NCBI GenBank assembly: GCA_016178705.1
Contig: JACOST010000018.1
Span: 1 to 64,000, forward strand
DNA from: Deltaproteobacteria bacterium
GTDB taxonomy: Bacteria; Desulfobacterota; Binatia; HRBIN30; JACQVA1
Length of the DNA stretch: 64,000 bases
Reading direction: 5' to 3'
In this document: in pieces, positions 1 through 64,000 of the stretch
How positions within the stretch are numbered: the stretch's first letter is position 1
Layout of the letters: every line of letters starts with the position of its first letter
Notes under the pieces: model-generated
What the model was told of the DNA's origin: nothing
Seen by the model: the letters and a program-made list of their open reading frames with translations, nothing else
Databases searched by the model: none
Position numbers and translations under genes: made by a program

Positions 1-28
1 CCTCGGGTCGCTGCACTACCTTGGTCAT
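1..28 (-). CDS. 5' end of an unidentified gene, truncated by the left window edge
   Basis: An ATG on the minus strand at 28-26 opens a frame reading MTKVVQRPE before the window ends. It is preceded by AAGGGAGG with a five-base spacer, a very good ribosome binding site, which is the main reason to call it. Nine codons are too few to name a product. Confidence 0.5.
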
Positions 29-181
29 GGGAGCCTCCCTTCTTGGTGCAACAATCTTGCGGCCACGTTTGGCGTGTCCCGCGTGCACAAGGTGAGGCTC
101 CCATCTTTCTCAGCTCACTCCAACCGAACACATGGTAACTCGGCGCCTGTGCGTGAGAAGTTTTCTGTTACCCCTTCACGG

Positions 182-1240
182 TCACGGCCGATAGAGGCCG
201 CGCCCGGTCACCAGCGGCAGATCGAGTGCCGAGAGTAATCCCGGCGCGGCTTGGCAGACGGCGGGGATGGCGTTGACGATGCGCGTCGCCGTGAGCACCA
301 CACCGCCGACGGCGTGGTCGCCGTGCTCGTCTTCGAATTCGAGTTCGCAGCTCATCTTCGGATTGCCGGTGATCATCACGCGGTAACTGCCGTTGCCGCG
401 CGGCCACTCCGGGCACAGCTCGTCATCGAGCCGGGTGACGTGCTCGACCACGATCGCCGCTTTCCCGGCGATCATGCCGCGCACCTCGAAGCGCAACGCC
501 GCCATGGTGCCAACCTCGACGGTGCGCCCGAGAATGCGGATCGGTCTTACCGCCGGGCGCTTCTCGTACCACGACGTAACGTCATCGAGCGTCACGCCGA
601 GTCCATCTGCAAGCAACCGAACCGTCCCGCCCCAGGCGAACTCAAGTGTGCCTGGCGTCAGCAGCAGCGGCGTGTCGTCGAGCGGTTTGCCGAATCCCAT
701 CGTGTCGAAGATCACCGTCGGCTGGTTGTAGGTCGCGTAGTTGATGATCTCGAGCACGCGCACTTCCTGCCAGGGTCCGCACAATCCCGTGAGCGTAAGC
801 GGCAGCAGATCGTTCGCGAAGCCCGGATCGATTCCCGATGTGAAGAACGACGTGCCGCCGATGCGGCAGGCCTCCGCTAATTTGTCGCGCACTTCTGCGA
901 TGAACGACTTCGGATGCACGAGCGGCACCATCGAACTCGACACGACGTTCTTGCCGGCGGCGAGGATGCGGCACATGTCCTCGATCGCTTCGAACGGGCG
1001 CAGATCGGCGGTCGCGGTGTAACAGACACAGTCGGCGTCGAGCGCGAGCAGCGCGTCGGCATCGGTGGTGGCGCGCACGCCCACCGATTTGCGGCCGCAC
1101 AATTCGCCGGCGTCTTTACCCGCCTTCGCGTCGCTGCTCACCCACACACCGGCGAGTTCCAGCTCCGGATGGTCGACGATGCAACGCAACGAGAACGCCC
1201 CCACGTTGCCGGTCCCCCACTGAATCACACGATACGCCAT
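182..1240 (-). CDS. NAD(P)-dependent dehydrogenase of the dihydrodipicolinate reductase-like family
   Basis: The 352-residue product begins MAYRVIQWGTGNVG, a Rossmann dinucleotide-binding loop in the DapB-type N-terminal domain, followed by a C-terminal domain like that of 2,4-diaminopentanoate dehydrogenase-related proteins. Such proteins are annotated as dihydrodipicolinate reductase-like, but they differ from true lysine-pathway DapB in length and C-terminal fold, and the substrate is unknown. The ATG at 1240 follows a GGAG-type site; an upstream in-frame extension to 1312 would give a basic low-complexity leader and is not favoured. The gene stands alone, with no partner on the same strand close by. 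Confidence 0.8.
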   Translation of the reverse strand: MAYRVIQWGTGNVGAFSLRCIVDHPELELAGVWVSSDAKAGKDAGELCGRKSVGVRATTDADALLALDADCVCYTATADLRPFEAIEDMCRILAAGKNVVSSSMVPLVHPKSFIAEVRDKLAEACRIGGTSFFTSGIDPGFANDLLPLTLTGLCGPWQEVRVLEIINYATYNQPTVIFDTMGFGKPLDDTPLLLTPGTLEFAWGGTVRLLADGLGVTLDDVTSWYEKRPAVRPIRILGRTVEVGTMAALRFEVRGMIAGKAAIVVEHVTRLDDELCPEWPRGNGSYRVMITGNPKMSCELEFEDEHGDHAVGGVVLTATRIVNAIPAVCQAAPGLLSALDLPLVTGRGLYRP

Positions 1241-1400
1241 GACGCTCCGCTCCGATCTCCGGCGCGCGCCGGGCCGCCACCTATGGCGGAGGGCGACGGG
1301 AGGGTCAAGCAATCGCGATCATGGGGGGGGCGCCCTGTGCTAGCTACAATGGGCCGCAAGTGACCCGGTTTGAATTGGCGAGTGATCTACTTTGACAACG

Positions 1401-1829
1401 CTAGCAAGGTTTCGGGGGCATTCCGCTCTGATAGGGCTCCGCATTCAGCCGAAGCTTGCAGTGCAAACATCGACGCGCGAATCCATTGTGATACCAACGC
1501 GTCGCGAAGAAGGGTTTCCCGCATCTAGGACAACGACTGAGGCTGACGATGGTGCCACCGACAGCGAACATCATAAACCACGAGACTACAGTGGTTGTGG
1601 AGATCCAGCCTGGTCCCGCGGTTGAGAAGACCACGTACCCCACGGGCATATAGGTCAGGAAAACGCCCCATGTAAATCGTTGCCTCTTCTTGATCCGCGC
1701 AAGCCCTGCACGAATTATATGGGGATCATCACTGCCGCGATCACTCGTCGAAAGGAACCGCCACCAAAGCAGATTCGCTAGAGCAGCGATCGCCACAAGT
1801 CCCACTAACCACAAATCAGGAATGTGCAT
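1401..1829 (-). CDS. Small membrane protein with C-terminal zinc ribbon
   Basis: The 142-residue product is of unknown function. It has a hydrophobic helix at about residues 5-24, two more between about 52 and 97, and a C-terminal knuckle pair CPRCGKPFF and CLHCKLRL (about residues 99-127) that should bind one zinc ion. The layout of membrane helices followed by a cytoplasmic zinc ribbon occurs in many small uncharacterised bacterial proteins. The ribosome binding site is weak. No neighbour clarifies its role. Confidence 0.6.
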   Translation of the reverse strand: MHIPDLWLVGLVAIAALANLLWWRFLSTSDRGSDDPHIIRAGLARIKKRQRFTWGVFLTYMPVGYVVFSTAGPGWISTTTVVSWFMMFAVGGTIVSLSRCPRCGKPFFATRWYHNGFARRCLHCKLRLNAEPYQSGMPPKPC

Positions 1830-1934
1830 CGCGCTGCTCGTAATCGCGGCCTACCACGGCGGCTTGAGCTAGGGCAAGGCTCACCTCCGCGGTAACAGCG
1901 GCCTCCCGCTCCAGATCACGCGCAGAACAGGCGC

Positions 1935-2086
1935 TCACAACCCCGTGGGCATTTCGAACGGCCAGTTCGAGGCGATGGGGCCGCCGTCGACTTCGAAGAT
2001 CTTACCGGTCACCCAGCTCGCGACCGGCGACGCCAGGTAGGGCACCGCGCAGGCGATGTCTTCCGGCGTGCCGAGGCGCGCCATCG
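1935..2086 (-). pseudogene. Remnant copy of the 3' end of the neighbouring SDR gene
   Basis: These 152 bases align without gaps to 3698-3849, the last 50 codons of the intact SDR gene, with 12 mismatches by my hand count (about 92 percent identity). The reading frame is kept to the same stop and encodes the SDR C-terminal segment around EVDGG. The cofactor-binding and catalytic parts are missing. The in-frame sequence upstream is unrelated and overlaps the SnoaL-like gene, so this is a fragment and not a working gene. The two copies flank the Rieske and SnoaL-like genes as direct repeats. Confidence 0.8.
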
Positions 2087-2103
2087 CGGGCGCGTGTCTG
2101 AAC

Positions 2104-2541
2104 TCACACTGTGCCGCGAAATTTCGGCAGCTCAGGATGGCGCTGGCGAAATGATTCGTACAAATACGCATCGCTGTAGTCGCGCATCTCGCAGATGTGG
2201 TCGTCGCGGAACTTGATGACGACGCAGGTGCGTTGATCGATGGCGTCGTCCGGCGCGTGCTTCAACCAACTGCGTTCGCGGATCTCGACGATCACTCGCT
2301 CGTCCGCCTCGTACCAATCGCGCCACACTTCGTCGTAGCCCCAATCGGCCGCGCCGAGACCGAATTCGCGGTTGGCAAACGCCCGCAGCACCGCTTCGCG
2401 TCCACGCCACTCGCCCCCGATTGGCGGTGCACCCGCAACCCAATAGACGATGTCGTCGGTGAAAAGCCGACCGACTTCATCCATCCGCCCGGCGAACAAG
2501 GCACGCTCGTACGCCTTCGCAATGGTCATACGCTCGCTCAT
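2104..2541 (-). CDS. SnoaL-like / NTF2-fold protein
   Basis: The 145-residue product has the length and pattern of the NTF2-like SnoaL family: MTIAKAYERALFAGRMDEVG at the start, a conserved W/G-rich middle and a C-terminal strand with ICEMRDYSDAY. Members act as small cyclases, isomerases or hydrolases, or bind hydrophobic ligands. The ATG at 2541 overlaps the TGA of the upstream Rieske fusion gene in an ATGA junction, and GGAGGTG lies just before it, so the two are likely translated together and may act on the same substrate. The specific reaction cannot be read from the sequence. Confidence 0.75.
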   Translation of the reverse strand: MSERMTIAKAYERALFAGRMDEVGRLFTDDIVYWVAGAPPIGGEWRGREAVLRAFANREFGLGAADWGYDEVWRDWYEADERVIVEIRERSWLKHAPDDAIDQRTCVVIKFRDDHICEMRDYSDAYLYESFRQRHPELPKFRGTV

Positions 2542-3650
2542 GACGACACCTCCGGCGGCGGGGCGAGGCGATGCGCCTTGCGACCGCTGCGCTCCATTGG
2601 TTTGTCCAACTCGGCACGGTGGTGGTCGAGGACCCGCCAGTGGTCGAGCGCCCGGGTGACGAGTTGAGCGGACGCCTCGCGGAGCGCGACACTCGCACGC
2701 ACCTTCCGGACATTCTGCTCCATGTCCTCCGCGTCCCAGCCGCGCGAATGCGCGATGAAGGGAAACGGTGGCACCGCGAAGCCCAGTTCGCCCCAGAACG
2801 TCAGCAGTTGGCCGGCCACGCCCTGCACGTTGTCCTGCCCGCCGGTGATGATGAAGGCCGCGACCTTGTGTTTGATCAGCACGCGATTGTGGGTCGTGAT
2901 CTGATTCTGGACGCAGTTCAGGCGCTCGGCCATCTTGTAGTACAGCGACGACAGGTTGCCCCAGCGAATCGGCGTGGCAACCAGAAGGACGTCGGCCCAG
3001 TGGACTAAGCCTTCGTACACCGGTGTGAGCCGATCGTCGGGATCGCGCTCGGTGATCGCGCACGGCCACGTACACGCACGCGCCGCCTTCGAGTAATTGC
3101 CCTCGCAATGACGGAACTGTAGATCGCGCAGTTGGATGAGCTGCGTATCGGCGCCGAGCGCTTCCTTCGCGTGCGTGAGTGCGTGCTGCAGGAGCGCATC
3201 CGACGTCGAGAAGCGCGGATTGCCGGCATCCATCGCCGTCGTCGAAATCCCGAGCACGCGCGGCGGTGCCCCAGGCGCCTTCGAATGTTCCTCGAGCAAG
3301 TGGAGCGGCTTGTGTTTGACCAGCTTGCGAGGCATGCGCGGCGGCGTCGCCACGTAGACACCGTCGGGGCGTTCTTCGACCGCGAATGCCGGCACCTGCT
3401 CCTCATCGTAGCCGGCGGGTCCCTTTCCGGTAATGACGCTGTACTCCCATCCGTGCCACGGACACATGACGAACTCGTCGCGCAGACGTCCTTCGCACAG
3501 CGGACCACCTTTGTGATTGCAGGAACTACCGATGGCGCGAAACGCGTTCTGATAGAAGAAGAGCGCGATGCCATGGCGGTCCAGTTTGACCGCGCACGGC
3601 ACGCGCGCGAGCAACTCCGTTTTCGTTCCGAGCCGATGCCACGTCGTCAT
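2538..3650 (-). CDS. Rieske [2Fe-2S] domain fused to an NADPH-dependent FMN reductase domain
   Basis: The 370-residue protein has an N-terminal Rieske ferredoxin domain (about residues 4-105) with complete cluster ligands C44, H46, C63 and H66 (CNH and CPWH motifs). A linker leads to a flavodoxin-like FMN reductase domain (about 130-310) with the TPIRWGN flavin-loop motif. Within the flavin domain C182, C193 and C197 form a cysteine group resembling, but not matching, the CX2CX2C set of iron-sulfur flavoproteins. The fusion suggests a self-contained electron relay from NADPH through FMN to a Rieske centre. The start at 3650 follows GGAGGG; the upstream in-frame extension lacks a site. It is coupled to the SnoaL-like gene by a four-base overlap. 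No Rieske oxygenase catalytic subunit is nearby. Confidence 0.85.
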   Translation of the reverse strand: MTTWHRLGTKTELLARVPCAVKLDRHGIALFFYQNAFRAIGSSCNHKGGPLCEGRLRDEFVMCPWHGWEYSVITGKGPAGYDEEQVPAFAVEERPDGVYVATPPRMPRKLVKHKPLHLLEEHSKAPGAPPRVLGISTTAMDAGNPRFSTSDALLQHALTHAKEALGADTQLIQLRDLQFRHCEGNYSKAARACTWPCAITERDPDDRLTPVYEGLVHWADVLLVATPIRWGNLSSLYYKMAERLNCVQNQITTHNRVLIKHKVAAFIITGGQDNVQGVAGQLLTFWGELGFAVPPFPFIAHSRGWDAEDMEQNVRKVRASVALREASAQLVTRALDHWRVLDHHRAELDKPMERSGRKAHRLAPPPEVSS

Positions 3651-3697
3651 CCGCCCTCCGCTTCTGCCCATCGAACGAGCCCAACGGCTCGCGTGGC

Positions 3698-4489
3698 TCA
3701 CAGGCCCGTGGGCATCTTGAACGGCCAGTTCGAGGCGATGGTGCCGCCATCGACTTCGAAGATCTTGCCGGTCACCCAGCTCGCTGCCGGCGACGCGAGG
3801 TACAGCACCGCGCAGGCGATGTCTTCCGGCGTGCCGAGGCGCGCCATCGGCGTCATCGCCACCATTTGATCGCGCAGGCCTTCGGCGGCGGCGAGAAACG
3901 GCGACAGCGCATCGGTCTCGGTGGCGCCGACGGCGAGCGCGTTGACGCGGATCTTCGGCGCGAACTCATGCGCCAGCAGGCGCGTCATGTGCGACAGCGC
4001 CGCCTTCGCGGTGCCATACGCCACGAAGCCGATCTCGACCAGGTGCGACAAGCCGCTGGAGATATTGATCACCGACCCTTCGTGTTTCGCCAGATGCGGC
4101 GCGGCGAGCCGCGTGAGCAGGAACGAGGTGGTCACGTTGAAGTGAAACGCCGCTTCGAAGTCGCGCGTGCTGAGATCGAGTGCGGCGGTCGGCGCGGTGC
4201 CGCCGGCGTTGTTGACAACGATGTCGATGCGACCGAACTCTTCGACGGTGCGCGCCACGACGCGTTCGATCTGCCGCTCATCGTTGACGTCGCACGGTAC
4301 CGCCAGCGCGCGTACGCCGCGACTGCGAACTTCGTCCGCAACTCGTTCAAGTCGATCGGGCGTGCGCGCCGCGCAGACGACGTGCGCCCCGGCGTCGGCG
4401 AAAGCCAGCGCACTGCCGCGCCCAATGCCGGCGCTGGCGCCGGTGACGATGGCCACCTTGTTGTCGAGCCGAAAACGATCGAGGATCAT
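3698..4489 (-). CDS. SDR-family NAD(P)-dependent oxidoreductase
   Basis: This 263-residue classical short-chain dehydrogenase has TGASAGIG (about 17-24) for cofactor binding, the NNAG motif, and the catalytic Ser and YGTAK tetrad near residue 155. It should interconvert an alcohol and a ketone, or reduce a 3-oxoacyl-type substrate; the substrate is unknown. It lies 47 bases upstream of the Rieske fusion start on the same strand and probably shares its transcript. Its last 152 bases are duplicated at 1935-2086 on the far side of that gene pair, which marks a past local duplication. Confidence 0.9.
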   Translation of the reverse strand: MILDRFRLDNKVAIVTGASAGIGRGSALAFADAGAHVVCAARTPDRLERVADEVRSRGVRALAVPCDVNDERQIERVVARTVEEFGRIDIVVNNAGGTAPTAALDLSTRDFEAAFHFNVTTSFLLTRLAAPHLAKHEGSVINISSGLSHLVEIGFVAYGTAKAALSHMTRLLAHEFAPKIRVNALAVGATETDALSPFLAAAEGLRDQMVAMTPMARLGTPEDIACAVLYLASPAASWVTGKIFEVDGGTIASNWPFKMPTGL

Positions 4490-4534
4490 TTGTCACTTCC
4501 CTTCCAATTGATGCTGAACCCTATCACGGTGCTC

Positions 4535-5542
4535 TTACCGTTGCGCGCCGCGGGGATCGAGCCGATCGCGTAAGTAGTCTCCGAGAAAATTGAACGACAT
4601 GATGGTCACGAAGATAAAGAGTCCGGGAACCAGAATCCACGGGTACTTGGTCAGGTTCTGCACGTTCTGCGCTTCGGCCAACAAGTTGCCCCAGCTCGCG
4701 CCCGGTTCCTGAATGCCGAGGCCGAGCAGCGACAGCGCGCTTTCGCCGAGAATGAACCCCGGGATCGCGAGCGTGGCGGCCACGATGGTGTAGCCGAAGG
4801 TGCCCGGTATCAGATGGCGCGTGACGATGCGCCAGCGCGTCGCGCCCAGCGCGCGCGCGGCGATCACGTACTCGCCCTCGCGCAACGACGACACCATGCC
4901 GCGAATGATGCGCGCGAACCCGGCCCAACTGATCAGGCTCATGATCGCGATGATCAACATGAAGCGCATCGCCGGCGCGATCCATCCCGGAATCACCGCC
5001 GCCAGCGCCAGCAGAAAGTAGAACGACGGCAGCGACATCTCGATCTCGACCAAGCGCATGGTGAGGTTGTCGATCCAGCCGCCGAGGTAGCCGACGAAAC
5101 TGCCGACCAGCGTCCCCAACGTGAAACTGATCGCCACACCGACGAGGCCGACGGTGAGACTGACGCGCCCACCGTTGACGATGCGGGAGAACAAATCGCG
5201 CCCGAGTCCATCAGTGCCCAACAAGAAAAACTTTGGCCCGTCAGCCGGAGTCGTGAACAAATGCCCCTCGTGAAACAGCAGCACCGGCACCCGCTCGTCC
5301 GTCAGCGCCGCGTAGCGGCGCGTCGTCGGGCTTTCGAGCTGGTAGGCGTAGGTGTAGAAGACCGACTCCGACCAGCGCGACGGCGGATTGAGTCGCCACA
5401 GCGACGGCGGGCAGTGCGGGAAGGGGCGGAACTGCTCGGTGTAGTCGTACGGCGCGACAAACGGCGCGGCGGCGGCGGCGAGATACAAGACCGCCAGGAT
5501 GCCGGCGCTGAGCGAAACGGTCAGACCCGGTCCGCGCTTCAT
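4535..5542 (-). CDS. ABC transporter permease, DppC/OppC type
   Basis: The 335-residue inner-membrane protein has an N-terminal transmembrane helix, a long periplasmic segment, then the LGTDGLGRDLFSRI signature typical of DppC/OppC permeases and the EAA-type loop REGEYVIAARALGATRWRI that contacts the ATPase. It pairs with the DppB-type permease whose stop overlaps its start codon as ATGA. The extended segment at about 35-100 before the permease domain is longer than in E. coli DppC. It should form the channel for the peptide-type binding protein encoded just upstream. No ATPase genes follow. Confidence 0.9.
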   Translation of the reverse strand: MKRGPGLTVSLSAGILAVLYLAAAAAPFVAPYDYTEQFRPFPHCPPSLWRLNPPSRWSESVFYTYAYQLESPTTRRYAALTDERVPVLLFHEGHLFTTPADGPKFFLLGTDGLGRDLFSRIVNGGRVSLTVGLVGVAISFTLGTLVGSFVGYLGGWIDNLTMRLVEIEMSLPSFYFLLALAAVIPGWIAPAMRFMLIIAIMSLISWAGFARIIRGMVSSLREGEYVIAARALGATRWRIVTRHLIPGTFGYTIVAATLAIPGFILGESALSLLGLGIQEPGASWGNLLAEAQNVQNLTKYPWILVPGLFIFVTIMSFNFLGDYLRDRLDPRGAQR

Positions 5543-6525
5543 CGATCGGCCTCCAGCCGCGTGAAGTCGATACGCGGATCGACCAGCGTCAGCGCCACGT
5601 CCGCAAACAGGTTGCCGATCAACAGCAGCAGCGACCCGATCAGCACCGACGCCATCACAAGATAGATGTCCAGCGAACGCACCGCGTCGAGCATCAACGT
5701 GCCGAGCCCTTGCAGGTTCATCACCGCTTCGACCAGCGCCGCGCCACCGAGCAGGCTGCCCAGCTCGTAGCCGGCCAAGGTAATGAACGGGTTGAGGGCA
5801 TTGCGCAGGATGTGCTTCAACACCACGACGCGTTCGGGCAAGCCCTTGGCGCGCGCGGTCAGTAAGAATTCGGCGCGCTTCATCTCGATGATGTTGGCGC
5901 GCATCAGCCGCATCAGACTCGCCATCCCGCTGGTGCCCAAGACTATGACCGGCAAGATCAGATGGTGCGCGCGATCGAGCAGCCGACCGCCAACGCCGAG
6001 GCTGTCGTAGTCGATCGAGGTGCTACCGCCAACCGGGAACCACCCGGTTTGCAGCGCGGCGTACATCAGCAGGAACGCGAGAAAGAAATTCGGCACCGAC
6101 ATGCCGAAGAAAGCGACGAACGACAGCACACGGTCGGTGAACGAGTCCGGGCGCAGCGCGACCAGAATGCCGATCGGGATCGCCAGGCTCCAGGTGAACA
6201 CCATACTCGCGACCGACAGGATCACGGTGTTGAACACGCGCATGCCGATCAGCTCGGCGACGTTGACGCGATAGGCCAGCGACATCCCGAGATCGAAGTG
6301 CAGCGCGCGCCACAGCCACTTGAAGTAGCGGGTCAGCAGCGGCTCGCCGTAACCGAACTGCCGTTGCAGCTCGGCGATGGTTTCGGGACGGATTGATGGG
6401 TTCATCTTCAGCGTGCTGAAGAAGTCCCCGGGCGCGAGGTTGATGACGAAGAACGAGAGGAAGGTGATCCCCAACAGCAGCGGGACCATGTGCGCCAACC
6501 GGCGCAGCAGATACGGTCCCATCAT
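5539..6525 (-). CDS. ABC transporter permease, DppB/OppB type
   Basis: The 328-residue permease begins MMGPYLLRRL, followed by a first membrane helix and a periplasmic loop containing RPETIAELQRQFGYGEPLLT, as in DppB/OppB proteins. The EAA-type loop RAEFLLTARAKGLPERVVV lies near residue 220. The start codons at 6525 and 6522 are both possible; the first overlaps the stop of the binding-protein gene by four bases, the pattern used throughout this operon. With the DppC-type partner it should form the translocation path of a peptide, nickel or similar importer. Confidence 0.9.
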   Translation of the reverse strand: MMGPYLLRRLAHMVPLLLGITFLSFFVINLAPGDFFSTLKMNPSIRPETIAELQRQFGYGEPLLTRYFKWLWRALHFDLGMSLAYRVNVAELIGMRVFNTVILSVASMVFTWSLAIPIGILVALRPDSFTDRVLSFVAFFGMSVPNFFLAFLLMYAALQTGWFPVGGSTSIDYDSLGVGGRLLDRAHHLILPVIVLGTSGMASLMRLMRANIIEMKRAEFLLTARAKGLPERVVVLKHILRNALNPFITLAGYELGSLLGGAALVEAVMNLQGLGTLMLDAVRSLDIYLVMASVLIGSLLLLIGNLFADVALTLVDPRIDFTRLEADR

Positions 6526-8231
6526 TCCGCGATACGAATCCGCTCGGGGCGGTAGACGCCCCACACATACGGCTCGTAGTTCTGCACGTAGTTCTTGACC
6601 GCGACGAACATGCGCTGGCGCACGGTTTGAATCATCGGCAGCTCGATGTGTAAGATCTCCTGAATCTTCCAGTACACGCGCCGGCGCTTTTCGATGTCCA
6701 ACTCGCGCGATCCCTCCTCCACCAAGGTATCTATCGTCTTCTCCCAGTCGGTGGCCGGCGTCGTTTGATTCGGGTTCCACATGTGCAGGTTGCCGCTCGA
6801 GCGCAGCATGTTGGCGCCATTGTGCGGCTCTATGCCACCGGTGAAGCCGATCAGGATGGCGTCCCAATCGAAGGTGGTGTCGATCTTCTCCACCAACGCG
6901 GGAAAATCCAGCGGCCGATAGTTCACCTTCATCCCCAGTTTCGTCCAGTCTTCCTTGAGGATGGCCGACATCTGCTCGCGCAGTTGATTGCCCGAGTTGG
7001 TGTAGAGCGAAAACTCGATGGCATTGCCGTCGCGATCTCTGAGCACGCCGTCCTTGAGGGCATAGCCGCCTTCGGCTAGGACGCGGCGCGCCTCGTCGAG
7101 GTTGTAGCTGTAGTCGGCGAGGTTCGGATTGTGGAACAGTTTGTTTTCGGGCGAGATGTCGGCCACTGCGGGCACGCCGTAGCCACTGAAGCAGTTGACC
7201 GTCATCGACTGCTTGTCGATGGCGTGCGCCAGCCCTTGGAGAAAGTGTTTGTCGGTAAACCACGTCAGCTGCGGATCGCGCTTGCCCTCGCGCTCGTAGT
7301 GCTTGGGACTGCGATTGAAGACCACAAACTGCGTCCCGGTATCGATACCGATCTCACGCACAGTGATGTTGAGCTGCTGGCTGTCGCGCTGCAGATCGGC
7401 AATCTCTTCGGGGCGCGGCTGGTGGATGTCGGTCTGACCGGCGCGGAACTTGAGGAAGAGCGTGTCCTGATTCGGCACGATGAGCAGCGTCTGCTCTTCG
7501 AGGTACGGCAGCGGCTGGCCGCTGTCGTCGCGCTTCCAGTAGTCCGGGTTGCGCTTGAACCGGACGTACTGCGCGGGGACGTACTGCGCCATGCGATACG
7601 GCCCGGTGCCGATCAGCTTTTCCGGCGGCGTGTCGATACCCCACTGCTGCGCGAACGTGCCGTTGGCCAGCGATTCACCGAGAATGTGCTCGGGAACGAT
7701 CTCGGTGCTGATCGAGTTCAGCAGCGGAGCGAACGGACGCGGGAGTTGAAAGCGCACGGTGAAGTCGTCGATCGCCTCGACTTTGATCGGCTTGCCGTCG
7801 ATGGTGAGCACATGCTTGGTGCTGTTAGGCACGCGATCGTCGAAGATCGCCTTGTATGTGAACGCCACGTCGCGCGCGGTAAACGGCTTGCCGTCGTGCC
7901 AGCGCACATCTTTGCGCAGGTAGAACGTACACACGGTGCCGTCGGCGTTGTACTCCCAGCGTTCGGCGAGCTGCGGCTCGGTCTCGGTGGTCTTGGGGTT
8001 CATGCGAACCAATGCCTCGAAGAGATCGCCAAGGGCCATCCCGGATGCACTGTCGGTCACTAAGATGGGATTGAATGTCTTCGGGTCGCTGATCGTGGCG
8101 GTGGTGAGTTGTTGTCCGCGCTTGCTGGCCGTCACCGGCGCCGGGGTGCTGGTCGGAGTGCTGGGGTCCGACGCGCAACCCCACGCCAGCCACGCGGCGA
8201 AACCGAATGCGGCGCCGCGTCGGGCGATCAT
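6522..8231 (-). CDS. Peptide-type ABC transporter substrate-binding lipoprotein (SBP family 5)
   Basis: The 569-residue lipoprotein has a signal peptide ending in the lipobox LAWGC (Cys19) and a Thr/Pro-rich linker, then a full SBP_bac_5 domain with the characteristic EPQLAERWEYNADG start, an RKDVRWHDGKPFTARDVAFT motif and GTGPYRM. It should capture oligopeptides or similar ligands in the periplasm for the two permeases downstream. Its ATG overlaps the preceding gene's TGA, and its TGA overlaps the permease start, so translation is probably coupled. The ligand cannot be predicted. Confidence 0.9.
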   Translation of the reverse strand: MIARRGAAFGFAAWLAWGCASDPSTPTSTPAPVTASKRGQQLTTATISDPKTFNPILVTDSASGMALGDLFEALVRMNPKTTETEPQLAERWEYNADGTVCTFYLRKDVRWHDGKPFTARDVAFTYKAIFDDRVPNSTKHVLTIDGKPIKVEAIDDFTVRFQLPRPFAPLLNSISTEIVPEHILGESLANGTFAQQWGIDTPPEKLIGTGPYRMAQYVPAQYVRFKRNPDYWKRDDSGQPLPYLEEQTLLIVPNQDTLFLKFRAGQTDIHQPRPEEIADLQRDSQQLNITVREIGIDTGTQFVVFNRSPKHYEREGKRDPQLTWFTDKHFLQGLAHAIDKQSMTVNCFSGYGVPAVADISPENKLFHNPNLADYSYNLDEARRVLAEGGYALKDGVLRDRDGNAIEFSLYTNSGNQLREQMSAILKEDWTKLGMKVNYRPLDFPALVEKIDTTFDWDAILIGFTGGIEPHNGANMLRSSGNLHMWNPNQTTPATDWEKTIDTLVEEGSRELDIEKRRRVYWKIQEILHIELPMIQTVRQRMFVAVKNYVQNYEPYVWGVYRPERIRIAE

Positions 8232-9058
8232 GACTCCGCCTCCGCCCCGTCATCGAGCGCGACTTCCCGCGTACCCGCCGGGGTCGCGAGCGTGAACAGC
8301 GCGGCATCGATGGCAGGGTTCACCTCGACCTCCTGCAGTTCGAGGGTGAGTCGCTGCTGTTGCGGTGGCAGGGCGATCACAATGGTGGTCGGGACATCCG
8401 CTGGAGCTGCGAAGGCGCTGAACTCGGCGCGCCAGCGCACCTGTGCATCCGCATCGTGCGTTTCGATCGCCACCGCGCGCAACGCCCGGTCGAACGCAAT
8501 CACATGGGCACCCGCGTCAGTGGCGCTTGATAGCTGGATCGTGTCCGACGTGGGATCGAACGACACTGCATCGTTGCGCCCATCACCCACAGGCGGCGTG
8601 CCGAGCAACACATCGACCGCGTCGGCGACACTGAGGTCGACGCGCGCATAGCGTTGCAGATTCGCGCGCGAGGCGCGGCCGCGATACACCGTCGCCTCGC
8701 TGCGCACGTAGGCCGCGAGTGCGCCGTTGTCCGCCGTCAGCACGAACACGGTGCCGAGCGGCGACAGCACTTCGATGCGCAAACGCTCGGGGCGCTGCAC
8801 CAGCACGACTTGGCGAGCACGGCGATGTTCATCGGGGCCGTCGTAAACGAAGTGGGCGAGCGCACGCAGGCTGACGCGGGCAGCGCGTTGCTGCTCCAAG
8901 CGTGTCACCAATTCGGCTGCGCTCGGCAGCGGCGGTGCGATCGCAGGAGCCGGAGGCCGCAGCGTCGCGCAGCCGCTCACGAGCAGCAGCGCGACCGTCA
9001 TGAGCGCCGGTCGCCTGACCGTCGCGTTGACCATGGCCGCCCCGATGGCGGAGATCAC
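8228..9058 (-). CDS. Outer-membrane lipoprotein, LolB/DUF4292-like
   Basis: The 276-residue product has a signal peptide with lipobox LVSGC. The mature part is a series of amphipathic strands (VVLVQRPERLRIEVLSPLG and similar) that resembles the LolA/LolB-type half-barrel of DUF4292 lipoproteins. Those proteins are thought to handle lipoproteins or lipids at the outer membrane. The start is GTG at 9058, forming a GTGA overlap with the TPR gene stop; GAGAGGGG upstream supports it. An ATG at 9034 is an alternative start. The fold assignment rests on pattern only. Confidence 0.65.
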   Translation of the reverse strand: MISAIGAAMVNATVRRPALMTVALLLVSGCATLRPPAPAIAPPLPSAAELVTRLEQQRAARVSLRALAHFVYDGPDEHRRARQVVLVQRPERLRIEVLSPLGTVFVLTADNGALAAYVRSEATVYRGRASRANLQRYARVDLSVADAVDVLLGTPPVGDGRNDAVSFDPTSDTIQLSSATDAGAHVIAFDRALRAVAIETHDADAQVRWRAEFSAFAAPADVPTTIVIALPPQQQRLTLELQEVEVNPAIDAALFTLATPAGTREVALDDGAEAES

Positions 9059-10836
9059 GAGCCCCTCTCGCCCCCGCTGTTGGTGCCTTGGAGGATGTTG
9101 ATCTTTTCGCGCAGGCGCGGTTGATCGGCGGCCTTGGCGCGTCCCAACGCGTCGCGATACAAGCGCAGCGCCTCCGCGGGGCGCCCAGCCTTTCCATACG
9201 CGTCGGCGAGATGTTCCAGGATGGTGGGATCGTCACCCGAGCGTTCGACCGCGCGTTCCAATTGTTCGATCGCCGCGTCATAGTTGCCGCGCTGATAGAA
9301 CACCCAGCCGAGGCTATCGAGGTAGAAGCCGTCTTCGGGATCGATGGCCAACGCGCGACGGATCAAGCTCTCCGCCTCGTCGAGGTTGGTACCCGTTTCG
9401 GCGTACGTGTAGCCGAGGTAGTTGAGCGCGGAGGCGTTCTGCGGATTGATCTCGATTGCCTTGCGCATCTCGACGACGGCCTGCTCCTTGTTACCGGCCT
9501 CGTCGTAGAGCGCGCCGAGCGTGAAGCAGTACTTGTCGTTGTCCGGGCTGTTGGCGACGAGTTGCTCCAGCAATTGAATCGCGTCGGCCAACGCGCCCTT
9601 CTCGCGGTACAGCGCGGCGAGATAGTTGAGGACTTCGGCATTGTCGGGCTTGGCGTTGATGGCGCGCTTGGTTTCAGCGATCGCGTCGTCGACGCGGCCC
9701 GTCTGCTGCCGGATGTAGGCGATGTGGACACGGGCGTCGGGATAGAATTCGCTGCTGGCGGGAATACGCTCGAACTCATCGACCGCGCGATCGTAGACCT
9801 TCATCTCGCTGTACACCGACGCCAGATAGTAGCGTACCCGGTCGTTGCTGGGGTCGGCGGCGAGCACCAGGGTGAACTCCGTGGCGGCGCGTTCGTAGTC
9901 ATTCTTTTCGAAGAAGATCAGGCCGATTTTGACACGCGTCTCCTGCGGGTTGTCTTCGATTTTTTCCAGCTCCTGGAACTGCGACAGCGCTTCCTCGAGC
10001 CGCTTCTGGCCGACGTAGACGCCGCCGAGCCGTTTGCGCGCGGCCTTGCTCATCGGATTCGTACTCAGCGCCCGCTGATAGTACTCGATGGCCTTCTCAG
10101 GCTGCTTTTGCGCTTCGTACAATAGCCCGAGGTCGATGAGGACGAGTTCCGACTGGGGATTCAACCGCATGGCCTCGCGCAACGCCTTCTCGGCCTGGTC
10201 GAATTGGTGGTCGGCGGCGTACACGCGCCCCAGGTAGTAGTAGCCGAGGAACGAATCAGGATTCGTTTTCGTCAGGCGGCGCAACACCTCGATGGCGCGG
10301 TTGTACTGTTGCAACTGGCCGTAGAGCGCCCCGAGCAGCAGCTGCGCCTCTTGGTGGTCGGGTTCGAGCGTGAGCACGGTCTCGTACTCAGTGGCGGCCT
10401 CTTGATCGTGGCCGAGCGACGACTGGATGCCGGCGAGCAGCAGCCGCGCGTCGACGTTTTGCGGATCGATGTCGACCACGGCGCGGCACTGTTCGAGCGC
10501 CTCGTTCAACATGCCACTGCGGACGTAGAGGGTCGCCAACCGCACTCGTAACATGGCGGAGTTGGGATCGTCGGCCACCGCCTGCTCGTACTCCTTCAAC
10601 GCCCGATCTTGATCGCCTTGGTTCGCGGCGATCTCGGCCTTGAGAAAGTGCCCCATCGCCGCGGCTTCGGGCGGCGGAGCTTGGGGCGCCAACACCTCGG
10701 CTTGCAGCTCCGGCGACCAACTGGGGGACGACACGTGACGAATTGGTGAGCGCATCGACGCGCAGCCGACAAGCGCCCCGGCCGCGCCCGCTACCACGCT
10801 CACACGCATGACTGACGAAGGAAATCGTTGCAGCAT
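9055..10836 (-). CDS. Tetratricopeptide-repeat lipoprotein
   Basis: The 593-residue protein has a signal peptide ending LVGC and then, from about residue 60 to the C-terminus, about fourteen TPR units (patterns such as GDQDRALKEYEQAVADDPNS). TPR lipoproteins of this size commonly scaffold envelope complexes. It is the first gene of the minus-strand run, and its stop overlaps the GTG of the LolB-like gene. ATG at 10836 is preferred over GTG at 10839, and an internal Met near residue 10 is also possible. It faces the STT3-like gene divergently across a 136-base gap. Confidence 0.85.
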   Translation of the reverse strand: MLQRFPSSVMRVSVVAGAAGALVGCASMRSPIRHVSSPSWSPELQAEVLAPQAPPPEAAAMGHFLKAEIAANQGDQDRALKEYEQAVADDPNSAMLRVRLATLYVRSGMLNEALEQCRAVVDIDPQNVDARLLLAGIQSSLGHDQEAATEYETVLTLEPDHQEAQLLLGALYGQLQQYNRAIEVLRRLTKTNPDSFLGYYYLGRVYAADHQFDQAEKALREAMRLNPQSELVLIDLGLLYEAQKQPEKAIEYYQRALSTNPMSKAARKRLGGVYVGQKRLEEALSQFQELEKIEDNPQETRVKIGLIFFEKNDYERAATEFTLVLAADPSNDRVRYYLASVYSEMKVYDRAVDEFERIPASSEFYPDARVHIAYIRQQTGRVDDAIAETKRAINAKPDNAEVLNYLAALYREKGALADAIQLLEQLVANSPDNDKYCFTLGALYDEAGNKEQAVVEMRKAIEINPQNASALNYLGYTYAETGTNLDEAESLIRRALAIDPEDGFYLDSLGWVFYQRGNYDAAIEQLERAVERSGDDPTILEHLADAYGKAGRPAEALRLYRDALGRAKAADQPRLREKINILQGTNSGGERGS

Positions 10837-10972
10837 CACCTTGAACGCGTAGCATAATGGCTAGAGTCGCGCTATCGAGTCCGGCGCCATCGCAAGGCGT
10901 TTGTGCCGCGCGCTGAATTCTGGTTCATGAGCGACGCGTGCGCAGCAAATCAGTCGCGATCCGAGCCCTCGC

Positions 10973-13225
10973 ATGAGTCCCGCCGCCGCTACTTCGCCAG
11001 CGAGCCATCGCCTGGTGTGGGCAGTCGTGCTGACCGGCGTGCTGGCTGGCGCCCTGCTGTGGCGCTTGCCGGTGGCCGCCCCCGAGTGGCGCTTCACCCT
11101 GTGCGAGAACGACTCGCTCTATCAACTCCACCGGATACAGGATTGTCTGCGCCAGTATCCGCACGTCCCGTCCATCGACCGTTTCTCGCACTATCCGCAT
11201 GGCTATCGCGTTCACTGGCTGGCGTTGCACTCGCTGTTCTATGCGACCGTTGCCAAGCTCGCCGGCGTTGGCGCCGAGCAGCGCGACGCGCTGATCGCGC
11301 TGCTGTCGTGGATTCCACCGCTGTTCGGGCTGCTGGCGGTTGCGCTCGCGGTGGCCATCGCTCGCGGCTTCACTGACAGCGTCTGGTGCCTCGCACTGGT
11401 CGGCGTCTTGTGCGCGTTCAGCGCCGACGTGTGCCGGCCGTTTTTCTTCGGCACCATCGACCATCATCTCTTCGCTCACGTCGGCACTCTGCTACTGGTG
11501 TGGGGTCGGCTCCGCCGACACGCGCTCGGCTGGCTCCTCGGACTGTTGGCGCTCATCGGCATGACGCCGGAAGCGATTCTCTACGTGTCGCTGCTTCTCG
11601 GCTGTGTGTTCGCGTCCGAATTGACGGGCATCGCAAGCAACAGCGATCCCGAACCGCGCGCGGGATGGTTCTGGTTTCTGTCGCCAAGCGCGGTGGCGAT
11701 CATGGTCGTCGTCGCGCAGCGCGGGCTCGAAACCGATCCGCTACCCCTCGCCGATCTCAGCTGGACGTACCCGACGCTGTTCCAACCCCTGTGGTTGGCG
11801 ACGCTCGGGGTCAGCATGAGCAGCGCGCTGAACGGATTCGAGCGCGTCGTGCGCATGCGGCACAGCCTCGGCCGTGTCAGTCTCGGCACCGCCGCCGCGC
11901 TGGCGCTGGTCGCGCTGCCAGCCGTCGCGGTGCTGTACTGGACGGGCACACTCGCGACGATCGTCGGCCGAATGATGATCAGCAACCGCATCTTCGTCGG
12001 CGAAGAGGCGCCGGTATTTCAGGCAGGCTTCTGGGGCGCGCCGGCGTGGTACCGTCTGCTCGCGTTCTCGGGGCTGTTCATCTGCGCAAAATTGTGGGCA
12101 GGCGCGCGCGCCCACGCGAGCACCGACTATTGGTTCCGCTGGATCGTGCTGGCAGCCGCACTACTGTTCGGCTTCAAAGAGTTTCGTCACCTCTACATCC
12201 TCAGCTCACTGCAGGTAATCGGGCTGGCCGTCGCGGCATTCGAAACCGTCCGCGCACTGCGGCGGCTGCCGCTCTTCTCAAGTCGCGTGACTCGCTGGCT
12301 GCCCGCCGGCGTGATGGCGCTGACGATCGGGCCGATCTTCTACACCGGCGACCTTGCCGATCGCGTCGCGATTCACGGCGACGCGTGCGCGCGCATGCCG
12401 GTGATTGCCGAGCTGACGGATTGGCTGCGCGCGCACACGCCCGACCCAGCGCCAATCGGTGACGGCACGCCGAGCTACGGCGTGTTCAGTCCATGGTCGA
12501 TCGGCCACCAGCTCCGCGTACTCGCGGACCGGCCGGTGATTGTCGATCCGTTCAATTTCGAAATCGCGCCGGGGACCGAGCAGACGCTCGATCGCGTCTG
12601 GCAGTCGCGCGGTGCCGACGAGTTCACCGACGCGTTACGCGCGCAGCCGGCCCGCTATCTCGTGCTGATGAATCCGGCCGAAGAGATCGTCGGCACGCTG
12701 CGCCGCAGCGGCGTCCGGTCCGATCGATTCGTCACCTTCGACGCCAGCGGTGCGCCGGTGTTTCGGCCGGCGATGAATCAGTTCGCCGCCTTCCGCTTGT
12801 TCATGACGAGCGGATGGTCCGGCGAGTTCGGCCAGCTCCAGCCGCGCTTCTTCAGCCGCGATGCCGAGATCTACACCGCCGGCGGCGACGGCGGGGAGCA
12901 ACGTCGGGTCGCCATTCCAAAGGGGCAGATCTACGAACTGAAACCCGGCGCAACGCTCACCGGCAACCTCCCTACCGAAGTGCAGACCATCACGGCGAGC
13001 TACGTCGTACGCACGGCCGATGCGCCACCGGCCGAAGTGCGCATTCCGCTCAGCGTGAACCGTGACGGCCGGTTCGAGTTTCACACCGCGTTGCCCGCGC
13101 CGGTTGAAGAGGACAGCTTTCGCGTCGACGGCGGCTATCGCTTCACTGCCGGCGAACGTATCGTGGTGGTAGCGGTGACGCAGGCGATGGTCGACACACA
13201 CGCTGCTGTCTCCGTCGAGTGGTGA
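10973..13225 (+). CDS. STT3/AglB-like membrane oligosaccharyltransferase homologue (GT-C fold)
   Basis: The 750-residue product has about a dozen membrane helices up to about residue 460 and a soluble C-terminal domain. Three signatures match the STT3/PglB/AglB family: an acidic first-loop motif ENDSLYQLHR (E45, D47), FSHYPHGY followed by HWLALH, and FFFGTIDHH (D163, H164, H165) in the second loop. In the soluble domain the usual WWDYG is replaced by a divergent SPWSIGHQLRVLADRP. The family transfers lipid-linked glycans to asparagine. The changed WWDYG makes the acceptor specificity doubtful, and other GT-C transferases remain possible. The start has no strong ribosome site. Confidence 0.7.
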   Translation: MSPAAATSPASHRLVWAVVLTGVLAGALLWRLPVAAPEWRFTLCENDSLYQLHRIQDCLRQYPHVPSIDRFSHYPHGYRVHWLALHSLFYATVAKLAGVGAEQRDALIALLSWIPPLFGLLAVALAVAIARGFTDSVWCLALVGVLCAFSADVCRPFFFGTIDHHLFAHVGTLLLVWGRLRRHALGWLLGLLALIGMTPEAILYVSLLLGCVFASELTGIASNSDPEPRAGWFWFLSPSAVAIMVVVAQRGLETDPLPLADLSWTYPTLFQPLWLATLGVSMSSALNGFERVVRMRHSLGRVSLGTAAALALVALPAVAVLYWTGTLATIVGRMMISNRIFVGEEAPVFQAGFWGAPAWYRLLAFSGLFICAKLWAGARAHASTDYWFRWIVLAAALLFGFKEFRHLYILSSLQVIGLAVAAFETVRALRRLPLFSSRVTRWLPAGVMALTIGPIFYTGDLADRVAIHGDACARMPVIAELTDWLRAHTPDPAPIGDGTPSYGVFSPWSIGHQLRVLADRPVIVDPFNFEIAPGTEQTLDRVWQSRGADEFTDALRAQPARYLVLMNPAEEIVGTLRRSGVRSDRFVTFDASGAPVFRPAMNQFAAFRLFMTSGWSGEFGQLQPRFFSRDAEIYTAGGDGGEQRRVAIPKGQIYELKPGATLTGNLPTEVQTITASYVVRTADAPPAEVRIPLSVNRDGRFEFHTALPAPVEEDSFRVDGGYRFTAGERIVVVAVTQAMVDTHAAVSVEW

Positions 13226-13261
13226 CGCAGCGGTCGATTGCCCAGCAGTCCGTTTGAAAAC

Positions 13262-13395
13262 CCGCATGCTTCGAGACTCGCCTGTCGGCGCTCCTCAGCA
13301 TGAGCGGTGCTTCCCTTGTGCGACAACATTTTCCCGCTCACCCCGGAGTCGCAGCGCCGTCTCGAAGCCTGTCCTGAGCCCCGTCGAAGGGGGCG
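13262..13395. repeat. Probable dispersed extragenic repeat (REP-like)
   Basis: The 204-base gap after the STT3-like gene contains two short palindrome-rich segments: one at 13265-13307 containing GCTCCTCAGCATGAGCGG and one at 13367-13391 containing CTGTCCTGAGCCCCGTCGAA. From memory, closely similar motifs recur between genes in many environmental genomes, where they translate as VLSPVEG-like strings. Only this copy lies in the window, so the repeat status rests on recognition, not comparison here. Confidence 0.45.
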
Positions 13396-13429
13396 CCGCA
13401 CTCGTGAAACTGGCTACCAGCGTGACCCG

Positions 13430-13774
13430 TTACGGGTGAACGCTGCAGGTGACGTGCGTGCCGGCGAGCGCGTAGCGCCCGCCTTCGGGGCAGTTGGGAA
13501 TGCGGATGCCGTCGCGCTCGAGGTCGCCGAGAGATCCCGGCGCCGCGTCGTGGCTGGCCATGTACGACTGAATGTCGCGTTCGACTTGCTGCCGCTGGGT
13601 CCGGCAGGCCGCCGCCTTCGATACTTGGATGCTCTGAATGCCGACCGCCTTCTCGTTCTTGGTCGCCGACATCTTAAAGTAGCCGAAGTAGAGCACCCCG
13701 ATGATCACCAGCGCCAGCAAGATCGAGACGAACGACAGGCCACGCGCATTGCGCACGGTGTTCCAGATTCTCAT
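13430..13774 (-). CDS. Pseudopilin-like protein with type IV prepilin leader
   Basis: The 114-residue product has a short basic leader ending in G12, then LSFVSILLALVIIGVLYFGY, the hydrophobic helix expected after prepilin peptidase cleavage. The usual Glu at position 5 of the mature protein is Ser, which is more like minor pseudopilins. The small C-terminal domain has three cysteines, two of them in the final 25 residues (PNCPEGG and VTCSVHP), which may form a disulfide. It is the last gene of a four-gene operon and overlaps the DUF6285 gene stop as ATGA. No secretion or pilus genes are nearby. Confidence 0.65.
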   Translation of the reverse strand: MRIWNTVRNARGLSFVSILLALVIIGVLYFGYFKMSATKNEKAVGIQSIQVSKAAACRTQRQQVERDIQSYMASHDAAPGSLGDLERDGIRIPNCPEGGRYALAGTHVTCSVHP

Positions 13775-14178
13775 TCTCCACCTCCGCCGGCGAGGAACTT
13801 CGGATTGGCCACGCTCAATTTGTCCACGACGGTCTGACGCACGTGTGCCAGCACCGCCGCGCGCCAGGGATCACGATCGGCGTCGCCGCTGCGAATGCGT
13901 TGGCACAACTGCTCGGTCGCGGCGCGAATCGCGGGCCGCAGCGTCGCGAGATCGGTCGGCGCGTCGGCGGCGGACTCGCTGAGGAGCTGGCGAAGTCGTT
14001 GCCACTCCCCGCGCAGCTGATCGCTCTCGCTCTGCCACTCGCGGACGACGATGGCGAGCACGTTGGCGGCGACCCGGGCGTGAAATTTCTTCGTCCCCTC
14101 GAGCGCCGGGATCGCATCGGCTTCGAGAAACTGGCGGACAGCGTCGAGCAGTTCCACCGCGGTCGGTCGATCGTGCAT
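13771..14178 (-). CDS. DUF6285 domain protein
   Basis: The 135-residue product starts MHDRPTAVELLDAVRQFLE, which I recognise as the DUF6285 pattern: a small all-helical protein usually encoded beside an acyl-CoA-dehydrogenase-type phosphotransferase. That holds here, since the phosphotransferase gene is two genes upstream. The function is unknown. The ATG at 14178 starts one base after the upstream lipoprotein stop; a longer in-frame start at 14256 would overlap that gene and is not favoured. Confidence 0.7.
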   Translation of the reverse strand: MHDRPTAVELLDAVRQFLEADAIPALEGTKKFHARVAANVLAIVVREWQSESDQLRGEWQRLRQLLSESAADAPTDLATLRPAIRAATEQLCQRIRSGDADRDPWRAAVLAHVRQTVVDKLSVANPKFLAGGGGE

Positions 14179-14179
14179 G

Positions 14180-14923
14180 CTATTGCTCGATTCCCTTTTG
14201 CCCCTCTTGTCCCTTTTGCATGATGCCGGCGCAGTCCCCGACGCGCTTGCCGCCAACGGTGGCGCAGATCAGCTCACGGCGAAAGGTCACGCCACCGTCG
14301 GCGCTCCCCTGTGAACGCGTCTCGCCCACGCCGGGCGTGATCCACGTGGTGACGCTGAGGTGCATGCTGCCCCTGCGCATTTCGATCGTGCGCTCGGTGT
14401 GGATCTCGAATTCGTCGCTACCCGCCGCCGCGGTCACGCGGCGCGCTGTGACGGTTTGCTCGGCTTGTCCGTACGCCAGCAACTTACCGTCTGACAAACG
14501 CGAAAGCGTGACCGGTGACGTGGCTTTGGATTCGCTGCTGTGCAGCGGAACGCTGAGGCTGGGTAGCGGCACTTCGTACAACATCAGCACCCCCTCGCGC
14601 AGCATGCCTTCGCTGATCATCGTGATCGAGCTTCCGTCATCGCGCAGATGACTCTTGCCGAGTGCGACGCCGTCCTCGGTCATGTTGACAGCGAACTCGC
14701 CAGGCTGGTCGAGGACCGTAAGGTGCTCGACAGTCAACCGATCCGGCTGCCCGGTGCTGGTGGTGCGATAGACGAAGTGATCGCCATCGTGATGTGGCGC
14801 CAGTTCCTGCAACGTGCCGCTGAACAGCACCACGTCCGGCGCAGCGGGCGCGACCGGCTGCCGTGGTGCACATCCCGCGAGCAAGACAGCCACAGCACCA
14901 ACGTAGAGCGCGCGTCGAATCAT
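14180..14923 (-). CDS. Lipoprotein of unknown function
   Basis: The 247-residue product has a clear signal peptide and lipobox LLAGC (Cys18) and a mature domain of mostly beta strands; I recognise no family. It is inserted between the phosphotransferase and DUF6285 genes, where I would expect none. The ATG at 14923 overlaps the phosphotransferase TGA, and GGAGGGG precedes it, so the start is well supported. The segment QKGQEGQKG near the C-terminus is a short repeat also seen in the DNA at 14195-14220. Confidence 0.65.
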   Translation of the reverse strand: MIRRALYVGAVAVLLAGCAPRQPVAPAAPDVVLFSGTLQELAPHHDGDHFVYRTTSTGQPDRLTVEHLTVLDQPGEFAVNMTEDGVALGKSHLRDDGSSITMISEGMLREGVLMLYEVPLPSLSVPLHSSESKATSPVTLSRLSDGKLLAYGQAEQTVTARRVTAAAGSDEFEIHTERTIEMRRGSMHLSVTTWITPGVGETRSQGSADGGVTFRRELICATVGGKRVGDCAGIMQKGQEGQKGIEQ

Positions 14924-15942
14924 GTCCCCTCCAGTAGGTTCAACAGCTCCAGCTCCATCTCCGCGGTTCGCCGCCCGAGACTCGCCAGCTCGACGCTGCG
15001 CACGCCGCCGCTGAGATAGGTGTGCGCTTGACTGACGGTGATGGTCGCCCATTTCAAATTTCCGAACACTTCCCAGAAGCGAACGCGCTCGGGATCGACG
15101 TGGCCGCCGCCGGCGTCTGCATACGCCGCGAAGAATTCGTCGCGCATGCCGATGCCGCCAACGGGTTTGTCGTCGCTGCCGAACCGCCACGACCGCACGC
15201 ACATCCAGCCCAGGTCCTCCATCGGATCGCCGAGGTGCGCCAGCTCCCAATCCAAGATCGAGCGCGTGCCTTCGGCACCGAAGATCACGTTGCCGATGCG
15301 GAAGTCGCCGTGCACCAACGCCAGCCGAGCGCCGCTCGGCAGCCGCGCACGCAGCCAGCGAAACGCCAATTCGAAGGCCGGATGCGGATCCGGTGCGAGA
15401 CCGCGAAAAATCTGCTCGTAGCGGTCCAGCTCGGCCTGTGCCGGTGACTCTCCAGGCGGTGGCTTGGGCAGGAAGTCGAGGTGATGGGCGGCGAGATCGA
15501 TGCGATGAATGCGAGCGAGGATGGCACCGAGTTCGCGCGTCATCACGCGACGCGCGGGAGCGTACGCCTCATCGCGCAGCAAGCGCCGCGCGATGGTTTC
15601 GCCGTCGATGCGCTCCATAATGAAGAAACACGCGCCCAGGCTCTCGGTTTCATCACCGAGCCAGAACACCCGCGGCACCGGCACTCCACTGGCGTGCGCG
15701 GCCTGGAGCAGCAGAAACTCTTCGCGACGATTCGTCTGCACACTAGTCGCACCGGGATCGCGGCGCAGGATCAAGGCCCGGCACACGGCCTGCCCGTTCT
15801 GTTGGTACGACGCATCGAACGACCAGGTCTCGCGCGACGCGCCGCCGGGCACCCGCCGCAAGCCCTCGATCTGCACATCATCAGCGTCGACCTGCCGCGC
15901 GATGAACGCCGCCAACCGCTGCTGCACCTCCGCCGGATTCAT
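14920..15942 (-). CDS. Phosphotransferase family protein (APH-like, acyl-CoA-dehydrogenase-associated type)
   Basis: The 340-residue kinase-fold protein has the catalytic HGDFRIGN loop and LDWELAHLGDP, which supplies the metal-binding Asp, as in the APH/choline kinase superfamily. The DWExAxxGDPxxDL form with this length matches the branch related to the N-terminal part of ACAD10/ACAD11. In those proteins the domain phosphorylates 4-hydroxyacyl-CoA. I infer that a hydroxyacyl thioester may be its substrate. ATG at 15942 is preferred to a TTG at 15978. It is the first gene of the operon that ends with the pseudopilin gene. Confidence 0.85.
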   Translation of the reverse strand: MNPAEVQQRLAAFIARQVDADDVQIEGLRRVPGGASRETWSFDASYQQNGQAVCRALILRRDPGATSVQTNRREEFLLLQAAHASGVPVPRVFWLGDETESLGACFFIMERIDGETIARRLLRDEAYAPARRVMTRELGAILARIHRIDLAAHHLDFLPKPPPGESPAQAELDRYEQIFRGLAPDPHPAFELAFRWLRARLPSGARLALVHGDFRIGNVIFGAEGTRSILDWELAHLGDPMEDLGWMCVRSWRFGSDDKPVGGIGMRDEFFAAYADAGGGHVDPERVRFWEVFGNLKWATITVSQAHTYLSGGVRSVELASLGRRTAEMELELLNLLEGT

Positions 15943-16088
15943 AGGCGAGTCATAGCCGGTCGCCAGGGAGGGATTCAAACCGCCCCATCCGAATTACCGG
16001 TACGACGAGCACCCACCGGGCGCGCGATTTGCCCAGCCCGCTGCTTCTCGCTATGTCGTGCGCACCTCAACTTCGAAAGGGATACACC

Positions 16089-17246
16089 ATGGGCAAAGGA
16101 CGACGAGTGTTTGTGATCGGGGTCGGCATGACCAAATTCGAGCGCTGCGAGCAGGATGTGCGCGACCTCACCAAGGACGCGGGCACGCAGGCGCTCAAGG
16201 ACGCGGCCGTTGACTTCGACAAGATCGAGCAGGCCTTCTGCGGCTACGTCAGCGGCATGAGCACGCTCGGCCAGCAGTGCGTCTACAACATCGGCATGAC
16301 CGGCATCCCGGTCTACAACGTGAACAACAATTGCGCGACCGGCTCGACCGCGCTGTTCATGGGCTTCAACGCGATCAAGTTCGGCCAAAACGAGTGCGTG
16401 CTCGCGCTCGGGTTCGAGAAGATGCAAAAGGGGCCGCTGGAAAATCAGCTCCCAGGACTGCAGGAAGTCGCCAAGGAGACCACCGAGAAGAAGCAAGCGC
16501 CGATCGCCGCGCGCATGTTCGGCAACGGCGGCCGCGATCACATGGAGAAGTACGGCACCAAGCCCGAAACCTTCGCCAAGATCGCGGTGAAGAACCACCG
16601 CCACTCGGTCAACAACCCGCGCGCGCAGTATCGCGAAGCCTTCAGCCTCGACGAAGTGCTGGCATCGCGCATGGTGTACGACCCACTCACATTGCTGCAG
16701 TGCTGTCCGACCTCGGACGGCGCCGCCGCCGCGGTGTTGGTATCGGAAGACTATCTCCGTGCTCATCCGCATTCGGGCGCGATCGAGATTCTCGGCATGG
16801 CGATGGCCACCGATAAGTTCGAGGACTTCGCCCGCGGCAACATCGGCATGATCGGCATGGGCATGACCGAGCGCGCCTCGCAGTCGGTCTACGAGCAGGC
16901 CGGTCTCGGACCCAGGGACGTGCAGGTCATCGAGTTGCACGACTGCTTCAGCAGCAACGAGCTGATCACCTACGAAGGCCTCGGCCTGTGCAAGGAAGGC
17001 GAAGGCGAGAAGCTGGTGGAAACCGATGCCTGCACCTACGGCGGAAAATGGGTAGTGAATCCGTCAGGCGGATTGCTGTCGAAGGGACACCCGCTCGGCG
17101 CCACTGGGATCGGTCAGTGCGCGGAGCTGACGTGGCACCTGCGCGGCCAAGCGGAGAAGCGTCAGGTAGAAGGGGCGAAGGTGGCGCTGCAGCACAACCT
17201 CGGCCTCGGCGGCGCCGGCATCGTCGCGATGTACGCGAAGAAGTAG
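16089..17246 (+). CDS. Thiolase-like lipid-transfer protein (SCP-x type)
   Basis: The 385-residue product belongs to the thiolase superfamily. It has the nucleophile segment NNNCATGSTALFMG, the HDCFSSNEL motif and the C-terminal GHPLGATGIGQ. The overall pattern is that of the SCP-x or non-specific lipid-transfer branch, whose members cleave 3-ketoacyl-CoA with branched or sterol side chains, or act as aldolases with a DUF35 partner. No DUF35 gene is adjacent. AAAGGGA upstream of the ATG at 16089 fixes the start. It is transcribed divergently from the phosphotransferase operon. Confidence 0.85.
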   Translation: MGKGRRVFVIGVGMTKFERCEQDVRDLTKDAGTQALKDAAVDFDKIEQAFCGYVSGMSTLGQQCVYNIGMTGIPVYNVNNNCATGSTALFMGFNAIKFGQNECVLALGFEKMQKGPLENQLPGLQEVAKETTEKKQAPIAARMFGNGGRDHMEKYGTKPETFAKIAVKNHRHSVNNPRAQYREAFSLDEVLASRMVYDPLTLLQCCPTSDGAAAAVLVSEDYLRAHPHSGAIEILGMAMATDKFEDFARGNIGMIGMGMTERASQSVYEQAGLGPRDVQVIELHDCFSSNELITYEGLGLCKEGEGEKLVETDACTYGGKWVVNPSGGLLSKGHPLGATGIGQCAELTWHLRGQAEKRQVEGAKVALQHNLGLGGAGIVAMYAKK

Positions 17247-17277
17247 GCGGAAGGAGTCAGAAGCGGTAAGGCCAATA

Positions 17278-18202
<925 letters not shown>

Positions 18203-18290
18203 TCCGACCTCCTACGCCTGCGTACTTGTGTTACCGTGCGGCGCGCGCCATAGATCAGCCGATGCTCAGAGCTGAGTCAATGCAGTCGCA

Positions 18291-18318
18291 ATGCCAAAAC
18301 TGAGGATACTTTTGGCAT
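18291..18318 (+). promoter_or_regulatory. Hairpin spanning the start codon of the PP-loop ATPase gene
   Basis: The sequence ATGCCAAAA at 18291-18299 is perfectly complementary to TTTTGGCAT at 18310-18318, with a ten-base loop. In the mRNA this would bury the AUG in a nine-pair stem. No Shine-Dalgarno sequence is visible upstream, so unfolding of the stem could limit initiation. A DNA-binding site is an alternative. The function is inferred. Confidence 0.35.
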
Positions 18319-18983
18319 GGAGCAGCGGCAAGGACAGCGCGTGGACGCTGCATGTGCTGCGGCAGGAGGGGCGATACGAAGTGGTGGGGTTGGTCACGAC
18401 CATCAACGAAGCCGTCGACCGCGTTGCGATGCACGCGGTGCGGCGCGTGCTGCTCGAGGCGCAGGCCGACGCGGCAGGTCTGCCGCTCTGGCCGGTGCCG
18501 ATCCCCTCTCCGTGTAGCAACGACGAGTACGAAGCGGCGATGACGCGCGTGATCCGGCGCGCTCGCGACGACGGTATCGAGGCGTTCGCTTTCGGCGATC
18601 TCTTTCTCGCTGACGTCCGCGCGTACCGCGAGCGGCAACTGGCGGGCACCGGTGTGGCGCCGCTGTTCCCCCTGTGGCAGCGGCCGACCGCGGCGCTCGC
18701 GCGCGAGATGCTCGCCGGCGGTTTGCGGGCCGTGCTGACCTGTGTCGATCCGCAACAACTGCCCGCAGCATTCGCGGGACGCTCGTTCGATCACGCACTG
18801 CTGGCCGACTTGCCCAGCGCTGTTGACCCGTGCGGCGAGAACGGCGAGTTTCATACCTTTGCGCACGCCGGACCGATGTTCGCGCACGATATCGCGATCA
18901 CGGTCGGCGAAATGGTGACGCGCGACGGCTTTGTGTTTGCCGACGTGATGCCGGCAACGGACAGGAGGAGGGTGAATGGCTGA
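18291..18983 (+). CDS. PP-loop ATPase, diphthine-ammonia ligase (Dph6)-like
   Basis: The 230-residue protein begins with a PP-loop WSSGKDSAWTLHVL that binds ATP and forms an adenylate intermediate. It continues with the ATP_bind_4 pattern, including the FGDLFLADVRAYRERQL segment. In eukaryotes the family amidates diphthine. In bacteria the substrate is unknown, and related proteins act in other amidations. Its last eight bases overlap the next gene, so the two are probably co-translated. The start codon lies in a perfect 9-bp inverted repeat, described separately. Confidence 0.8.
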   Translation: MPKLRILLAWSSGKDSAWTLHVLRQEGRYEVVGLVTTINEAVDRVAMHAVRRVLLEAQADAAGLPLWPVPIPSPCSNDEYEAAMTRVIRRARDDGIEAFAFGDLFLADVRAYRERQLAGTGVAPLFPLWQRPTAALAREMLAGGLRAVLTCVDPQQLPAAFAGRSFDHALLADLPSAVDPCGENGEFHTFAHAGPMFAHDIAITVGEMVTRDGFVFADVMPATDRRRVNG

Positions 18984-19389
18984 CAAGAAGCGCGGTCCGA
19001 TTCTCACGACGTTCGCGGTGCTCTTCGCTTTGATCGCGGTGTCGAATCTGCTCAAGCCACTGCAGCTCGGCGGGGCGCGAACCGGCTTCGTGTTCTTCGG
19101 GCAACGATTGAGCGGTACACCGAACATGATCATCGGCCCGCTGTTCGGCCTCTACCTCGCCACCTACGCGCTGGCGATCTGGCGGATGAAGCGCTTCGCG
19201 ATCCCACTCGCGCACGCCTACGCGTTGTACGTGATCATCAATCTGTTCATGTTCCAAGAATCCGGTCCGAAGCCGGAAGGCGCGGGGATGGGCTACGCGA
19301 TCTTTGGCGCCGTCTACGCGGTGATTGCGATCGGCGTGTCGTTGGGTTCGGCGATCACTCTGACGCGGCGAAAAGACGAGTTATCGTAG
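18976..19389 (+). CDS. Small integral membrane protein
   Basis: The 137-residue product has four predicted membrane helices (about 10-28, 48-68, 80-97 and 104-128) and basic ends. I do not recognise a family. It overlaps the PP-loop ATPase gene by eight bases and has a strong GGAGGAGGG ribosome site inside that gene's 3' end, so the pair is an operon. It resembles small membrane proteins that modulate other complexes, but nothing in the sequence names a partner. Confidence 0.7.
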   Translation: MADKKRGPILTTFAVLFALIAVSNLLKPLQLGGARTGFVFFGQRLSGTPNMIIGPLFGLYLATYALAIWRMKRFAIPLAHAYALYVIINLFMFQESGPKPEGAGMGYAIFGAVYAVIAIGVSLGSAITLTRRKDELS

Positions 19390-19427
19390 CGCGGAGTGTT
19401 TGTCGTCCGCAGTGAAGAGGGACGAGG

Positions 19428-20426
19428 ATGGAATTCGCGATCCAAGTGGCCGGCGGCCAAGTCCGCCACGACAAGTCTGGCATCGAGGCCGTGATCGAAG
19501 AGGCACAGCTAGCCGAGGCGGTCGGGTTCAGCGCGATCTTCGTCCCGGATCACTATTGCTTCGAGGCGTTGGGAGTGCTGCAGACGAACGTCCCCGCCTA
19601 CGAGATGTTCTTCGTGATGGCGACGCTGGCGCAGCGGACGAAGACCATCAAGATCGGCAGCCACGTCGCCTGCATGGTGTTCCGCCACCCGGCAATGCAC
19701 GCGCGGCTGTTCGCACAGCTCGATGAAGCCAGCGGCGGCCGCGTGATCGCGGGTATTGGCGCCGGGTGGACGCGCGCCGAGTTCGCGATGATGGGGATCG
19801 CGTTCCCGGAGGTCACCGAGCGCTTGCGGATCATGGACGAAGCGGTGGCGATCATCCGCGGCTTGTGGGGCGCCGCGCCGTTCACGTTCCACGGCAAGTA
19901 CTTCCAGGTCACCGAGGCCGTATGCCTTCCCAAACCGATGCAGCAACCGCATCCGCCGCTGATGCTCGGTGGCAGCGGCAACGGCATCCTGCGGCGCGCC
20001 GGCGAGTGGGCCGACATCATCCACATGGTGCCGGTGATCGGCGCGGCCGGCACGACGACGATCGAAGAGATCGGCAAGTTCAGCGACGCATCCCTCGCCG
20101 AGAAACTCGCGCGGGTTCGGCGCGCCGAAGCGATCGCGGGACGGCCGCGCGGTGGTGTCCGCTTCGCCTCGACGATCTTCAACTACCTGATGACCAGCTC
20201 GTCGCAACAAACCCGCGCGATGGCCACGCGGCTCGGCGGCGTTTTCGGTCTCACGCCCGAGGAGTTGCTCAAGCATCCGATCGCCTTGATCGGCACACCC
20301 GAGGAAATGATCGCCGAGCTGCGCCGCCGCCAAGCGACGCACGGGTTGTCGCTGCTGGCCATCAACTTCAGCCACCCCGATCACATCCGGAATTTCGGCG
20401 AGCAGGTGATCGCGAAACTGCGCTAG
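19428..20426 (+). CDS. LLM-class (luciferase-like) F420-type oxidoreductase
   Basis: This 332-residue TIM-barrel protein of the bacterial luciferase-like superfamily has GIGAGWTRAEF near residue 105, ERLRIMDEAVAIIRGLW near 140 and LGGSGNGILRRAGEWADI near 185, all hallmarks of F420-dependent oxidoreductases. The substrate is unknown. It is a distant paralogue of the gene at 41333. A GAGG-type site precedes the ATG. It runs convergent with the MoaD-like gene at the end of the aldehyde oxidoreductase cluster. Confidence 0.9.
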   Translation: MEFAIQVAGGQVRHDKSGIEAVIEEAQLAEAVGFSAIFVPDHYCFEALGVLQTNVPAYEMFFVMATLAQRTKTIKIGSHVACMVFRHPAMHARLFAQLDEASGGRVIAGIGAGWTRAEFAMMGIAFPEVTERLRIMDEAVAIIRGLWGAAPFTFHGKYFQVTEAVCLPKPMQQPHPPLMLGGSGNGILRRAGEWADIIHMVPVIGAAGTTTIEEIGKFSDASLAEKLARVRRAEAIAGRPRGGVRFASTIFNYLMTSSSQQTRAMATRLGGVFGLTPEELLKHPIALIGTPEEMIAELRRRQATHGLSLLAINFSHPDHIRNFGEQVIAKLR

Positions 20427-20479
20427 CGGGACCATCCCAACCCACGACTTCGTTTAGAATCGGCGACCTGCAACACGCT

Positions 20480-20722
20480 TCAGCCGCCGGCCACCGGCGG
20501 AAAGATGCTCAGCACATCACCGTCGCTCAGCCGGCGAGCGAAGTCACGGTCATGATCGCCGTTGACGAGGATCATCTGCGCGCTCGCGCGTGGGATGTTC
20601 ATGCGCATGAGCAAGTCGCCGATGGTGGTGCCGTCGGGCAAATCAAGATCGCACTTTCCACGCGGAGATCCGATGGGCAGTTGCTTGCGCAGACTGGCGA
20701 AGAGACGGAGCTCGATCTTCAT
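20480..20722 (-). CDS. MoaD/ThiS-family sulfur carrier protein
   Basis: The 80-residue protein has a beta-grasp ubiquitin-like pattern from MKIELRLFASLRKQLP to a terminal GG, the site for adenylation and thiocarboxylation in MoaD-type carriers. It should donate sulfur in molybdopterin/tungstopterin synthesis. It closes the aldehyde oxidoreductase cluster on the same strand, after the FAD subunit gene. The ATG at 20722 gives the usual family length; longer frames to 20791 add a non-homologous leader. Confidence 0.85.
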   Translation of the reverse strand: MKIELRLFASLRKQLPIGSPRGKCDLDLPDGTTIGDLLMRMNIPRASAQMILVNGDHDRDFARRLSDGDVLSIFPPVAGG

Positions 20723-20826
20723 GGAGTCTCGGCACGCCTCGCGCATATGGCTGATCGCATATCGCAGATGGCGCGGAAGGCCATCAGCCATCTGCCATAC
20801 GCCAGCGGTGCCTCGGCCTCATTTGG

Positions 20827-22278
20827 TTAGTGCTTCGCTGCATCCTTCGCCGGTGGCGGTGTCTTGTAAATCCCCGGCGTCGGCGTCCGCGGTAGGTTGT
20901 CGAAGTTCGCCGGCTGCGTTCCGACCAGGGTCGCGTGATGTTCGCTTGGTGTCGTGGGCGGGCTGAGGTGATTGAAGTGATATCCGCGCGACTTCGATGA
21001 CGTTCCGATCGTAGTCTGTGCCAACAACTTGGACGCGGCGCGGCTGGCAACGTAGACGCGGCGCAGATCCCAGGGCCGCTCGTGCAGGTAGTGCTTCCAT
21101 TCCGCGAGATCCACCTGCGATTGGATCAGCCCCTTCAGCATACCGACGTCGGTCAGCATTGTTGTGTCTTCGATCGGGCCGACGATGATGCCACCGACGA
21201 GTCGCGTGCCGTCCCACACCAGCTTGCGGTACACCGGCCGCGCGGCATTCCACACCACGGTGGTGTCGCCGGTGTCCTGCCAGCGGCCGAAGCTGGTGCA
21301 GTGGAGGTTGGCCACGTCGAGAATGTTCATCACCAAACTGCCGGGGTAGGTCCGCGTCTGACCCGCCATGTTGGCGCCGGCGATGCGGCCATGATCGACC
21401 GCAGTGGTCTGAATCGCATGAATCACCGGCGGACCGCCGAGCAGATTGGGACCTTGGGCAACGTCGCCGGCCGCATAGATCCCCGGCACCTTGGTCTGCA
21501 TGTGCACATCGACCACGATGCCCTTCTCGACGTGAATGCCTGATCCGTCGAGGAAGCCGACGTTCGGCCGAATGCCGGTGGACAGCACGACGAGATTGGC
21601 CGTGAGTACTTGGCCGTCCGACAGCGCCACGGTTTTCTTGCGCGCGCCCTTGATCGCCCGCACGCTGCAACCGGTATAGACGTCGATGCCGCGTGCGCGC
21701 AGCCACGCTTCGGCGGCTTCCGCGCCGCGCCGATCGAGCATGCGCGGCAAGATCTGCCCCTCCAACTCGACCACGGCGAGTTTCCAACCGAGCTTGTGCA
21801 ACGCGTTGAGAATGATCAGGCCGATGAAGCCGGCACCGACCAGCACCACCGATGGTCGTTTCGCCTCCGCCGACTCCATCACCTTGATCGCATCGGCCAG
21901 GGTCCACAGATTGTGCACGTGCCGGCCATCGGCGCCCGGTATTGCCGGTTGGATCGGCGCCGAGCCGGTGGCGATCAAGAGGGTGTCGAAGGTAATCACT
22001 TCGCCATCGTCGAGTTCGACGGTGCGCGCGCTGCTATCGATGCGTTCGGCGCGCCGGCCGATACGGCGCGTGACCTGCAGCCGATCGAAGTACTCGTCCG
22101 AGCCGGTGTCGAGATGTGCGGCCGGGATCTCCTTCGCCAAGAAGTAGGGCAGCGCCATGCGCGCGTACGCCCGTTCGTCTGAAATCAGCGTGACAGTAGC
22201 GCCAGTGTCGATCTGACGAATGGTTTCTATCGCATTGATGCCGGCGGGGCCACCGCCGATGATGACGTGATGAGACAT
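20827..22278 (-). CDS. FAD/NAD(P)-dependent oxidoreductase, AorC-like subunit of aldehyde oxidoreductase
   Basis: The 483-residue pyridine-nucleotide-disulfide-type oxidoreductase has an N-terminal FAD motif IIGGGPAG, the ATGSAP loop, an NAD motif LVGAGFIGLIIL near residue 145 and the second FAD motif GIYAAGDV. A C-terminal extension carries a Pro/Thr-rich end. The position in a cluster with an AOR large subunit and a polyferredoxin matches the NAD-linked AorABC enzymes of Aromatoleum, where the FAD subunit passes electrons to NAD. GAGG with proper spacing supports ATG 22278 over GTG 22284. Confidence 0.85.
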   Translation of the reverse strand: MSHHVIIGGGPAGINAIETIRQIDTGATVTLISDERAYARMALPYFLAKEIPAAHLDTGSDEYFDRLQVTRRIGRRAERIDSSARTVELDDGEVITFDTLLIATGSAPIQPAIPGADGRHVHNLWTLADAIKVMESAEAKRPSVVLVGAGFIGLIILNALHKLGWKLAVVELEGQILPRMLDRRGAEAAEAWLRARGIDVYTGCSVRAIKGARKKTVALSDGQVLTANLVVLSTGIRPNVGFLDGSGIHVEKGIVVDVHMQTKVPGIYAAGDVAQGPNLLGGPPVIHAIQTTAVDHGRIAGANMAGQTRTYPGSLVMNILDVANLHCTSFGRWQDTGDTTVVWNAARPVYRKLVWDGTRLVGGIIVGPIEDTTMLTDVGMLKGLIQSQVDLAEWKHYLHERPWDLRRVYVASRAASKLLAQTTIGTSSKSRGYHFNHLSPPTTPSEHHATLVGTQPANFDNLPRTPTPGIYKTPPPAKDAAKH

Positions 22279-22288
22279 GATCACCTCG

Positions 22289-22395
22289 GGTTGTTAGGTG
22301 TTAGGTTGTTGGTTGCTAGGTTACGGATAGCCGTTGCTCGACCTGGAGGCGATTTCCGCCCCCTAACAGCCTAACAGCGAACAACCTAACAACCT
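22289..22395. repeat. Imperfect inverted repeat of TAACAACC-like units between cluster genes
   Basis: The left arm at 22289-22322 is built from TTGTTAGG-like units, and the right arm at 22361-22395 from their complement CCTAACAAC. Together they could fold into a long imperfect stem with a loop of about 38 bases. It sits between the second MoaD-like gene and the AorC-like gene. It could be a processing site or attenuator within the transcript, or a passive slippage-born repeat. Confidence 0.6.
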
Positions 22396-22401
22396 GCACT
22401 C

Positions 22402-22662
22402 TCATCCTCCGGGATATCCCCGTGCGCCGTGTAGAAAGATCGTCACGCGGTCATCGCCGGTCACGTGCGTATCGAGGCCGTTGAGGAAGGCGATGTTGCG
22501 GCCGTTCACCAGCACTTCGATGTCACGATTGAGTTGGCCGTCGGGAAACAAGATCGCCGCCGGCACCGGCGCATGGTGCAATACTACCGCGACAGTGTCG
22601 CCGGTCACCGCTTGCTCCGCGCCGAAGCGGCGCAATCCCCCGAGGATTCTCAGCACAGCCAT
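22402..22662 (-). CDS. MoaD/ThiS-family sulfur carrier protein, second copy
   Basis: The 86-residue beta-grasp protein begins MAVLRILGGLRRFGAEQ and ends RGYPGG, with the terminal di-glycine needed for thiocarboxylation. It lies 17 bases downstream of the AOR large subunit gene, a position often occupied by a dedicated MoaD-like protein in tungsten enzyme operons. It is clearly different in sequence from the copy at 20480, so the two may serve different steps or cofactors. Confidence 0.85.
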   Translation of the reverse strand: MAVLRILGGLRRFGAEQAVTGDTVAVVLHHAPVPAAILFPDGQLNRDIEVLVNGRNIAFLNGLDTHVTGDDRVTIFLHGARGYPGG

Positions 22663-22679
22663 TCCTCGTCGCGTACGGC

Positions 22680-24557
22680 TTACACCAGACCGAGTTCCTT
22701 GCGCTTCGCCGCCGTCACCTTGCCGTCGGCGGTCCAACCGCGCAGGCGGTAGTACTCAGGCAACATTTCGCCCAACCGATTCACCATCCCCTTCGCGGGG
22801 CCGGACGGGATCGGTTGTTCGAGCATTCGCTTCGGCAAGGTGTCGCTGCCTTTGCCCAACCCGGCGCGCTCGTTCCACAGGCGTTCGAGATTCCAGATGC
22901 GTTCGCCCGCCTGGGTCAGGCTGTCCATCGTGTACGACACGCCGGTGGCGGCGACGAGCTGCGGGAGCATCTCTTCGAGCCCGACGCCGAAGGTGAGGAA
23001 CAGGCAGAGCCCGGTAGCGTCGACAGCGGAGGTGATGTCTTGAAAGATTTTGGTGATCTCCGCTTTACCTTCGGTGACGTGCGGGTCCATCTTGGTCGGA
23101 ATGCCGAGGATCTCCGGCGACACGGTGTACGACTTCAAGTGACACGCGCCGCGGTTGGACGTCGCGTAGCCCAAACCCATGCCTTGAATCGCGCGGCTGT
23201 CGTAGGCGGGAAACTCCTGCCCGCGTACGCCCATGAAAAATTCGGGATGGCCGAAGCGTGCGGTGAGGCGCTTCGAACCTTCCGCGAGCAGATCGCCGAA
23301 GCCGTCGCGGAAGGCCACCTTCTCGGCCATCGCGACTAGCGCGTCGGCACTGCCGAACCGCAGTGGCATGCCGGTGATGGAGTTGGTGATGATCTCCTTC
23401 TCGTACATCTCCATCGCCGCGGCGAGCGTGGCACCGTAGGTGATCGGGTCCATGCCGTAGTCGTTGCACAGCCAGCCGGTCTTGATCAGCGCGTCGAGGT
23501 CGCCGATGCCGCAATCGGCGCCCATCGCCCACGCGTTTTCATACTCGGGGCCTTCGCCGGCGATCTTCCAATTGCGCGGGTTGGTGTTCACCATGAACTT
23601 GCTGGAGGCCTCGCCCGGCAACTTGGTCACGCGCCCGCACGCGATGGTGCACGCGAAGCACGCCTTGTTGGCGACCAGCCGCGTCTCGGTGAGCGTCTCG
23701 CCGCTGATGTCTTCGGCCTTCTCGAAGATCGTTTCGGTGTGATTGCGCGTCGGCATCGCGCCGTGCTCGTTGATGACGTTGACGAGCACTTCGGTGCCGT
23801 ACGTCGGTAGGCCTTCGGCGGTGACGGCGGACTCCTTCAGCTTCGCCTTCATCGCCCACGACGCGGCCATGAAGCCGCGCGCGTCGGCCAGCTTCACGCC
23901 GCCGGTGCCGCGCACGGCGATCGCCTTCAACATTTTCGATCCCATCACCGCGCCAACGCCGGAGCGGCCAGCGGCGCGGTGGAGATCGTTCATGATCGAG
24001 GCGAAGCGCACGAGATTCTCGCCCGCCGGTCCGATCGAGGCAACGATGGTGTCGGGCACACCCGATTCGCTGCGGATCATTTCTTCCGTGTCCCACACAC
24101 CCTTGCCCCACAGGTGGGTAGCATCGCGGAGTTCGACCTCGTCGTTGTGAATCCACAGATAGGTCGGACGCGGGGCGCGACCTTCGACGATGATCATGTC
24201 GTAGCCGGCGCACTTGAGCTCGGGCCCCCAGTGACCGCCAGAATTGGAGGTGGTGATGGCGCCCGTGAGCGCACCCTTGGTCACCACCATGTAGCGCGCG
24301 CCGCATGAGGCGTTGGTACCGGTGAGCGGACCGGTGACGAACAGCAGTTTGTTCTTCGGACTCAGCGGATCAACGTTTGGATCGCTCTCCTCCCACAGAT
24401 AGCGCGCGCCCAGTCCGCGGCCGCCGACGTATTCGCGCGCCCAGTCTTGGCGCAGCGACTCCTTCTTGATCGTGGCACGCGAAAGGTTCACCCGCAGGAC
24501 CGTGCCCGTCCAGCCGCCATGAATCCCGCCCGACGTTCCAGCCTGGTCGCCGATCAT
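22680..24557 (-). CDS. Aldehyde:ferredoxin oxidoreductase, tungsten-type large subunit (AorB-like)
   Basis: The 625-residue product is a full-length AOR-family protein. The N-terminal domain begins GGWTGTVLRVNLS; the conserved LLFVTGPLTG, TTSNSGGHWGPELK and AGRSGVGAVMGSKMLKAI segments line the metallopterin sites. The [4Fe-4S] ligands are C300, C303 and C307 (CFACTIAC), with a fourth in DATGLC near residue 510. It should oxidise aldehydes to carboxylic acids. GGAGGTGG precedes the ATG at 24557, which overlaps the ferredoxin subunit stop as ATGA. The reducing partner is probably the four-cluster ferredoxin plus the FAD subunit. Confidence 0.93.
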   Translation of the reverse strand: MIGDQAGTSGGIHGGWTGTVLRVNLSRATIKKESLRQDWAREYVGGRGLGARYLWEESDPNVDPLSPKNKLLFVTGPLTGTNASCGARYMVVTKGALTGAITTSNSGGHWGPELKCAGYDMIIVEGRAPRPTYLWIHNDEVELRDATHLWGKGVWDTEEMIRSESGVPDTIVASIGPAGENLVRFASIMNDLHRAAGRSGVGAVMGSKMLKAIAVRGTGGVKLADARGFMAASWAMKAKLKESAVTAEGLPTYGTEVLVNVINEHGAMPTRNHTETIFEKAEDISGETLTETRLVANKACFACTIACGRVTKLPGEASSKFMVNTNPRNWKIAGEGPEYENAWAMGADCGIGDLDALIKTGWLCNDYGMDPITYGATLAAAMEMYEKEIITNSITGMPLRFGSADALVAMAEKVAFRDGFGDLLAEGSKRLTARFGHPEFFMGVRGQEFPAYDSRAIQGMGLGYATSNRGACHLKSYTVSPEILGIPTKMDPHVTEGKAEITKIFQDITSAVDATGLCLFLTFGVGLEEMLPQLVAATGVSYTMDSLTQAGERIWNLERLWNERAGLGKGSDTLPKRMLEQPIPSGPAKGMVNRLGEMLPEYYRLRGWTADGKVTAAKRKELGLV

Positions 24558-25039
24558 GCTCCACCTCCGGATCGCATCTCCGCGTGGGTCTGGTTGAGAT
24601 CCGCGGCCCACGGGCCGAGCCAGTCGGCGGCGGGCGTGTCGACGTACTCGATGGCGCCGGTTGGACAGGCGTGTGCACACGCCGGATCGCCCGCGCACAG
24701 ATCACACTTCACCGCCTTGTGTGTGTCGGGGCTGTACCAGACCGTGCCGTAGGGACAGGCGATGGTGCAGAGTCCGCAGCCGACGCACAACTCGGGCACC
24801 ACAACCTTTGCCGCCGCCGCGGAGATGGTGATGGCGTTCACCGGACACGCGGTCAAACACCACGCTTCGTCGCATTGGAAGCAGGCGTACGGTGCATAGC
24901 TCGCCTGGTCGTCGAACAGGTGCACGCGAATGAGCGAGCGTGCAGGTTGAAACGTGCCGGTCTGCACGAACGAGCAGGCCAGTTCACACTGAATGCATCC
25001 AGTACATTTCTCCGGGATGATGCGCAGTTGCTTCGCCAC
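24554..25039 (-). CDS. Polyferredoxin subunit of aldehyde oxidoreductase (AorA-like)
   Basis: The 161-residue protein carries four cysteine sets for [4Fe-4S] clusters: CTGCIQCELAC, CFQCDEAWCLTACP, CVGCGLCTIACP and CDLCAGDPACAHACP. It resembles the electron-transfer subunits of DMSO-reductase-type enzymes and AorA. The GTG start at 25039 is chosen because GGAGGAG lies upstream at the right spacing; the ATG at 25105 has no site. It is first in the cluster and is translationally coupled to the large subunit gene. Confidence 0.9.
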   Translation of the reverse strand: MAKQLRIIPEKCTGCIQCELACSFVQTGTFQPARSLIRVHLFDDQASYAPYACFQCDEAWCLTACPVNAITISAAAAKVVVPELCVGCGLCTIACPYGTVWYSPDTHKAVKCDLCAGDPACAHACPTGAIEYVDTPAADWLGPWAADLNQTHAEMRSGGGA

Positions 25040-25156
25040 GTCGTCTCCTCCGTCTGTCGCGCGCGATCCTAGCCCTACTCGTCGCAACGGAGCAAGAACA
25101 TTCAACCACTAAGCGCGCGCTTGTGTCGCCCGCGCCCCTCGGCTATCCGGCGCGGG

Positions 25157-25480
25157 ATGGCAGGATTCGAGTACGACCTAGCGTACGAGGTCGCGGATCT
25201 GGTGACGCGCACCGAGCGGTTACTCGACAAGCTGGGCCATCATTGGATCCGAAACGACGGGGTACGATGTAGCGAAGATCCGCGAGCCGAGCTCAGCGTC
25301 ACGTTGTCGAGCGGGCACCGCGTGCGCGTGGCGATCGGTCCGCTGCCACCTGAGCGACAGACCCACACCCTCTTCTTCCCGCGCGCTTTGCTAACGGCCG
25401 ACAGTGACGACGCGGACGATCACGAAGTGGCGGCGTTGCGCCACGCGTTCGTCGTCGCCCTGCTGCGCGTGGCGGGCTAA
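25157..25480 (+). CDS. Hypothetical protein
   Basis: The 107-residue soluble protein (MAGFEYDLAYEVADLVTRTE) is predicted to be alpha/beta and has no motif I recognise. The codon usage is like its neighbours'. Internal ATG 25157 is chosen; a longer non-ATG start at 25121 has no support. It precedes the membrane protein gene at 25514 by 33 bases on the same strand and may be co-transcribed. Confidence 0.5.
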   Translation: MAGFEYDLAYEVADLVTRTERLLDKLGHHWIRNDGVRCSEDPRAELSVTLSSGHRVRVAIGPLPPERQTHTLFFPRALLTADSDDADDHEVAALRHAFVVALLRVAG

Positions 25481-25513
25481 GTGGTGCTTGTTGCGTGACC
25501 GGGCCCCCGACGC

Positions 25514-27241
25514 ATGAGCCCGCCGAGCGATAGTTCAGTGCGCGTGGATCGCGCCAGCGTCGGCGGCGCGCTGGGAGCGCTGATCCTGTTCGCGCTGTTC
25601 GTCGGCTTTTTCCGCCCCGGTTACGTTCAGTGGGGGGTCGACTCGCTGTGGGTCGCCACGCTGGTGTTGTGGGGCGCGACGATTCGCCGCATCAGCGGCA
25701 CCACGTTGCTGCGGTCGTGGCCAAGCGCGCGCGGCCTCGTGTTACTGGGCGCATTGCTCGCGATCTTCGCCGCGTGCTGGCTGCCGTTCTACGACAACTG
25801 GCGCTGGGCCTACACGGGCGACTCCGTCGCATGGTTCTCATCGGCAGAAGGTTTGGCGCAGCACGGGTTGGTGCTGAATCTACTGAGCGTTCACGGCGTG
25901 GACAACAACTTCACGCTGCTGCACACACTCGGGTTCAACGCCCTGCTGTTCGTGTTCGAGCCAACGCTGTTCTGGCATCGCGTCGGCAAGTTGATCGCCA
26001 GCGGGTTGTCGCTGGCCGCCATCTACATGTACTTCGCGACCACGATCGGGCGGCGCGCCGCCGTGGCGGTTTTGATCGGCACGGCGACCAACTTTGTCTG
26101 GCTGTGGTTCTCGTACGTGAGCTATGGCCACATCGACAGCCACATCTTTTACTTTTCCACGCTGACCATGGCAGCGCTGATCTGGCGCGAGCCGGACCGG
26201 CTCGGGCTCTGGATGCTCTGCGGTCTCGTCGGCGGTGTCGCTTTGTTCTTCACGCAAACATCATGGTCGGCGGTTGCGGCCGTCGGCATCGTGCTCGGGG
26301 TGTTCGCACTGGCGACGCGCCGGTTGCCGTCGGCGATGGTCTATGGGATCTCGTTCGGCCTCGCGGGCGGCCCGGTGTTGGTGCAGCTGACGGACCTGCT
26401 GACGATGACGACGCGTCAGGCTGGATCGATTTACACCGTGGAGTACTTGCAACGCATCTTTACCACCATCCTGTGTTTGCCATTCGAGTCGCCACACCTC
26501 GGCGCGGGCGTCAACGGTGCGTTTCTGCGCTGGCCATTCGGCCGCTTGTACGTGGTCGGGTGCGCGCTCGCACTGATCGCCATCGTGCCGCCGGTGCGGC
26601 GGTGGCTGCGCATTCCGGCCGTCGCGCCGGTGCTGTTGGCGTTGCTGGTGTGGGATGCCGTGCTGATGACTGTGACGAACGGTGGCTACGGCACGCCGTC
26701 GACCAAGCGCACGTACAATCTCATCCCGCTGCAAGTCTTCTTCGCGCTGCTGCCGATGCTGGTGGTCGACGCATGGGCGATGCGATGGCGGTGGTCGCGC
26801 TACCTGAGCGGTGCAGCGATCGGCGGCGGCCTCGGGGTGTATGCCGTCTTCAATCTGCTTGTCATCGCGCAGCCGGCGCCGGGCGTCTACGGCGTCAACG
26901 TGTTTGACGGCTTGATCGAATTGCGCCAACGCTTTCCCGAGCGCCGCGTTCTGTTTCTCACCTCGCAGGCGGCCTACGCCGACACGTTCGCACCCGATAG
27001 TTTTTTGCAGCGGGCCTACAGAGTTCCGGAGCAACTCACCATTGACATGCGCTTCGAGGACGCGACCGTCACCGGCGCGTGCGAAGCACATTTGCTGTTG
27101 TGCTACGAGCCGAACGCCGACAAACCGCGCTTCCGGCCGCTGCTCGCGCGCTTCGACCGTGCGCTGCGGCCATTCCCGTTGCTGAACTCGTTCGAGATGG
27201 TCTGTTACGACTGCGTGACGTCGGAGGCGGCGAGTCCTTGA
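25514..27241 (+). CDS. Polytopic membrane protein, GT-C-fold (PMT-like) glycosyltransferase candidate
   Basis: The 575-residue product has about twelve membrane helices and a short soluble C-terminal domain with three clustered cysteines (residues about 525-570). The first-loop motif YTGDSVAWFSSAEGLAQHG (about 96-114) places an acidic residue where GT-C transferases keep their catalytic Asp, and SYGHIDSHIFYF lies where a second acidic/His loop is expected. I infer transfer of sugar from a polyprenyl carrier, but no family name can be given with certainty. A strong hairpin follows the stop. Confidence 0.5.
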   Translation: MSPPSDSSVRVDRASVGGALGALILFALFVGFFRPGYVQWGVDSLWVATLVLWGATIRRISGTTLLRSWPSARGLVLLGALLAIFAACWLPFYDNWRWAYTGDSVAWFSSAEGLAQHGLVLNLLSVHGVDNNFTLLHTLGFNALLFVFEPTLFWHRVGKLIASGLSLAAIYMYFATTIGRRAAVAVLIGTATNFVWLWFSYVSYGHIDSHIFYFSTLTMAALIWREPDRLGLWMLCGLVGGVALFFTQTSWSAVAAVGIVLGVFALATRRLPSAMVYGISFGLAGGPVLVQLTDLLTMTTRQAGSIYTVEYLQRIFTTILCLPFESPHLGAGVNGAFLRWPFGRLYVVGCALALIAIVPPVRRWLRIPAVAPVLLALLVWDAVLMTVTNGGYGTPSTKRTYNLIPLQVFFALLPMLVVDAWAMRWRWSRYLSGAAIGGGLGVYAVFNLLVIAQPAPGVYGVNVFDGLIELRQRFPERRVLFLTSQAAYADTFAPDSFLQRAYRVPEQLTIDMRFEDATVTGACEAHLLLCYEPNADKPRFRPLLARFDRALRPFPLLNSFEMVCYDCVTSEAASP

Positions 27242-27245
27242 AACG

Positions 27246-27279
27246 GCAGAGGCAGGGGAAACCGCTCCCCTGCCTCTGC
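27246..27279. terminator. Hairpin between convergent genes, likely bidirectional terminator
   Basis: A perfect 13-bp stem GCAGAGGCAGGGG / CCCCTGCCTCTGC with an eight-base loop lies five bases after the membrane protein stop and 21 bases from the atpE stop on the other strand. Neither side has a U-tract, so it may act with Rho or as an RNA-end protector rather than as a textbook intrinsic terminator. Confidence 0.75.
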
Positions 27280-27300
27280 ATTCCCTGAACGCCAGCGCGC

Positions 27301-27618
27301 TCAGACTTTCCCTTGCAAGAAGAACGCGATCACCAGCGCGTAAATCGCCAGTGCTTCCATGAACGCGATGCCGAGAATCATTGGCGTCTGGATACGATCG
27401 GCACAGTTCGGGTTGCGGCCGATCGACTCCATCGCTGCCGCCACCGCGCGACCCTGGCCCAAGCCAGCGCCGACTGCCGCGATACCGACCGCGAGACCGG
27501 CCGCCATTGCGATGTAGCCGCGGCTGCCGTCGCTGGCGCCTTCGGCCGCCATCGCCGTACCGCCCGACAGCAACCACACCAGCCCGCCCAGCATCATCAT
27601 CTGTAGTGCTTTGCGCAT
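27301..27618 (-). CDS. atpE: ATP synthase F0 subunit c
   Basis: The 105-residue proteolipid has two helices with the GxGxGxG-type packing motif in the first (AVGAGLGQG) and the ion-binding Glu in the second (GIAFMEALAIY). An extra N-terminal hydrophobic segment ending AMAAEG looks like a cleavable signal, as seen in some deltaproteobacterial c subunits. Ala follows the Glu where sodium-type rings have Ser, so proton coupling is more likely (inference). AAGGAGGAA precedes the ATG. It is the last gene of the F0 set. Confidence 0.93.
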   Translation of the reverse strand: MRKALQMMMLGGLVWLLSGGTAMAAEGASDGSRGYIAMAAGLAVGIAAVGAGLGQGRAVAAAMESIGRNPNCADRIQTPMILGIAFMEALAIYALVIAFFLQGKV

Positions 27619-27723
27619 GTTGTCTTCCTCCTTTCCTTCAGCGTTCGGAGCCCGTCCCAGCCACACCTCTCTGTCCTCCTCGCCACCCCACGGCCAGCGC
27701 CGACTCCGTTGTGATCAATGTGC

Positions 27724-28446
27724 TCAATGTGCGTGATGCGGCTCGTCGTGCGCGTCGTGATGCGCCGTCGCCAGCGACAGGTAGATCACGCTCAACAGCG
27801 TGAACACGAACGCCTGAATCACCGACACCATCGCTCCCAGCACATAGAAAAGCACCGGGACTACCATCTTCGTCAGATCGGTGAAAATCTCAAGCACCAC
27901 GTGGTCGCCGGTCATGTTGCCGAAGAGACGTAAGGCCAGCGAGACCGGGCGCACGAGGTTGTCGATGATCTCCAGCGGGATCATCAAGAACGCCAGCCAC
28001 CAGATCGGGCCGACGAAGTGCTTCAGGTAGCCCACACCGCGCGCGGCGAAGCCGTAGTAGGTGTACGCGACCAGTGAGATCACGCCAAGCGCGAAGGTGA
28101 CATTGAAGTTGCTCGTCGGCGGCGCAAACCCCGGCAGCAGTCCGCAGAAGTTCGACGCGAGGATGAAGAGGAAGAAGGTCCCGTAGAGCGGCACGTACTT
28201 CTGCCCGCGATGCCCCATGAGCGGCGCGACGATGTGGGCGTTGAACAGGTCGACGAACATCTCCATCAGATTGCGGGCGCTGAGTTTGTCGTCCGGGACC
28301 ACGGGATCATTTGCGGCTCGCAGTTGTCGCAACGCCACCAGCGCCCATCCCACCAGCGCGAGCATCACCAACGTCGCCGTCGCCGTGTGTTCCGGCAGCA
28401 AGTTGAAGCCGGGAATGATCTGGACCCAAGAGAAGCTGTGTTCCAC
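27724..28446 (-). CDS. atpB: ATP synthase F0 subunit a
   Basis: The 240-residue membrane protein has the conserved LRLFGNMTGDH segment near residue 175, containing the essential Arg of the proton path, and RPVSLA just before it. The C-terminal His/Asp-rich tail is unusual but short. The GTG start at 28446 directly abuts the atpI stop codon, and AAGGAAGGA lies upstream. With atpE it forms the membrane rotor and stator interface. Confidence 0.95.
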   Translation of the reverse strand: MEHSFSWVQIIPGFNLLPEHTATATLVMLALVGWALVALRQLRAANDPVVPDDKLSARNLMEMFVDLFNAHIVAPLMGHRGQKYVPLYGTFFLFILASNFCGLLPGFAPPTSNFNVTFALGVISLVAYTYYGFAARGVGYLKHFVGPIWWLAFLMIPLEIIDNLVRPVSLALRLFGNMTGDHVVLEIFTDLTKMVVPVLFYVLGAMVSVIQAFVFTLLSVIYLSLATAHHDAHDEPHHAH

Positions 28447-28821
28447 TTACACTGATCCTTCCTTTGAAAGTACGCTCGGCGGGGTCGGAGTGAAGCGCAG
28501 CGCTTCGACCACGCAAGCGGCCAGCAAGAGTGTGATGCCGACGGCGAAGCTGAGACCATCGACCGGCACGCGCCAGAACACCAGCGCCAGCAAGCCGAGG
28601 AAGACGCCGAACTTGGCAACGAACAACCCGAGCGCGACGTAGCGCCCGCGTCCCGGCTGCAGTACGCGCTGGACGATTTCCTTGAGCAACCGGAAATTGA
28701 GGCCCATCACCGCGCCGCCGAGCAGCACGCTGCCGGCATAGAGCCACCCGGTCGCGACTGCGACGAGTGCCACCACGCCGAGCAGCACGACGTGCACGAG
28801 TTCGATGCGTTGGAGGTTCAT
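28447..28821 (-). CDS. atpI: ATP synthase subunit I-like protein
   Basis: The 124-residue protein has four membrane helices and the GGAVMGLNFRLL segment common to ATP synthase subunit I proteins, which help assemble the c ring. Its position between atpZ and atpB is the standard one. The family is weakly conserved, so the name rests on context as well as sequence. Confidence 0.8.
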   Translation of the reverse strand: MNLQRIELVHVVLLGVVALVAVATGWLYAGSVLLGGAVMGLNFRLLKEIVQRVLQPGRGRYVALGLFVAKFGVFLGLLALVFWRVPVDGLSFAVGITLLLAACVVEALRFTPTPPSVLSKEGSV

Positions 28822-28834
28822 TCCGAAAAGTTGC

Positions 28835-29059
28835 CTACGGCGAGCTATGCTTTTTCAGGCTCCAAATCAAGCGCTGCACGGCGCCCACGAACGCGCCCAG
28901 AGTGAAGAGCAGGGTCAGCCACGGCGAGCTGCCGAGCCAGCCGTCGAGGTAGTACCCCAGCACCACCCCAGCGACGATGATCCCGGCGAACTCGAAGCCG
29001 AAGCCGGTGTAGCGCGCGGCTTGGGCCAAGCCTGAATCTTTGGAGTCGTCGTCAGGCAC
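28835..29059 (-). CDS. atpZ: AtpZ/AtpI-family F0 accessory protein
   Basis: The 74-residue protein has two helices and the GFEFAGIIVAGVVLGYYLDG motif of the AtpZ (F0F1-ATPase gene 1) family, a small membrane protein linked to ATP synthase assembly or divalent cation transport. The GTG start at 29059 lies three bases after the hemL stop, so the F0 genes are probably expressed with hemL. Confidence 0.85.
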   Translation of the reverse strand: MPDDDSKDSGLAQAARYTGFGFEFAGIIVAGVVLGYYLDGWLGSSPWLTLLFTLGAFVGAVQRLIWSLKKHSSP

Positions 29060-29062
29060 GAT

Positions 29063-30349
29063 TCAAATCTCGGCCAGCGTCTCGTCGGCAGCGCGGACAG
29101 TGGCTTCGACGTCGGCGTCGCTGTGGGCAAGCGAGATGAAGGCGGCTTCGAACGCGGACGGCGGGAGGTAGACACCGCGTGCGAGCATACCGTGAAAAAA
29201 TTTCCCGAACTTCGCCGTGTCGATGCGCGGGATGTCGGCCGCGCCACGGACGCGATCGACGCCGAAGAACAGCGTCCACATCGAGCCAACGCGATTGACG
29301 GTACCAACGATCCGGTGCTTGGCCAGCGCGGCGCGCAAACCGGTTTCGAGACTGGCGCCGAGTTGTTCGAGTCGATCGTAGGGACTGCCGGCGCGCAACT
29401 GTTTGAGCGTTTCCAAACCAGCTGCGACCGCGAGTGGGTTCCCCGACAACGTTCCGGCTTGATACACCGGACCCTCGGGGGCGAGTTGCTGCATGATGTC
29501 ACGCCGGCCGCCGAACGCGGCGAGCGGCATACCGCCGCCGATGACTTTTCCCAGACAGGTCAGGTCGGGTGTGATGCGGCGGAGCGTCTGCACACCACCG
29601 TAGGCGAGACGGAAACCGGTCATCACTTCGTCGAAGATCAACACCGCTCCGTGCGCCTGCGTGATCTCGCGCACGGCTTCGAGGAACCCCGGTTCGGGAA
29701 TGACTACGCCCATGTTGCCGACCACCGGCTCGATGATGACGGCCGCGACGTGATGCCCTTCGGCTGCGAAGTACTTCGCGAGACCGTCACGGTCGTTGAA
29801 CTCGGCGATGACGGTATGGGTGGTGACGGATTCGGGCACGCCCGGACTGTCAGGTACGCCGAACGTCAGGGCACCCGAACCGGCGCGCACCAGCAGCGCA
29901 TCGCTGTGGCCATGGTAGCAGCCGGCGAACTTGATGATCTTGACGCGGCCGGTAAACGCACGGGCGAGTCGGATCGCCGTCATCGTCGCTTCGGTGCCCG
30001 AACTGACTAGGCGTACCATCTCGACCGACGGCAGCGCGTCCACAATCACGCGGGCTAACTCGATCTCGCGTGCGGTCGGGGCACCGAAACTGGTACCATC
30101 GCGCATCGCTTCGTGAATCGCAGTGAGCACTCGGGGGTGCGCGTGGCCCAGGATCATCGGCCCCCACGAGCCGACGTAGTCGATGTACGTGTTGCCATCG
30201 GCGTCGACCAGATTCGCACCTCGTGCGCGCTGAATGAACAGGGGATGACCGCCAACGGCTTTCCACGCGCGCACGGGGCTGTTGACGCCGCCCGGAATGA
30301 CTTGGCGCGCGGCCGCGAACAACTTGTCGGAGAGATCGGGCGCCTTCAT
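29063..30349 (-). CDS. hemL: Glutamate-1-semialdehyde 2,1-aminomutase
   Basis: The 428-residue PLP enzyme of haem biosynthesis converts glutamate-1-semialdehyde to 5-aminolevulinate. Diagnostic features are PGGVNSPVRAWKAVGG at the N-terminus, YVGSWGPMILGHAHP, FDEVMTGFR and the PLP lysine in CLGKVIGGGMP. The length is that of the family. It heads the operon that continues into atpZ with a three-base gap. Confidence 0.96.
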   Translation of the reverse strand: MKAPDLSDKLFAAARQVIPGGVNSPVRAWKAVGGHPLFIQRARGANLVDADGNTYIDYVGSWGPMILGHAHPRVLTAIHEAMRDGTSFGAPTAREIELARVIVDALPSVEMVRLVSSGTEATMTAIRLARAFTGRVKIIKFAGCYHGHSDALLVRAGSGALTFGVPDSPGVPESVTTHTVIAEFNDRDGLAKYFAAEGHHVAAVIIEPVVGNMGVVIPEPGFLEAVREITQAHGAVLIFDEVMTGFRLAYGGVQTLRRITPDLTCLGKVIGGGMPLAAFGGRRDIMQQLAPEGPVYQAGTLSGNPLAVAAGLETLKQLRAGSPYDRLEQLGASLETGLRAALAKHRIVGTVNRVGSMWTLFFGVDRVRGAADIPRIDTAKFGKFFHGMLARGVYLPPSAFEAAFISLAHSDADVEATVRAADETLAEI

Positions 30350-30441
30350 GATGCGGCGTGGCTAACCCGCGGGTCTGCTTCAGTCAAGGCAAACGTGGTT
30401 CGCTTGCAATTTGGCCGGCGATCCTTCTACGCTGCGGCGTC

Positions 30442-30639
30442 ATGGCCACCAAGGGAATCACGGAAGTCGTAAAGGTTGGGCGACGGGGCGAGTTGACCTT
30501 GTCGCGGCGCGTGCGCGCCGCCTTCGGCGTGCAAGAAGGCGACGAAATGGTGCTGAGCGTCGAAAGCGAGCAACTCGTGTTGCGCCGCAAAGCACACCGC
30601 TTCGGCGAGTACCTCGATTCGTTGACCGCCAAGCCGTAG
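30442..30639 (+). CDS. AbrB/SpoVT-type DNA-binding domain protein
   Basis: The 65-residue protein has the swapped-hairpin pattern VVKVGRRGELTLSRRVRAAFGVQEGDEM, as in AbrB/MazE transcription factors and antitoxins, with a short C-terminal tail. No toxin gene is next to it on the same strand, so it may be a solitary regulator. Internal ATG 30442 is chosen because it gives the usual family length. It ends four bases from the convergent nitroreductase gene. Confidence 0.75.
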   Translation: MATKGITEVVKVGRRGELTLSRRVRAAFGVQEGDEMVLSVESEQLVLRRKAHRFGEYLDSLTAKP

Positions 30640-30643
30640 CCGC

Positions 30644-31342
30644 TCAGCGCCCGCGGCGTTCGCCCCAACGATCCCAATACGTCATGTCCTCTACCGGCCG
30701 GCGCGTCGTCGGACCGTATTTGCCGTGCGGAAATCCGAGCGGGATCAGGGCGACGGTTTCGGTGTCGGTGGGAATGCCGAACTCGGTTTTGATCTCATCT
30801 TCGAACATAAGGTGGAGGGTCGTCAGCGTGGCGCCGAGGCCGACGCCGCGCGCGGCGAGCAGGAGATTCTGCACGGCGGGAAAAATTGACGCGTAGAGCG
30901 CCGCCCCACTGCGCCGTGTCCCTGGCAGCGGAGGCGGCAGCGGGCGCGGCACCATGCAGATCAGCAGCAACACCGGCGCTTCGTGCAGGTGTTCGGCGAG
31001 ATGCACGGCGGACTGCACCATGCGCATCTGCGCGCGCAATTCGGCAAGGGGCAGCGACGGGCGTTCGGCGGCCGCCGCTGCATTGGCGCTCGCGTAGAGA
31101 TCCCACGCACGCTTGTATCGTTCTTGGAGGAAGCGCTTTCGCGTAGCATCGCGCACGACGACAAAGCGCCACACCTGGGTGTTGCTGCCGCTCGGCGCCT
31201 TGGTGGCAGCTTCGAGCACGCGCCAGAGCAGATCGTCTGGGATCGGATCGGGCTTGAGTCGGCGCAAGGCACGCTGCGAATAGATCGCCTCGAATAGTCC
31301 AATCTCTCCAATTTCGCCGATCTCGCCAATCTCATCATTCAT
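30644..31342 (-). CDS. Nitroreductase family protein
   Basis: The 232-residue flavoprotein has the FMN-binding SQRALRRLKPDPIPDDLL and APSGSNTQVWRFVVV patterns and the C-terminal GFPHGKYGPTTRRP segment. Such enzymes reduce nitro groups, quinones or enones with NAD(P)H, or act in flavin fragmentation. The first 14 residues are a tetrad of Glu-Ile-Gly repeats encoded by a 9-base tandem repeat, so the true N-terminus may have been extended by slippage. ATG 31342 is the only start that includes the conserved FMN-binding Arg. Confidence 0.85.
   Translation of the reverse strand: MNDEIGEIGEIGEIGLFEAIYSQRALRRLKPDPIPDDLLWRVLEAATKAPSGSNTQVWRFVVVRDATRKRFLQERYKRAWDLYASANAAAAAERPSLPLAELRAQMRMVQSAVHLAEHLHEAPVLLLICMVPRPLPPPLPGTRRSGAALYASIFPAVQNLLLAARGVGLGATLTTLHLMFEDEIKTEFGIPTDTETVALIPLGFPHGKYGPTTRRPVEDMTYWDRWGERRGR
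31298..31333. repeat. 9-base tandem repeat encoding Glu-Ile-Gly units
   Basis: Four 9-base units (TCCAATCTC, TCCAATTTC, GCCGATCTC, GCCAATCTC on the plus strand) lie at the start of the nitroreductase gene. They encode a repeated EIG tripeptide just after the start codon. Confidence 0.8.
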
Positions 31343-31478
31343 AGTCGACGCCTATCGCGCGGCGATGGAAGCCGTCAATCGCCGACGCCCTGGTTGGCTC
31401 GGGTTTGACGAAGTGCCCTCGGCCGTCGCATACCTGCTGTACGTGTGAACTCAGCGACACGAACAGAGGGAGGCCGTT

Positions 31479-32195
31479 ATGGGTCTGGTAACCGAGCGGG
31501 CGTTGTCGGCCCGCGATTTCCTTGACGAGTGCATCGCCTTCAAGCGCGACCGCGGCCCGCAGAGCCGCTTTCTGCGCGGCCTGGTACTGGGCAAGCTCGA
31601 TAATGCGCAGGTCAAACGCTGGGCGAAGGACTTCTACTATTACGTCGAGCCGGCGATTCCGACCATCGCGGCGTGGCTCTCCGCGGCGCCGACGTTGCCG
31701 GACCGCGAGATTTATCGCTTGATTGCCCGTAACCTCGCCGGCGAGATGGGCTACATCAAGGAGGCCGAGCATCACGACCTGTACCTACAATTCTGTGCGG
31801 GACTCGACATCACTCGGGCGGAGTTGCTCGACCACTTGCCCCTGGGGTCGACCATCGGCGCAGCGTCAACGATGGGGTACTATTGCCGCAACTCGTTCGA
31901 AGAAGGACTCGGGGCATTCGGGCTCGCCGTCGAAATGGAGGTGCCGGGCCGTCCGAACGGCGCCAAGTTCATCCACGATGGCTTGCAGCAGCACTATGGT
32001 CTCGACGCCAAGACGCTCGAGTTCTGGTCGATTCACGTGGCGGCGGAAGAAGAGCACGGCGAGAACGCGGTGCAGGCGCTCGAACACTGCGGTCAGACGC
32101 GTGAACAGCAAGCCCGCATTCGGCGCGCCTTTCGCTTCAGCATTCTGGCGCACGCCAGCATGACGGAAGGGTACGACCGCTTCCTCGATTCGTAG
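31479..32195 (+). CDS. Haem-oxygenase-fold (TenA/PqqC/HDO-like) protein
   Basis: The 238-residue all-helical protein has the acid/His patterns GEMGYIKEAEHHDLYLQF and HVAAEEEHGENAVQ. They resemble the metal ligands of haem-oxygenase-like di-iron oxidases and the PqqC/CADD group. Members perform oxidative C-C cleavage, PQQ ring closure or p-aminobenzoate formation. No pqq, thi or pab genes are nearby, so the role is open. GGGAGG upstream of the ATG supports the start. Confidence 0.75.
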   Translation: MGLVTERALSARDFLDECIAFKRDRGPQSRFLRGLVLGKLDNAQVKRWAKDFYYYVEPAIPTIAAWLSAAPTLPDREIYRLIARNLAGEMGYIKEAEHHDLYLQFCAGLDITRAELLDHLPLGSTIGAASTMGYYCRNSFEEGLGAFGLAVEMEVPGRPNGAKFIHDGLQQHYGLDAKTLEFWSIHVAAEEEHGENAVQALEHCGQTREQQARIRRAFRFSILAHASMTEGYDRFLDS

Positions 32196-32219
32196 TGCGG
32201 GTCATCCGAACGTGACGCG

Positions 32220-32438
32220 ATGAGTTTGTGGGCTCGCCTGTTTCAGCGCAAGGCGGCGGTGAAGCCGTCCCCAGCCCCAGCGCCACCGCCGCCTTCAGTG
32301 TCAGAACAGGTCGTCGAATTGCCAACCGAGCCGTTCGTGTTCGAGTGTCAGATGTGTGGCAAAGTGTTCGAGGCTCGGCGCAAGAAGCCGCTGTGCCCGG
32401 AGTGCGATAGCGCGGACGTTCAACTGGTGAGCGGGTAA
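32220..32438 (+). CDS. Small zinc-ribbon protein
   Basis: The 72-residue protein has a basic N-terminus, a Pro-rich stretch (PSPAPAPPPPSVS) and a C-terminal zinc ribbon CQMCGKVFEARRKKPLCPEC. Similar FmdB/DUF-type ribbons occur in small regulatory proteins. It starts 24 bases after the haem-oxygenase-fold gene and is probably co-transcribed with it. Confidence 0.65.
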   Translation: MSLWARLFQRKAAVKPSPAPAPPPPSVSEQVVELPTEPFVFECQMCGKVFEARRKKPLCPECDSADVQLVSG

Positions 32439-32640
32439 CGGTGCCCGTCGCTGCCGTCGCCCGTACTTCGAGCTGCGGGATGGGCCATTTGAGGCGGCGT
32501 GGGGGTCGCCTGCAGACGCATGCAAGGTGCCGGGGCGCTTTTTTCGTTTGACAAACACATGCCGTCCGATAGACATTTGGATACTGAATTCGACACGGAA
32601 TCGGCGGCAGCATGTGCCCGTCGATCGCGAGGAGAACTAC

Positions 32641-34287
32641 ATGAGAAAACCGTTGCTGATGGCGCTGGCCGGGGTTTGGAGTTTGGGGGCTGCCGCAACA
32701 GCTTCAGCGCAACCGGTCAATCCGGTCAAATTCGATGCGCGGCCGCCATACGAGATCGCCAAAAGCCCGGAGTTCCTCGCTGTGGCCGATATGAACAGCG
32801 ACGGTGTGCCCGACCTGATATCGAGTTCGCCGACATCTCAGAAGGTTACCGTTCTCACCGGGGGCTCGGGCGGTTTCGCGGCAGTGGTGGCCGCCGGGCC
32901 GTTTCTGACGACACGATTCAGCAAGCTGGAACAAGTTGCAGCGGGCGATCTGAACGGTGACGGTTTCACCGACGTCGCCGTGGCGGACTCACAGGCCAAT
33001 CAGGTCGTAGTGCTAATTGGCAATAACGATGGGTCGCTCAGCAACCCGGTGTTCATTCAGACCGGCAGCAAACCGTGGGGCATTGCCATTGGCCAGTTCG
33101 GCAACACGGCGTGCAACGACATCGCGGTCACGAATCAGTCCGACGACAACGTCTCGGTATTTTTCAACCGCTGCAGCGGCAACGGGCGCGCGTCATTTAC
33201 GCCGCCCACGAGCTTTCCCACCAGCAAAAAACCGGGACTCCTGTTCACTAACGATTTCAACAACGATTTGCTCCCCGACCTCGTCGATATCAACATCGGA
33301 AACATCGGCGCGAACGATATGACCGAACTGCTTGGCACCGGGGTCAATTTCCAAAACCACGGCAACTTCGTGGTTGGCGACGGCGCCCAGCAGGCGACCA
33401 CGTTTGACTTTGACAACGACGGCAACGTCGACATCGCGGTGGCCAGTGGCCGCATTACATCGCGCCACGTATTCTCCAGTTCGTTTACCGTGTTGCTTGG
33501 AGACGGCACCGGGTTTTTCGGACGCTCGAACAACTTCCAAGTGGATTGCACGCAGCTGATCCCCAGTACCGCCGTGTGTCTGCCGATCGGCATTGCCGCT
33601 GGCGATTTCAATCTCGACGGTATTCCAGATCTCGCGGTTGCCGTCGCCTATGCGAACAAACTCCTGATCTATGCCGGCAACGGTGATGGGACATTTGATC
33701 TGATCGGCCAGCCGATCGATATCGTCGGCAATCCCACCTTCATGGTGGCCGCGGATTTCGATGACGACGGTCGCGTCGACTTGGCGATCGCCGAGCGCGC
33801 CGACGCAACCTCGGGTGGAGTGATCCGTCTCTTACTGAACAATACCGACTTCCCGATACCGGCAACCGCGACGCCGACACCTACCGGACCCACTTTGGGG
33901 CCGAAGGCTACTGCGACGGGATCCGTGCGACCCCCGGTCACACCGAGCAAACAAAACGGTGACCTCTGCGGCGGCCAAGACGAGTGCTTCTCCGGCTTCT
34001 GCGAACAGGGGCGCTGCTGCAACCGCGCCTGCAATGGGGTGACGGAGTCCTGCGATCAGAATCCGAATCCCGGTATCTGCCTGCCGAAGGTCATCCCGAG
34101 CCGGACGCCGACAACCGGTGGGACTGGCAGCACCGTCGTCGGCCGTAGTAGCGGTTGTTCTACGGACGATCGTGGCAGCTCACCTTGGAGCCCGTTCGCG
34201 GTCGTGTTCATCCCCGCCGCGCTGTGGCTCGGACGGCGGCGGAACGTTGGTCCCGCCCGCGCGACGATCCGCAACCGCACTCGGTAA
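32641..34287 (+). CDS. FG-GAP/VCBS-repeat surface protein with Cys-rich region and C-terminal sorting-type signal
   Basis: The 548-residue product has a Sec signal (MRKPLLMALAGVWSLGAAA) and six or so FG-GAP/VCBS repeats carrying DxNxDG calcium loops (DMNSDGVPDL, DLNGDGFTDV, DFDNDGNVDI, DFNLDGIPDL, DFDDDGRVDL), which should fold as a beta-propeller. A Thr/Pro linker follows, then a Cys-rich stretch (CGGQDECFSGFCEQGRCC). The C-terminus has SGCS, a hydrophobic helix and RRR, resembling MYXO-CTERM-type sorting signals. A GAGGAG site precedes ATG 32641. Its last 108 bases overlap the convergent nuclease gene. Confidence 0.8.
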   Translation: MRKPLLMALAGVWSLGAAATASAQPVNPVKFDARPPYEIAKSPEFLAVADMNSDGVPDLISSSPTSQKVTVLTGGSGGFAAVVAAGPFLTTRFSKLEQVAAGDLNGDGFTDVAVADSQANQVVVLIGNNDGSLSNPVFIQTGSKPWGIAIGQFGNTACNDIAVTNQSDDNVSVFFNRCSGNGRASFTPPTSFPTSKKPGLLFTNDFNNDLLPDLVDINIGNIGANDMTELLGTGVNFQNHGNFVVGDGAQQATTFDFDNDGNVDIAVASGRITSRHVFSSSFTVLLGDGTGFFGRSNNFQVDCTQLIPSTAVCLPIGIAAGDFNLDGIPDLAVAVAYANKLLIYAGNGDGTFDLIGQPIDIVGNPTFMVAADFDDDGRVDLAIAERADATSGGVIRLLLNNTDFPIPATATPTPTGPTLGPKATATGSVRPPVTPSKQNGDLCGGQDECFSGFCEQGRCCNRACNGVTESCDQNPNPGICLPKVIPSRTPTTGGTGSTVVGRSSGCSTDDRGSSPWSPFAVVFIPAALWLGRRRNVGPARATIRNRTR

Positions 34288-36144
34288 CATCGTGCCCAGC
34301 ACGGCCGTCCACTCACTCAGGTGTTGAGCGGCCGTGCTGGGATCTTCGAATCGCAACACGTAGCCGTCACGTTCACCCCGATCCCGCAGCCAGGCGGCGA
34401 GGATCGTAGTGCCATCGACGTCCTCCGCAGACAACGCCAGGGGTTGACGCGGGGCGACATCGCGAAGCATCGCTGAGAGATCGGTGCCGTCACGCACGGT
34501 GCCTCGCGCTGTCAGCCGACCGGCTACCACGAGGTAGGCGACCACCGCCTCGCGATCCAACGTTGGTTGCATCACCAAAAAGTGCTGCTGCGCCACGACC
34601 CACCCGAGCGTGCGCTGCCGGCGCAGCAGACGCTCGAACTGTTCCAGATCGCGTTGCGCACTGGCGGCAGCCTCGAAGCGCAAGGCGTCGGTGTGCGCAT
34701 CGCGCCGCAGGGTGAGCGTGGCGCGCACCTCGGTGGCAACCGCGGCGTCGCCCGCCATCAAACGCAAGAACGTCGCGACCTGTAGCTGGTAGTCAGCGGC
34801 AGATGCCCGCCCAACGCACGGCACACTGCACGCATCGATCTGTCCCTGCAGACACGGCGTTGCCGATGGCTCGGGGCGCAAGCGGCCGATGCATGTGCGC
34901 AGCTTGAATACGCGCGTGACCAGCCCCATGACGTTCACGGCCGACTCGCGCGAACGAAACGGGCCGAAGTACTGCCCGCCCCGCTGGCTGATCTGGCGGC
35001 TGATCATCAGCCGCGGAAACTCCGCGTCGCTCGTCAGCTTGAGGAACGCGATGCGGGGCAAATGCTTTCGCAGACGGTTGTACGGTGGTTGCTCGCTGCG
35101 GATCGCTTCGGCCTCACGCAGTGACGCTTCCAATTCTGACGCAGTGATCTCGACGCGCACGGCGTGAATGTGGCGGATCAGATCGAGCGTCTTGTTGCTG
35201 TGTCCGTTGGCGTTGCTCAAATACTGGCTGACGCGCTGACGGAGGTTCTTCGCCTTGCCGATGTAGAGCAACCGCTCGTCAGCGTCCACAAAGCGATAGA
35301 TGCCGGACGACTCCGGCAGTGCCGTGACCGCGCTGCGCGGCAGTGGGCAGGCGAAGGCGCGACCGTCGCGCGCGCTCGCTTGCAGCGCCAGCACTTGATC
35401 GAGCCGCGTCACTCCGCGCTGCGCGAGCAATTCGAGAAAGTGCAGCCAGACCTCCGCCGTGATGGCCGCGTCGCCCAAGGCACGGTGCCGATCGACCAGC
35501 GGGATGCCAAAGTGCGCGGCCACCGTGTCGAGTCCGCGCCGGCGCAACTGCGGCAGCAGGCGCCGCGCGAGCCGCAGCGTGCAGACGTGCGGCTGGTGGA
35601 GCGGAGAACCTCGATGCGTCTGCACCGCGGCGTTGAGAAAGCCCAGATCGAAGTTCGCATTGTGCGCAATCAGTACCCGTTCGCCGACGAACTCGAGGAA
35701 CTGCGGCAGCACATCGGCAACCCGCGGCTGGCCTGCCAGGTGATCGTCCGTAATGCCCGTGAGCTGAGTGATGAAGAACGGCAAGCGGCGGCCGGGATCG
35801 ATCAACTGCGAGAAACGTTCAGCGAGACGCCCGCCCGCAATCCGGACCGCGCCGATCTCGATGATGCCGTCGCCGTGCTGCGGCGATCCGCCGGTGGTCT
35901 CGATATCGACGACGACGAACTCGGTGTCGGACAACGCTCGCGCCAGCGTTGCGTGCGCGCTGGCGATCCAGCACTGATCCGCCTCACGAAACGCGAAACG
36001 TGGATCGCTGGCGAGCAGCGTCTGCATGAAGCGCGGACCGAACTCGCGATCCGCGCCTGGCTGCGTGAAGATGAGATCGAGCAGCTCGTGGGCACCGGCT
36101 CCGGCGGGGCGGTCGAGGAGGTAGCGGTGGAGGGCATCGCGCAT
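34180..36144 (-). CDS. DnaQ-like 3'-5' exonuclease fused to a UvrC-type GIY-YIG endonuclease
   Basis: The 654-residue protein has a DEDDh exonuclease domain (about 70-235; VVVDIETTGG, HNANFD and the HRALGDA acidic motif) followed by a GIY-YIG domain (about 275-365; SGIYRFVDADERLLYIGKAKNLRQRVSQYL) and UvrC-like linker and C-terminal parts. Similar exonuclease-UvrC fusions occur in actinobacteria and are thought to act in DNA repair. There is no UvrC HhH pair. The start is uncertain: ATG 36144 is chosen, though GTG/TTG codons at 36153-36168 would add eight residues. It lies 75 bases after prfB on the same strand. Confidence 0.85.
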   Translation of the reverse strand: MRDALHRYLLDRPAGAGAHELLDLIFTQPGADREFGPRFMQTLLASDPRFAFREADQCWIASAHATLARALSDTEFVVVDIETTGGSPQHGDGIIEIGAVRIAGGRLAERFSQLIDPGRRLPFFITQLTGITDDHLAGQPRVADVLPQFLEFVGERVLIAHNANFDLGFLNAAVQTHRGSPLHQPHVCTLRLARRLLPQLRRRGLDTVAAHFGIPLVDRHRALGDAAITAEVWLHFLELLAQRGVTRLDQVLALQASARDGRAFACPLPRSAVTALPESSGIYRFVDADERLLYIGKAKNLRQRVSQYLSNANGHSNKTLDLIRHIHAVRVEITASELEASLREAEAIRSEQPPYNRLRKHLPRIAFLKLTSDAEFPRLMISRQISQRGGQYFGPFRSRESAVNVMGLVTRVFKLRTCIGRLRPEPSATPCLQGQIDACSVPCVGRASAADYQLQVATFLRLMAGDAAVATEVRATLTLRRDAHTDALRFEAAASAQRDLEQFERLLRRQRTLGWVVAQQHFLVMQPTLDREAVVAYLVVAGRLTARGTVRDGTDLSAMLRDVAPRQPLALSAEDVDGTTILAAWLRDRGERDGYVLRFEDPSTAAQHLSEWTAVLGTMLPSAVADRRAGGTNVPPPSEPQRGGDEHDRERAPR

Positions 36145-36219
36145 TCCGTGCACGTCTACCACCACCAACCGGAGACGAACAAGAGGCGAACATCAGCCCA
36201 GAATGAATTCGCCGCGTGG

Positions 36220-37327
36220 CTACGCCGCGATCTTCTGGGCGAGGAACGCTTCGATGAAGCGGTCGATATCGCCGTCGAGCACCGCATCGGTGTTGCCGAT
36301 CTCGACCCCGGTGCGGTGATCTTTGACCAAGCGGTAGGGGTGCAGCACATACGAGCGGATTTGGCTGCCGAACGCGATGTCCCGCTTGGTCTTGCTCAGC
36401 TCGTCCATCCGATCGCGCTGCCTTTGCAGTTCGAGTTCGACCAAGCGCGCGCGCAGGATCTTCATCGCCATGGATTTGTTCTTGTGTTGCGAGCGCTCGT
36501 TCTGGCAAGCCACGACGATACCGGTCGGCAGGTGAGTCAGCCGCACCGCCGAGTCGGTCTTGTTCACGTGTTGGCCACCCGCCCCGCTGGAGCGATAGGT
36601 GTCGATGCGTAAATCGCCTTCGTCGATTTCGACTTCGACCTCATCGGTAACTTCCGGGTAGACGAAGAGCGAAGCAAACGAGGTGTGCCGTCGGGCGTTG
36701 GCATCGAACGGCGAAATCCGCACCAGCCGATGAATACCGGCCTCGGCCTTGAGATAGCCGTAGGCGTACGGACCTTCGACGGTGAAGGTCGCGCTCTTGA
36801 TGCCGGCCCCTTCGCCGGCTTGCTGATCGACGAGTTCGGTCTTGAAGCCGCGGCGCTCAGTCCAGCGCAGGTACATGCGCAACAACATCTCGGCCCAATC
36901 TTGCGCCTCGGTCCCGCCCGCACCGGGGTGCAGGGTGACGATGGCGTTGCCGGCATCGTGCTCGCCGCCGAGCATGCCCTGCATCTCCATGGCGTGGACC
37001 CCGGTTTCGATGGATTCGATTTTCGCCAGCGCTTCACGAGCCGCGTCCACGTCGCCCTCGCGCGCCATCTCGGCGAAGATCTGTGCCTCGTCGAGTTCGC
37101 CGCGTTGGCGGCGCCAGGCGTCGAGTGGCTCGGCGAGTTGCGAGCGCTCCTTCAGTGTCGCTTGAGCTTTCTCGCTCTCGTTCCAAAACGAGGGGGCTGC
37201 GGCGGCCTCGTCCAACTTGGCGATCTGCGCTTCGCGCGCCGCGACGTCAAAGATGCCTCCCGAGGAGAGTCAAACGCTCCTCCAAGCCGCTAAGGCGTTG
37301 CTGCAGTTCTGCCGGTTCGATGCTCAT
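36220..37327 (-). CDS. prfB: Peptide chain release factor 2, with programmed +1 frameshift
   Basis: The gene is read from ATG 37327 for 26 codons (MSIEPAELQQRLSGLEERLT...) to CTT TGA at 37252-37247, shifts +1 so that GAC follows CTT, and continues to 36220, for 368 residues. RF2 hallmarks are the stop-codon-recognising SPF tripeptide (RISPFDANARRHTSF) and the peptidyl-hydrolase GGQ (SSGAGGQHVNK). It recognises UGA and UAA. In-frame UGA at the shift site autoregulates synthesis, as in E. coli. Without the shift the downstream frame could only begin internally and would lack the N-terminal helices. Confidence 0.95.
37247..37261 (-). promoter_or_regulatory. prfB: prfB programmed frameshift site
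   Basis: Read on the minus strand the site is GGGAGG CAT CTT TGA C. An internal Shine-Dalgarno-like GGGAGG sits three bases before the CTT slippery codon, followed by the UGA stop and C. This matches the known arrangement AGGGGG-TAT-CTT-TGA-C of E. coli prfB. Confidence 0.95.
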
Positions 37328-37629
37328 GCTGTCGCGGGACCGCCTTTCTGTTGCTGATCGTGCACCTTCATTCCACTTCACATGGCAGCAGGCAAGCCGG
37401 GCGCGTAGGATAGGATTGGGTATGGATAAGGCGCGCGGATCGTGCATTTGCGTTGAAGCACCCCCGCCGGTGCTGTACAAATGGACGCGGTGAATCATGC
37501 TGCCCAGGAGTTGTGGACGTACGTGGCTGATGGTCGCTCGAAGGCGCGGATCGTGGCGCCCGAGAGCGCGCCGCCGTCGGCGTCTGCTGGTTTGACGTGA
37601 GACATCCACGCGTGCCGTCCCACCCATTG
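37328..37629. other. Divergent intergenic region between prfB and the long secreted protein
   Basis: These 302 bases separate two genes that run apart and should hold both promoters. I could not find a convincing sigma-70 pair for either direction, and there is no RNA gene or repeat. A GTG at 37597 would extend the downstream gene slightly. Confidence 0.5.
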
Positions 37630-40600
37630 ATGTCGTGGTCGTGGCGGTTCACTCTGTTTCTTCTGACCGGCGTCGCATTCGCGCCGGCGAAGATTGCGGC
37701 ACTCGTTCCCGATGCCTCGAGCATCGGCGTAACCTCGGCCGAACAACCCGCAGGGAGTGGCAGCGGCCCGGGCGCCGTGGCCAACGCGGATGGTTGTCTG
37801 GTCGCGTTCACCACGCGGGCAGCGCTCACCGCCAGCCCCAACGATGACTCCAACCAGGCGACTGACGTGTACGTGCGCGATCGCTGTGCTGGAGTGACTG
37901 AGCGCGCGAGTATTGGTCCAGCGCAACGCCAGGGCAACGCTGCCAGCACGCGCCCAGCGATCAGTGACGACGGCTGCGTGGTCGCGTTCGAATCCGATGC
38001 GAACAATTTCGACGACACGGTGACCGACACCAACAACGTGGGCGACGTCTATCTGCGCGATCGCTGCGCGAACACGACGGAACTGATCTCGCGCACGCCC
38101 GCCAATCACGCGGGCAATCGGCGGAGCTTCGATCCGGTGCTGAGTACCGACGGGTGTCTGGTCGCCTTCGTATCCGAAGCCACCGATCTCACCGACGAGC
38201 CCGCCACTGGCGGCACCCATTTGTTCGTCCGCGACCGCTGCCACGGCACGATCGATCGCTTGGCCGACATGAGCCCGTTGCCGATCCGCGCGATGCGCGT
38301 CCTTCTCTACCACGGCAATGCCGGCGTGATTCAGGAACCCGACACCTATGCGAGCCTGACCGACCGCTATCAGATGCTCGGCGCCGACGTGTTGGAGACC
38401 GCCAACTTTCCGAACGACCTCAGCGACTTTCGCCTGGTGTTCATCATCTCGCCCGGCTCCACCGACGGCACGCCCGCGAGCTTCTTCAGCGACGCCCAGG
38501 TGGCGGCGTTGCGCGCGTTCATCGACGGCGGCGGGCGCCTGATCGTGCTCGGTGAAAACAGCAGCCTGCCGGGCGCGTCGACGGTGAACGATCTGCTGAC
38601 GCGACTCGACACCCGCGTGCGCGTGAACCTCGATCACTTGTTCACCACCGCGTGCGGGTCGGTGCCGGTGACCAACATCGCGGCCGACCCGCTGACGCAG
38701 ACGCCGAATCCGGTGACGAGCGTGACGTTTTCCGACGCGGCCTCGGTGCAGGTCGTCAACGGATCGACCTCGTGGCCGGCCGCCGCAGCGCCGCGCTGTC
38801 TAGTGACGGGCGCGAATCAGAAGTGCCTAGCACTGACGCAGCAATTGGCGACCGGTGGACTCGCGGGTGATGTCCTACTGGTAGGCGATTCGAATGTGTT
38901 CGCCGACCAGTGCGGATTCATGCGCGACACCTCGACCACCGGCAACCGCTGGCTGGCAGCCAACTTGTATCTGCTGGCGCCGGCCACCGCGCCCCGCAAG
39001 CAACTGCTCAAAGCCCACGCCTTCGATCAGGCGGGTCACGTGTTGGTGTTTACGAGCGACGCATTGCTCAACGACGACGCCAACTCGCCGTCAGACGTGT
39101 TCGCAATCGACTTGAGCACTCATCAACTGGAACACCTGAGCCGCCCGCTGGTTGGCACATCGTCGGGCGGGCGCAGTTACGGCGCCACCATTAGCGCCGA
39201 TGGCTGTGAGGTCGCGTTCATCTCGGAAGGCGCGACGCTGGTGAGTGGCGATACCAATGGTGTTGCGGACATCTTTGTGCGCAATCGCTGCGCGGGGACA
39301 TTGCGACGCGTGCTGACGGCGCAGTCGACTCAACCGAATGGCACTACGCCGCTGGCGACGATCACCGCGAGCGGTCGCCTCCTCGCATTCGAATCGGATG
39401 CGACCAACTGGATCAGTGGCGACACCAACGCTCTGCGCGACGTGTTCGTGCAAGACCTAGTCAGCGGCGCCACCGAGCGCGCCAGCGTCGGCGTGTTCGG
39501 CCAAATCGCGCGGCTCAGCCTGTTAGAAGACATCGCCGATGCCGGTCGACTCGTCGTGCTCACCAGCGCGCAAGGGTTTTGGACCGTCGACAAGAATCAA
39601 GTCAACGACGTCTACGCCTCGTCAATCGCGATCGCGCCGCGGCGGCCGACGCCGACGCCGTCGCCCACGCCCAAGCCGGTACAGGCGATCATGTTTCCCG
39701 GCACCATCATCGGCACCATCAGCACCGCGACTGCCGATGTGTTCTTGGGCGATTCGTGCAGTCAGGCTGGCACCATCGCGAACATTGCCTTGAGCGGCAT
39801 GATCAGTAGTTTCGCGCTCACCGCGTTCGAAGCGCCGTGCGCCAATCCCGCCGCCGGCCAAATGGCGTCGCTGCCGGTGCAGCTAACCGGCGGCCAAACG
39901 CTGCATGTAGTGTTCAGCTTCGCACCCAAGGGCACCGGTCACTTCGTCGCCGTGGCAACCGTGCTCGGTCCGACCGGTAACGTGGTCGCGTCGTTCTCGT
40001 TGCAAGCGCAGGGACTCGGTATTCCGACCGCGACCTCGACGCCATCCGTAACAAGGACGGCGACCGCCACGCGCACCTTCACACGCACAGCAACGCCGTC
40101 GGCGTCGCCGACCGACACCGGCACTCCCACGCGCACGCAGACGCCCTCCAACACGCGCCGGCCGACCAACACGTTCACACCGTCGCCGTCGCGGATTCCG
40201 ACGCGCACCGCTTCGATCACGACAACCCCGTCGCCGACCGCATCGGCGACCCTCACTGTCACTCGCTCGCCCTCGCGCACACCGAGCGCGTCGCCGTCGG
40301 TCACGCCGACGATCACCGACACCCCGCCGCCAACCAGCACGCGAACCCTGCGGCCAACCGCAACCACTTCGCCGACTTTCACCGCGACGGACACGCGCAC
40401 TCCGTCGGTCACGGCGACGGCGAGCAACACGCGTATTCCAACTCGCACCTTTTCGCCGTCGCCGACCGTGCCGCCCACGCGCACGCGCACCGAGACCGCC
40501 ACTGCCACGTTCACCAAGACCCCGACGTTGACGCCGACGGCGACGAATTCGCCGATACCGAGCAACACGCGGACGCCCACCATCACCCCGACGGCCACGC

Positions 40601-41145
40601 CGTCGCAGACCCTCACCAACACCCGCGTACCCAGCCGCACGCGGACCGAGACGCCGTCGCCCACATCAACGCGCACGCCAAGCAATACGCCCACTCAGAC
40701 GCCAACGCTGTCGCCCACCGCGACACCAACGCTGACGTTCACCCGCCCGCCCACGCGCACCGTCACCGCGTCGCCAACATTGACGATACGCCCGACGGAG
40801 ACGGCCAGCCGAACGCGCGTGCCGTCGAAGACACCCACGTTCTCACCGACTCCGTCGCCATCGCGCACGCCGACGGAGAGCCCGTTGCCGACGATCACGA
40901 ATACCCGGCGGCCGACAGTGACCGTGACACGAACTCACGTCCCCTCGCACACCGCGACCGGAACGGTGACCCTGTCGCCGACACGCTCGCGCACCGCGAC
41001 GATCTCGCGCACGCCTACGATCACGCTCACCCCGACCGTCACCGCTACCGCGACCGTGACATCAACCGTGACCGCAACCGAGACGACGACACCGACGATG
41101 ACTGAAACGGCGACCGAGACGGCCACCGAAACGCCGGGGTCGTAG
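37630..41145 (+). CDS. Long secreted beta-propeller protein with ThuA/GATase1-like insert and Ser/Thr/Pro/Arg-rich tail
   Basis: The 1,171-residue product starts with a signal-like segment (MSWSWRFTLFLLTGVAFA). Residues about 30-215 and 475-690 are TolB/WD40-like blades with repeated DVYVRDRC and cysteine patterns (DGCLVAF). Between them, about 220-310, lies MRVLLYHGNAG ... RAFIDGGGRLIVLGEN, resembling a ThuA or class I glutamine-amidotransferase-like fold. A beta-sandwich-like region follows (about 705-800), then about 375 residues made almost only of Thr, Pro, Ser, Arg and Ala, ending ETATETPGS with no membrane anchor. I cannot name a function. GTG 37597 is an alternative start. Confidence 0.75.
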   Translation: MSWSWRFTLFLLTGVAFAPAKIAALVPDASSIGVTSAEQPAGSGSGPGAVANADGCLVAFTTRAALTASPNDDSNQATDVYVRDRCAGVTERASIGPAQRQGNAASTRPAISDDGCVVAFESDANNFDDTVTDTNNVGDVYLRDRCANTTELISRTPANHAGNRRSFDPVLSTDGCLVAFVSEATDLTDEPATGGTHLFVRDRCHGTIDRLADMSPLPIRAMRVLLYHGNAGVIQEPDTYASLTDRYQMLGADVLETANFPNDLSDFRLVFIISPGSTDGTPASFFSDAQVAALRAFIDGGGRLIVLGENSSLPGASTVNDLLTRLDTRVRVNLDHLFTTACGSVPVTNIAADPLTQTPNPVTSVTFSDAASVQVVNGSTSWPAAAAPRCLVTGANQKCLALTQQLATGGLAGDVLLVGDSNVFADQCGFMRDTSTTGNRWLAANLYLLAPATAPRKQLLKAHAFDQAGHVLVFTSDALLNDDANSPSDVFAIDLSTHQLEHLSRPLVGTSSGGRSYGATISADGCEVAFISEGATLVSGDTNGVADIFVRNRCAGTLRRVLTAQSTQPNGTTPLATITASGRLLAFESDATNWISGDTNALRDVFVQDLVSGATERASVGVFGQIARLSLLEDIADAGRLVVLTSAQGFWTVDKNQVNDVYASSIAIAPRRPTPTPSPTPKPVQAIMFPGTIIGTISTATADVFLGDSCSQAGTIANIALSGMISSFALTAFEAPCANPAAGQMASLPVQLTGGQTLHVVFSFAPKGTGHFVAVATVLGPTGNVVASFSLQAQGLGIPTATSTPSVTRTATATRTFTRTATPSASPTDTGTPTRTQTPSNTRRPTNTFTPSPSRIPTRTASITTTPSPTASATLTVTRSPSRTPSASPSVTPTITDTPPPTSTRTLRPTATTSPTFTATDTRTPSVTATASNTRIPTRTFSPSPTVPPTRTRTETATATFTKTPTLTPTATNSPIPSNTRTPTITPTATPSQTLTNTRVPSRTRTETPSPTSTRTPSNTPTQTPTLSPTATPTLTFTRPPTRTVTASPTLTIRPTETASRTRVPSKTPTFSPTPSPSRTPTESPLPTITNTRRPTVTVTRTHVPSHTATGTVTLSPTRSRTATISRTPTITLTPTVTATATVTSTVTATETTTPTMTETATETATETPGS
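40021..41140 (+). repeat. Low-complexity coding repeat for the Ser/Thr/Pro/Arg tail
   Basis: About 1.1 kb of DNA built from degenerate ACN-CCN-TCN-CGN codons encodes the tail of the preceding gene. Recognisable modules recur, such as SNTRRPTNTFTPSPS and SNTRIPTRTFSPSPT. The codons vary, so the repeat is kept at protein level more than DNA level. It also creates long open antisense frames rich in Val and Gly that are not genes. Confidence 0.85.
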
Positions 41146-41190
41146 CTCCAAAAGCGTCCTGCCTCTCAAGTTCGATGAATGGGGCTGAGA

Positions 41191-41266
41191 TCACGAAACC
41201 ACGAAACAATGAAAACCACGAAAGAGATCTTCCCCCCTGTGGTTTCGAGCTTTCGTGGTTTCGTGA
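41191..41266. repeat. Inverted repeat of CACGAAAC-type units
   Basis: TCACGAAACCACGAAA at 41191-41206 is perfectly complementary to TTTCGTGGTTTCGTGA at 41251-41266. Further AACCACGAAAG and GGTTTCGAG units between them allow alternative pairings. It lies between the long secreted protein and the F420-type gene and could form a 16-bp stem. It may act as a terminator or transcript stabiliser, although no U-tract follows. Confidence 0.65.
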
Positions 41267-41332
41267 TTCTCCGAGCTTCAGATCGAATTACGCACACGTC
41301 GGCGAGAACAGAAACGGAAAGGGATCCATCCT

Positions 41333-42304
41333 ATGCCACGCTTCGGAGTTTCGATTCCCAACGGTTGGTTGCTGGAGTTGTCGAAGGTCGACGGGGCCGC
41401 GCAGAAGTGGGCAACGACGCGCGCCAACGTGCTCGCCGCCGAAGCCCATGGCTTCGACTCGGCGTGGATCGTCGATCACTTTCACACCTTTCCGCTCAAG
41501 ACGGTCGAGGCCACCTTTGAAGCCTTCACGACACTGACGGCATTGGCCGCAGCCACCAAGACCATCCGTCTGGGTCAGATGGTGACTTGCAACTCGTACC
41601 GCAACCCGGCCCACCTCGCGAAGATCACGGCGTGCCTCGATGTCATCTCCGGTGGCCGGCTCGACGTCGGCATCGGCGCGGGTTGGTATTCGGAAGAGTA
41701 CGACGCCTACGGCTACGAGTTCCCGCCCATCGCCACTCGGCTGCGCATGCTCAAAGAAGCCTGCCAGATACTTAAGCGACTGTGGACCGAAGAACGCGTC
41801 ACGTTCAGCGGTCAGCACTACCAATTGAAGGACGCGATCTGCGAGCCGAAGCCGCTGCAGAAGCCACACCCTCCGCTCCTGATCGGTGGCAGTGGCGAGA
41901 AGGTGCTGTTGCGCCACGTGGCGCGCTACGCCAACGCGTGGAACGCCAACCTGCCGTTCGACGAGTACCAGCGCAAGCTCGGCATCCTGCGCCAACACTG
42001 CAAGGAGGTCGGACGCAACCCCGACGAGATCGAACTGACGGTATCGCTGCCGATCGTGATCGTCGACGATCACAGGGACATCAACGCGGTACTCTCAGAA
42101 CGTGTGCCGAAGACGATTCCCGTCGAGATGCTACGCAAAACCTACGAACAGCGCGGCGCCATCTTCGGCACACCCGCGGAAGTAGCGGAGCGCCTGCAGC
42201 CGTGGATCAAACTTGGACTCGGTACGATCATCTGCGCATTCGCCGATCCCGTCAGCCGCAAACAGATGGAACGCTTCGCCAAGGAAGTGCGACCGACGCT
42301 GTAA
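41333..42304 (+). CDS. LLM-class (luciferase-like) F420-type oxidoreductase
   Basis: The 323-residue TIM-barrel protein has LDVGIGAGWYSEEYDAYGYEFP, RLRMLKEACQILKRLW and HPPLLIGGSGEKVLLRHVARYANAWN, typical of F420-dependent enzymes of the luciferase-like superfamily. It differs from the gene at 19428 in sequence and probably in substrate. AAAGGGA upstream supports ATG 41333. It stands alone after an inverted repeat. Confidence 0.9.
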   Translation: MPRFGVSIPNGWLLELSKVDGAAQKWATTRANVLAAEAHGFDSAWIVDHFHTFPLKTVEATFEAFTTLTALAAATKTIRLGQMVTCNSYRNPAHLAKITACLDVISGGRLDVGIGAGWYSEEYDAYGYEFPPIATRLRMLKEACQILKRLWTEERVTFSGQHYQLKDAICEPKPLQKPHPPLLIGGSGEKVLLRHVARYANAWNANLPFDEYQRKLGILRQHCKEVGRNPDEIELTVSLPIVIVDDHRDINAVLSERVPKTIPVEMLRKTYEQRGAIFGTPAEVAERLQPWIKLGLGTIICAFADPVSRKQMERFAKEVRPTL

Positions 42305-42392
42305 AGGCGCCGCGACGGCTCCCGGGGGCAGCCCACCGCTACCTCCATCGCTCAACCCGTCGATTCCCGCGTCAGATCTCGCACGAGTCGCT

Positions 42393-42947
42393 TCATTCTA
42401 GCCTCTGCCACCAGCGGAGTCCCAATGCCGCCGCCGCGATCAGGCCAACCCCGATGATGACCAACCACTTCCATGCCCGAGTTGCCGGCGCTTCGTCAGA
42501 AACGGGTGCGCGCGTGGGTTGCTGGGTCGGCAGCGCCGCTCGCAGATGCGCCGTTGCCAGCGGCTGCGGCGAAGTCGCGAGCGGAAGCGGCTCGCGCCCA
42601 CCTTCAGGCCCTTCCGTCGGGGACTGCGCCGGCCCGCTAGTCCTTGTCGGGAGTGGGACCAATGTTGGTGGGTCCATCGATACATCTTCGTAACCAGGGG
42701 GCGGCTGAATCGGCTCCGTCAGAAACTTCATCGGCTCGCCGAAGGGTCCCCACTGCACCGTCACCCACACTTGTGCCTCTACCGGATCACGGAACCACAT
42801 CGGGTAGAAGGTCACAGACACATCGACTCCGGCTACGCGCCCCGCCCGAAACCATCTCTTGTTCGGATCGGGCAGATCGCCAAGGTCACTCGCAATGCGC
42901 AAGGCCTTCGTCGGATAGGCCGACTGCTCCGCAGATACTCCTGACAC
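42393..42947 (-). CDS. Envelope protein fragment with C-terminal membrane anchor (probable 3' part of a frameshifted gene)
   Basis: The 184-residue frame begins at GTG 42947 with no signal peptide, contains NKRWFRAGRVAGVDVSVTFYPMW, a Pro/Thr-rich spacer, and ends with one membrane helix (WLVIIGVGLIAAAALGLRWW). The preceding frame (42886-43287) has a signal peptide but no anchor and stops inside this one. Joined near 42900 the two would make one continuous secreted and anchored protein reading ...GLSDE then LRIASDLGDLPDP. I favour a frameshift, real or a sequencing error, over two overlapping genes. The family is unknown. Confidence 0.5.
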   Translation of the reverse strand: MSGVSAEQSAYPTKALRIASDLGDLPDPNKRWFRAGRVAGVDVSVTFYPMWFRDPVEAQVWVTVQWGPFGEPMKFLTEPIQPPPGYEDVSMDPPTLVPLPTRTSGPAQSPTEGPEGGREPLPLATSPQPLATAHLRAALPTQQPTRAPVSDEAPATRAWKWLVIIGVGLIAAAALGLRWWQRLE

Positions 42948-43287
42948 GCTCGACGGCTCTCGATACTGGTTCTGTCACTCCGAAGAAATCTGCGGCGTTT
43001 AGGGCGTTGCCCGCAAGCACGGTGAAGTGTGCACGTTCAATGTCGATTTCAATCTGCTCGCCGCTTGGGAGAACGATAGTCAACGGCTCTTCGTGAAAGA
43101 CGCCGCAGCTCGAGTCTTCAAGCCCGCGAGTCCGCCACGGGCGTAGCCCCGCGTCGAAGATGATCTTGAGATTGTTACCTTGCCGCAAATCGATCGTGCG
43201 ACGTTCCGTGGCCGAAACCACGCCCACACCACCACCCCAGATAACGAGGGCGGCGACGACGCACTGTAGTCCGACCGACTGAGCCAT
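42886..43287 (-). CDS. Secreted protein fragment (probable 5' part of a frameshifted gene)
   Basis: The 133-residue frame has a signal-like N-terminus (MAQSVGLQCVVAALVIWGGG) and a domain containing NNLKIIFDAGLRPWRTRGLED. It overlaps the start of the 42393-42947 frame by 62 bases, a longer overlap than elsewhere in the window (usually 4-8 bases). The reading frame probably continues there after a one-base shift. I recognise no family. Confidence 0.5.
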   Translation of the reverse strand: MAQSVGLQCVVAALVIWGGGVGVVSATERRTIDLRQGNNLKIIFDAGLRPWRTRGLEDSSCGVFHEEPLTIVLPSGEQIEIDIERAHFTVLAGNALNAADFFGVTEPVSRAVERVRSICGAVGLSDEGLAHCE

Positions 43288-43462
43288 AGTTCAATAGATG
43301 GCGAACGAGCCGAGAACCGATGCGCGAAAAACTGTAGTCGTTTTACTCCCTGTCTTTCAGGTCGCGTGGGACTTCAGCCTGTACCGGTGCAGCGAAACTG
43401 CCGAGACTCCAGCCATCGACCGACCGCAGACCAATGCCCGAGACGGGGATGCCCCAAGCTGC

Positions 43463-43717
43463 TCAGGACACGCCAGCGGACAGTCTGCCCCGCGATTGCC
43501 GGTTGCGCCGCGCGAGGGCGAAGAGGCCGTTTGCTGCTTCGACCAGCGCTTGCGCGCCGCCCGGAGCGAAGTAGACCTCGCCACACCGGTTGCAAACCAG
43601 GGCACGGATGCCCGCCACCGACACGCGAATGCCTTCACGTTCGAACTCTTGCTTGATCGTCCGCTTTCTCACGGAACCTCCGCACTCAGAGCAGGGGGTA
43701 TGGAGCGTTCGATTCAT
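43463..43717 (-). CDS. YgiT-type zinc-finger antitoxin
   Basis: The 84-residue protein has two CxxC pairs (CSECGG and CNRCGE) in the arrangement of YgiT/MqsA N-terminal domains, with a short C-terminal basic tail and no clear helix-turn-helix. In MqsRA systems this zinc domain binds and neutralises the toxin. Its ATG overlaps the TGA of the DUF4258 gene, so the pair reads toxin first, antitoxin second. GGGAGA precedes the start. Confidence 0.8.
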   Translation of the reverse strand: MNRTLHTPCSECGGSVRKRTIKQEFEREGIRVSVAGIRALVCNRCGEVYFAPGGAQALVEAANGLFALARRNRQSRGRLSAGVS

Positions 43718-44058
43718 TTCTTTCTCCCGCGTTGCGTGGGCGTTACCCACCATGGACGTTGCGGTACATAGGCGGTCACGATGTCCAGCACGCTACCGTC
43801 GCTCAAATCGCACAAAATATGTAAAGCGGAAGAAGTGGTCGGCGTGAAGTGGAAGCGTCCAAGCATCAGACACCGGTGCTCCTCGGGATACTCCTCGATC
43901 GCACGGATCCTACCACTCAGCGCTTCCACTAACTGCCGTTCGTCGAACCCTTCTTCCACCATATGCCTCACAGCGTGGAGACCCACCCTATAGCACCCTG
44001 ACGCCACCAGTCGCTGAACTTGACGTGCCTGGTCTGCATCATCACCGATCCTTGGCAT
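43714..44058 (-). CDS. DUF4258 protein, putative toxin of a type II toxin-antitoxin pair
   Basis: The 114-residue protein has the DUF4258 pattern: a helix with LHAVRHMVEEGFDERQLVEAL, then strands IEEYPEEHRCLMLGRF and HILCDLSDGSVLDIVTAYVPQ. The family is related to RelE/MqsR-type toxins and often sits beside YgiT-type antitoxins, as here. It is expected to cut mRNA at the ribosome, but the catalytic residues are not proven. No other addiction or phage genes are close. Confidence 0.8.
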   Translation of the reverse strand: MPRIGDDADQARQVQRLVASGCYRVGLHAVRHMVEEGFDERQLVEALSGRIRAIEEYPEEHRCLMLGRFHFTPTTSSALHILCDLSDGSVLDIVTAYVPQRPWWVTPTQRGRKK

Positions 44059-44274
44059 CGAATGCGCTCATCCCCTTCTATCGGACTCCGTCATCCAGTT
44101 CCGGCATTGGCACGTGGACAGCGCGCGCATTCAGGACACGGTTGTCCGTCGGATGTCCGTCTACATCACAATTGCCAAGGCGTCGAGATAGACAAGGCTC
44201 ACCGATCGCCCCCAACTGTCTCGCCCTTCGCGGACTATTGCTTGGATTCCAGGTCGATGACGAGGCACCGGCCA

Positions 44275-45252
44275 CTAGGCCGCGCGGTAGTACACGCGAT
44301 CGCCGCGGGTGTCCTTGGTAACGTGGCCGCGGTGGATGAGGTGCTCGAGGTGGGCGAGCGTCTCGAACGTGGCCGGGAATTGCACCTGCAGCGGGCTGTT
44401 GAAATCCATCCCGAAGGCGTGGCAGGCGACTTCGTAGCCGGTGTGCGGGGCGTGGCGCACGCAATCGAGCATCTCCTTCATGCGGTACTCGTGGTGCTGG
44501 ATGATCTGATTGGCGCGGTGGCGGTGGTCCGGGAACACGCCGCCGTGGGCCGGCAGCACGAGGTTCACGTCGAAGCGCTGTACCTTCTGTTGTGACGCGA
44601 TGAAGTCGCCGAGCGGATCGCCGGCACTGCCGGGAAAGTAGCCAACGTGCGGCGTGATCCGTGGCAGCAGGTGATCGCCGACGATCATCAGCTTTTCCTT
44701 GCGCAGGTACATCACGCAGTGACCCGGTGAGTGCCCGGGCGTCCAGATCACTTCGACTTCGAAGTCGCCGACGCGAATCACGTCGCCGTCGTCGATGAAC
44801 GCATCGGGCGCGGTCGTAACGTACAGACCGGACCAAAATTCCGCCGGCGATGGAATGTGGGCGAAGCGCTCGATCGGAATACCACAGGCGGCGAAGAACT
44901 TGACCGCATCAGCCGGCCGCTCGTGCGGCGCGAACATGTGCGAGCGCTCGTATTCCGCGCGATGCATGAACAGCTTCGCGCCGGTGAGTTCCTTGTACGC
45001 CTTCGACGTCCCGAAGTGATCCGGGTGATGGTGCGTGCAGATCAGCTTGGTGATCTGCGATGGCCGGCAGCCGACCGTGCGCAGCGCCTCTTCGAAGGTC
45101 TGAATGCTGTCGGTGCTGTTGACTCCGGTATCAATCAGCGCCCACTCGCCGCCGCTGTGCAAGAGGAAGACGTTGACGATGGTCGGCCGCATCGGCAACG
45201 GCAAGTGCAGGATGAAAACGCCGGGCCACACTTCCCGGATTTTAGGTTCCAT
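44275..45252 (-). CDS. MBL-fold metallo-hydrolase
   Basis: The 325-residue protein carries the metal-binding THHHPDHFG motif, a further His in GHSPGHCV, a conserved GDHLL and the HGGVFPDH segment, matching metallo-beta-lactamase-fold hydrolases of the LACTB2-like or glyoxalase II-like group. The C-terminal winged-helix-like part (TFETLAHLEHLIHRGHV) occurs in LACTB2-type proteins. Likely substrates are thioesters or esters. It lies 216 bases from the toxin start, and nothing is seen in that gap. Confidence 0.9.
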   Translation of the reverse strand: MEPKIREVWPGVFILHLPLPMRPTIVNVFLLHSGGEWALIDTGVNSTDSIQTFEEALRTVGCRPSQITKLICTHHHPDHFGTSKAYKELTGAKLFMHRAEYERSHMFAPHERPADAVKFFAACGIPIERFAHIPSPAEFWSGLYVTTAPDAFIDDGDVIRVGDFEVEVIWTPGHSPGHCVMYLRKEKLMIVGDHLLPRITPHVGYFPGSAGDPLGDFIASQQKVQRFDVNLVLPAHGGVFPDHRHRANQIIQHHEYRMKEMLDCVRHAPHTGYEVACHAFGMDFNSPLQVQFPATFETLAHLEHLIHRGHVTKDTRGDRVYYRAA

Positions 45253-45282
45253 ACGTCGCTTGAATTGCCGAGAGTGCGGGGC

Positions 45283-45495
45283 CTACTCGTGCAGGCGATC
45301 TTGGACCGCGAAGGTGACGCGAATCTTCACACGCCAGTGCGCGACCGTACCGCCCTCGACGCTAGCGGAGATGTCGTCGACGTGGACGTGGCGAATGCCG
45401 TCGATGGTCACCGCCGCGCGCGCCAACGCGATGTTGACGGCGTCCTCGATGCTGTTCGCCGATGCGCCGGTCAACTCAATCGTCTTCTCGACCAT
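45283..45495 (-). CDS. Dodecin-family flavin-binding protein
   Basis: The 70-residue protein MVEKTIELTGASANSIEDAV... has the dodecin length and the central W in AHWRVKIRVTF that stacks on flavin in the family. Dodecins form hollow dodecamers that store or buffer riboflavin or FMN, or in other lineages coenzyme A. GGGAGGTG precedes the ATG. It lies 30 bases upstream of the MBL hydrolase gene on the same strand. Confidence 0.9.
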   Translation of the reverse strand: MVEKTIELTGASANSIEDAVNIALARAAVTIDGIRHVHVDDISASVEGGTVAHWRVKIRVTFAVQDRLHE

Positions 45496-45557
45496 CACGC
45501 ACCTCCCGCAGCCGACCGTATGGAAGCTCTCCGCACCAGTCAAGCCAGCCGGCGTGG

Positions 45558-46967
45558 TTACGGCGTGGCTGACGGCTCGAATGCTTCGCGCAAGACGCGT
45601 CCCGTGAGTTCCTTGGGGACAGCTTTGCCTTTGATCGTGCGCGGCATGCGCACGCCGAGTAGCCACGCGGCCGTGGCGCCGAGGTCGGGATTTGCGGCTT
45701 GCGGCACCGCACCGTCGTCGGCCACCACTTGCGCTCGGACACTCGGATCGCCGCCAGTGATGAGGATGGGGATGTGCGATTCGTCCGGCCCGCCGTGATT
45801 GCCGAGCAATCCCGCCACGCGCGGCGTGAACGGGTCGCCGAAGTGATGGTGCGGCTTGGCCACCAGAATCAGCTCACCGGTGCGCGGATGTTCGAGGTGC
45901 CAATCGGGATGCGCGTGCGCCAAGGTGAACTCGCTGCCGCCGTCGGCCGGATTTGGAACGCGGTACCACGCCTCGGCCACTTCCGGCTGCGCTAGCGCGA
46001 GCGCACGAGCCTGGGCCATCCGTTGGCCATCGGCGTCGCTGAGTTTGTCGCGGCTGCCGCCGGCCAACGCGATCGACTCGACCGCCCCGTTGGCGACCGG
46101 CACCAGGTCGGTGAATCCGGCGCGCAGTAACTCACGGCCGAACAGCACCAACGGATACGGGCGACCTTCCGCGCGGTTCGGTTCAACCGAGGCGAAGCCG
46201 TGATCCGCCGTAATCATCAGCACCGTCCGCGGCCAACTCTCCTGCTGTTGGAGGAACGTGAGCAGACGCCCGACTTGCCGGTCCGCTTGGCTGAGCGCCT
46301 TGCGCGCAGGCACGGAGTCGGGCCCGAAAATGTGCGACGTACGGTCGACATCGGGCAGCGCGGCAAACATGAAGTCTGGCTGACGTTGCTCGATGGTCCG
46401 CACCACCTCGTCCATCGTGCGTTGATCCGACGCAAAGCCGGCGCGCACGTCGATCGCCTCCGCTTCACTCGCGGCATCGCCCCACAACATATCGGGCGCG
46501 TGCTGTTGATCGGGCACAGCGGAGAATAGGTTGACGAGTTTCGACTTGCCGAACAGTCCGGCGGTGACGAGCGCGGGGCGTTCCTTTTCAATTACCGTGA
46601 ACAACGTCTCGACCTCGAGATATTGCGCCGACTCGGTACTGACCGGCGCGTGTGCCGGGTCACGGTCCCAAAACGAGTTGCCGACGATGCCGTTCGCCGC
46701 GCTATAGGCCGCGGTCATGATCGCCGCATGGTTGGTGTTGGTCACTGATGGCATCGCCGCCCGCGCGGCGGAGTAAGACGTCGCGCGCAGGGGCCCGGGG
46801 TGACTCAGCGCCCACAGTGTCGGCGTGGTTTCCTCGGTGAGACGCCGGGCATCGCAGCCGTCGATCAAGAGAATGTACACGTGTCGGGACTCAGCAGCGG
46901 TCGCGGCGGAAGCCATCGCGACGGCAAGGCCAAGGGTGACCAGCGACCGCGTTCGACTGATTCGCAT
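45558..46967 (-). CDS. Secreted alkaline-phosphatase-superfamily hydrolase (phosphodiesterase type)
   Basis: The 469-residue protein has a signal peptide and metal-ligand pattern VYILLIDGCD, nucleophile region MPSVTNTNHAAIM, PDVDRTSHIFGP, TADHGF and a late NHGG, the order seen in nucleotide pyrophosphatase/phosphodiesterase-type members. A Thr in TNTNH is the likely nucleophile. It should hydrolyse a phosphomonoester or diester in the periplasm. GGAGGGCGAG before ATG 46967 fixes the start; an upstream in-frame ATG at 46979 is less well placed. Confidence 0.85.
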   Translation of the reverse strand: MRISRTRSLVTLGLAVAMASAATAAESRHVYILLIDGCDARRLTEETTPTLWALSHPGPLRATSYSAARAAMPSVTNTNHAAIMTAAYSAANGIVGNSFWDRDPAHAPVSTESAQYLEVETLFTVIEKERPALVTAGLFGKSKLVNLFSAVPDQQHAPDMLWGDAASEAEAIDVRAGFASDQRTMDEVVRTIEQRQPDFMFAALPDVDRTSHIFGPDSVPARKALSQADRQVGRLLTFLQQQESWPRTVLMITADHGFASVEPNRAEGRPYPLVLFGRELLRAGFTDLVPVANGAVESIALAGGSRDKLSDADGQRMAQARALALAQPEVAEAWYRVPNPADGGSEFTLAHAHPDWHLEHPRTGELILVAKPHHHFGDPFTPRVAGLLGNHGGPDESHIPILITGGDPSVRAQVVADDGAVPQAANPDLGATAAWLLGVRMPRTIKGKAVPKELTGRVLREAFEPSATP

Positions 46968-47200
46968 CTCGCCCTCCATGCCTCGCGACCTTAGCGGGTT
47001 GTACCGCGGCGATGAAGTCTGTGGCGGCAAGAACCTGGCACTCTGCACGAAAGAGGCAATGGCGTAACATCGGCCGTGCTCGCCCGTCTGAGGAGCTGCC
47101 ACTCACTAAGCCGGTGCGCTCACAATGATATTCTGCCCGCGATTGCTGACACGTCTGCGTTCGAGACCCAGCACGCGGATTGCTCTGCTTAACGGCTGAA

Positions 47201-48793
47201 ATGAGTGCAGTGGCAACCAACGAGGTGCCGGCCGAGCAGTCCGCGCCGGAATCCCTGAATCTCTTGATGATCGAGGACAACCCCGGTGATCGGCGGTTCT
47301 TCGGTGCGATGCTGCGCCGCGTCCCGCGTCTCGCCATCGCGGTCACCTACGTGGCCTCGGTCATGGAAGCGCTGGCACGGCTCTCGATCGGCGACATCGA
47401 CATCGTCCTGCTCGACCTCGGCTTGCCTGATAGTTGGGGGTTCGAAACCTTTACGCAGGTGCGGGCGGCCGCGCCGCGGCTCCCAATCATCGTCCTGACC
47501 GGATCGGACGATGAAGCGTTGGCGTTGCAAGCGGTGCGCGCCGGCGCGCAGGATTTCCTCATCAAGGGCCAGATGGATGCGCATCTACTCGGACGCGCGA
47601 TTCGCTACGCACGCGAGCGCCACACAGCCGAGACCGCCGTGCGCGAATCGCAGGAGAAGTTCGAGACCATTTTCCGCGAGTCACTCGATGCGATCTTCGT
47701 CGTCGATGCGGTCACCCTGAGCATCCTCAACGCCAACCGAGCCGTGCAAGCGACCCTCTTGCACGAGCCGGACGCACTCACGGGGCAACCCATTCACGTG
47801 CTGCTCGCCGATGATTCGAGCGCCGCAGCGGAGGAGATCCTGCGCCAGGTACGAGTGCAAGGGGCGACCCTTTTGGAGCAGGAGTTCCGCCGCGCGGATG
47901 GTTCGCGCTGTCCGATGGACCTGACGGCGACGACGACCATGTGGGGGCAGCGCGCGGCCATCGTGATCACCCTCCGTGATGTGACCGAGCGCAAGCGCGC
48001 CGCCGACGAGATTCGACGCCTCAATGCGGGACTGGAGCAACGCGTGCGCGAGCGCACCGCCGAACTCGCCGCCAGCAACGCCGAACTCGAAGCCTTCTGC
48101 TATTCGGTCGCACACGATCTGCGCACCCCGTTGCGCGGCATCGACGGCTTCAGCTCGGTGCTGCTGGACGACGCGAACCAACTCGACCCGCCGAGTCGAG
48201 AGCACCTAGGCCGCGTCCGCGGCGCCGCCCAACGGATGGGCCGCCTCATCGATGATCTGCTCAACCTCTCACGGGTCACGCGGGCACCTTTGCAGCGCGA
48301 GTCGGTCAATCTGACTGCACTCGCCCGCGCGACCGTCCAGTCGTTGCAGCAAGCGCAGCCAGATCGCCGCGTCTGCATCGAGATCGAGGCGGATGTCGTT
48401 GCGCTCGGCGACCCTCAGCTGCTCGGCATCGCGCTCCGACATCTGCTCAACAACGCATGGAAGTTCACCAGCCATCACGCCGCCGCGCACATCGAGTTCG
48501 GCGTCATTCACACCGGCGGCACGCCGGTCTACTTCGTGCGCGACGATGGGGCCGGGTTCGATGAGGCATACGCCGACAAGCTGTTCCGGCCGTTCCAACG
48601 CCTGCACGGCATCGCCGAATTCGAAGGGACCGGTATCGGCCTCGCCACCGTCGCGCGGATCATCCAGCGCCACGGCGGGCGCGTGTGGACGAACGGCGTC
48701 ACCGAGGGCGGGGCGACGTTTTCCTTTACACTCGCGCCGGATAGTGCGACCAATGGGCTCCTTGAGTCCCCCGCGACCCACGGAGGCATCTGA
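47201..48793 (+). CDS. Hybrid sensor kinase: receiver-PAS-histidine kinase
   Basis: The 530-residue protein starts with a receiver domain (about 25-145) with acceptor Asp at residue 72 (LLDLGLPDSWG), then a PAS domain (about 155-270), a coiled coil ending ERTAEL, and the HisKA motif SVAHDLRTPLRGIDG (H305) followed by HATPase boxes LLNNAWKFT, DDGAGFD and GTGIGLATV. The kinase core is of the phytochrome-like type. It has no membrane segment, so the signal is cytoplasmic. TGATG overlap links it to the response regulator. Confidence 0.9.
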   Translation: MSAVATNEVPAEQSAPESLNLLMIEDNPGDRRFFGAMLRRVPRLAIAVTYVASVMEALARLSIGDIDIVLLDLGLPDSWGFETFTQVRAAAPRLPIIVLTGSDDEALALQAVRAGAQDFLIKGQMDAHLLGRAIRYARERHTAETAVRESQEKFETIFRESLDAIFVVDAVTLSILNANRAVQATLLHEPDALTGQPIHVLLADDSSAAAEEILRQVRVQGATLLEQEFRRADGSRCPMDLTATTTMWGQRAAIVITLRDVTERKRAADEIRRLNAGLEQRVRERTAELAASNAELEAFCYSVAHDLRTPLRGIDGFSSVLLDDANQLDPPSREHLGRVRGAAQRMGRLIDDLLNLSRVTRAPLQRESVNLTALARATVQSLQQAQPDRRVCIEIEADVVALGDPQLLGIALRHLLNNAWKFTSHHAAAHIEFGVIHTGGTPVYFVRDDGAGFDEAYADKLFRPFQRLHGIAEFEGTGIGLATVARIIQRHGGRVWTNGVTEGGATFSFTLAPDSATNGLLESPATHGGI

Positions 48794-49248
48794 TGGCAGA
48801 CAGGTTCATCCTGCTGGTCGAAGATAGTCCCGACGATGCGGCGCTGACGTTGCGCGCGTTCGAGCGTAGTGACGCGGCGCACGTGGACATCGAAATTGCG
48901 CGCGACGGTGTCGAGGCGCTCGATTTTCTCTTCGCCACCGGCGCGCATTCTGGCCACGATCCCAAGCGACTGCCGGTGTTCGTGCTCCTCGATCTGAAGC
49001 TGCCCAAAATGGATGGCCTGGAAGTCGTGCGCCGCCTGCGCGCCGATGCCCGCACCGCGCTACTCCCTGTCGTCATCTTTAGCTCGTCAACCGAGAGCTA
49101 CGATATCCGCGCCGCGTGGCAGAGTGGTGCGAGCAGCTACGTGTGCAAGCCGGTCGAGTTCGGGAAGTTTCGCGAAACGGTGTGCGATCTAGCCCACTAC
49201 TGGTTGAACGTGAATCAGATCTCCGACGAACTCGACCGACGTTCGTAA
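48793..49248 (+). CDS. CheY-like response regulator (Rcp1 type)
   Basis: The 151-residue single receiver domain has the acidic pair ED, acceptor Asp67 (VLLDLKLPKMDG), the switch Ser/Thr in FSSSTES and Lys119 (CKPVEF), all intact, and no output domain. Rcp1-type regulators pair with phytochrome-like kinases, which matches the upstream gene. A GGAGG site lies inside the upstream 3' end and the stop and start overlap, so the two are co-translated. Confidence 0.95.
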   Translation: MADRFILLVEDSPDDAALTLRAFERSDAAHVDIEIARDGVEALDFLFATGAHSGHDPKRLPVFVLLDLKLPKMDGLEVVRRLRADARTALLPVVIFSSSTESYDIRAAWQSGASSYVCKPVEFGKFRETVCDLAHYWLNVNQISDELDRRS

Positions 49249-49391
49249 CGCCCGACCCCTTCCTTCATTCAATCTCAGGTCGGCTCGCAGCAAGCCGGCT
49301 CGCTTCAATATTGCACTTTACGTTGGGCACGTTCCGATTTAGGGTACGGGCTGATTGACCCCGGCCGCAACGGAATGAGACAAGCGGGGCA

Positions 49392-51992
49392 GTGGATGGA
49401 CACGTGATACGCAAACCCAAGCGACGCCGCACTGCCGCAGCAACACCGCCTCCGCGGCGCGGCCGCGCCGCCGCGAGTGTGGCCAACGAACGCTACCGCG
49501 CGATCTCAGAGTTGGCATCCGACTGGGCCTACGCGTTTCGTGTGGAGCGGGACGGACGACTGGTAAGCGAGTGGGTGACCGATGCGTTTCGGCGCGTCAC
49601 TGGCTACGCCGAAGGCGATCTCGATGCCCGCGGGGGCTGGCGCGCACTGGTTCATCCCGACGATCTGCCACCCGCGCTGCTACAGAATCAGCGGCTGCTC
49701 GCCGGTCACGCCGACGTCACCGAGTTTCGCATCGTCACCAAGCAGGGCGCGGTGCGTTGGATTCGCAATCACTGCCGTCCGGTGTGGAACGACGGCGCGC
49801 GCCGCACGGTACGCATCTACGGCGCGGCGCAGGACATCACGGAGTTGAAGCGCTCCATCGCCGAATTGACTGAGTGGAAAGACCGCTACGAGGCAGCGGT
49901 CAGGGCCAGCGGCCACATCCTCTACGATTGGAACGCCGGCACCAACGAGGTCACCTTCGCCGGCGACTACGAGCGCATCCTCGGCTACACGCCCGCGGAC
50001 GTACCCCGTCAGTTGGACGACGCGCTCAGTATGACGCATCCAGATGATCTGGCGCGCTTCGAACGCGAAGTGTCACACGTGCGCCGGACGCGTGAACCGT
50101 TTCGACTCGAATATCGCGTGCGGCGCAAGGATGGCCGCTACATCTGCGTGGAGGACCGTGGCTACTTCGTGACCGACAGCACGGGCGCTCTGCACATGGT
50201 TGGCTTCTTGATCGATGTCACCGAACAGCGTCGAGCCGAGGAAGAGAAGGCGGTGCTGCTCGAAGTGGCGCGCGATATTACCGGCACACTCGACCTCGAC
50301 GAGCTGCTGGATCGTGTGCAACGGCGGACCGCGGAAATCCTGCCGTGCGAGACCGTCGCCACGTTCTACTTTCACCCGAGTGAACAAGCTTTCCGCATCG
50401 TTTCCCACCACGGCGTACCGCCCGACCTCATCCCTGCGGCGACGGCACTGAAGTTCTCGTACGGCGAGTTGTTCGGCGGGCGGCTGACTGGCGGGCAAAC
50501 GATTGTGATCAATGATTTCCGTGAGCAGCCTTGGCTGCCAGCCACGATCTACGAGCGCTTTCATCTCGCGGCCTTGGTGGCGGTGCCGCTGCACGTCCGC
50601 GGGCGGATGCTGGGTTCTTTGGTGGCGTTCACCCAGACCAGCGGCCGGCGCTTCACCCCCGACCAAGTGCAGTTGTGTGAGAGCATCGGGCGACAGTTGG
50701 CCGTGGCCATCGAGGCCTCGGAATTGTACCGCGCGCAGCAAGACGAGGCGGAAGTCGCCGGGGCGTTAGCACGGGTCGGCCGCGAGTTGATCTCCTCGCT
50801 GAGCGCACCGGTGGTGCAAGAGCGGCTGTGCCGGCTGACCACCGAGGTGCTCGCCTGTGACTACAGTCACGCGCTCATCTGGGAGCCCGAGGCGGGTGTG
50901 TTCAGCGCGGCCTCGGCCTATGGCTACACGTCGGAAGATTGGGAGTCGCTGCGCCTGGTGAAAGTACCGCGGTCGGTGATCGCGCCCCTGTTGGATCGGC
51001 TGGAACACGATGGCTTCGTGCAGACCGCCGCCGAGCGGTCCGACCTCCTACCACCCGCGGTGCCGCGAGCCAGCCGCACGTTGCACGTAGCGTTGCGTCG
51101 GGGCGACGAGGTCATCGGGATTCTGACCGCCGAATATCGTGATCGCACCGATCCCTTCAGCCTTCGACAGGAGCGGATCAGCCGCGGCATCGCGCATCTG
51201 GCCTCGCTCGCGCTGGAGAACGTCCACCTGGTGGCAGCGCTCGAACATGCCAATCGCCTCAAGGCTGACTTCGTCGCGACCATGTCGCACGAGCTGCGCA
51301 GTCCGCTGCATGTCATCATCGGCTACAATGATCTGTTGCTCGACGAAATGTTCGGCCACTTGACCGAGGCGCAGGCTGAGACCTTGCAGCGCATTCGCCA
51401 GCGCTCTCACGAGTTGCTCGATTTGGTCAACACGACCCTCGATCTGAGCCGGCTCGAAGCGGGCCGGGTGCCGCTCGACCTTCGCCCGGTGCGCCTTGAG
51501 CAATTGATCGAGGAACTCGACGCGGAGACGCGTGTGGTGCGCGTCAAGCCCGGCGTCAATTTTGAGTGGGTAAGCGCCCCCGATCTCCCCAACGTGGTGA
51601 GCGATCCGCTCAAGCTGCGAGTGATCGTGAAGAACCTGGTTGTGAACGCCCTGAAATTCACCGACGCTGGATCCGTGACTATCACGACGCAACGCCGTGA
51701 GGATGGTGTAGAGATCGCCGTGAGTGACACCGGGATTGGCATCGAGCCTGCCATCCAGCCGTTCATATTCGAACCCTTTCGGCAGGCGGACAGCGCGCAC
51801 GCACGCGGGGCCGGTGGAGTCGGTCTCGGTCTCTACATCGTACGACGACTACTCGACTTGCTCGGCGGTAACGTGACGTTGGAGAGCGAACCCGGTCGCG
51901 GCTCGTGTTTCCGCGTGTGGATTCCGCGCACCTACAGCGCCGCCGGCGCGGCCCGTCAACTCACCCGCGAGCGCACGCTAGCTCCGAACTGA
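49392..51992 (+). CDS. Sensor histidine kinase with two PAS and two GAF domains
   Basis: The 866-residue cytoplasmic kinase has a basic N-terminus, PAS domains at about 35-155 and 165-280, GAF domains at about 295-445 and 455-615, HisKA with H633 (VATMSHELRSPLHVIIGY) and HATPase boxes NLVVNALKFTD, DTGIGIEP and GVGLGLYIVRRLL. Its GAF-GAF-kinase half matches the kinase at 53102 strongly (LLEVARDITGTLDLDELLDRVQRRTAE-type segments in both). The GTG at 49392 starts the frame. No cofactor Cys for a bilin is evident. Confidence 0.9.
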   Translation: MDGHVIRKPKRRRTAAATPPPRRGRAAASVANERYRAISELASDWAYAFRVERDGRLVSEWVTDAFRRVTGYAEGDLDARGGWRALVHPDDLPPALLQNQRLLAGHADVTEFRIVTKQGAVRWIRNHCRPVWNDGARRTVRIYGAAQDITELKRSIAELTEWKDRYEAAVRASGHILYDWNAGTNEVTFAGDYERILGYTPADVPRQLDDALSMTHPDDLARFEREVSHVRRTREPFRLEYRVRRKDGRYICVEDRGYFVTDSTGALHMVGFLIDVTEQRRAEEEKAVLLEVARDITGTLDLDELLDRVQRRTAEILPCETVATFYFHPSEQAFRIVSHHGVPPDLIPAATALKFSYGELFGGRLTGGQTIVINDFREQPWLPATIYERFHLAALVAVPLHVRGRMLGSLVAFTQTSGRRFTPDQVQLCESIGRQLAVAIEASELYRAQQDEAEVAGALARVGRELISSLSAPVVQERLCRLTTEVLACDYSHALIWEPEAGVFSAASAYGYTSEDWESLRLVKVPRSVIAPLLDRLEHDGFVQTAAERSDLLPPAVPRASRTLHVALRRGDEVIGILTAEYRDRTDPFSLRQERISRGIAHLASLALENVHLVAALEHANRLKADFVATMSHELRSPLHVIIGYNDLLLDEMFGHLTEAQAETLQRIRQRSHELLDLVNTTLDLSRLEAGRVPLDLRPVRLEQLIEELDAETRVVRVKPGVNFEWVSAPDLPNVVSDPLKLRVIVKNLVVNALKFTDAGSVTITTQRREDGVEIAVSDTGIGIEPAIQPFIFEPFRQADSAHARGAGGVGLGLYIVRRLLDLLGGNVTLESEPGRGSCFRVWIPRTYSAAGAARQLTRERTLAPN

Positions 51993-52039
51993 GTCTCCGC
52001 GATCTTGCTCTCGCGCCACCCGCGCGCTACGCGACCACC

Positions 52040-52945
52040 ATGACCCAACCGGTGCACATCCCTGTCATGCTGCCTGAGGTGCTCGCCCATCTGGTAACCG
52101 GCGCGGGCGGCCGCTTCGTCGATGCCACCATCGATGGCGGCGGGCACGCCGCCGCGATCCTGGAGCGCACAGCACCCGCGGGGCGGGTGCTCGGGATCGA
52201 CCGCGATCCGGATTTGCTCACGGCCTTACGCGGCACGCTCGCGGCGGAAGTCGAGTCGGGCCGCCTCGTGCTCGCCAGCGGGAGCTTCCAGGCTCTGACC
52301 ACCATCGTCGAAGCCAGGCAATTCGCTCCGGTCGACGGTGTATTGTTCGATCTCGGGCTCAGTTCCTACCACTTCGACGTCAGCGGCCGCGGCTTCAGCT
52401 TCATGCGCGGCGAGCCGCTCGACATGCGCTTCGATCCGACCGACACCGCGACTGAAACCGCCGCGGACCTCCTGCGCACACGCACCCACGAGCAGTTGCG
52501 GGCGATCTTCCAAAGCTTCGGTGAGGAGCGTTTCTCCGGCCGGATTGCGGGCCGCATCATGATCGAGCGTGAAGCGACGCCGATCACCACCACCGACCAA
52601 CTGTTCGAGCTGATCGCGACGGCGCTGCCGGCGCGCTTGCGCTGGCGGGCGGCACGCTCTGCGGCGCGTATCTTTCAAGCGCTCCGCATCGCCGTCAACG
52701 ATGAACTCGAGGCCATCAGTGAAGCCCTGCCACAGGCCCTGGCCCTCCTCAATCCGGGTGGTCGGCTGGTGGTGATCGCCTTCCACTCACTCGAAGATCG
52801 CCTGGTGAAACAGTTCTTCGTCGCCGAGCGGGGCGCCGGCCGCGTGCGGGTGGTAACCAAGCGACCGCTGCGCCCGACCGAGGCCGAAGTGGCCACCAAT
52901 CCACGCGCCGCCAGCGCCAAGCTGCGCGTCGCCGAGAAGTTGTGA
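52040..52945 (+). CDS. rsmH: 16S rRNA (cytosine(1402)-N(4))-methyltransferase
   Basis: The 301-residue AdoMet-dependent enzyme has HIPVMLPEVLAHL, the AdoMet loop DATIDGGGHAAAIL, LFDLGLSSYH and LLNPGGRLVVIAFHSLEDRLVK, the standard RsmH (MraW) motifs. It methylates C1402 of 16S rRNA in the ribosomal P site. In most bacteria it begins the dcw cell-division cluster; here it is isolated between two sensor kinase genes, with no mraZ, ftsL or ftsI near. Confidence 0.96.
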   Translation: MTQPVHIPVMLPEVLAHLVTGAGGRFVDATIDGGGHAAAILERTAPAGRVLGIDRDPDLLTALRGTLAAEVESGRLVLASGSFQALTTIVEARQFAPVDGVLFDLGLSSYHFDVSGRGFSFMRGEPLDMRFDPTDTATETAADLLRTRTHEQLRAIFQSFGEERFSGRIAGRIMIEREATPITTTDQLFELIATALPARLRWRAARSAARIFQALRIAVNDELEAISEALPQALALLNPGGRLVVIAFHSLEDRLVKQFFVAERGAGRVRVVTKRPLRPTEAEVATNPRAASAKLRVAEKL

Positions 52946-53101
52946 AGGGCCCTCTCTTCAACTTGTGCTTGACCGCGTCCATCGCCGCGGCGTAAGTTCG
53001 ACTCCAAGTGTGCGAGGTCGTTGCTGCACGCTGGACGGATCGGCGGTGAGGGTGGTCGCGAGGATGGTGAGAGATCCAGCGGCAGCCCGCACGGGCTGGC
53101 C

Positions 53102-56100
53102 ATGGTGTTGACCCCTACCGCTGAACCAACAGAGAATTCCGTACTGCGCGTTGTTTTGGCCGACGACAGCGCGGATGACTCGCGCCGCACCGTCGCCGCA
53201 CTTCATAGCGAGTTTCCTCGGCTCAAGGTCATCCAGATCGGCGGTGCCGCAGCGTGGGCGGAAGTGCTCGCCGCTAGTGCGTTTGATCTCGTTGTCACCG
53301 AGTACCGTCTGAGCTGGACCACCGGCCTCGCATTGCTGCGCGACACCAAAGCGCGCCGGCCGCACGCCCCGGTGGTCATGGTCACCGAGATCAGCAGCAT
53401 TGCGGCGGCGGTGGCGGCCATGAAAGCCGGCTTCGACGACTACGTGCCGAAGAACGATCTCGGCCGCTTGACCACCGCCGTGTGGGAAAGCCTCGACCGC
53501 GCGCGCCGCCGCAGTGAAGGTAGCGCGGCGGTAGCGGAGTTCAGTCGCTCGGAAGAGCGCTACCGCACCTTACTCGATCTCACGTCGGACTATCCGTTCA
53601 CCCTCCGGGTCGAACCCGACGGCACGTTGGTACGCGAGCGCTTCGGACGCGATACCCCGATTTTCGGCTACGCGCCGGAGGAGTTCGACGCGCGCGGCGG
53701 GTGGGCCAGCGCGATGCATCCCGACGATCTGCCGGGCGTGCTGGCGCTCCTCGATCGTCTGCGCAGCAACGAACAGGCGCAGACCGATGCGCGCTTCGTC
53801 ACCAAGAGCGGCGAAGTGCGGTGGTCCCGCCTCGTCGCGCGCCCGGTGTGGGATGCGGCGCAGCAGCGTGTCGTGCGCATCCACGGTGCCGCGCAGGACG
53901 TCACCGAGCAGAAGCAGGCGGAAGCGGCGCTGCAGGTGTCGCAAGCGCGCTACCGCGCGGTCTCCGAACTCACGTCGGACTTCGCCTACTCGTTGCGGGT
54001 CGAGCCCGACGGCAACTTGGTATTCGACTGGGCCACCCCCGCCTTCTCGGCGATCACCGGTTACTCCGTCGAAGAAATGCGTGATAGCGCCAATTGGCCA
54101 AGGCGCCTTCATCCGGATGATTTGCCGGTTGCGCTTCAGCACCGCGCTCGCATATTCGCCGGCAAACCCGACGTCTTCGAGTTTCGCATCGTCACCTCCG
54201 ACGGCTCGCAGCGCTGGCTGCGCAACTACGCCCGCCCGGTATGGGACGAGCCGGCCGGTCGGGTCGTGCAGGTGTTCGGGGCGGCGCAAGACATCACGGA
54301 CCGCAAGGAAGCGGAGGAACAATTGCGGCATAGCCACGTGCTGCTGCGCGCGATCAGCGAGGGCACGACCGATGCGGTGTTCGTCAAGGATCTGCACGGC
54401 CGGTATCTGCTGATCAATTTCGCCGGAGCGCAGGTACTCGGCGTCCCCGTCGACACCGTCATCGGCAAGGATGATACGGCATTCTTCTCGCCCGACACCG
54501 CGCGCGAGATCATGACCCGCGACCGCGACGTCATGTTCGCGGGCGAAACGCAAACCTACGAGGAAGTCGGAACCATTGCGGGGACGACCCGTACCTACCT
54601 CTCCACGAAAGGGCCGTACCGTGATCCGAGCGGAAACGTCATCGGATTGTTCGGCATCTCGCGGGACATCAGTGAGCGCAAGCGCGCTGAGGAAGCGTTG
54701 CGTGAGAGCGAAGAGCGCTTCCGAGCCGTCGCCGAGACGGCCAAGTCTGCGATCTTCATCCAAGGCGAGACCTTCCGCTACGCGAATCCTGCCACTGAAG
54801 CCATCACCGGATACTCGCAGACCGAGATCCTGAAGATGAATTTCTGGGACGTGCTCCATCCGGACTTTCGAGAACAGGTACGGATCCTTCCGTTTGCGCA
54901 GCCGCCCGATGAGCCAAGGGTACGGCACTCGGAGATCAAGATCAGTACCAAAAGCGGCGAAGCACGCTGGCTTGACGCGGCCGGGGCGATCGTGGAGATC
55001 GGCGGACAACCGGCTGTGCTCGGGATCGCGTTCGACATTTCCGAACGCGTGCGCGCGACCGAAGCGCTGCAGGCCAGCGAGGAACGCTATCGCGAACTAG
55101 TGGAGAACGCCGAGGATATCATCTTCTCAATCGATCCAACCGGACAGATCACATCGATCAACCAGGCGGTGGAAGGGATCACTGGCTACACCCGTGCCGA
55201 AGCCATGGCGATGAACTTCGTCTCGGCGATTGCCCCCGACCAGCTCGCGCACGCGCAAGAGGCCTTCCTGCGCCAACTGCAGGGCAACAAGACCCCGGCC
55301 TTCGAACTCGACCTGATCGGAAAGCACGGGCAGCGCATCACGTTCGAAGTAACCTCCAGCACGCAGTATCGGGAGAGTGTAGCGGTGGCGATCGACGGCA
55401 TTGCGCGCGACATCACCGAACGACGGCGCGGGGAAGCCGAGAAGGCGGCGCTGCTCGAAGTCGCTCGCGACATCAGTGGGACGCTCGATTTCTCCGAGCT
55501 GCTCGCACGCGTGCAACGACGCACCGCTCAAGTGCTGCCGTGCGATGCGGTCATCACTTTCTCGTGGGACAACGCGCAGCAAGCCGAGCGCGCCATTTCG
55601 CATTGTGGCATGGCCCCGCATTCGGCGGCCGACCTCGACGCGCTCACGTTCGGGCAGCCCCTGTTCAGCGACCAGGAGCGCGCTGCCGAGGCGCTGGTGA
55701 TCAATGACATTCACGCTCAGCCGTGGGTTCCGGTCGAGATCTGTGAACGCTTTCATATTACCGCCCTCATCGCCGCACCGTTGCACATGCGCGACAGGCA
55801 GTTCGGCACGTTGGTCGCCTTCAGCCGTTCCCCCGGCCACGCGTTCAGTGCGCGCCAGGCGGAGCTGCTCGACGCCATCGCGCGCCAGCTGGCGGTCGCC
55901 ATCGAGGCCAGCGAATTGTATGAGGCATTGGAGGAAGAAGCGGCGGTCTCCAGCGCCCTCGCCCGTGTCGGACAAGAATTGATCGGGTCGCTCGATCACG
56001 GCGTGCTCGTCGATCGCTTGTGTCGACTCACCCGTGAGGTGTTGGGGTGTGACTACAGCCACGCCTATCTGTTGCACCGGAACGGCGAGGTGTTCGTGCC

Positions 56101-57172
56101 CTCGGGCAACGCTGGCGATCCGATGGAGCAGTGGGACGCGTTCCGCGTACTGCATCTGCCACGGACTCACCTGGTCAAGCTGCTCGAGCGGATCGAGCGC
56201 GATGAGGTGGCGCAGGTGGTCAACGATGAACCGGCCGATTTGCTACTGGGTGAACGGCCGAGTCTCTTCGGGGTCACCGTGACCATGTTCCTGCCGCTGC
56301 GCCACGGCGGCCAGATTTTCGGGCTGCTCACTGCGGGCTATCGCGGCCGACTCTTGCCGTTCAGCGAGCAGCAGCAACGTACCGCGCGAGGGGTCGCGCA
56401 ACTCGCGTCCGTCGCGCTCACCAACGCCCACCTGGTTGAGGAGCTGGCGCGAGCGAACCGACTGAAGTCAGACTTCGTCGCCACCATGTCGCACGAGCTC
56501 CGGACGCCGCTGAACATCATCATGGGATACCATGATCTCCTGCTCGATGGCGCGTTCGGGCCGCTCGCACCGGAACAGGCCTCGCGCCTCCGGCGCGCCG
56601 ACTACAGCGCGCGTCAGCTCCTCGAGTTGATCAATGCAACACTCGATCTCAGTCGACTGGAATCGGGGCGAGTACCGCTGGATCTGCGCGAGACAGGTCT
56701 AGGTGATCTGTTAGCCGAGGTCGACAACGAGCTGCGCGAGTTGCGGCAGCAGAAGCCGAGCGTCCAGTTCGTTTCGCACTTGGCGCCCGAGTTGCCGTCG
56801 CTACAAACCGATCCGCTCAAGTTGAAGGTCGTGGTAAAAAATGTGATCGCCAACGCGTTGAAGTTCACGCCTCGAGGTCAGGTGAGTCTCGAAGCGCACG
56901 CGCGTGATGGGGGCGTGGAGATCAATGTCGCCGACACTGGCGTCGGTATCGCGCCGGAGTCACTAGGGGTGATCTTCGAACCGTTTCGCCAGGTAGACGG
57001 CTCGTCCACGCGCCGCTACGGCGGGGTTGGGCTTGGCCTGTACGTGGCGCGCCGCTTGGTAGACATGCTGGGCGGGACAATCACCGTCGACAGCGAGGTC
57101 GATCGCGGCTCGACCTTCCACATCTGGGTACCGACCGACACCCGCTCGGCGCGGCAAGCGGAGACCGGGTGA
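53102..57172 (+). CDS. Large sensor kinase: pseudo-receiver, five PAS, two GAF and histidine kinase core
   Basis: The 1,356-residue cytoplasmic kinase has a receiver-like domain (about 15-135), five PAS domains in tandem (about 155-790), two GAF domains (about 800-1110), HisKA with H1131 (VATMSHELRTPLNIIMGY) and HATPase boxes VIANALKFTPRG, DTGVGIAPES and GVGLGLYVARRLV. The receiver keeps the acidic pair D21/D22, T95 and K117, but the acceptor Asp is Glu67 (VVTEYRLSWTTG), so it cannot be phosphorylated normally. ATG 53102 is chosen over a TTG at 53021. It is a paralogue of the kinase at 49392. Confidence 0.9.
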   Translation: MVLTPTAEPTENSVLRVVLADDSADDSRRTVAALHSEFPRLKVIQIGGAAAWAEVLAASAFDLVVTEYRLSWTTGLALLRDTKARRPHAPVVMVTEISSIAAAVAAMKAGFDDYVPKNDLGRLTTAVWESLDRARRRSEGSAAVAEFSRSEERYRTLLDLTSDYPFTLRVEPDGTLVRERFGRDTPIFGYAPEEFDARGGWASAMHPDDLPGVLALLDRLRSNEQAQTDARFVTKSGEVRWSRLVARPVWDAAQQRVVRIHGAAQDVTEQKQAEAALQVSQARYRAVSELTSDFAYSLRVEPDGNLVFDWATPAFSAITGYSVEEMRDSANWPRRLHPDDLPVALQHRARIFAGKPDVFEFRIVTSDGSQRWLRNYARPVWDEPAGRVVQVFGAAQDITDRKEAEEQLRHSHVLLRAISEGTTDAVFVKDLHGRYLLINFAGAQVLGVPVDTVIGKDDTAFFSPDTAREIMTRDRDVMFAGETQTYEEVGTIAGTTRTYLSTKGPYRDPSGNVIGLFGISRDISERKRAEEALRESEERFRAVAETAKSAIFIQGETFRYANPATEAITGYSQTEILKMNFWDVLHPDFREQVRILPFAQPPDEPRVRHSEIKISTKSGEARWLDAAGAIVEIGGQPAVLGIAFDISERVRATEALQASEERYRELVENAEDIIFSIDPTGQITSINQAVEGITGYTRAEAMAMNFVSAIAPDQLAHAQEAFLRQLQGNKTPAFELDLIGKHGQRITFEVTSSTQYRESVAVAIDGIARDITERRRGEAEKAALLEVARDISGTLDFSELLARVQRRTAQVLPCDAVITFSWDNAQQAERAISHCGMAPHSAADLDALTFGQPLFSDQERAAEALVINDIHAQPWVPVEICERFHITALIAAPLHMRDRQFGTLVAFSRSPGHAFSARQAELLDAIARQLAVAIEASELYEALEEEAAVSSALARVGQELIGSLDHGVLVDRLCRLTREVLGCDYSHAYLLHRNGEVFVPSGNAGDPMEQWDAFRVLHLPRTHLVKLLERIERDEVAQVVNDEPADLLLGERPSLFGVTVTMFLPLRHGGQIFGLLTAGYRGRLLPFSEQQQRTARGVAQLASVALTNAHLVEELARANRLKSDFVATMSHELRTPLNIIMGYHDLLLDGAFGPLAPEQASRLRRADYSARQLLELINATLDLSRLESGRVPLDLRETGLGDLLAEVDNELRELRQQKPSVQFVSHLAPELPSLQTDPLKLKVVVKNVIANALKFTPRGQVSLEAHARDGGVEINVADTGVGIAPESLGVIFEPFRQVDGSSTRRYGGVGLGLYVARRLVDMLGGTITVDSEVDRGSTFHIWVPTDTRSARQAETG

Positions 57173-57199
57173 CGCCAAGCGGCGGCCGACGATATCCGC

Positions 57200-58423
57200 T
57201 CAGCTCAACTCCTTGCTCGAGTAGCCCAGAATCCGGCGCGCGATGATGAGCAGATTGATCTGTTGGGTACCTTCGAAGATGTCGTTGATCTTGGCATCGC
57301 GCATCCACTTCTCGAGCAGGATCTTGCGCGAGTAGCCGATCGGTCCCAGCAGCTCGACGGCCTTTTGCGTCACTTGAGTGACCGCGAGCCCCGCCTTCGC
57401 CTTGCACATCGAAGCTTCCAAGTTGTTCTGCATTCCTTGGTCCATCATCCAACATGCGCGCCACGTGAGCAGGCGCGCGGCTTGGAGGTTGGCCTCCATA
57501 TCCATGAAATCGCGCTCGATGGTGGTGAGGGTGTGCGCGGGTGCGCCGTAACGAATGGCGACGCCTTCCTTGGCGAGCGCCTCGCGGGTGTAGTCGAGCG
57601 CCGCGCGGCCGATGCCCAACGCGCTCGCGGCGACGATCGGACGCGTCGAGTCGAAGGTGGCCATGACTCCCTTGAAACCTTCGGTAGTTTTTTTCACCTC
57701 GGCGGTACCGAGCAAATTGTTGAGCGGGATGCGGCAGTCCTCGAACACGATGGTGGCGGTGTCTGAGGCGCGGATGCCCATCTTCTTTTCGAGGCCGGTG
57801 ACGGTCATGCCGGACGTGTGGTGGTCGACGACGAAGGCCTTGATCCCGCCGCGGCCGGCGGACTTGTCAACGGTGGCCCAGACGACCACAAAGCCTTCCG
57901 ATTTCTCGACCGCCATATAGCCGCTGGTGCAAAAGATCTTGGTGCCGTTGAGCACCCACTGGTCACCGTCGCGCACCGCGGTGGTGGTGATCGCGGCAGA
58001 GTCGGAACCGCAGCTCGGCTCGGTGATCGCCATCGCCCCCCACTTGGGTGCGCCTTCCTTGAAGCGCGCGAGGAAGCGCTCCTTCTGCTCAGGCGTGCCG
58101 GCGGCCATCACCGCGGCGCCGCCGAGGCCGGGGTTGGGGATGCTCAGATAGAGGCCAGCATCGCCCCACGACAGCTCTTCGATCGTGACCGCGGCGCCGA
58201 GGCTGCGGGTGGCAGGACCATCTTTTTTCGCCGCCTTGCCATCGCCGCCGATGCTGACCGGACTCATCTTCGATGCGTTCCACATCATATCGAAGAACTC
58301 CATCGGCTTGTCGTGCTCGTGCTCATCGTATTCGCGCGAAATGGGTCGCATCGCCGATTCCGCCAGCATGTGAATCATGTCGCGGCTGCGTGCGATGTCG
58401 GCGGACAATTCGAAGTCGATCAT
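57200..58423 (-). CDS. Acyl-CoA dehydrogenase
   Basis: The 407-residue FAD enzyme has AITEPSCGSDSAAI and GTKIFCTSGYMA for flavin and substrate contacts, KMGIRASDTATIVFEDCRIP and the C-terminal EGTQQINLLIIARRILG, in which the Glu is the likely catalytic base. The Trp/Met-rich N-terminal part (MEFFDMMWNASKM) is seen in atypical ACADs of environmental bacteria. GGAGGTCACC before ATG 58423 fixes the start. It lies downstream of the second ACAD and TetR on the same strand. Confidence 0.93.
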   Translation of the reverse strand: MIDFELSADIARSRDMIHMLAESAMRPISREYDEHEHDKPMEFFDMMWNASKMSPVSIGGDGKAAKKDGPATRSLGAAVTIEELSWGDAGLYLSIPNPGLGGAAVMAAGTPEQKERFLARFKEGAPKWGAMAITEPSCGSDSAAITTTAVRDGDQWVLNGTKIFCTSGYMAVEKSEGFVVVWATVDKSAGRGGIKAFVVDHHTSGMTVTGLEKKMGIRASDTATIVFEDCRIPLNNLLGTAEVKKTTEGFKGVMATFDSTRPIVAASALGIGRAALDYTREALAKEGVAIRYGAPAHTLTTIERDFMDMEANLQAARLLTWRACWMMDQGMQNNLEASMCKAKAGLAVTQVTQKAVELLGPIGYSRKILLEKWMRDAKINDIFEGTQQINLLIIARRILGYSSKELS

Positions 58424-58479
58424 GGTGACCTCCGTTTTCTCACTCTCGTACATTCGGGACCCGTGAAAACCACGGTCCT

Positions 58480-59565
58480 CTAGATCATTACCAGACCCTC
58501 GAAGGTGGCGATGCCACGCCCGTTGCGCGCCCACAACTCGACCGGATGCTCGCGAATATAGCCGTGGCCGCCAAGCACCTGCACGGCGTTGTCGGTGACC
58601 TTCATCACCATGCTGGCGGCGTAGTGTTTGGCGAGTACCGCCTCGCGGGTGGCGTCTTCACCACGATCGATCTTCCACGCCGCTTCCCAGGCGAGTAACC
58701 GGGTGGCGTCGATCTCGATCGCCATCTCGGCGAGCATGAACGCGATCGCTTGCTTCTGCGCGATGGCGACGCCGAAGGCTTTGCGGTCTTTGGCGTAGTC
58801 GCGCGCGTACTCGAAGGCGGCGCGCGCCACGCCGACCGCCAGCGCGGCCAAGCCCACGCGCGAGCGGTTCATCAACGCGGGGAAATCGCACGCCAGTTGG
58901 TTGGCCGCCGGCACCGTGCACTTGTCGAAATCCATCTCGGTGGTTTCGAGCGCCTTGATACCCATGTTCTGCTCACGCTCGATACGGACGATGCCCGCGG
59001 CGCCCTTGTCGACGAGAAATCCGCTGGCCACGCCGTCGCTGGTCCGTGCGTAGACCAACACCTGTTCAGCACTGCCACCAATGGGGACAAAGCACTTCGC
59101 ACCGCTGAGGGTGAAGCTGCCGTCGCTGCGCTGCGCGGTCGTACTTAGCTGGGCGAGGTCGAAACCGAAGCGCGGCTCCATCACCGCGGCAGTCGCGGCC
59201 CGAAATTGATTCGCGCCGAATGCCGGCAGGATGCGCTGTTGCTGTTCGGGCGTGCCGGCGAGAATGATCGGATAGAGCAGCAGCCGCGGCGCCAGCAGAT
59301 GAAGGGCAATCGCGAGATCGCCCCACGCGAGTTCCTCCGCCACCAGCGCGCCGCTGATCGCCGAAATGGGCTCGCCGGCCCCGCCGTGCGCTTCCGGGAT
59401 CACGCTCTGCACCAGCCCCAATCCCCAGCCTTGCTGAATCAGCGCGCTCGGGATCGCACCGGTCTCGTCCGCCTCGTGGGCGGCCGGACGGATCTGTTCC
59501 TGGGCGAAGCTCGCGACCGTGTCGCGAATGAGCTGTTGGTCTTCGCTCGGTTGGAAACTCACCAT
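58480..59565 (-). CDS. Acyl-CoA dehydrogenase, short form
   Basis: The 361-residue ACAD starts MVSFQPSEDQQLIRDTVASF and has the middle domain AVMEPRFGFDLAQ, SGAKCFVPIGGSAEQVLV and KALETTEMDFDKCTVP. It ends at GIATFEGLVMI: the presumed catalytic Glu is present, but the last helix of a typical family member is missing. GSD of the usual TEPxxGSD is FGFD here, so flavin contacts may differ. GGAGGAGGAG lies before ATG 59565, two bases after the TetR stop. Confidence 0.9.
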   Translation of the reverse strand: MVSFQPSEDQQLIRDTVASFAQEQIRPAAHEADETGAIPSALIQQGWGLGLVQSVIPEAHGGAGEPISAISGALVAEELAWGDLAIALHLLAPRLLLYPIILAGTPEQQQRILPAFGANQFRAATAAVMEPRFGFDLAQLSTTAQRSDGSFTLSGAKCFVPIGGSAEQVLVYARTSDGVASGFLVDKGAAGIVRIEREQNMGIKALETTEMDFDKCTVPAANQLACDFPALMNRSRVGLAALAVGVARAAFEYARDYAKDRKAFGVAIAQKQAIAFMLAEMAIEIDATRLLAWEAAWKIDRGEDATREAVLAKHYAASMVMKVTDNAVQVLGGHGYIREHPVELWARNGRGIATFEGLVMI

Positions 59566-59567
59566 GG

Positions 59568-60242
59568 TTAGCTCCTCCTCCCGCGCGGCTTTGCGGGCGC
59601 CGCGGCACGTGTGCGGCGATGATTGTGATTCGAGTGCGAGTCGGCGGCGAGCCAGCCGAGGTACTGCTCGATGAATGCGTCGAGTGTGGCCTGCAGCGAG
59701 ATCGCCTTCGTATCCTGATAGTACTGGATCTCCGCCCCCATGACGGCACCGGCGTACACTTCGGCGGCAACCGCGGCATCGACGTTGGGGCGGAATTCTC
59801 CGTGGCGTTGCCCACTCTGCACCAGGGTTCGCAAGAACGTCCTGAAGCGCTGCATCATGGCCCGGAACTCCGCCGACAACGGCGCGTTGGTGTCGAGCGC
59901 TTCGACCATCAGCGTGATGATCATGCGCCGGTGATTGCTCTTGGTGGCGTGGTCGAGACACACCTGCGCAACCTGCCGCAAGCGCTCGGCTGCGGACGTC
60001 ACCGCCCGCACCTCGCCGACCACGCGGTTCTCCCACTGTCCGACCCGGCTTTTGACCGCCTCGAAGAGCAGCTCGCCTTTGTCTTTGAAGTGATAGTACA
60101 GCGCGCCCTTCGTCACCCCCGCCTCGCGCGCGATGCGGTCGATCGAGGTCGCCTGGTAACCGAAGCGTGCGAAGCAATCGATGGCGACATCGAGCAGCTC
60201 ACGCCGCGATTCGCCGCCTCGGCTCTGCGCTGTCGCCTGCAT
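59568..60242 (-). CDS. TetR-family transcriptional regulator
   Basis: The 224-residue repressor has an N-terminal helix-turn-helix (FGYQATSIDRIAREAGVTKGALYYHFKDKGEL, about 27-60) and a ligand domain of the TetR_C type, with a basic Arg/His-rich end. It probably controls itself and the two ACAD genes that follow it within two bases. Ligands of neighbouring ACAD regulators are usually acyl-CoAs (family knowledge). The ATG lies in a perfect palindrome and has no ribosome site, which suggests a leaderless or near-leaderless mRNA. Confidence 0.9.
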   Translation of the reverse strand: MQATAQSRGGESRRELLDVAIDCFARFGYQATSIDRIAREAGVTKGALYYHFKDKGELLFEAVKSRVGQWENRVVGEVRAVTSAAERLRQVAQVCLDHATKSNHRRMIITLMVEALDTNAPLSAEFRAMMQRFRTFLRTLVQSGQRHGEFRPNVDAAVAAEVYAGAVMGAEIQYYQDTKAISLQATLDAFIEQYLGWLAADSHSNHNHRRTRAAAPAKPRGRRS

Positions 60243-60260
60243 ACTGAACGTTCAGTATGC
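60239..60260. promoter_or_regulatory. 22-bp perfect palindrome, likely TetR operator covering the start codon
   Basis: The core ATACTGAACGTTCAGTAT at 60241-60258 plus two flanking pairs reads the same on both strands. It overlaps the TetR start codon (60242-60240) and the presumed -10 box. Binding by the encoded regulator would block RNA polymerase and its own first codon. The operator role is inferred from position and symmetry. Confidence 0.7.
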
Positions 60261-60281
60261 TGATTTGACGCCCCGTGTCAA
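60254..60281 (-). promoter_or_regulatory. Predicted sigma-70 promoter of the TetR-ACAD operon
   Basis: On the minus strand TTGACA (60281-60276) lies 16 bases before CATACT (60259-60254). Initiation about seven bases downstream of the -10 box would give a leader of only about five bases before the ATG at 60242. The -10 box lies inside the palindrome. Confidence 0.55.
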
Positions 60282-60358
60282 TGGGATTGTTCGCCGCCGA
60301 CACGGGTTGGCGCACCCCGAATTGACTCGCCGTCAGCCCGGACATAAGCGTGGCGGCG

Positions 60359-61540
60359 ATGACGATGAGGGCGGATGACTGGATCGCGGCCGAGTTGGCG
60401 CGCCGCGAGGCGGCCGGACTGCGGCGCGCGTTGCGCTGGATCGAGTCGGCGCAGGACGCCTGGGTTACGCTCGACGATCGGCGCGTGCTGATGCTGTGCT
60501 CGAACAATTACCTCGGTCTCGCCAATCATCCAGCGGTAGTCGAAGCCGCGTGCGCGGCTGCGCGCGATCAAGGATTCGGAGCGGGGGCGTCACGATTGGT
60601 TTCGGGCTCGATGCGTGCGCATCGTGAGCTTGAAGAGCGGCTCGCGGCCTTCAAAGGCACCGAAGCGGCGATCCTGTTCAACTCAGGGTACCACGCCAAC
60701 GTCGGCGTGATCGCGGCGCTGGTTGGCGACGGCGATCTCGTGTGCAGCGACGCACTCAATCACGCCAGCCTGATCGACGGTTGCCGCCTCTCGCGAGCGC
60801 AGTTGCGAGTCTACGGACATTGCGACCTCAGCCAACTCGAGAGCGCGCTGCGCACGCCGGCGCGGCGCAAGTTGATCGTCACCGATTCGGTGTTCAGCAT
60901 GGATGGTGACATCGCGCCGCTGCGCGAGATCGGCGCACTGGCCGAGCGTCACAGCGCCATGGTGATGGTCGACGAGGCACACGCCACCGGCGTGCTCGGC
61001 CCATCGGGTGCCGGCGCGGTCGAATTGTTGGGCGTCAAGGATGCAATGACCGTCCAGATGGGGACGCTCGGCAAGGCGCTCGGCTCGTTTGGCGCCTTCG
61101 TTGCTGGCAGCCGCCAGCTCATCGACTTCCTCGTCAACACGGCGCGCAGCTTGATTTACACCACCGCGTTACCTCCACCGGTGGTCGCCGCGGCAGCAGC
61201 GGCGCTGATGGTGGTTGAGACCGAGCCGACCCGCCGCGCGCGTGCGCTGGCCAACGCAGCACACTTGGCCGCAGGTGTGCGCGCGCTCGGCTTCGCGGTG
61301 GCTGCCGAAGGTACGCCGATCGTTCCAGTGCTCATCGGCGATGCGAGCGAGACGATGCGCGATTGCGAACAGTTGCTGCTCGATGGCGTGTTCGTGCAAG
61401 GCATCCGGCCACCGACAGTGCCCGTCGGCACGTCGCGTCTGCGCGCGACAACCATGGCGACGCACCGGCCGGACGAGATTGAAGGGGCGCTTGCCGCCTT
61501 CGCGCGTGTCGCCGGCCAGCGCAGCGTCGCCCACGCATGA
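60359..61540 (+). CDS. bioF: 8-amino-7-oxononanoate synthase
   Basis: The 393-residue alpha-oxoamine synthase has LMLCSNNYLGLANHP, GASRLVSGSMRAHRELEERLA, DALNHASLIDGCRLS, VDEAHATGVLG and the PLP lysine in MGTLGKALGSFGAF. It condenses pimeloyl thioester with alanine in biotin synthesis. The context with bioA and bioD supports BioF over KBL or other relatives. ATG 60359 is used; GTG 60350 and ATG 60365 are alternatives. Its TGA overlaps the bioA ATG. Confidence 0.93.
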   Translation: MTMRADDWIAAELARREAAGLRRALRWIESAQDAWVTLDDRRVLMLCSNNYLGLANHPAVVEAACAAARDQGFGAGASRLVSGSMRAHRELEERLAAFKGTEAAILFNSGYHANVGVIAALVGDGDLVCSDALNHASLIDGCRLSRAQLRVYGHCDLSQLESALRTPARRKLIVTDSVFSMDGDIAPLREIGALAERHSAMVMVDEAHATGVLGPSGAGAVELLGVKDAMTVQMGTLGKALGSFGAFVAGSRQLIDFLVNTARSLIYTTALPPPVVAAAAAALMVVETEPTRRARALANAAHLAAGVRALGFAVAAEGTPIVPVLIGDASETMRDCEQLLLDGVFVQGIRPPTVPVGTSRLRATTMATHRPDEIEGALAAFARVAGQRSVAHA

Positions 61541-62907
61541 CGACCTTCCCCGAACCGACGGGGTTCTTCGAACTCGCCGAGTGGGATCACAAGTATCTCT
61601 GGCACCCGTTCACGCAGATGCGCGATTGGCTCGCGCAAGAACCGCTGATCATCGTGCGCGGCGAGGGCAACTATCTCATCGACGCGCAGGGTCGACGCTA
61701 CATCGATGGCGTATCTTCGTTGTGGTGCAACGTTCACGGCCATCGCAAGGCGGAACTCGACACGGCATTGCACGCGCAGATCGATCGCATCGCCCACACC
61801 ACGATGCTCGGCCTTTCCAACGTGCCGGCAATCGAACTGGCGCGGCGGCTGATCGCGATCGCGCCGGCCGGATTGACTCGCGTCTTCTACTCCGACGCCG
61901 GCGCGACTGCGGTCGAGATCGCACTCAAACTCGCGTATCAATATTGGCAACTCAAGGGCCAGCCGCAGCGAGACACGTTCGTGTCGCTTACCGAGTCGTA
62001 CCATGGTGATACGCTCGGCGCGGTCAGCGTCGGTTATTCGGAGGCCTTCCACCGCTACTTCAAGCCGCTGCTGTTCCCCTGCGAGCGGCTCAATCCACCT
62101 CACGTGTTCCGCTGGCAGCGTGGCGCGTCGGAGCCGCAGGCCCTGGCGATGGCCGTACAAGAAGCGGCGGAGCTGTTCACCGATCGTGGCGATCACATCG
62201 CGGCGTTGATCATTGAGCCAATGATGCAGGGTGCCGCGGGCATGTGGAGCCAACCCCAAGGCTACCTGGCTGCGTTGCGCGAGCTGACTCACAAGGCCGG
62301 CACATTGTTGATCTGCGATGAGGTGGCCACCGGCTTCGGCCGCACCGGGAAGATGTTCGCGGTCGAACACGACCGTATCAGTCCCGATATCCTGTGCGTG
62401 GGTAAGGGCATCACTGGCGGCTACCTGCCGCTGGCAGCGACGCTGACCTCGGAGGAAATATTCGCCGCGTTCCTCGCGCCGTACCAAGACTTCAAAACCT
62501 TCTTCCATGGGCACACGTACACCGGCAATCCGCTCGGCTGTGCCGTGGCGCTCGCCAACTTGGAGCTGTTCGACAACGAGCGGGTCATCGATCGGGTGGC
62601 CAGCCGCTCCGCGCAACTCGCCCAGATTTTGCGTTCGGATTTTGCTCGCCTCGCGCACGTCGGCGACATTCGCCAGTGGGGACTGATGGTCGGAATCGAA
62701 TTGGTTCGAAACGTGGCCACGCGCGCACCCTACGACCCAGCGGATCGGGTCGGGGCGCGCGTGGTCGAACGAGCCCGCGCCCTCGGCGTGATCCTGCGCC
62801 CGCTCGGCAACGTGATCGTGCTCATGCCGCCACTGAGCATCACCGCTCACGAGCTGGTGACCCTGTGTCACGTGACCCGCCAGGCGATAGACGAGGTGAC
62901 GCGTTAG
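61537..62907 (+). CDS. bioA: Adenosylmethionine-8-amino-7-oxononanoate aminotransferase
   Basis: The 456-residue class III aminotransferase starts with [16 protein letters not shown], the HPFTQM motif of BioA, and has [46 protein letters not shown] and the PLP lysine in [17 protein letters not shown]. It makes 7,8-diaminononanoate with S-adenosylmethionine as usual donor. It is coupled to bioF by a four-base overlap. Confidence 0.95.
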
Positions 62908-63070
62908 GTCGCATAGCGTCGCGTTCGTAACACCTGCAAAGTTTTAGTCACTTTTTGCGCACACAACCGTCCAGTTCACAGGACAGTTTGCTGGGTACGG
63001 CTCAGTGCGGCTCGCCGGTCGAGGTACGGCATGAGCATTGCTGCTTCGTCGAGTACGGCGGAGGATAAAG

Positions 63071-63232
63071 ATGCAGCCCCCATTTGCAGAAGTCATCGGG
63101 TTTGAAGGCGACGATCTCCTTGAGTTGGATCGGCTCCCCGGCGTTCCGCTCCTCGGGTTCCTGTCTGGAACCGTGATCAGCCTCGGATTGTGGGCGCTGA
63201 TCAGTTGGGTGGCGCTCCATCTGGTCGCCTGA
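63071..63232 (+). CDS. Small single-span membrane protein within the biotin locus
   Basis: The 53-residue product begins MQPPFAEVIGFEGDDLLELD and ends with one membrane helix (about 34-52, GTVISLGLWALISWVALHL). GGAGGATAAAG right before the ATG is among the better ribosome sites in the window, so translation is likely. It lies between bioA and bioD, 57 bases before the bioD start. I recognise no family. Confidence 0.65.
   Translation: MQPPFAEVIGFEGDDLLELDRLPGVPLLGFLSGTVISLGLWALISWVALHLVA

Positions 63233-64000
<768 letters not shown>

Follow-up and report, generated by a model that had tools for sequence, protein, structure and literature searches.

A Rieske-FMN_red fusion family with a nearly invariant cysteine signature

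We analyzed a 64,000-nucleotide stretch of DNA (the window) and observed that one of its genes encodes a Rieske [2Fe-2S] domain and a flavodoxin-like FMN_red domain within one chain. Judging from sequence comparisons, this fusion is a genuine and widespread redox flavoprotein family, apparently uncharacterized, with a nearly invariant cysteine signature. Since close copies are present in many distant bacteria and archaea, we consider it a real enzyme family and not an artefact. We give roughly even odds (about 0.5) to the reading that it is a soluble, self-contained oxidoreductase which would pass electrons from FMN to the Rieske cluster, and in which C182, C193 and C197 would serve as a third, Isf-like metal site or as redox thiols. 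The family is of interest as a conserved, apparently unnamed redox protein, whose hosts range from archaea of the Nitrosocosmicus type to probable green sulfur bacteria. Its cysteine signature predicts an extra metal or thiol site beside the FMN, in one chain with the Rieske cluster.

The fusion gene and conservation of its residues

The gene and its parts are located in the window as follows.

2538..3650 (stop included), minus strand: Rieske + FMN_red fusion gene, 370 aa, with ATG at 3650 (open reading frame; Pfam; 79 homologues of like length)
3414..3641, minus strand: Rieske [2Fe-2S] domain, residues 4-79, ligands C44/H46/C63/H66 in the pattern CxH...CxxH (PF00355, E 1.2e-12; ligands in 79/79)
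2745..3224, minus strand: FMN_red / flavodoxin-like domain, residues 143-302 (PF03358, E 2.7e-12; conserved segments; RosB fold match, Z 22.6)
3060..3107, minus strand: C182-x10-C193-x3-C197 motif, CEGNYSKAARACTWPC (79/79, 79/79 and 78/79; second set 34/34)

Both halves of the window protein scored above the curated Pfam cut-offs (48 bits against 20.3 for PF00355, 46.9 bits against 24 for PF03358), and up to E 0.1 its Pfam matches were Rieske-type and FMN_red/Flavodoxin_2 only. This bears out the initial annotation, which had placed the four Rieske ligands and a flavodoxin-like reductase in a single 370-residue chain. The three cysteines that it had pointed to in the flavin part were found at the positions claimed and are essentially invariant among homologues. 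The co-occurrence of the two Pfam domains in one chain extended to nearly all aligned members, window protein included: the Rieske domain was matched in 78/78 and FMN_red in 77/78. This alignment omits L065 (starts at a contig edge), L068 (stops early) and L075; the tree described below omits L068 and L075. No NCBIfam cut-off was exceeded by the window protein, and the NirD model TIGR02378 gave 40.4 bits against its cut-off of 74.65. Ten NCBIfam families were matched among the 78 members: every one models a Rieske ferredoxin, NirD or an oxygenase, and the flavin part is covered by none of them.

We confirmed 160 related stretches in one scan of genome contigs and checked the layout in the best 80. 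Therefore the fusion layout is not rare. The initial annotation had allowed for a common, already characterized enzyme; the first half of this description stands, while nothing in the open-access literature that we found supports the second. The conservation count covers 79 of the best 80 loci, L075 (interrupted, 117 aa) being left out. C44, H46, C63, H66, C182 and C193 were each kept in 79/79 homologues and C197 in 78/79, with Tyr in its place in L033; these counts lean towards conservation, because the loci were picked up by exact matches to short peptide patterns, and two of these patterns include some of the ligand and cysteine residues counted here. All seven residues were also kept in 34/34 proteins of a second, profile-found set, which partly overlaps the first (39 stretches, of which L126, L128, L134, L135 and L140 had no usable open reading frame).

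A frameshift or an assembly join of two genes, raised in the initial annotation as a possible source of the fusion, was ruled out: the gene is one open frame, the same layout is present in 79 homologues, and no full-length member without a Rieske domain was found in the phyla sampled. This last search covered five phyla (E thresholds 1e-20, 1e-25 and 1e-28) and indicates that the two halves stay together; its first pass scores only some candidates per genome, so that distant Rieske-less members could be missed. Another 10 genomes also yielded no full-length Rieske-less member. In one Gemmatimonadota genome, G255, we observed a piece of the flavin half only (profile 240-344, 155 bits, G255:C5:76332-76646, inside the contig), possibly a decayed or Rieske-less copy. 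Flavin-only or partial matches in G1045, G1348 and G864 were at contig ends.

The flavin half and its three cysteines

The family alignment shows three conserved segments in the flavin half, namely the R146-x-S-T-S phosphate loop, P227-I-R-W-G and G270-G-Q-D-N, which by comparison with the family we take to be an intact FMN site. The predicted structure of the window protein had a mean pLDDT of 89.6 and a pTM of 0.83. Because the linker at residues 111-120 had a pLDDT of 58 and residues 181-200, the less certain region around the three cysteines, a mean of 75-77, the placing of the Rieske and flavin domains relative to each other is unsure. The Rieske half (about residues 1-110) matched Rieske ferredoxins in fold (CarAc 1vck, BphA3 2e4p) and is of the soluble ferredoxin/NirD type.

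Among solved structures, RosB (5mji) was the best match of the flavin half both in the fold comparison (Foldseek E 3.0e-11; Z 22.6, rmsd 4.6, 221 aligned) and at the sequence level (E 1.3e-7 with the window protein, 5e-8 with the C-terminal profile, in an alignment that spans RosB residues 79-159 only). Such matches would fit an enzyme of the RosB kind, for which FMN or another flavin is the molecule to be chemically modified, but the identity is about 20% over the fold, and the RosB chain of 257 residues leaves no room for a Rieske domain. We regard this explanation as highly improbable.

The ArsH fold was matched at Z 19.0 (rmsd 3.4, 194 aligned), and ArsH, WrbA, AzoR and SsuE together at Z 16-19. 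These similarities speak for an ordinary NAD(P)H:quinone, azo or metal reductase of the WrbA/ArsH/AzoR kind, in which the Rieske domain would tune electron transfer and the cysteines would form a structural zinc site or a disulfide. Near-invariant cysteines and Rieske ligands over both archaea and bacteria exceed what structural zinc or tuning would need, although they are compatible with either, and we find an ordinary reductase unlikely.

An FMN-to-Rieske oxidoreductase with a further site at the cysteines agrees with their position. In a weak comparison of the C-terminal profile with the flavone reductase 7d38 (E 0.0012), C182 fell on the first cysteine of a CxxCxxC-type motif, which places the three cysteines where Isf-type proteins hold their cluster. 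The compact four-cysteine motif of Isf itself was not found, as the family has three cysteines in the order C-x10-C-x3-C. No fourth invariant cysteine was present in the flavin part among the 79 homologues (C246 was kept in 70/79). The usual ligand set of a [4Fe-4S] cluster is four, so three cysteines are one short.

Gene neighbors and the insertion site

We did not observe a conserved operon: none of the Pfam families listed (best 25 of 87) was matched by more than 2 of the 80 close same-strand neighbors. The neighbors were taken from longest-ORF gene calls, with L006-L015 excluded and one of 81 stretches (contig edge) omitted. As the neighbors are not conserved across the family, they indicate no partner, substrate or single acceptor.

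The neighborhoods bear on the other explanations. The chain could be a reductase component similar to NdmD, its FMN and Rieske centers feeding an oxygenase or other terminal enzyme encoded elsewhere; the soluble ferredoxin/NirD type of the Rieske half would suit this role, and NdmD is a characterized reductase that carries, besides its FMN and NADH domains, an extra Rieske cluster (PMC4408171). Against this, no oxygenase recurs near the fusion gene, the count above being no more than 2/80 for any family listed, and a fatty-acid-hydroxylase-like gene was found upstream in L085, a single case. Moreover, the flavin part of NdmD has another fold than the flavodoxin-like FMN_red half of our protein. 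A role as such a component seems doubtful to us. Flavin modification of the RosB type is not favored either, because among the families listed (best 25 of 87) no flavin-synthesis family recurs nearby; two flavin-reductase-like neighbors were found together in one locus, L034.

Redox-stress-like neighbors would suit an ordinary reductase, but they are isolated cases. They comprise a KatG-type peroxidase in L081, a globin-like protein in L074 and L077 (counted as one case because the proteins are near-identical), and, directly upstream in L071 (840-2663) and L072 (6090-7928), a protein that joins a ferric-reductase-like membrane part to a Rieske domain, another unusual fusion.

Several local arrangements were also seen. 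A tRNA pseudouridine synthase lies upstream in both L016 and L018, and the Gemmatimonadota loci have some transporter-like neighbors common among themselves. In L106-L121, from a family of genomes that bears chlorophyll synthase, the fusion gene often follows a LysE-type exporter and precedes D-Ala-D-Ala carboxypeptidase-like and Dabb-domain genes; the exporter is at position -1 in 11 loci and the carboxypeptidase-like gene is downstream in 15 (both named from 1-2 representatives).

In the window the neighboring features are as follows.

2104..2541 (stop 2104-2106), minus strand: SnoaL/NTF2-like gene, 145 aa (PF12680; ATGA-coupled to the fusion gene; NTF2 fold)
3698..4489, minus strand: intact SDR gene, a resident neighbor outside the cassette, upstream of the pair (an SDR gene also lies beside a DAPDH-like gene in L097)
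1933..2086 (compared with 3696-3849), minus strand: 154-nt repeat of the SDR 3' end at 92% identity, an apparent insertion scar (direct repeat just downstream of the SnoaL gene)
1401..1829, minus strand: 142-aa open reading frame, probably part of the insert (GC3 0.60 against 0.75-0.86 in neighbors; missing from the L097 site)
182-1240, minus strand: 2,4-diaminopentanoate-dehydrogenase (DAPDH)-like gene (below the NCBIfam cut-off)

The ATG of the SnoaL gene overlaps the stop codon of the fusion gene by 4 nt (ATGA). Its product matched SnoaL_2 (PF12680, E 1.2e-9, 39.1 bits against a cut-off of 27) and stayed below the SnoaL-like polyketide cyclase cut-off (PF07366, 17.2 bits against 28.4). A SnoaL homologue lies beside the fusion gene in 9/10 nearest relatives (L013 is without it), with the 4-nt overlap kept in 9/9; the remaining 70 loci of the best 80 showed no such homologue (tblastn 1e-5, within the flanks). 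In later Gemmatimonadota stretches, some of which hold the same genes as the first locus set, we detected it in 8/19, and the match began with ATGA in 7/8; in L141 it does not begin at a start codon. These 19 are the 20 genomes with a full-length copy minus G058, the genome of L008. The fold search returned generic NTF2 proteins (3fgy at Z 15.1, rmsd 2.1, 122 aligned, with many others within one or two Z) and no catalytic assignment. The initial annotation had taken the coupled protein as a sign that the pair acts on one small molecule, for which this distribution and this generic fold give no support. On sequence evidence the coupling is real and clade-limited and the SnoaL protein would be a local accessory; being confined to one clade, it cannot explain the core function of the family.

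The fusion and SnoaL pair was apparently acquired horizontally and inserted at this site. In the tree the window protein groups with 10 Gemmatimonadota proteins (support 100/99) and is 77% identical to the nearest. We found the fusion gene in 1/297 genomes of the window's own phylum, namely the window genome itself; neither the other 296 sampled genomes nor 57 relatives had a full copy. In a genome of the same family, G001 (L097), the SDR and DAPDH-like genes are direct neighbors; counted from the stop codon of the SDR gene they lie 39 nt apart, and a permease is found upstream of them. In the window the fusion gene, the SnoaL gene, the 154-nt SDR remnant and the 142-aa open reading frame are placed between these two genes. 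With such synteny on either flank, a binning error is unlikely. At the 12 sites that differ between the repeat copies, L097 agrees with the intact SDR gene at 8 and with the remnant at 4, so the end of the intact gene is probably the resident one. With GC3 values of 0.80 and 0.75, the fusion and SnoaL genes are scarcely set apart from their neighbors, which speaks against a foreign origin. The protein of the 142-aa frame has two CxxC pairs near its C terminus. The DAPDH-like protein (L096-L105) had two or more matches in 9/15 genomes searched.

Spread, proposed electron path and comparison with known systems

Homologues span at least 12 phyla including archaea, from Gemmatimonadota to Nitrososphaerota (tree row labels). 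None of the phyla with over 3 rows came out as a single clade in the best tree, which suggests gene transfer, though bins and paralogues can mimic such a pattern; for Bdellovibrionota a single origin is compatible with the well-supported branches. We counted full-length two-domain copies per phylum, with the seed genome included in each. Such copies were present in 20/200 genomes of Gemmatimonadota, the phylum of L008 (a further genome had a fragment, and another 14 had Rieske-only matches), 4/200 in the phylum of the Nitrosocosmicus locus L031, 36/296 in that of the Flavobacterium locus L067 (2 more with pieces at contig ends) and 3/288 in Verrucomicrobiota, the phylum of L021. In the phylum of L067, 36/38 matching genomes fall in one family, the chlorophyll-synthase-bearing one. 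The Nitrosocosmicus genome of L031 (G059) has two family copies, at 602 and 426 bits. No virus-borne relatives were found in viral_contigs. One plasmid record held at least 80% of the protein, that of Methylocystis sp. MJC1 (L093), where the copy adjoins a gene for NAD-dependent formate dehydrogenase, with IS6 and Tn3 transposases around it. One annotated copy is named only 'Rieske 2Fe-2S domain-containing protein'.

A clue to the role of oxygen comes from the chlorophyll-synthase-bearing family. A chlorophyll synthase match was obtained in 86/86 of its genomes (84/86 above the cut-off), and the fusion gene in 46/86 (43 full length, 3 as pieces at contig ends). The two were close to each other in 10/20 stretches, a chlorophyll-synthase-like gene (named from one representative) lying no more than 6 open reading frames from the fusion gene. 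Most of the genomes gave two or three chlorophyll synthase matches; from this and from its phylum, the family looks like the green sulfur bacteria (Chlorobiaceae), which are obligate anaerobes. The presence of the gene in so many likely anaerobic phototrophs argues against O2 as an obligatory co-substrate, while a role in O2 defense is compatible with it. It also counts against a reductase component for an oxygenase, and RosB chemistry, which needs O2, is an ill fit with such a family.

In the proposed oxidoreductase, a reduced donor would deliver two electrons to FMN in the flavodoxin-like half; the donor is most likely NAD(P)H, taken from the name of the Pfam family only. The FMN would then pass them one at a time to the chain's own Rieske [2Fe-2S] cluster, and the Rieske end would hand them to an external electron acceptor. 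C182, C193 and C197 may hold an Fe-S or other metal site near the flavin, Isf-like in position, or act as redox thiols. O2 would probably not be an obligatory co-substrate. The SnoaL/NTF2-like protein would be co-translated as a clade-specific accessory in the window and in one clade of Gemmatimonadota. We also suggest, more tentatively, that the protein is a three-center enzyme, in which FMN and the Rieske cluster are joined by a metal or Fe-S site whose ligand spacing (C-x10-C-x3-C) is new. Such an enzyme would work without O2 as co-substrate and would be an undescribed accessory electron outlet, passed on by gene transfer between archaea, green sulfur bacteria and members of many other phyla.

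No published description of the Rieske-FMN_red layout or family was found by title or abstract start in open-access PMC, among the matches listed, in agreement with the earlier remark that no characterized enzyme with exactly this layout was known; 'BRAMP domain' papers were also not found in the open-access literature. The known proteins resemble the family in parts. RosB (8-demethyl-8-aminoriboflavin-5'-phosphate synthase; 5mji, 5mld) has a flavodoxin-like fold in common with the C-terminal half, but it is without a Rieske domain and FMN is its substrate; the roseoflavin genes are treated in PMC11039241. To our knowledge, the nearest characterized precedent for a Rieske center fused to an FMN reductase is NdmD, the reductase of caffeine N-demethylation, whose single chain carries an FMN domain together with an extra Rieske cluster (PMC4408171). 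This precedent runs contrary to the initial statement that Rieske centers normally receive electrons from a separate reductase, since the Rieske cluster is here on the reductase itself. Unlike the fusion family, NdmD also has an NADH domain of its own and a further [2Fe-2S] cluster, neither of which was matched in the window protein (Pfam to E 0.1).

The Rieske ferredoxins of dioxygenases, such as CarAc and BphA3, resemble residues ~1-110 in fold and ligands, but they stand alone at about 105-115 residues and need a separate reductase. AIFM3-type proteins also carry an N-terminal Rieske domain on a flavoprotein, but theirs has the FAD-binding Pyr_redox fold and not FMN_red. In the Isf family and the Isf-like 7d38 the cysteines are in the loop after the second strand of the FMN_red fold, as in the fusion family. 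The Isf motif is a compact CX2CX2CX4-7C after strand 2, whereas the fusion family has the wider three-cysteine spacing and a Rieske domain fused in front. In summary, the fusion family is a variant built from known flavodoxin-like and Rieske proteins, and not a new kind of protein.
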